Below, piece by piece: positions 1-21,925 of a stretch of 21,925 nt of DNA. The stretch is taken from the NCBI GenBank assembly GCA_007117235.1, contig SKGY01000121.1, positions 1 to 21,925 on the forward strand. The letters are read 5' to 3'. Each line of letters opens with the position of its first letter. The first letter of the stretch is position 1. Origin of the DNA: Balneolaceae bacterium. GTDB taxonomy: Bacteria > Bacteroidota > Rhodothermia > Balneolales > Balneolaceae. A program made the translations under genes and the position numbers. The notes under the pieces are model-generated. The model searched no databases, was not told the origin of the DNA, and saw nothing but the letters and a program-made list of their open reading frames with translations.

Positions 1-425
1 GTAACGAATTGAGCACAGTTTTTATGGGCGCTTATGCAATTCCCTATGAGGTCTCTACGGATGCGTGGATTGCAACGCTGGGCCTATCTTATTCCTATGA
101 TGTTGACTGGGGACCTATTACCAACATCAATTTCTACAACGATTTTAGCTATATGGAAAACAGGGTTGGTGAAGGAACAACTCTAAGGGCAACCGGTGAC
201 ACCATCACGCTTGATGATAATTTTCAATACACAATTCAGAATATTACCGGGTTTTTGGTATCTGCCGGTCCTGTATTTACCTATTTTGATATTGCACAGG
301 GGGTAAATCAACCATGGCTCACAGATAATTTCGGCGTAGGTGTGGGCCCGGGCCATGAAGATTTAGGAATTGGCGAATCAGAATACAATGTCCGATTTAA
401 CATCAATATCGGCTTCTACTTCTAA
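1..425 (+). CDS. Outer-membrane beta-barrel (porin-like) protein, C-terminal part
   Basis: The frame is open to the left edge (codons for Asn-Glu precede the TTG at 9), so this is the 3' end of a longer gene and its true start lies outside the window. The visible ~140 residues alternate polar and hydrophobic residues in short strands rich in Tyr, Phe and Trp, separated by acidic Gly/Asn/Asp turns, and end in NINIGFYF with a terminal Phe. A C-terminal aromatic residue after an amphipathic strand is the usual BAM recognition signature of an outer-membrane barrel. There is no T9SS or PEP-CTERM-type tail. The stop lies 42 bp before a BCCT transporter gene on the same strand, suggesting a porin that lets the transporter's substrate through the outer membrane; that role is inferred from position. 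The family name cannot be fixed from the fragment. Confidence 0.7.
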   Translation, partial: NELSTVFMGAYAIPYEVSTDAWIATLGLSYSYDVDWGPITNINFYNDFSYMENRVGEGTTLRATGDTITLDDNFQYTIQNITGFLVSAGPVFTYFDIAQGVNQPWLTDNFGVGVGPGHEDLGIGESEYNVRFNINIGFYF

Positions 426-467
426 GCAAGGTTGCTCAAAAAAATCAAAACTCTTAACTGACTAATT

Positions 468-2087
468 ATGGCTTTACAAGGAGAAGGGGACAAACCCAAG
501 TCTGGACAAAAAAAACGAAGGAAGAAGCTTTTTGAAATACATGGGCCTGTTTTCTGGCCTTCTGTCATTTTGATTGCGATACTCATTATAGGAACGATAT
601 TGGGTGGCGATGCTGCCGAAGAGGCATTTAATACTGCAAGAGTAAATATTACAGATTGGGCAAGCTGGCTGTTTGTGGCAGGTGTTAACGTATTCATTGC
701 GTTTTCACTCTATTTTGCATTCAGTAAATACGGCAACATCCGATTAGGCGGCGATGATTCAAAACCTGAGTTCAGTAAGATGGCCTGGTTTGCCATGCTG
801 TTTAGCGCCGGTATGGGTATAGGGCTCATGTTTTTCGCCGTTGCCGAACCAATGTGGCATCTGCTCTACCCACCACATGCCGAGACGGGATCCACTCAGG
901 CTGTACGTGATGCGATGGGTGTTACATTCCTCCATTGGGGATTACATGCCTGGGCTGTCTACGCAATTGTAGGACTCGCTCTCGCATTCTTCGCATTTAA
1001 CAGAAAACTACCTCTTTCATTCAGATCCGTTTTCTACCCTCTGCTTGGTGACAGAATTGACGGCTGGATGGGTGATGTAATCGATATACTTGCCGTTCTG
1101 GCCACACTTTTTGGACTGGCCACCTCCCTCGGTCTTGGAGCGCAACAGGCCGGGGCAGGTATTAACTTTGTTTTCGGGTTAGAGAACACAGTAAATCTAC
1201 AGGTTATAATAATTGTTGTGGTTACGCTTGTAGCCGTAGTTTCAGTGATGTTGGGAGTTCATAAAGGAGTAAAAGTTCTTAGTGAATTCAATATTCGTCT
1301 CGCAGCACTTTTCCTTCTCTTTATACTGGTATTTGGTCCAACACTCTATATTCTTGGCACTTTTGTGCAGAGCACCGGATACTATCTCCAAAATTTTGCT
1401 GAATATGCTACATGGACACAGTCCTTTGAAGATGGCGGATTCATGAGTACATGGACAGTATTTTACTGGGCATGGTGGATTTCATGGTCGCCCTACGTTG
1501 GAATGTTTATTGCCAGGATTTCAAAAGGCCGAACGGTTAAGGAGTTCGTTCTGGGTGTATTGATTGTTCCCACAATGGTAACATTCTTATGGATGAGCGG
1601 ATTTGGCGGCAGTGCTCTCTTCCTTGAAACCGGCGGAATAGCTGAAATCGCATCCGCAGTAGAAGCCGATCAAACCACTTCTTTGTTTATTCTACTGAAT
1701 GAATTTCCGTTTGGAACGGTAACCTCATTCCTGGCTGTGATACTGGTATTGAGTTTTTTCGTGACATCATCTGATTCAGGATCACTGGTAATAGATGGAT
1801 TAACAAGTGGCGGAAAACTTGACTCACCGGTGGGTCAGCGTGTATTCTGGGCATCAACTGAAGGTGCAGTCGCTGCTGTACTTCTAATAGGTGGTGGCTT
1901 GGGTGCACTTCAGGCGGCCGCTATCAGCACAGGCCTACCCTTTGTTATCATACTGCTTATAATGTGCTATAGCCTTAAGCAGGGATTAAACCGTGAGTAC
2001 GTGGAAAATCACAACAAGCTTAATGACAAAGAGAGGCAGTCTTACAAAGATCTAGTCAAAGAAACGATCAAAAAACAAACCCAATAA
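468..2087 (+). CDS. BCCT-family transporter (glycine betaine/choline/carnitine type)
   Basis: Inner-membrane secondary transporter of the betaine-carnitine-choline family, 539 residues with about 12 hydrophobic segments and charged cytoplasmic tails at both ends. The glycine-rich motif GMGIG at 115-119 matches sodium-coupled members such as BetP; proton- or exchange-type members differ here. The tryptophan-box motif WAWWISWSP at 334-342, followed by the conserved RISKGR loop (350-355), forms the trimethylammonium-binding aromatic cage in this family. SSDSGS near 434-439 corresponds to the sodium-site helix of BetP. The exact substrate cannot be set from sequence; glycine betaine is most likely. 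The N-terminal tail (residues 1-24) is Lys-rich. The C-terminal tail (about 502-539) is charged, and in BetP this region is an osmosensor. No clear Shine-Dalgarno precedes the ATG. A universal stress protein gene follows after 14 bp. Confidence 0.93.
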   Translation: MALQGEGDKPKSGQKKRRKKLFEIHGPVFWPSVILIAILIIGTILGGDAAEEAFNTARVNITDWASWLFVAGVNVFIAFSLYFAFSKYGNIRLGGDDSKPEFSKMAWFAMLFSAGMGIGLMFFAVAEPMWHLLYPPHAETGSTQAVRDAMGVTFLHWGLHAWAVYAIVGLALAFFAFNRKLPLSFRSVFYPLLGDRIDGWMGDVIDILAVLATLFGLATSLGLGAQQAGAGINFVFGLENTVNLQVIIIVVVTLVAVVSVMLGVHKGVKVLSEFNIRLAALFLLFILVFGPTLYILGTFVQSTGYYLQNFAEYATWTQSFEDGGFMSTWTVFYWAWWISWSPYVGMFIARISKGRTVKEFVLGVLIVPTMVTFLWMSGFGGSALFLETGGIAEIASAVEADQTTSLFILLNEFPFGTVTSFLAVILVLSFFVTSSDSGSLVIDGLTSGGKLDSPVGQRVFWASTEGAVAAVLLIGGGLGALQAAAISTGLPFVIILLIMCYSLKQGLNREYVENHNKLNDKERQSYKDLVKETIKKQTQ

Positions 2088-2101
2088 ACACGGAGATTAT
2101 T

Positions 2102-3016
2102 ATGGAACGCTATGAACACTGGCTGGTATGTTTGGATCTTACAAACATTGATGATGTTTTGATTGGGTATTCCAACTTTTTAACTACTGAGTTTAAGCCC
2201 AAAAAAATCTCATTTATGCACGTCATTAAATCAACAGACGTGGCAGATGAAATGATTGAACTGTTTCCTGAACTTGATACTCATGACGATGTTGAGGCTA
2301 TGATCAGGAAAGAACTTCAGGAAAATATTAACAAATACTTCAACGATTCTGAGGTTAACATTGAGCTCATCATCAAAACCGGAAGGCCTACTGATGAGAT
2401 CGTAAAATCAATGGAATCCCTCAATCCTGATCTCACGGTAATGGGGAAAAAGTCGGAGTATACCGGGAAGGGAGTCATTCCACGAAGAATTATGAAGTAC
2501 GTGCCTTCATCAATTCTTTTTGTTCCGGAAACAAGCAGGTATCAATTGGACAACATCCTCATTCCTGTCGATTTTTCTGAACAATCTGCAAAATCAATTG
2601 AGATTGCACTTCAAATGTCTGAAGGGAAAGGAGCCGGCAAAATCACAGCTCAGCATGTCTATAACTACCCCTCCCGCTTTTTTCCATATCTACCTGAAAA
2701 AGATGAAGAGGAGAAAATGGACAAGTATCTCAATGAAAAGCGAGATGCGTTCATCGACAAGCACAAAATCCCGGATAGAGTTGACTTTACCTTTACATTA
2801 AATGTTGAGGGGACTAAAATGGATCAGATATATGATCAGGTAGTACATGATCAATCAGATCTCATTGTGGGTGTATCAAAGGCTGATAAATCTGTTACCA
2901 GTATATTAAGGGAGGACTTTACTGATAAATTAGCATACTACAGATTTGGTGTGCCGCTGCTGCTTCATAAGAATAAGGAGAAGCATCAGAAATTTCTGAA
3001 GTCGCTTTTCAAGTAA
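2102..3016 (+). CDS. Tandem-domain universal stress protein
   Basis: A 304-residue protein with two UspA-like alpha/beta domains, about residues 4-142 and 148-290. Each starts with a beta strand and Asp (LVCLDLTN, then ILIPVDFSE). Domain 1 retains a VMGKKSEYTGKG segment resembling the UspA nucleotide-binding loop in reduced form. Domain 2 has VGVSKADKSV in that place and lacks the usual G-2X-G-9X-G(S/T) spacing, so ATP binding by the second domain is doubtful. A GGAG Shine-Dalgarno at 2092-2095 supports the ATG. The gene starts 14 bp after the BCCT stop and is followed by a terminator, so the two are almost certainly co-transcribed. Universal stress proteins are known to modulate osmolyte transporters (TeaD with the ectoine transporter TeaABC of Halomonas), so regulation of the adjacent transporter is a reasonable inference. 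Confidence 0.88.
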   Translation: MERYEHWLVCLDLTNIDDVLIGYSNFLTTEFKPKKISFMHVIKSTDVADEMIELFPELDTHDDVEAMIRKELQENINKYFNDSEVNIELIIKTGRPTDEIVKSMESLNPDLTVMGKKSEYTGKGVIPRRIMKYVPSSILFVPETSRYQLDNILIPVDFSEQSAKSIEIALQMSEGKGAGKITAQHVYNYPSRFFPYLPEKDEEEKMDKYLNEKRDAFIDKHKIPDRVDFTFTLNVEGTKMDQIYDQVVHDQSDLIVGVSKADKSVTSILREDFTDKLAYYRFGVPLLLHKNKEKHQKFLKSLFK

Positions 3017-3023
3017 AACATAA

Positions 3024-3046
3024 CCCGGTGATAAGCCGGGCTTTTT
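3024..3046 (+). terminator. Intrinsic terminator after the BCCT-Usp genes
   Basis: A CCCGG/CCGGG stem (3024-3028 with 3036-3040) with a 7-nt loop is followed by C and five T. It lies 8 bp after the usp stop codon and 7 bp before the convergent pgk stop. On the minus strand the hairpin is followed by a weaker T-rich run, so it may also help end the pgk transcript. Confidence 0.75.
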
Positions 3047-3052
3047 AAAAAT

Positions 3053-4246
3053 CTACTTGTCAGTAAGAGATGAAACACCCGGCAAATCTTTGCCCTCGAG
3101 ATATTCGAGACTTGCACCACCGCCGGTTGAAACGTGCGAAACGGCATCTTCAAGACCCGCTTTTTTTATTGCAGCTGCCGAATCACCACCGCCAATTATC
3201 GTGGTTGCACCTTTTCGGGTTGCTTCAGCAAGCGCTTCAGCTACTGAAAATGTACCATCTGCAAAGTTCTCCATCTCGAAAACCCCCATAGGACCATTCC
3301 ATAAAACGGTCTCGGCAGCTTTTATTTGATTTCCGAATGCGATACTTGATTGCGGACCAATATCGAGTGCCATCCAGCCGGGCTCAATTTCGTCAGAATC
3401 GACTACTTTATGCTCGGCGTCATTACTGAACTCTGTGGTGATCACAGAATCAATAGGCAGCATAAATTTTACGCCTTTCTCCTCAGCCGTTTTCATCAAC
3501 TCTTTCGCCAGATCTACTTTATCATCTTCAACCAATGAGTTGCCAATCTCCATGCCTTGCGCTCTGAAAAACGTATAGGTCATGCCACCGCCAATAATAA
3601 TCGTATCAACTTTTGACAGCAGATTTTCGATTACCCCAATCTTATCAGATACCTTTGCTCCGCCCAAAATTGCGACAAATGGTCTTCTGGGATTATTAAC
3701 ACTCTCTTCAAGATATCTGATCTCCTTTTCAAGCAGAAAACCGGTCACTGCAGGCTGCAGAAACTCTGTAACTCCCGCAACGGACGCATGGGCTCTGTGA
3801 CTGCTCCCAAATGCATCGTTTACAAAAATATCAGCATGAGCTGCCAGTTTCTTGGCAAATTCAGGGTCATTTTTCTTCTCTTCGGGATGAAAGCGAACAT
3901 TTTCCAACAGAACGATTTCGCCATCTTTTGCACTTTCAATCACGTCATCTGCCTCTTTACCTATGCAGTCTTTTGCAAAATGAACAGGTACATCAACCAG
4001 TGTTTTCAAATGTTCAGCAACCGGTTTGAGACTATATTTCGGATCAGGTGCATCTTCCGGTCTTCCCAGATGGCTTGTCAGAATCAATTTGCATCCTGCA
4101 TCAGTTATATAATTGATTGAGTCCAGTGCCTGTACAATTCTATTGTCGTCCGTGATCTTTCCACTTCTGATTGGCACATTGAAGTCCACTCTCATTAATA
4201 CCGTTTTGCCCTTCAGGTCTACATCTTTTAAAGTCAGTTTAGCCAT
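3053..4246 (-). CDS. pgk: Phosphoglycerate kinase
   Basis: Cytoplasmic glycolytic enzyme that transfers phosphate from 1,3-bisphosphoglycerate to ADP, giving 3-phosphoglycerate and ATP. The 397-residue length is standard and the protein is full length. Recognisable family motifs are RVDFNVP at 19-25 and SHLGRP at 58-63 (substrate-binding N-domain), LLENVRF near 113-119, the nucleotide-domain signature [13 protein letters not shown] near 193-205, and the C-terminal GGGDSAA at 352-358 and STGGGASLE at 373-381. The ATG at 4246 directly precedes the conserved N-terminus and is backed by a purine-rich upstream stretch rather than a clear Shine-Dalgarno. It is the last of four genes read leftward, 156 bp after yjjG, and that gap has room for its own promoter. 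Its 3' end converges on the usp terminator. Confidence 0.98.
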
Positions 4247-4305
4247 CGATTTTCTTTTTTTTAAAATTTTATGCCAGCCTAAAATAAGCTAATCCCTGTT
4301 TATTC

Positions 4306-4333
4306 GAAACATAATCAGATTGGGGTCCATCAA
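4306..4333 (-). promoter_or_regulatory. Candidate Bacteroidota-type promoter for pgk
   Basis: On the minus strand a TTG (4331-4333) is followed after 17 nt by TATGTTTC (4306-4313), one mismatch from the TAnnTTTG -7 box of Bacteroidota primary-sigma promoters. It lies about 60 bp upstream of the pgk ATG, a plausible leader length. Such short matches occur by chance in AT-rich DNA, so this is tentative. Confidence 0.3.
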
Positions 4334-4402
4334 TGATTCTCTCGCTTAACATCTAAAATTAAACACAATTGATAAAGACCTAAGATACAGCTATTAAATG
4401 AA

Positions 4403-5107
4403 TTACATCTTCAAAAAGTCGAGCAGTTGATCGAACTTCTGAAATTCAAAATCTGCAGAAACATCACTGTCATCGTATAAATCGCGATCAATCAGTGCTG
4501 TAAACCACGCCGTTTTCCAACCTGCATTTTTTCCGCCAACAATATCTGATGAGTAGGAATCACCTACATATAGAATATCTGATCTCTCAACGCCGGCAAG
4601 TTCCGTTGCTCTGTCAAATACAACAGGATGCGGCTTCATTTTTCCAACATCTTCTGATATCAGGCAGGTTGAGCAGATTGTTTTCAGATTTAGTTTCTCA
4701 ATTTTAAGCTCTTGAGTCTCTTTAAAGCCGTTGGTGATAATCCCCGTCTTGAAACTACTGCTAACTGTGGTTAATGCATCTTTGGCACCCTCTACCCACT
4801 CCCAGTAGTTTCGGTACAACTCCATATATGCCTCTCCAATTTCTGCACTTTTCGAAACATCCAGATTCAGCTCTTTCATCGAATCTGCAAACCTTGCCTC
4901 CTGCAGTTCATATCGAGTGATCTCTTCGTTCTGATATCTTGACCACAAGTTGTGGTTCACAGATTTATACGTTTTCATCCACTCTTCAAATGTTGCTTCC
5001 TGAAGCTCAGGGAATGAACTGTAAGTTTTTTTTTGAGCTGCAGATTCAGCCGATGTGTGGTCAAGAAGAGTGTTGTCCAGGTCGAAGTAGATGAATGCCG
5101 GCTTCAT
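4403..5107 (-). CDS. yjjG: HAD-family nucleotidase, YjjG type
   Basis: Haloacid dehalogenase-superfamily phosphatase of 234 residues that matches the layout of E. coli YjjG, a nucleoside 5'-monophosphatase acting on non-canonical pyrimidine nucleotides (house-cleaning). All four HAD motifs are visible: motif I DLDNT with nucleophile Asp9 and acid Asp11; motif II TNGF with Thr125; motif III Lys158 in GKMKPH; motif IV GDSYSSD at 182-188. The alpha-helical cap (about 17-95) carries VNHNLWSRYQNEEIT, strongly reminiscent of the YjjG cap (VNKPLWVDYQNGAIT). The ATG at 5107 places motif I at the expected distance from the N-terminus. It sits 69 bp downstream of the AAA+ ATPase gene and upstream of pgk on the same strand. 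The substrate is inferred from family resemblance; another small phosphomonoester is possible. Confidence 0.85.
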   Translation of the reverse strand: MKPAFIYFDLDNTLLDHTSAESAAQKKTYSSFPELQEATFEEWMKTYKSVNHNLWSRYQNEEITRYELQEARFADSMKELNLDVSKSAEIGEAYMELYRNYWEWVEGAKDALTTVSSSFKTGIITNGFKETQELKIEKLNLKTICSTCLISEDVGKMKPHPVVFDRATELAGVERSDILYVGDSYSSDIVGGKNAGWKTAWFTALIDRDLYDDSDVSADFEFQKFDQLLDFLKM

Positions 5108-5176
5108 GAATAGGGATTAAATCACATTTGATTTCTGTCTTGGTAGTAAGGCGGATAAATGTAAGAATGATTACAA

Positions 5177-6664
5177 TCAAATATCGAATTCATCATCTTC
5201 AAACTCACCCATTCCTCCGAGCATACTTCCAAGCATATCTGAATAGGAGCGGGTATCATCAAGATCATCTTTTCCAAGCTTAGAGTTTTGGTGAAGCGCT
5301 TCAATCACAAGATCCATAAGCGGGTATAAGTCGGGGTCTTTTTTATCTTTAAGTTTCAATACAAACTTTTTAAGCCCGTCTACTGAGTCTAAACTTTTCT
5401 TGTATGATTTATCACTTTCGAGATCCGGGATTTCAAGCGAATTACCTGACTCAAACCATCTCATGATGTCAACATATTCTCCATCGTCATCTTCAGACGT
5501 TCGTTTGCTAGGATCAGGAAAAATTGACTTAAAAGTCATGTTGATTGCCTTTCCGATAATATGCTTTGCTACATTTGCAGCACCTTCCTGCTCACCTTCA
5601 TAGACAAGCTCCAGTTTTCCGGTAACTGCAGGTATTGCATGAAAAAGATCTGTAATTCGAATCGAAGTTTCGCTTTCGTTATTATGAACGGCCCTGCGTT
5701 CAGCTGCAGAGACAATCTGCTCCATGGCGGTAATTGTCATACGTGTTGAAACACCACTCTTCTGATCGATATACTCGCTGCTTCTCGCTTCAAATGCGAT
5801 ATTTTCAATAATTGAACGATAACTGTCCGGTACATAAACCTTCACCTCATCATCACGCTCACCCCACGCCTCCTGTTTTGTAATCTCTTTGGCCACCGAC
5901 AGATCTCGCGGATAGTGAGTAATAATCTGCGAATCAATTCGATCTTTCAATGGCGTAATGATATTTCCCCGATTTGTATAATCTTCGGGGTTGGCCGAAA
6001 ATGCCATCGAGACATCCAGTGGAATCCTGATGTTAAACCCTCGAATCTGAATATCACGCTCCTGCATAATATTGAGAAGTGATACCTGAATTCTTGGTTG
6101 AAGGTCAGGTAGCTCATTGATTACAAAAATTCCGCGATTGGTACGAGGTATTAATCCGTAATTGATTACATCCTCATCGGCTAATGTGAGACGTTTTGAT
6201 GCGGCTTTAATCGGATCAATATCGCCGATTAAATCAGACACTGTTGTATCAGGTGTTGCTAGTTTTTCACCATACCGATGCTCACGTGCCAGCCACGCAA
6301 TTGGTGTTTCGTCACCTAATTCTGCAATTTTTTGTTTGGCAAATTTTGAAATAGGATTTAAAGGGTCATCATTAACTTCCGATCCTTCAACAATGGGAAT
6401 CTCCTCATCAAGTAGATGAGTTAGCATTCTTAAAATTCTTGTTTTCCCCTGTCCCCTCAATCCCAGAAGAATCAAATCATGTTTTGATAGAATTGAGTTC
6501 TGAATTTGAGGTATCACAGTTTTGTCGTACCCCAGTATTCCGGGAAAAATTTTCTCCCCACTCTTCATTTTTTTGATGAGATTTCTTCTCATCTCTTCTT
6601 TTACTGAAGTGGAAGTCCAACCACTTTTTTTCAGTTTGCCGAGTGTTTTTATTGAGTTACTCAT
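5177..6664 (-). CDS. MoxR/Mg-chelatase ChlI-like AAA+ ATPase
   Basis: A 495-residue AAA+ ATPase of the kind usually annotated as a magnesium-chelatase-like or MoxR-like protein. Walker A is GLRGQGKT at 68-75 with Lys74. The Walker B region reads IFVINELPDL at 179-188, with Asn183-Glu184 in place of the usual Asp-Glu. SANPEDYTNRG at 223-233 provides the sensor-1 Asn225, and PLKDRIDSQI at 238-247 holds a likely arginine finger (Arg242). The C-terminal half (about 280-495) has the helical lid followed by a charged region ending in an acidic tail. Members of this family usually remodel a partner protein bearing a von Willebrand factor A domain, but no such gene is adjacent. The genes on either side are pabB and yjjG. 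It is not a chlorophyll-synthesis gene by context. The cellular role is unknown. Confidence 0.85.
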   Translation of the reverse strand: MSNSIKTLGKLKKSGWTSTSVKEEMRRNLIKKMKSGEKIFPGILGYDKTVIPQIQNSILSKHDLILLGLRGQGKTRILRMLTHLLDEEIPIVEGSEVNDDPLNPISKFAKQKIAELGDETPIAWLAREHRYGEKLATPDTTVSDLIGDIDPIKAASKRLTLADEDVINYGLIPRTNRGIFVINELPDLQPRIQVSLLNIMQERDIQIRGFNIRIPLDVSMAFSANPEDYTNRGNIITPLKDRIDSQIITHYPRDLSVAKEITKQEAWGERDDEVKVYVPDSYRSIIENIAFEARSSEYIDQKSGVSTRMTITAMEQIVSAAERRAVHNNESETSIRITDLFHAIPAVTGKLELVYEGEQEGAANVAKHIIGKAINMTFKSIFPDPSKRTSEDDDGEYVDIMRWFESGNSLEIPDLESDKSYKKSLDSVDGLKKFVLKLKDKKDPDLYPLMDLVIEALHQNSKLGKDDLDDTRSYSDMLGSMLGGMGEFEDDEFDI

Positions 6665-6730
6665 TCTGTCTGTGCACTATGTTATGATGAATTCTTTATC
6701 TCTGCTCATAGAACTGCAATTATGACAACT

Positions 6731-8014
6731 TCATTTCGCTTCTGAATTATATTCGTCAAATATTTTGGTAAGCACTTTTGCTTTCAGGTGTGTTTCACTC
6801 CACTCATCTTCCGGATCTGAATCGCTGGTAATTGCTCCACCAACCGGATAAACCAGTTTACCATTTTTGATTATTGCTGAACGTATCACCACATTAAAGT
6901 CAAAATTTCCATCGGGATCAATGTACCCAATCGCACCTGAGTAGATATTTCTGCGGTATATTTCGAGAGAATCAATTGCTTTCATGACCTCAATTTTTGG
7001 TGCCCCGGTCATCGATCCCATCGGGAAACATGCCTTAATGATATCGATCGGCAACACATCTTCACTCACCTCAGCTTCTACTGTTGATATAAGCTGATGT
7101 ACGGTTCCAAAACTCTGCACATCGAAAAGCTTTGGCACATTTACACTTCCTTTTTTTGCAATTTTCGAGAGGTCATGCCTTACTAAATCTACAATCATCA
7201 AATTTTCAGCTCTGTTCTTTTCATTTAGCAACAGGCTTTTTTGATAATCGTCCTCATCATTATTTGAAGATCTTGCAGCAGTGCCTTTTATCGGCTCAGA
7301 AAATATTCTATTCCCGATTCGTTTCAGAAATCGTTCCGGTGACGTACAACTTACTGACAGATCACCCCTCTGAATAAAACCTCCAAACGGCACCGGGTTA
7401 ATCTCCCGCATTCTCTGATAGAGCCAGTACGAATCACCCTCATAGTCAGCCATAAATGGATAAGAGTAATTTAGCTCGTAATAATCCCCCTCTTTTATCT
7501 GCTGCTTTATGATATCAACATTTTGAAGATACTCGCTTTTATGTATGAGCGGCGTCAGATTTTTCAGCCTTCCCGGAGTGATGGAATTAAAAGACTTCTT
7601 TCGATCATCTGCACCTAACATTGAAGTAACCTCACTGCCTTCAACCGAATACAAAATTTCCGGCTCCATGAAATAGAAATCGGGAACCTCAATCAGCTGT
7701 TCATTTTTTGATTGGAGGTTTTCAGTGCTGTTCTTTAAGTCGTACCCAAAATATCCAAACATCCAGTTTTTTCCGGATTGCTGAAATTCACTGATTGCCT
7801 TCCATGGATCTGCATCAAATTGTCTGCTCTCTCCCTTTTCAGTTATCGTAATTTGTGAACCAATTCCCTCAATAATGCGCTTTGGCTTTGTAGCAATAAA
7901 ACTTTTTTGTGATGATGGGTGTGATTTGTGCTGAGATTCAAGTAACACAATCTCAGCGCTACCGATCCGGGCAACTATTCTGTCAATTATCTCAGAAGCT
8001 TTCTTATTTATCAT
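6731..8014 (-). CDS. pabB: Aminodeoxychorismate synthase component I
   Basis: Chorismate-binding enzyme of 427 residues that makes 4-amino-4-deoxychorismate for p-aminobenzoate and folate synthesis. The PIKGT motif at 241-245 contains Lys243, the catalytic lysine diagnostic of PabB; anthranilate synthase TrpE has PIAGT here. Other chorismate-binding motifs are ENLMIVDLVRHDLS at 270-283, FPMGSMTGAPK at 330-340 and GGAITSDSDPEDEW at 392-405. The N-terminal region (1-150) is short and diverged, as is usual for stand-alone PabB of this lineage. No glutamine amidotransferase (pabA) or lyase (pabC) gene is adjacent, so they must lie elsewhere. It is the first of four leftward genes and starts beside a 342-bp divergent spacer that should carry its promoter; the next gene follows after 66 bp. 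Confidence 0.93.
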   Translation of the reverse strand: MINKKASEIIDRIVARIGSAEIVLLESQHKSHPSSQKSFIATKPKRIIEGIGSQITITEKGESRQFDADPWKAISEFQQSGKNWMFGYFGYDLKNSTENLQSKNEQLIEVPDFYFMEPEILYSVEGSEVTSMLGADDRKKSFNSITPGRLKNLTPLIHKSEYLQNVDIIKQQIKEGDYYELNYSYPFMADYEGDSYWLYQRMREINPVPFGGFIQRGDLSVSCTSPERFLKRIGNRIFSEPIKGTAARSSNNDEDDYQKSLLLNEKNRAENLMIVDLVRHDLSKIAKKGSVNVPKLFDVQSFGTVHQLISTVEAEVSEDVLPIDIIKACFPMGSMTGAPKIEVMKAIDSLEIYRRNIYSGAIGYIDPDGNFDFNVVIRSAIIKNGKLVYPVGGAITSDSDPEDEWSETHLKAKVLTKIFDEYNSEAK

Positions 8015-8169
8015 GACTCAAAAATAGAACTTTTAAGCATCTTTGTTACTCGAGTTATGTTAATAATGCCCTATTTTATCGTTGAGTAATCACCACATTC
8101 ACAAGAAGGGTTTTTAATTTGAAATCATATGTGGATTTGAGAGTATTGAAATAAATTTAATTTAAGCCT

Positions 8170-8195
8170 GTATTGAGGATTAGTGGCCTCAATGC
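8170..8195. repeat. Inverted repeat in the pabB-pyrD spacer
   Basis: GTATTGAGG (8170-8178) pairs with CCTCAATGC (8187-8195), eight Watson-Crick pairs plus one T-G wobble, around an 8-nt loop. No T-run follows on either strand, so it is not an intrinsic terminator. It may be an operator or an RNA element in the leader of one of the flanking genes, or part of a decayed mobile element. Confidence 0.4.
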
Positions 8196-8287
8196 TACCA
8201 CCCCCAGACCATCCTTACATCTTTTGTTTTGGGACATAGGTTACACAGTAGGGGAGTTATTTATGCACTTATTAATTAGCGAACTCT

Positions 8288-8308
8288 GATTGATAACAAG
8301 TTTCAATC
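8288..8308. promoter_or_regulatory. Dyad upstream of pyrD, possible operator
   Basis: GATTGA (8288-8293) and TCAATC (8303-8308) form an inverted repeat with partly symmetric inner bases (AAC and GTT). The 21-bp dyad ends 48 bp upstream of the pyrD ATG, where a repressor or activator of pyrimidine synthesis could bind. No known consensus was recognised, so function is inferred from position only. Confidence 0.25.
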
Positions 8309-8356
8309 TTATCACTTAGCTCTTTACCTTAGTACAATCAAATTGACTGATAAAGC

Positions 8357-9442
8357 ATGTACAAATTTTTAGCTCGCCCATTACTTTTTAGATTTACGTC
8401 CGACTATGCCCACGATTTAACAGTTAATACTGCAAAAGCAGCGGGTAAAAACAAAGCGTTACTTCAAGCACTACGCACTGCATACAAATATGAAAACCCT
8501 GCTTTGTCGCAAAACATTTGGGGGCTTCAGTTCAAAAATCCTGTTGGTTTAGCCGCCGGTTTCGATAAAAATGGTACGCTGGCAACAACTATGGAGTCAA
8601 TAGGATTTGGCTTCATTGAGATAGGGAGTATAACTGCTGAACCATCAACAGGTAATCCAAAGCCAAGAAGTTTTCGCCTTCCTGAAGATCAGTCCCTAAT
8701 CAACAGAATGGGACTCAATAATGATGGCGCTAGTACAATTGCAAGGCGCATAAAAAAACTTCAATTAGATATTCCTCTCGGAATAAATATTGCAAAAACT
8801 CACAATCCATCCATTTTCGGTGAGAAAGCTTTATTGGATTACAAAACAAGTTTTGACCTGGTCAAAGATCTTGCTGATTACCTCACAATCAATATTTCGT
8901 GCCCAAATACGAAAGAGGGAAAAACATTTGAGGAACCTGATACGCTGGATGAACTTCTTCAGACACTCAATATTTCCGGAGATTCAGCACTGCCACCGGT
9001 ACTTATCAAGTTTTCCGTTGACCTTGAATCAAGTCAGCTTAAAGAGCTGATAGGTGTCTGCGAAAATCATGCAGTTAGCGGATATGTAGCTACGAACACA
9101 TCATCAAAGAGACTAAATCTGAAATCCCCAGTCACTAAGATTAACAATATAGGTTCGGGTGGATTAAGCGGGCAGGCAATTTCAAACAGAAGCACTGAAG
9201 TAATTGAACAAATTTCGAATCTAACTCATCACGATAAAACCATTATTGGCGTGGGAGGAATAAGTTCAGGGCAACAGGCAATCGATAAAATAAAGGTGGG
9301 CGCCGATCTGCTTCAGATTTATACGGGGCTTGTATATGAGGGGCCTTCGCTAGTGAAAAAAATCAATAAAGAAATTGTTAAATATCTTGAGCGAAAAGGC
9401 ATGGATCATATTTACGAGATCCAAAGACCTAAATCTGAATAG
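8357..9442 (+). CDS. pyrD: Dihydroorotate dehydrogenase, class 2 (quinone) type
   Basis: Fourth enzyme of de novo pyrimidine synthesis, oxidising dihydroorotate to orotate with FMN and, in class 2 enzymes, passing electrons to membrane quinone. The 361-residue length and the N-terminal amphipathic extension before the barrel (about 1-50, starting MYKFLARPLLF) mark class 2. FMN-barrel motifs include GLAAGFDKNG at 64-73, INRMGLNNDG at 115-124, NTSSKRLN near 247-254, GVGGISSG near 298-305 and the phosphate-binding GADLLQIYTGLVYEGP at 315-330. The catalytic-base loop reads NISCPNT with Cys182, where E. coli and human class 2 enzymes have Ser (NISSPNT/NVSSPNT) and class 1 enzymes have Cys. The 3' end overlaps the convergent PorW-like gene by 14 bp. 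The start is the first ATG fitting the class 2 N-terminus. Confidence 0.95.
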   Translation: MYKFLARPLLFRFTSDYAHDLTVNTAKAAGKNKALLQALRTAYKYENPALSQNIWGLQFKNPVGLAAGFDKNGTLATTMESIGFGFIEIGSITAEPSTGNPKPRSFRLPEDQSLINRMGLNNDGASTIARRIKKLQLDIPLGINIAKTHNPSIFGEKALLDYKTSFDLVKDLADYLTINISCPNTKEGKTFEEPDTLDELLQTLNISGDSALPPVLIKFSVDLESSQLKELIGVCENHAVSGYVATNTSSKRLNLKSPVTKINNIGSGGLSGQAISNRSTEVIEQISNLTHHDKTIIGVGGISSGQQAIDKIKVGADLLQIYTGLVYEGPSLVKKINKEIVKYLERKGMDHIYEIQRPKSE

Positions 9443-12176
9443 GAAAGGTTAGTTCGCAGGTTATTGGCCGCTCTGCATTATGGGGCTCAAATAGTAAATG
9501 TTCTTCAATTGCTGATTCAATTGCCTGTGGAATTCCTGACCGATCCATTCTGCTTATCTGTTCAAAGCTTTCAACTTGCCCGGACTGATCTACAACCAGC
9601 CTGTAAGTTAAATCACCTCTCAAATTTGTGTCTCTGGTCCAGTCAGGATAGATCACATTATTCATGAATGAGTCAATTCCACCTTCGAAGCTAAATTTCA
9701 AACCCATATCAAGGCACTCTTTTGAAGTTGGCGCCGGGTCGGATGGCATCAATCTATCGGGAAAACGTTCAGAAACTCCGGTCGTGTCTTGATCTGGGAC
9801 ATCACTTTTTTCAATCAATCGGTTTAATTGATTAGCCTTAGCATACACACTGCTGCCTTCGTAATTTTCTAAAATTTCATTTAAAACTGATCGGGCACTA
9901 TCCCAATAAACACCTTCAAACGGAGAGTCAGACTGTTTTGAAAATTCTGTGATTGTTGAATCAGAGATTGATTGCCAGTAAACAATTTTTTCGTCAGAGA
10001 AACCTTCCGGATTTTCCAGAACTGTGGCAGCTGAATCCTGTAGTGCTGCAAGCTCCCGTGATGCTTTCAAATACTCTTCATATCCAGAAAGCCAACCTGT
10101 CACAAGCTCGCGATCCTCATCCCGATGTATGGCTGCCGACATATATTCTCGGGCAGCTTCAAATAGTATCAAAGGTTTTTGTCTTTCATCAGTCACGTTC
10201 ATTGCTAACTCCTGCAGATATTTAGCCCTTTCTGCGGAATTGCCTGTGGTCTGGTAAATAATCTCATATCGCTGCTGAACAGTTAACACCGTGTCACGGT
10301 GAGGCCTTTCAAAAGGCACATCAAACCGACTTGACACAAGTTCAGCATAAATCGACTCAGGATAATTTTCAAGCAACCTATTGATAAACTGATCAACCCT
10401 GTCTGATTCAGCTGATTGCGCCTCTAAATCGATTAAGCTGTAAAGTGCCTGTGGTATAAATTCAGAGTTAAGACCGCTGTCCAACACTTTTTTATAGTAC
10501 ACTTTTGCGCTGTCCGGCATATCAAGTGAGATCATAAACAGGTCTGCAAGTCTGTACTGCAAATGTTCACGTTCTTTTCTCATCGTTAATCGTTCTTCAT
10601 CGGCAAAAGGTATCTCGGATAGGTCCAACCCTTCAATTACCTGACCGTTTTCAGTCATTGGAGCCTGAACTCCGGCTCCATCAACTGCGTCCACATTTAC
10701 CTGATCAAATCTGCTTCCGCTAATAGCTGCTCTGCGCCTCCAGTTATCGCCAAGTGGACGATCACCCCAAACAGCTTGAAATTGACGGCTTGCATCAGCC
10801 AGCATAGTCTGATTATTGATGTTCAAAAACCCAAACTCGAGCATCTCTGTTGTACTCACAGTACTTTCGGGATCTGCATCGAGAACAACAGTTGTGGTGG
10901 TAGTTCGCTGAGATTCCTGTGCAGCTCTGGCAGCCTCATCACTTATTTGTTGTTGAATTATAATGAGAACGGAATCCAGCTCCTGAGATTCAAGAGATGC
11001 CAGATAGAGCAGGCTATCTGTCCGATTTATCTCTCTTTTTAGTGATGCATATTCACCAAAAGATCTTGCCAGCTCCTCAGCATTAAAACTTTCAGTTACA
11101 CGGTTATTGTCGACACGCACCGTGGTCGCTGAATCAAAATATGCCGCAGCAAGGTTAAAGTCGATGATATCGTCTCGATAAATCTCACCTAAACCGAAAT
11201 AGACAAGTGCTCTTGTGGTGTTGTCAGCGGTTTCAAACTGATTGCCAAGAATTGATCGGTATGCAAGTATTGCCTGTTCACTATCTCCTTTTCGCTGGTA
11301 TGTTTTAGCAATTTCATATCTCATCTCAACGTGATAATCCAGGAATTTATCATCTCTCTCTAAGCTTCTGAACTTAGATATTGCGGTATCAAAATTGCCG
11401 AGTGTCCTGTTTAAAGTTGCTACCTTCCGCTTGGAATTAAATTCAATGTCGTATTCAGCTCTTATTTCAGAAGAAAATCTATATGCGGCCAAAGCCTGAT
11501 TATCAAGCCCGAGTCTCTCAAGTACCTGACCATGCAGAAAAAATGCTCGTGAACGCAGCCTTCTACTTTCAAGGTCTTCAGCACTCAGTAATAAATTTTC
11601 TGAGGCCCTGTTCCAATTTTGTTCCTGCACATACAATTGTGCAAGCATTACTCGCATCTGTGCCAGCATATCAGAATTCCAATCTCCCGGTGAACCTAGT
11701 TCAGACTCTAAAATCCTGATTCCCTCACTGCTATTTCTGAGTTCAAGAAGTGTTCTCCCTTGCCAGAGTATCGCTTCCCGGCGTTCGAATCCCGATGTAA
11801 GTCTTTCCAACTCCTGAAATTTTTCAAGGGCCGAAAAGAATTCGGACCTGTAGTAGTAAGACTTTCCAATCAGTAAAATTGCGGGAGCAACATACTTCGA
11901 ATTTTCGTGATTCCTGAGAATTGAAGCACCACGATCTATGGCCTCCTGAAATTCGTTTTGGCCAGCCCTTGTAGGCTCGTAATGCACACGAATTGGTGTA
12001 GATGGATTTATCGAAGAAACCTGTCGCTCATTTAATTGAAGGCCATCACTATAGAAATGATTGGCGTTATAGAATGTATTGTAATAGGCAGTAAAATTAT
12101 ACCAGCCCTGTTTGATTGGAGCTGCACAACCTGCCAGCAGCATACAAGCCAATATCAATACTATCGATCTATACAC
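9429..12176 (-). CDS. porW: PorW/SprE-like type IX secretion lipoprotein with TonB-like C-terminal domain
   Basis: A 915-residue lipoprotein with signal peptide and lipobox LLAGC (Cys17). The start codon is GTG at 12176; the next ATG (residue 12) would truncate the signal peptide. After Cys17, the segment with FTAYYNTFYNANHFYSDG (28-45) resembles the N-terminus of SprE/PorW, the T9SS lipoprotein needed for gliding and secretion. TPR-like helical repeats run through about 75-370 and again about 535-800, separated by a Ser/Thr/Ala-rich stretch (410-445) and the PorW-like segment WGDRPLGDNWRRR (470-482). The last ~86 residues (830-915) read like a TonB C-terminal domain: YPDW, then RGDLTYRLVVDQSGQV, then LLFEP and ELTFPIQI. 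It lies 23 bp downstream of pyk on the same strand and its 3' end overlaps pyrD. The family assignment is from resemblance; the C-terminal domain is an inference. Confidence 0.75.
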   Translation of the reverse strand: MYRSIVLILACMLLAGCAAPIKQGWYNFTAYYNTFYNANHFYSDGLQLNERQVSSINPSTPIRVHYEPTRAGQNEFQEAIDRGASILRNHENSKYVAPAILLIGKSYYYRSEFFSALEKFQELERLTSGFERREAILWQGRTLLELRNSSEGIRILESELGSPGDWNSDMLAQMRVMLAQLYVQEQNWNRASENLLLSAEDLESRRLRSRAFFLHGQVLERLGLDNQALAAYRFSSEIRAEYDIEFNSKRKVATLNRTLGNFDTAISKFRSLERDDKFLDYHVEMRYEIAKTYQRKGDSEQAILAYRSILGNQFETADNTTRALVYFGLGEIYRDDIIDFNLAAAYFDSATTVRVDNNRVTESFNAEELARSFGEYASLKREINRTDSLLYLASLESQELDSVLIIIQQQISDEAARAAQESQRTTTTTVVLDADPESTVSTTEMLEFGFLNINNQTMLADASRQFQAVWGDRPLGDNWRRRAAISGSRFDQVNVDAVDGAGVQAPMTENGQVIEGLDLSEIPFADEERLTMRKEREHLQYRLADLFMISLDMPDSAKVYYKKVLDSGLNSEFIPQALYSLIDLEAQSAESDRVDQFINRLLENYPESIYAELVSSRFDVPFERPHRDTVLTVQQRYEIIYQTTGNSAERAKYLQELAMNVTDERQKPLILFEAAREYMSAAIHRDEDRELVTGWLSGYEEYLKASRELAALQDSAATVLENPEGFSDEKIVYWQSISDSTITEFSKQSDSPFEGVYWDSARSVLNEILENYEGSSVYAKANQLNRLIEKSDVPDQDTTGVSERFPDRLMPSDPAPTSKECLDMGLKFSFEGGIDSFMNNVIYPDWTRDTNLRGDLTYRLVVDQSGQVESFEQISRMDRSGIPQAIESAIEEHLLFEPHNAERPITCELTFPIQI

Positions 12177-12199
12177 AATACACGTTAAAGAGTTGAATC

Positions 12200-13651
12200 T
12201 TAGCTTTCAGGCTCAGCTTTTTCAATGGTACTTACTTTTACCATATTAGTTCTGCCTCTCTTAGCTAACGGCATACCCGTTGCAATAATTACCCTGTCAC
12301 CATAATTAACCAGTCCATTATCTAGCAAATAATCTTCCATCAGTTTTACACTGATGTCAGTATCAAAGAGCTCTTTTAGTCGAACCGATTCTACACCCCA
12401 AACTAAATTGAGTTGCCGACGAACTATTCGGCTTTCAGTGAATGCAACAATGGGTACATCTGGTCTGAATTTTGCAATTCTTCTCGCAGTGTTACCGGAG
12501 TGTGTAATCGTTGCAATTGCTTTCGCTTCCACATTTTCAGCAATTGTAACACACGAGTATGCTAATGACTCAATAATTTGTTTCTCTTTCCAGTCTGGCT
12601 TTTTGTATTTAAGACTGTAATAGATATTTGGAGCATTATTCTCCACAGATTTAACAATCTTTGCCATTGTTTGAACAGCCTCAACAGGATACTTACCGGC
12701 TGCGGTTTCACCTGAGAGCATGACGGCATCGGTTCCATCGATGACGGCATTTGCTACGTCAGAGCTTTCTGCCCGGGTTGCCCTTGGATTTATAATCATA
12801 GAATCAAGCATCTGGGTTGCTGTAATCACAGGTTTACCGGCAATTCTGCATCGTTCGATTATCTTTTTCTGAACAAGCGGTACTTGCTCACTTGGAATTT
12901 CAATACCCAAGTCGCCTCGAGCAACCATAATTCCATCGGCCTCTTCAATAATTTCATCAATTACATTAACAGCCTCAGGTTTCTCAATTTTAGCAATAAC
13001 AGCTGCATTACTACCCGCAGCTCTAATTCTTGAAATTATTTCTTGTACATCACGTGCATTTCTAACGAATGACATTGCAACGAAATCCACACCAACTTTA
13101 AGGCCGAACTCTAAATCCTCAATATCCTTCTCAGTGATAGAAGACATGGAAATATCCACATCGGGTAGATTTACGCCTTTTCGTGATTTAAGCATCCCGC
13201 CAACCACAACTTTCGCAACCAGGTTTTTTCCATCTTTTTTAACAATCCGAAGCTCTAACAGGCCATCATCGATCAGGATCTGATTTCCTTCAACCGCATC
13301 TTCCGACAGATATTCATAATCAATAGGTACCACTTCAGCCGTTCCCTCAACATCCTCTGTAGTAATTGTCAAAAAACTACCCTCTTTTACTATCTGACCA
13401 CCATCTTTCATCTGACCAACCCTGATTTTAGGGCCTTGTAAATCCATTAAAACAGGAATGGAGTATTGGTATTTTTTTGCTACTTCCCTTACATAACCAA
13501 TTGTTTTTTTGTGATCTTCATGGGATCCGTGCGAAAAGTTTATTCGTACAACATTCATGCCTGCACGATATAATTTTTCAATTCCTTCAAATGTGTTACT
13601 GCTTGGACCAAGGGTACAAACTATTTTCGTTCTGCGAGAGCCGCTCAACAT
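12200..13651 (-). CDS. pyk: Pyruvate kinase
   Basis: Final glycolytic step, phosphoenolpyruvate plus ADP to pyruvate plus ATP, in the cytoplasm. The protein is 483 residues and complete. It begins with RRTKIVCTLGPSS (6-18) and NVVRINFSHGSHEDH (33-47). The B domain spans about 73-170. The active-site strand AKIEKPEAV has Lys221 (phosphoryl transfer) and Glu223 (metal ligand), followed by MVARGDLGIE at 242-251 and ITATQMLDSM at 276-285. DAVMLSGETAAGKYP (308-322) closes the barrel, and the C-terminal allosteric domain covers about 345-478. It is transcribed divergently from the GWxTD gene across a 148-bp spacer and is followed after 23 bp by the PorW-like gene, so the two are probably co-transcribed even though their functions are unrelated. 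Confidence 0.98.
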   Translation of the reverse strand: MLSGSRRTKIVCTLGPSSNTFEGIEKLYRAGMNVVRINFSHGSHEDHKKTIGYVREVAKKYQYSIPVLMDLQGPKIRVGQMKDGGQIVKEGSFLTITTEDVEGTAEVVPIDYEYLSEDAVEGNQILIDDGLLELRIVKKDGKNLVAKVVVGGMLKSRKGVNLPDVDISMSSITEKDIEDLEFGLKVGVDFVAMSFVRNARDVQEIISRIRAAGSNAAVIAKIEKPEAVNVIDEIIEEADGIMVARGDLGIEIPSEQVPLVQKKIIERCRIAGKPVITATQMLDSMIINPRATRAESSDVANAVIDGTDAVMLSGETAAGKYPVEAVQTMAKIVKSVENNAPNIYYSLKYKKPDWKEKQIIESLAYSCVTIAENVEAKAIATITHSGNTARRIAKFRPDVPIVAFTESRIVRRQLNLVWGVESVRLKELFDTDISVKLMEDYLLDNGLVNYGDRVIIATGMPLAKRGRTNMVKVSTIEKAEPES

Positions 13652-13799
13652 AAAGTTATGGTTGTGTCTAAATTTTTTATTAAATAGTTACAGTCAAGAT
13701 CAGAATGTAAACAATTATAAGCCTCAAAAGATGTTATTAAAGTTAAAAGCGAAGAAATGAAATTGCATCAATTTTGATTCTTTAAATAAAGATAAGCTT

Positions 13800-15233
13800 A
13801 TGACAGCGGATGTAAAAAATTTCCTATTAGTTTCTTTAGCGGCACTTTTCCTGGTTCTAAGCGGATGTGCTCGCTCAGCAAATCCCGATATTGAACGTGG
13901 TTCACTGTTTCAATTCAGAGACGGGTACCCTGAAATTAGAACCTCATCAATAGGGCTACTCAGCGCTGATGATGAGGCCCAAATCAATATAACATCAGAT
14001 ATTGTACTCAGCAGCCTCATTTATTCTAGCTCAGCTGAAGACGATGATGTACAATTGGCCAGAATATCATTAGAAATAAGAATTCTTGAGGTTGATGGAG
14101 ATTTTACAAGAAATGTGAGAAGAGGTTTTGATATCGAATCTGTTTTCGAGGGATCATTTATTAGTCAAGAAGTATTTTCTCATGAAGAAACTATCAACGT
14201 GGTGCCCGGCGAGTTTGAAGTTATAGTAACAGTACTGGATGAAACATCCGGCAAAGCGTCGAGCAGAACTTCCACCGCAACGATCCCGGATCCTCAAAAT
14301 CCGCAAATCAATATTACAACAGTCAGGATGCTGGGGAAAAATGTTGGCGATCCCGAAGATCCATTTTTCCCAATTACAACTTATACCGTCCCTTCACGGC
14401 TCGACAGTCTGAAATTTGAATTTCAGGTTACCAACAATGATGTTGATGATCCACTTACTGTAGAGGCGCGACTACTGAAGTACAATGCAGATTCTCTGCC
14501 GGCAAGACCTATGAACTTGAGTACGTACAGTCCGTCTTCACTCCCATACATAGGTGTTGATATGCGAAGACCCGAAGAGATTATGTCAACAACCAGAAGG
14601 CTTGACGACCCCGGAAGTGTTCTTATTGAGTTCAAATATGCTCTCCTTGAAAAAGGCACATACAGGTTTGAAGTTGAAACATCAGATGAGTCCGGTGAAA
14701 CTATCTATAGGGCGAGGGATTTTTCTATAATGAGTGAAAACTATCCTAATCTTCAGACCGCTCGTGAATTGGCAGAACCACTTATTTATCTAATGGACAG
14801 AAGGGATCACGAGCGAATGATGCAGATTCAGGATCCTGACTCCCTTAAAGAAGCTATTGATCGATTTTGGCTGTCTAACATTTCTAATATGAATCAGGCC
14901 CGCTCGGTTATTAATCTCTATTATGATAGAGTTCAACAAGCCAACAAACAATTTACGAACTTCAAAGAGGGTTGGAAGACAGATCTTGGAATGGTCTACA
15001 TACTTTTTGGTCCGCCATGGTATGTTGATCGGTATTTAAATACCATGCAATGGTCTTACTCTTATGACAGAACTGATCCCAGATATAACTACACATTTGA
15101 GAAACCAAACATCAGAAGCGAGTTTTTTCCTTTCGACAATTATCTGCTGCGAAGAAATCAGGGATACTTCAATATTCAGTACCGACAAATACAACTTTGG
15201 CTGAGCGGCGGAATACTTACCACTAGACTCTAA
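13800..15233 (+). CDS. GWxTD-domain lipoprotein
   Basis: A 477-residue predicted lipoprotein with an N-terminal hydrophobic signal and lipobox VLSGC (Cys23). The middle (about 30-310) is rich in beta strands, with phrases such as FEFQVTNNDVDDPL and YRFEVETSDESGETIY that suggest Ig-like or fibronectin-like folds. The C-terminal domain (about 320-477) contains GWKTDLGMVYILFGPP at 391-406, the diagnostic GWxTD motif of a domain common in Bacteroidota, Rhodothermota and Acidobacteriota. The function of this domain is not established. The ATG at 13800 is the only start that keeps the signal peptide intact. The gene is divergent from pyk and is followed after 86 bp by a receiver-domain gene. It probably sits in the periplasm attached to a membrane; no catalytic residues were recognised. 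Confidence 0.85.
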   Translation: MTADVKNFLLVSLAALFLVLSGCARSANPDIERGSLFQFRDGYPEIRTSSIGLLSADDEAQINITSDIVLSSLIYSSSAEDDDVQLARISLEIRILEVDGDFTRNVRRGFDIESVFEGSFISQEVFSHEETINVVPGEFEVIVTVLDETSGKASSRTSTATIPDPQNPQINITTVRMLGKNVGDPEDPFFPITTYTVPSRLDSLKFEFQVTNNDVDDPLTVEARLLKYNADSLPARPMNLSTYSPSSLPYIGVDMRRPEEIMSTTRRLDDPGSVLIEFKYALLEKGTYRFEVETSDESGETIYRARDFSIMSENYPNLQTARELAEPLIYLMDRRDHERMMQIQDPDSLKEAIDRFWLSNISNMNQARSVINLYYDRVQQANKQFTNFKEGWKTDLGMVYILFGPPWYVDRYLNTMQWSYSYDRTDPRYNYTFEKPNIRSEFFPFDNYLLRRNQGYFNIQYRQIQLWLSGGILTTRL

Positions 15234-15319
15234 TATTACCCGTAAAAATCTTAAAAAAATTACACGCTCATTTTAGGGATTTCACTATTTTATGTTAGCT
15301 TATCGATTCAAATTAAAAA

Positions 15320-15706
15320 ATGAATAGTTCATTTATGTCAGACACAAAAAAAGTGCTCATCGTAGAAGATGACTTGATCCTTAATCTGTTGTACGAAAGC
15401 TACATGGAGAAACTGGGATTCGAAACAAAAGGTGAACTCGTTTACGGCAAAACAGCTATTGAAACTGCAAAATCCATCAGCCCCGATCTTATCTTAATGG
15501 ATATTTCACTTGAAGGTGATATGGATGGAATTGAAGCTATGATGGAAATACGTAAATTCTCCAAAGTTCCGGTTATTTATATCACCGGGAATTCAGATAA
15601 GGCTCACCAAATCCGAGCTAAGGAGACAGGTTACACAGACTATTTAATCAAGCCTATTGAGTTTAGTGAATTAAAAGAGTCTTTGGAGAAGGCGAAGATC
15701 ATTTAA
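15320..15706 (+). CDS. Single-domain response regulator (receiver only)
   Basis: A 128-residue protein made of one CheY-like receiver domain with no output domain. Key residues are present: acidic pair Asp17-Asp18 after KVLIVE, phospho-acceptor Asp61 in LILMDISL, switch Thr89 in VIYITGNS, and Lys111 in LIKPIEF. The aromatic switch residue position has Tyr107 in GYTDYLIKP. It can be phosphorylated, but must act by protein-protein contact, as an intermediate in a phosphorelay or as a regulator of another kinase. The DISLEGDMDG loop resembles receivers of hybrid-kinase relays. No partner kinase is adjacent; the nearest is 2.3 kb downstream and has its own regulator. An in-frame ATG at 15335 (Met6) is an alternative start and would give a tighter N-terminus. 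Confidence 0.9.
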   Translation: MNSSFMSDTKKVLIVEDDLILNLLYESYMEKLGFETKGELVYGKTAIETAKSISPDLILMDISLEGDMDGIEAMMEIRKFSKVPVIYITGNSDKAHQIRAKETGYTDYLIKPIEFSELKESLEKAKII

Positions 15707-15780
15707 GTAATTAGATCTTATCCACTTTTCATTAGCGTCTCTTTTAATAGCTCTGCCAGATTAATTATATCTATTACTTT

Positions 15781-17784
15781 ATGTCGCGCTCTTTTTCAAC
15801 GCTTATCTATTTTCTTTTTTTTCTCTCTGTAATTTTTTCTTGTGCTACTACAGACTCCATTCAACCTGATAAGGGTGATTCTGAGCTTGTAATTTCGAGC
15901 ATAGACAGACCCATTCCATACCCACTAGATGTGCCTGGTACGTTTCAACAAGCAATTTTAAATGGCACCCGAACTGCTGATGGAAAACCCGGACCCAATT
16001 ACTGGCAAAACTCTTCTTCATACATTTTAAATGCCGAAATTGATCCAAATACACACACGCTTTACGGAAGCGGAACTGTTAGCTTTGAAAATAACTCCCC
16101 GAATCATCTTCCGGTCGTTCTGTTTGAACTTGCTCAAAATCTGCATAAAGAAGGTACTCCCAAGAAAGAGATCACTGAGATCACCGGTGGAAAACAGCTT
16201 CATCTTGTCAAAGCTGACGGTGTTGAGCTGGAACCCATCACATTTGCTCAGTGGCAAACTCAAAATACAGCAGGTTACGTTGTTGAAGGGACAAGTCTGT
16301 TTATTTTTCCTGAAGAAATTTTAGAGTCAGGCAGCACAATGGATTTCGAGTTTGAATGGTCATTTGAAGTCCCTCAACAAGGTGCATCGGGGCGTATGGG
16401 GCGCAGCAGAGATAATCTCTATTACATAGGGTATTGGTATCCACACCTCGCTGTTTTTGATGATGTGTACGGATGGATGTCAGACCCATTTTTAGGAAAT
16501 GCAGAGTTTTATCATGGATTTGCCGATTACGACTTAACCGTTACCATGCCCGGCGATTGGCTTGTAATGGGTACGGGAGAATTTCTGAATCCCGAAGCGA
16601 CTTTGAGTGCCTCAACATTTGATAAATATCGTGAAGCCGGTAATAGCGACAAACCCATTACCATTGTTGATTTTGACCAGGTTGAGTCAGCAACTTTAAA
16701 CCCTGACGAAAATATTACTTGGAAATTTTACTCTGATAAGGTTCGTGATGTTGCCTTCAGTGCTACACGGCAAAGCCGCTGGGATGGAGCTCGCACACCC
16801 ATTGGAGACCTGACTGGAAATGGCGAAACAGACTATTCCAGAATTAATACTTTTTTCAGAGAATCTGCACCACTATGGGAAGAGCAAACCGCATACGCTC
16901 AGCATTCTATTTCTTTTTTTTCGGACTACACCTCTTTGTCATACCCATGGCCTCATATGACATCAGTTGAGGGCGCTGATATTATTGGCGGAGGAATGGA
17001 GTTTCCCATGATGACCATCATTGGCGATTACAACAATGCTGGAGCTGTAAGGCTATATGGCGTTACCGCTCATGAGCTCGCTCACATGTGGTTTCCAATG
17101 ATTTTGAGCACCAATGAAAGACGATATACCTGGATCGATGAAGGTTACACCACCTTTCACACTAATGAAGCAAACATGGATTTTTATGGCGATCGGTTTA
17201 GCCACGATGATGTTTTTTCAGGATATTTACGAATTGCAGGTACAGACTTTGAAGGCGAAATGATGCGATGGTCTGACTTTCACTACCCAGGCCCGGCATA
17301 TGGTGTAGCTTCTTATCCTAAACCCGGCTCAGTTCTTATTGCATTAAGAGGCGTACTGGGTGACGAGTTATTTATGAAAGCTCATCTTGAACTCATCGAA
17401 AGATGGGCTTACAAGCACCCTTACCCATGGGATATTTTCAATACAATTGAAGATGTTGCAGGTATGGATTTGTCGTGGTTCTGGCGCTCATGGTATTATG
17501 AAACATGGACACTCGATCAATCCATTTCAGATGTATATGAAGATGGAGATGACACGGTTATTATAATTGAAGATTTAGGAAATATACCTATGCCCGTTCA
17601 CTTAAAAATCACGTATGAAGATGAACGAACTGTTGAAGATACAGTTGATGTAAATTTTTGGCTTGCCGGGAACAGGATTAAAGAATTAAGAGTCCCCACA
17701 AATTCAGGAGTGGTTAGCGTAGAAATAGACCCATCAAATAATTTCCCTGACATTAACAGACAAAATAATAGTTGGGAAAGGTAA
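15781..17784 (+). CDS. M1-family zinc metallopeptidase lipoprotein
   Basis: A 667-residue predicted lipoprotein (signal peptide, lipobox IFSC, Cys21) of the M1 aminopeptidase family. The zinc site is complete: HELAH at 431-435 with His431, Glu432 and His435, then Glu454 in WIDEG at the canonical 18-residue spacing. The exopeptidase motif preceding it is GGGMEFP at 403-409, the counterpart of GAMEN. Tyr512 in ASYPKPGSVL probably corresponds to the transition-state tyrosine. Residues 75-270 form the N-terminal beta saddle; about 575-667 form a short beta-rich C-terminal domain. The large helical C-terminal domain of classical PepN is missing, as is common for Bacteroidota M1 lipoproteins. It likely trims peptides at the cell envelope. 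The gene stands alone, with 74 bp before and 203 bp after it. Confidence 0.92.
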   Translation: MSRSFSTLIYFLFFLSVIFSCATTDSIQPDKGDSELVISSIDRPIPYPLDVPGTFQQAILNGTRTADGKPGPNYWQNSSSYILNAEIDPNTHTLYGSGTVSFENNSPNHLPVVLFELAQNLHKEGTPKKEITEITGGKQLHLVKADGVELEPITFAQWQTQNTAGYVVEGTSLFIFPEEILESGSTMDFEFEWSFEVPQQGASGRMGRSRDNLYYIGYWYPHLAVFDDVYGWMSDPFLGNAEFYHGFADYDLTVTMPGDWLVMGTGEFLNPEATLSASTFDKYREAGNSDKPITIVDFDQVESATLNPDENITWKFYSDKVRDVAFSATRQSRWDGARTPIGDLTGNGETDYSRINTFFRESAPLWEEQTAYAQHSISFFSDYTSLSYPWPHMTSVEGADIIGGGMEFPMMTIIGDYNNAGAVRLYGVTAHELAHMWFPMILSTNERRYTWIDEGYTTFHTNEANMDFYGDRFSHDDVFSGYLRIAGTDFEGEMMRWSDFHYPGPAYGVASYPKPGSVLIALRGVLGDELFMKAHLELIERWAYKHPYPWDIFNTIEDVAGMDLSWFWRSWYYETWTLDQSISDVYEDGDDTVIIIEDLGNIPMPVHLKITYEDERTVEDTVDVNFWLAGNRIKELRVPTNSGVVSVEIDPSNNFPDINRQNNSWER

Positions 17785-17837
17785 TATTAACGAGCTTTTT
17801 AATTCGTTTAGAACTTTGGTGTTATTGAACAGTGTGC

Positions 17838-17875
17838 ATCTGCCCTGCAGAGTGATTTAACTTGGTAATCTGCCC
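17838..17875. repeat. Direct repeat ATCTGCCC upstream of the kinase/regulator pair
   Basis: Two identical 8-mers, ATCTGCCC at 17838-17845 and 17868-17875, sit 30 bp apart, close to three DNA turns, 113-150 bp upstream of the sensor-kinase ATG. OmpR-family regulators bind direct repeats, so these could be autoregulatory sites. The evidence is only spacing and position. Confidence 0.2.
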
Positions 17876-17987
17876 ACTAAAGTTGTGAAGTGTTCCAAAA
17901 TTGTAAAAAGCTATTACATTGCATAGAACCCTTTTTAGTTTATTGAATATTTATCGATAATTATAGATTACGTTATACGGTAAAGTT

Positions 17988-19697
17988 ATGACTATGATTA
18001 AAAAATTACGAAAACAGAACACATTGAGATGGTTTTTCCTTGGAATTGGAATTGCCGCTGTGTTGGCATTAACCACACTTAACATCTACTCTTTGTATGC
18101 CCTTAGAGAATCAACAATTGAGGCATCCACAGATAACAAAAAAAATCAGGTTGACGAATTTGCGGAACAGACCCGATCAAGATTTTTAAGCCAGTTTTAC
18201 AAGTTGGTCAGACTAGACACTGAACAGCTTCAGCAAGCATGGGAATTAAGTGGCAGTTTTCCCGAAAGGTATAGTGCTGTGCTTACTGACGCCCTTCAGG
18301 ATTCACTCTACACAGACATATATTTTATACCGGAAAATCATGATGTTTGCGGTGAAAGCAGCCAAACAGTATATAAGTACAATCCGGAGTCAAAAACGTT
18401 TACCGTCTCTGATGACACCCCACAAATAACGTGCGACGGGTTTAGCATTGCTGTTAGCCGTACACAAGTAGCCCTCAATGAGTACCGATTTAGTAACCGT
18501 GTTACTTTTGATGCCCATAGAAGTCTCACACTTACATTTATAAACACAAAAGATCGATCAGTAATCGGGCATATTAATTTGGTGGTAGATCAGGACTATC
18601 TAGTAAACGGTTACTTCAAAAACGAATTAAATAAACAATTTGGTCCGGCAGACAAAACAGGAATGGTTGTGTGGCTTAGAGATTGGATGCAAGATGAAGT
18701 ATTAGCCGTTAGTGATGAAAGCTTTAGCTACGACAGAGATCAATACGATATAGATATTCGCCAGCGATTTCCAAATATGCTTGACAATTGGCAGTTACGT
18801 GCTTCATTCATAGAGTCGCCAACTCTTGCTGCCTCAAATGCATCACTTAGACGTAATCTTATCGTTCTGGGATTCGCAGTAATCGCACTTTTTGGCGCAT
18901 TGGTATTTATGTTCATAAACGCACAAAGGGAGAGAGAACTCGCGCAAAGACAGGCCGGGTTTCTGGCAAATATTACTCACGAGCTCAAGACTCCACTTGC
19001 TGTGATGCAGGCTGCCGGTGAAAATATTGCTGATGGAAGAGTTACTGATGGCAAACGTTTGAAGAGTTACGGCGATCATATTTATAACGAGTCTGTGCGT
19101 CTTCGGAAAATGATAGAGAAGCTCCTTGATGTGGCTAAGGTAGACGCCGGGCTTAATGTGGTAGAGCAGGCACCGTTACAACCTGAGGATGTTTTGCGGC
19201 AGCTTTACGAATCAACCAAAGGTTATATTCAACAGAAAGGGTTTGACTATGAGATGAGTGCTCAGAACAACCTACCCATGATAATGGCGGATCCAAACCA
19301 TTTAGAGACTATTTTAAACAATCTTATCGAAAATGCAGTCAAATACAGCCATGATGAGAAATATATTCGATTAGGTGTTACGTCATCCGGTGGAGTTGTT
19401 CAATTTACGGTAAGTGATAAAGGGGATGGTATTCCCAAAAAATTGCATAAATTGATCTTCGAAAAGTTTTACAGAGCCGAAAACACTCTTACAGCTAAGA
19501 CCAAAGGCCATGGCTTAGGCTTATCGATCGTAAAAAATCTGGTTGAGCTAAATGGCGGCTCAATAGAAGTAGAAAGCGAACAGGGTGGTGGCGCAACATT
19601 CATCGTGTCTATACCTGTATTAGTTGACAAACCATTATTTGAAACTGATCAACAACAGACAGTAACAGAACCTAAAACAAGTGAGGAATATGTCTGA
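17988..19697 (+). CDS. Membrane sensor histidine kinase
   Basis: A 569-residue inner-membrane two-component sensor. TM1 spans about 14-37 and TM2 about 289-311, enclosing a ~250-residue periplasmic sensor region without a recognised fold. That region has only two cysteines, Cys121 and Cys149, which could form a disulfide. No HAMP domain is visible: TM2 leads through a short charged helix (INAQRERELAQRQAGF) straight into the H-box ANITHELKTP with phospho-acceptor His331. The HATPase domain has N-box LIENAVKYS (446-454), G1 DKGDGIP (477-483), F-box FEKFYRAEN and G2 GHGLGLS (507-513). The tail after about residue 545 is short and polar. The ATG at 17988 is used; Met3 (17994) is an alternative. 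The stop codon overlaps the start of the response regulator, implying translational coupling. Confidence 0.93.
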   Translation: MTMIKKLRKQNTLRWFFLGIGIAAVLALTTLNIYSLYALRESTIEASTDNKKNQVDEFAEQTRSRFLSQFYKLVRLDTEQLQQAWELSGSFPERYSAVLTDALQDSLYTDIYFIPENHDVCGESSQTVYKYNPESKTFTVSDDTPQITCDGFSIAVSRTQVALNEYRFSNRVTFDAHRSLTLTFINTKDRSVIGHINLVVDQDYLVNGYFKNELNKQFGPADKTGMVVWLRDWMQDEVLAVSDESFSYDRDQYDIDIRQRFPNMLDNWQLRASFIESPTLAASNASLRRNLIVLGFAVIALFGALVFMFINAQRERELAQRQAGFLANITHELKTPLAVMQAAGENIADGRVTDGKRLKSYGDHIYNESVRLRKMIEKLLDVAKVDAGLNVVEQAPLQPEDVLRQLYESTKGYIQQKGFDYEMSAQNNLPMIMADPNHLETILNNLIENAVKYSHDEKYIRLGVTSSGGVVQFTVSDKGDGIPKKLHKLIFEKFYRAENTLTAKTKGHGLGLSIVKNLVELNGGSIEVESEQGGGATFIVSIPVLVDKPLFETDQQQTVTEPKTSEEYV

Positions 19698-20394
19698 TAA
19701 GGCAAAAAAAATAATCGTAGTAGAAGATGAGCCAAGTTTAGTATTTACACTTCAGGGTACTCTCGAAGCAGAAGGGTATGAAGTTGTTGTTGTTACAGAT
19801 GGCACCAGTGCTGTGGAAAGTGTACATAAAGAAGATCCTGATCTAATGATTCTTGATCTTATGCTTCCGGGCAAAAGTGGATATGATATTTGCAAAGAGG
19901 TTAGGGAGTCTAAATACACATTTCCGATTATTATGCTTACCGCACGCGATCAGGAAATTGATAAAGTAGCCGGGTTAAACATTGGTGCAGATGACTATAT
20001 CACAAAACCATTTGGTGTAAAAGAGTTACTCGCTCGCATCAAAGCAAGATTAAGACGCGCCAACGCATATTCAAAAAGCGGACCTGTTGAGATGTTGAAA
20101 CTTGGTCAGGTAAAAATAGACCTTAGAGAATCAGAAGTTCATAAGCCCGATGGTGTCGTTCATGAACTATCAACCCGTGAGGTGGAACTGATTCAATACT
20201 TAGTTTCTAAATCAGGTCAGCCAATTTCGAGAGATGATCTGCTGGAGAATGTTTGGCGATATGAATTTAGCACCAACACCCGTACTGTTGACGTTCATAT
20301 TTCAAAACTTCGGGCAAAAATTGAGGTTCACCCTGATGAACCAAGGTATTTAGTCACACTTCACGGTGTTGGTTATATGCTGAAAATGGACTAA
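19690..20394 (+). CDS. OmpR/PhoB-family response regulator
   Basis: A 234-residue DNA-binding response regulator paired with the sensor kinase. The receiver (1-118) has Glu12-Asp13, phospho-acceptor Asp56 in LMILDLMLPG, Thr84 in IMLTARD and Lys106 in YITKPFG. The winged-helix output domain (about 135-232) has STREVELIQYLV, the recognition-helix segment TRTVDVHISKLRAKI and the C-terminal hairpin TLHGVGYML. I chose the ATG at 19690 because GAGGAA (19683-19688) lies just before it as a Shine-Dalgarno and it gives the normal short N-terminus; an in-frame GTG at 19681 would add three residues. It overlaps the kinase by 8 bp. Its stop codon overlaps the stop of the convergent flavin reductase. Target genes are unknown; self-regulation is likely for the family. 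Confidence 0.95.
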   Translation: MSDKAKKIIVVEDEPSLVFTLQGTLEAEGYEVVVVTDGTSAVESVHKEDPDLMILDLMLPGKSGYDICKEVRESKYTFPIIMLTARDQEIDKVAGLNIGADDYITKPFGVKELLARIKARLRRANAYSKSGPVEMLKLGQVKIDLRESEVHKPDGVVHELSTREVELIQYLVSKSGQPISRDDLLENVWRYEFSTNTRTVDVHISKLRAKIEVHPDEPRYLVTLHGVGYMLKMD

Positions 20395-20942
20395 TTCTGC
20401 AGCTGCATTACCTGATCAACAAATGCAGGAAATCCTTCTAATTGACTCTCCAGAAGTCCCTGCAAAGTTTCATTACTTAAACCTTTTTCAGGGTCAAAGG
20501 TTGAATTTACCCGTTGTATAAACATTCTCTCCGGATAGATATAAGCTTTTCTATATTTTAAAAGTTGTTCAAACTGTTCAACCGGTCTTAAAGCCCCAAA
20601 TGCACCTGCAGCTTCACCAATCAGGCTAACGGGCCTTTTTTCCATCGCTTCGGGAAATGGTAAATAGTCAAAAAAGACTTTTAGGATTCCCGGGAACCCT
20701 CCATTGTATTCGGGAATTACGAACATGTAACCGTCTGCATCCAAAAACTCATCGTTAAATAATTTAACTGTATCTGGAGTATCTCCATATTTACCACCAT
20801 GCAGATCTTTTAGAGGGTAGTCTCTCAATGTGAAGAGTTTTGTTTCTGCATTTTGTGAAAGTATGGGATCAATGTAATTGGTAACCTTCCAGGCATTAGA
20901 GCCTTGCCGGTCTGTTGATGATAGTACGTGAATTTTAGGCAT
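20391..20942 (-). CDS. NAD(P)H-dependent FMN reductase (flavodoxin-like fold)
   Basis: A 183-residue cytoplasmic protein of the NADPH-dependent FMN reductase family (azoreductase/chromate-reductase-like). The FMN phosphate loop is SSTDRQGSNAWKV at 8-20, and the isoalloxazine-contact motif PEYNGGFPG at 77-85 is the classic signature. LIGEAAGAFGALRPVEQF (107-124) is the usual next segment, in which related enzymes bind the flavin ring. The physiological substrate is not predictable; quinone, azo compound or metal reduction is possible. The gene stands alone, convergent with the response regulator (4-bp overlap of the 3' ends), with no intrinsic terminator visible between them. The start ATG at 20942 directly precedes the first beta strand (PKIHVLSS). 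Confidence 0.88.
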   Translation of the reverse strand: MPKIHVLSSTDRQGSNAWKVTNYIDPILSQNAETKLFTLRDYPLKDLHGGKYGDTPDTVKLFNDEFLDADGYMFVIPEYNGGFPGILKVFFDYLPFPEAMEKRPVSLIGEAAGAFGALRPVEQFEQLLKYRKAYIYPERMFIQRVNSTFDPEKGLSNETLQGLLESQLEGFPAFVDQVMQLQN

Positions 20943-21053
20943 TTACTTAAGTCAGATTTTGTTTCTTGTTTTACTATCTAAACAACATCATTTCTGATAC
21001 CATTCAAGATTAAATTAATTTCGTGATGTTATCACCAGAAAGTTTTTTACTTA

Positions 21054-21069
21054 AAAAAAGCGCTTTTTT
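21054..21069. repeat. AT-rich palindrome with GCGC centre
   Basis: Six A, GCGC flanked by A and T, then six T form a perfect 16-bp palindrome, with two more T-A pairs outside one mismatch (21051-21072). It lies in the spacer upstream of the flavin reductase and about 70 bp upstream of the candidate small-RNA promoter. It could be a DNA-bending protein site, or a weak bidirectional terminator since it yields A/T-rich flanks both ways. Confidence 0.35.
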
Positions 21070-21120
21070 AAAACATATACTTAACTATGATATGTAGTAT
21101 GATCAAAAAGCTTAATTTAA

Positions 21121-21153
21121 TTTGAATAAGTATTAATTTGACCCTATCATTTG
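21121..21153 (+). promoter_or_regulatory. Candidate promoter for the small RNA
   Basis: TTGAAT (21122-21127), a 17-bp spacer and TATCAT (21145-21150) form a good sigma-70-like match. Read with the Bacteroidota consensus, TTTG (21121-21124) and TATCA-TTTG (21145-21153) differ from TTTG...TAnnTTTG by one extra base. Either reading places the transcription start at about 21157-21161, right where the first RNA hairpin begins. Confidence 0.45.
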
Positions 21154-21156
21154 GAA

Positions 21157-21260
21157 GATTTTTGATTGAAAAATCAAAGAGCTCATGTTATGGTAGACAT
21201 CGAGCAATAGCTCCAATACTTATCTTGCCCGGAATGGACAATTCCGGGCAAGTCTTTTTT
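21157..21260 (+). ncRNA. Candidate small structured RNA, ~104 nt
   Basis: The + strand here has no protein gene, yet it shows an ordered set of RNA-like structures. Hairpin 1 (21159-21180) is a 9-pair stem including one G-U, closed by a GAAA tetraloop of the stable GNRA type. Hairpin 2 (21181-21205) starts at the very next base: GCTCATGT pairs with ACAT-C-GAGC, eight pairs with one bulged C and an 8-nt loop TATGGTAG. An 18-nt unpaired linker (21206-21223) contains AGCTCC, which could pair with a GGAG-type ribosome-binding site. Hairpin 3 is a 12-bp intrinsic terminator ending in six T. A promoter-like sequence ends a few bases upstream. It does not show the conserved sequences of SRP RNA, tmRNA or RNase P RNA, and the length and layout do not fit 6S RNA. 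Transcription is predicted, not shown. Confidence 0.5.
21224..21260 (+). terminator. Strong intrinsic terminator, + strand
   Basis: A perfect 12-bp GC-rich stem, CTTGCCCGGAAT (21224-21235) with ATTCCGGGCAAG (21241-21252), has a GGACA loop and is followed by TC and six T. On the minus strand, which carries rarA, the hairpin is followed by ATAAGTATTGG with no T-run, so it is polarised to end + strand transcription. No + strand protein gene ends within 800 bp upstream. Confidence 0.88.
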
Positions 21261-21283
21261 AAAGAGCCATGCAAATACTCCTA

Positions 21284-21925
21284 TTACTGATTCTTCTTTT
21301 TAACCTCTTCAAGCCGCTGCCACAAAGAAGGTTCTCTGCCCTGATTTCCGGGTCTATACCATTTAGTATCGGTCAGTCCGTCAGGCAGATATTGCTGAGC
21401 AACCCAGTTACCGGGAAATTCATGCGGATATTTATACTCTTCAGAAGCATTTTTCACATCCATATACCGCGACGCTAATTTGTTAGCTGTCTTATCTTTT
21501 AGATGAGACGGCACATCTCTGATGCCTTTTTCAGATATTTCAGCCTGTACATCAAAGATGGCTTTCGTACTGTTACTTTTTTGAGACATTGATAGAAAAA
21601 TGACAGCATGTGACAGAAAGTAAAACCCTTCAGGCATTCCCGATTTTTGAAATGATTCATGGGCTGAATGTACAACGGTAAGTGCGTAAGGGTCAGCCAT
21701 ACCAACATCTTCAAAAGCAAAACGCAGCAATCGCCGAAATATGAAATTTGGGTCTTCACCTCCTTCCAACATTGCACTCATCCAGTATAGGGCAGCGTCA
21801 GGATCGGACCCCCTCATTGATTTAATAAAAGCTGAAACATAGTGATAGTGCTCATCTCCTGTGCGATCATATCGCACGCTTCTTCTTTGAATCGACTCCT
21901 TCGCAATTTCAAAAGTTATTTCAAC
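21284..21925 (-). CDS. rarA: Replication-associated recombination protein A, C-terminal part
   Basis: The frame is open to the right edge: upstream of the GTG at 21877 the codons encode ESIQRRS, the natural continuation of the conserved sequence, so the gene extends beyond the window and its AAA+ ATPase core is not visible. The 213 residues seen match the RarA/MgsA C-terminal region: a SxxQRRxVRYDxxGDEHYHYVSAFIKS-like segment, then MRGSDPDAALYW (20-31 counted from that GTG), MLEGGEDPNFIFRRLLRFA, EDVGMADP and HEFPGNWVAQQYLPD. This part contains the tetramerisation and DNA-binding helical domain. RarA is a clamp-loader-like ATPase acting at stalled replication forks and single-stranded/double-stranded DNA junctions. 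The stop lies 31 bp from the orphan + strand terminator hairpin. Confidence is high despite the truncation. Confidence 0.95.
   Translation of the reverse strand, partial: VEITFEIAKESIQRRSVRYDRTGDEHYHYVSAFIKSMRGSDPDAALYWMSAMLEGGEDPNFIFRRLLRFAFEDVGMADPYALTVVHSAHESFQKSGMPEGFYFLSHAVIFLSMSQKSNSTKAIFDVQAEISEKGIRDVPSHLKDKTANKLASRYMDVKNASEEYKYPHEFPGNWVAQQYLPDGLTDTKWYRPGNQGREPSLWQRLEEVKKKNQ

Follow-up and report, generated by a model that had tools for sequence, protein, structure and literature searches.

A conserved intergenic small RNA candidate in Balneolaceae with a hairpin loop complementary to the leaders of ammonium- and amino-acid-metabolizing enzymes

Introduction

Small RNAs tied to nitrogen or central metabolism have been described in several bacterial groups. 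The cyanobacterial RNA NsiR4 has an NtcA site at -41.5 and gifA as a target, and two distinct, mutually exclusive forms of it are reported in the part of that paper used here (PMC6316151). For the targets of GibS in Bacteroides, blocked translation is the proposed outcome in the sections of the report drawn on here (PMC7366714). The main text of a review of nitrogen-related bacterial noncoding RNA (PMC9170634) contains none of the terms glutamate dehydrogenase, alanine dehydrogenase, amtB, gdhA and Bacteroid-. A literature search on Balneolaceae together with small RNA, with most subscription papers lying outside it, found no paper, and among the matches listed for Rhodohalobacter none concerned small RNA by its title. 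The RNA described here may therefore be the first of the base-pairing kind in the Balneolaceae for which a regulon is predicted.

The locus lies in a contig of a Balneolaceae bacterium (GCA_007117235.1, SKGY01000121.1), analyzed here as one stretch of 21,925 nucleotides and referred to as the window. An earlier note on this DNA had proposed a regulatory RNA with three ordered hairpins, its own promoter and terminator, and a linker that might pair with ribosome-binding sites.

Results

Architecture of the locus

The candidate occupies an intergenic region between two minus-strand genes. The left, divergent neighbor encodes an NADPH-dependent FMN reductase with its start codon at 20942, and the right neighbor is the C-terminal part of a gene bearing an MgsA_C domain, which we take to be rarA by name, with its stop at 21284. 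Between the two genes, no plus-strand frame of at least 80 codons was found. The promoter, two hairpins, linker and terminator that had been proposed were all recovered in place, and the features are as follows.

21056..21067, no strand assigned: palindrome AAAAGCGCTTTT, putative operator, centered about 95 bp upstream of the predicted start
21121..21150, plus strand: promoter with TTTGAAT (-35/-33 region) and TATCAT (-10), from promoter scan and alignment
21157..21260, plus strand: small RNA transcript of about 104 nt with a predicted start, from fold and conservation in relatives
21159..21180, plus strand: hairpin 1, a variable 5' leader hairpin, from fold
21181..21205, plus strand: hairpin 2 with one bulged C, from fold; 99.1% of cells paired over 8 pairs
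21184..21218, plus strand: near-invariant 35-nt core CATGTTATGGTAGACATCGAGCAATAGCTCCAATA, comprising most of hairpin 2 and linker, from alignment
21187..21196, plus strand: GTTATGGTAG, loop and top of hairpin 2, proposed mRNA-pairing seed, from its complement in leaders
21206..21223, plus strand: unpaired linker AATAGCTCCAATACTTAT, from fold and alignment, first 13 nt nearly invariant
21224..21260, plus strand: intrinsic terminator with a perfect 12-bp stem (21224-21252) and a T tract, from terminator scan and covariation

The segment 21157-21260 has a minimum free energy of -37.6 kcal/mol against -19.5 +/- 3.3 for shuffled sequences (z -5.46), and none of 200 shuffles folded as well. The terminator stem is followed by TCTTTTTT, its T run lies on the plus strand, and it is the sole terminator in a 501-nt stretch in which 0.1 would be expected. 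The same stretch holds two promoter-like sites against 1.9 expected, so the pattern TTGAAT-17-TATCAT at 21122-21150 is weak by itself. TTTG and TATxxT-like elements are retained in most alignment rows of homologous loci. As far as sequence features go, the intergenic region thus carries both the promoter and the intrinsic terminator by which a stand-alone small RNA is recognized.

A scan of the window with Rfam 15 gave no match above any gathering threshold, which agrees with the proposal that the RNA falls outside the known families. At E values up to 10, seven matches fell within 21000-21290, all with E of 1.4 or worse; the 6S RNA covariance models did not reach threshold and were absent even from these weak matches.

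Conservation in relatives

When 92 family genomes were searched with the DNA sequence and duplicates were removed, 28 distinct sequences were left. The long matches came from the same genus and a few sister genera and mostly began at hairpin 2. The genus of the window is apparently Rhodohalobacter, and both R. halophilus (L036) and R. sulfatireducens (L085) carry the RNA. The 35-nt core is unchanged in 22 of the 28 sequences and has one to three changes in the other six. In the terminator, 10 of the 12 pairs show changes on both sides, with 98.2% of cells paired. Hairpin 2 is far more static: five of its eight pairs never vary, and the changes seen are three from A-U to G-U and one double change from A-U to G-C (L031). 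Covariation, a mark of structured base-pairing small RNAs, therefore backs 10 of 12 pairs in the terminator and only one of eight in hairpin 2. An FMN reductase gene was found within about 1.5 kb in 26 of the 28 loci, the exceptions being L004, at a contig end, and L009.

The 5' leader before the core behaves differently from the rest. It ranges from 6 to 41 nt among the 28 loci, and with starts fixed from the -35 element and four leaders shorter than 12 nt left unfolded, only six (L003, L005, L006, L007, L015 and L025) reach a fold more stable than that of 95% or more of the shuffles, and their leader sequences differ. Hairpin 1 was accordingly rejected as a conserved element, and three ordered hairpins are not the conserved plan. 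The earlier note had accepted that its proposal would fail if both hairpins varied among relatives and the terminator alone was kept; hairpin 1 does vary, but hairpin 2, its loop, the linker and the terminator are all conserved.

A covariance search of related genomes, which had been suggested as a check, used a model (R1) built from the 28 distinct sequences, with a strong match defined as E of 4.2e-17 or better. Strong matches occur in 29 of the 92 family genomes, with one copy in each, and comprise 25 of the 28 genomes of the genus of the window and four in three sister genera. Under stricter filters, a search of 128 genomes of the order gave no further strong match. In the distant family member G089 a weak match (L126, G089:C81:198-288; E 1.2e-4) could be a diverged homolog or chance. 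In the genomes searched, the RNA family is thus confined to one genus, apparently Rhodohalobacter, and three sister genera. The 28 distinct homologs with their conserved -35 and -10 elements, upstream box, near-invariant core and covarying terminator lend good support to the proposal of a trans-acting, stand-alone small RNA with its own promoter and terminator.

An upstream palindrome shared with amtB

The core of the palindrome, AAGCGCTT, is present in 28 of 28 distinct loci, and in all of them a TTTG follows 52-57 nt further on; eight of the 28 have a second TTTG in the 39-69 nt range. Elsewhere in the family, this box is likewise found ahead of the FMN reductase gene. Because the gene across the box reads by eye as an ammonium transporter start in five loci (L061, L062, L076, L081 and L089), the amtB family was searched in the genus. 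It was found in 21 of 28 genomes, and the box is present at 17 of the 24 amtB loci, in every one of these 17 at 52-55 nt before a TTG-type -35 element.

The 12-mer AAAAGCGCTTTT occurs two to nine times per genome in 28 genomes, against zero to two for the reversed control. Of the 149 box sites counted in the genus, 59 were annotated. Ten lie upstream of TonB-dependent-receptor-like genes (two scanned, SusC/RagA type), with the box inside an upstream frame at L130 and L188; three precede PEP carboxykinases (pckA; one scanned), and there are single cases such as GAPDH (gap). At nine paaA-like genes (L131, L133, L197, L198, L214, L218, L224, L242 and L246; one scanned as PaaA) the 12-mer adjoins the start codon at 0-1 nt, and the gdhA-1 leaders of the genus mostly carry CAAGCGCTTCCA or a near variant beside the start codon. 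A literature match to the box string was, by title, a soil-metagenome paper.

The box also precedes SusC-like receptors, so the regulon spans carbon as well as nitrogen functions and is not purely nitrogen-related. At its place near -95 the box would serve to activate amtB and the RNA, and at the start codon it looks like a repressor site for paaA and gdhA-1; both signs are read from placement. The palindrome is centered on CG and in this recalls LacI-family operators.

A sister RNA form behind the same box

Gracilimonas and Balneola relatives carry another RNA, R2 (L066 3619-3754; also L054, L057, L059, L063, L067, L072 and L073). It resembles the window RNA in its comparable place, upstream box, hairpin with a conserved loop, CTCCAA linker and terminator, but its stem is longer and its loop is different (GGTTGGTTAGGC, with GGTTGGTTAGG conserved). 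An R2 covariance model matched strongly in 14 of 92 genomes, none of which has a strong R1 match. Weak cross-matches occur in both directions: R2 in the R1 genome G056 (E 2e-4), and R1 in G074 and others, among them the R2 genomes G022 and G026. Rfam scans of two R2 loci (L066 and L059) and of the R1 locus L017 gave no match. R2 replaces the R1 RNA in sister genera, and on the basis of shared place, box and motifs the two forms are likely, though not proven, to be homologous.

Two observations concern genes around these forms. A leader at C1:1247379 of the R1 genome G042 (L342) carries CCTAACCAACC, the complement of the R2 loop, and the R1 loop complement is found at a related FAD-oxidase gene in G068. 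At L401, L403, L406, L407 and L409, all from R2 genomes, a AAAAGCGCTTTT-type box lies upstream of the glutamate dehydrogenase paralog GDH-2 itself.

The hairpin 2 loop complement in mRNA leaders

Occurrences of 8- to 10-nt words that complement the core were tallied over leader windows from -60 to +10 in G042, a relative with the RNA (97% complete; 2.0 of about 3.6 Mb scanned). Only one of the 33 10-mers stands out, the loop complement CTACCATAAC, with four sense and no antisense copies against 0.2 expected; it alone among 3150 permutations reaches four (mean 0.125), a statistic to which a correction for 33 windows applies. Shorter words were less distinct: for the 9-mer TACCATAAC, with five copies, seven of 1260 permutations were as good or better, and for the 8-mer ACCATAAC 11 of 280, each count including the word itself. 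Some 8-mers from other parts of the core were raised too, among them TCGATGTC from hairpin 2 (6 against 1.6 expected) and one from the linker.

Across eight genomes, CTACCATAAC was matched 71 times, eight of these being the RNA itself; 51 of the other copies were examined and 12 were left out (one in G059, two in G063 and nine in G068). Genome-wide the word is rarer than its reversed control in all eight genomes, so only its placement is unusual. Twenty of the 51 examined copies are in sense and 12-39 nt ahead of a start codon. In an orientation test on 45 copies, 15 fell in sense leaders, counted as 8-50 nt before the start of frames of at least 100 codons, and none in antisense; the remaining five of the 20 are three in GDH-2 leaders and two in G042.

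The genes behind these leaders were named by hmmscan of one or more members each. GDH-2 is represented in six of the eight genomes. Acetyl-CoA acetyltransferase, 2,4-diaminopentanoate dehydrogenase and a sugar-nucleotide-type SDR, presumably threonine-dehydrogenase-like, appear in two genomes each, and alanine dehydrogenase, glutamine synthetase III, gdhA-1, an FAD oxidase and a lipoprotein-like gene (judged by eye) in one each. Several targets thus occur in no more than two of the eight genomes, and where there are two these are mostly G042 and G043, which are apparently closely related. AmmeMemoRadiSam B, found in three genomes, was set aside as a clean target because the site is confounded by the coding sequence of the upstream gene, whose conserved 3' end the three sites may reflect. 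The gdhA-1 gene was likewise set aside as a conserved target, as the G042 site is not conserved and the leaders of the genus mostly keep the CAAGCGCTTCCA-like box.

Predicted duplex energies were a poor discriminator: genome-wide, 5 of 25 shuffles matched the loop and 16 of 25 matched the linker, so the linker was not separated from shuffles and the loop only weakly. As the loop never varies, no compensatory change could be seen. Within the window, the loop complement shares only 4 nt with the leader of the usp gene, which the earlier note had named as a possible target of the linker. The pyruvate kinase leader of the window (13655-13662, minus strand) carries ACCATAAC, an 8-nt loop complement, 11 nt before the start; the leader of its G042 ortholog is without it.

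GDH-2 leaders as the best predicted target

GDH-2 leaders were compared between genomes with R1 and genomes with the sister form. In the 19 R1 genomes, the longest match to the hairpin 2 complement is 9-13 nt in 11, 6-7 nt in five and 4-5 nt in three; G050, G075 and G079 share 5 nt or fewer. At least 9 nt are therefore shared in 11 of 19 R1 genomes against none of 11 sister-form genomes, in which at most 6 nt are shared. None of 2000 permutations of the query exceeded eight leaders (mean 0.064), although the leaders are related by descent, so this test overstates significance and the numbers are supportive rather than exact. Predicted duplexes average -12.3 kcal/mol in R1 genomes and -7.8 kcal/mol in sister-form genomes (Mann-Whitney p 0.0017). 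By comparison, the linker complement shares at most 7 nt with GDH-2 leaders in either group, and nothing above 6 nt is shared with the R2 loop complement. Two leaders show variation in detail: in G061 the 13 nt are kept but shifted towards the stem, and in G057 there is a change that would leave a G-U pair. An exposed, conserved seed complementary to mRNA leaders, a further feature of base-pairing small RNAs, is thus predicted here, with the complementarity incomplete in 8 of 19 GDH-2 leaders. Given the box found upstream of GDH-2 in R2 genomes, this gene may answer to the box in one clade and to the RNA in the other.

The linker and a reading without loop pairing

The earlier note had proposed that the linker AGCUCC pairs with GGAG ribosome-binding sites. 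As the main mode of action this is unlikely. Leaders in G042 are rich in A from -14 to -10 and show only a faint rise of G between -12 and -8; GGAG precedes 14 of 274 starts, against 3 of 274 further upstream, and TTGGAG precedes none of the 274; and among the linker-complement words, none of 9 or 10 nt is enriched in these leaders. A part of the proposal survives in the GDH-2 leaders, in which GGAG occurs within the last 25 nt in 8 of 19 R1 genomes and 6 of 11 sister-form genomes, which is commoner than in general (14/274, over a slightly different interval). Its presence there means that the linker CUCC could make a 4-nt contact, and a short second contact beside the loop is possible.

These same features could be read in another way, namely that a conserved small RNA acts mainly through protein binding or through its linker, and that CTACCATAAC in leaders is an unrelated mRNA or DNA element. 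In the 28-sequence alignment, the linker is conserved about as strongly as the loop, yet only one linker-complement 8-mer is enriched in G042 leaders (CTATTGCT, 4 against 1.3 expected). The sister form also has the CTCCAA linker and a GGTTAG loop resembling the GGTAG found here, and GGAG, with which the linker could make contact, occurs in GDH-2 leaders of both groups. With up to two mismatches, the linker complement occurs at 5-20 sites in each of 13 genomes, against 2-13 for the reversed control, and is commoner than the control in 12 of the 13, the RNA of each genome itself adding one. Against this reading, the one enriched leader 10-mer is the exact complement of the loop, its copies in leaders were seen in one orientation only, it appears to lie after the promoter of GDH-2, and it is missing from the 11 GDH-2 leaders of sister-form genomes. 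We consider this reading unlikely, and pairing through the loop remains the preferred reading.

Coding and antisense readings of the core

The core also contains a six-codon plus-strand frame (ATG GTA GAC ATC GAG CAA TAG, 21190-21210), and conservation could act at the protein level on the very short peptide MVDIEQ. The frame is open in all 28 aligned sequences, and one of the three changes within it is synonymous (ATC to ATA, L004), the other two replacing a residue (ATC to ACC, L031; CAA to AAA, L030). However, third codon positions are nearly frozen and the flanking bases equally invariant, the A-U to G-C double change keeps hairpin pairing, and six codons would be unusually short, so we regard this reading as very improbable. 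An antisense or 3'-end regulator of the convergent rarA is just as improbable. In its favor, rarA was found in 26 of the 28 distinct loci at a distance of up to about 1.5 kb, and a read-on rarA message would contain the complement of the RNA. In L017 and L025, however, no rarA match was found within that distance; the RNA stops 23 nt short of the rarA stop codon and has a conserved promoter and terminator of its own; and a near-invariant core is more than antisense pairing requires, since both strands then change together.

Discussion

Taken together, the locus probably encodes a trans-acting small RNA that is co-activated with amtB and whose loop pairs with the leaders of ammonium and amino-acid enzymes, most plausibly repressing them; this assignment is built on comparative sequence analysis. 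We infer a noncoding transcript of about 104 nt that would begin near 21157. Its transcription is probably activated by a regulator that binds the AAAAGCGCTTTT palindrome, some 95 bp upstream. Since amtB has this box at almost equal spacing, the cell probably makes the RNA alongside amtB as it switches on ammonium scavenging. The predicted seed is the hairpin 2 loop, GUUAUGGUAG, which would pair with CUACCAUAAC a short way upstream of the start codon in mRNA leaders, foremost in that of GDH-2. Alanine dehydrogenase, 2,4-diaminopentanoate dehydrogenase, thiolase and glutamine synthetase III may be further targets in some species. With the duplex no more than about 40 nt from the start codon, ribosomes would be kept from entering and less of the enzyme would be made.

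A broader proposal, which we hold in even balance, extends this to the Balneolaceae: a nitrogen- or carbon-responsive activator would drive amtB and the RNA from the same operator distance, the loop would silence ammonium-handling dehydrogenases where Shine-Dalgarno sequences are little used, and the two exclusive RNA forms would parallel those of NsiR4 independently. The operator, RNA, seed and target leader together offer a directly testable circuit for ammonium assimilation in salt-loving bacteria. The locus also illustrates a way in which small RNAs may work in bacteria that have few Shine-Dalgarno sites.

Three described systems invite comparison. One is a small RNA from the 3' UTR of glutamine synthetase mRNA, which we take to be GlnZ. 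Like the window RNA as proposed, it links nitrogen state to a central metabolic enzyme, but it is processed from the glutamine synthetase mRNA in Enterobacteriaceae, whereas the window RNA has a promoter of its own (PMC9731577, in the part used here). GibS of Bacteroides thetaiotaomicron is likewise an intergenic metabolic small RNA, from a related phylum, that pairs at the start codons of metabolic genes; in the sections of its report drawn on here, it is about 145 nt long and largely unstructured with the seed in its 5' part, whereas the window RNA is shorter and its proposed seed is a hairpin loop (PMC7366714). A block of translation, the outcome proposed for the GibS targets, is also the most likely one for the window RNA. 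The comparison with NsiR4 is one of descriptions, based on part of its report (PMC6316151): the window RNA differs in having another palindrome, near -95, and dehydrogenase leaders as predicted targets, and it resembles NsiR4 as a stand-alone small RNA of a nitrogen-type regulon, conserved over many genomes, connected with ammonium assimilation and occurring in two forms.
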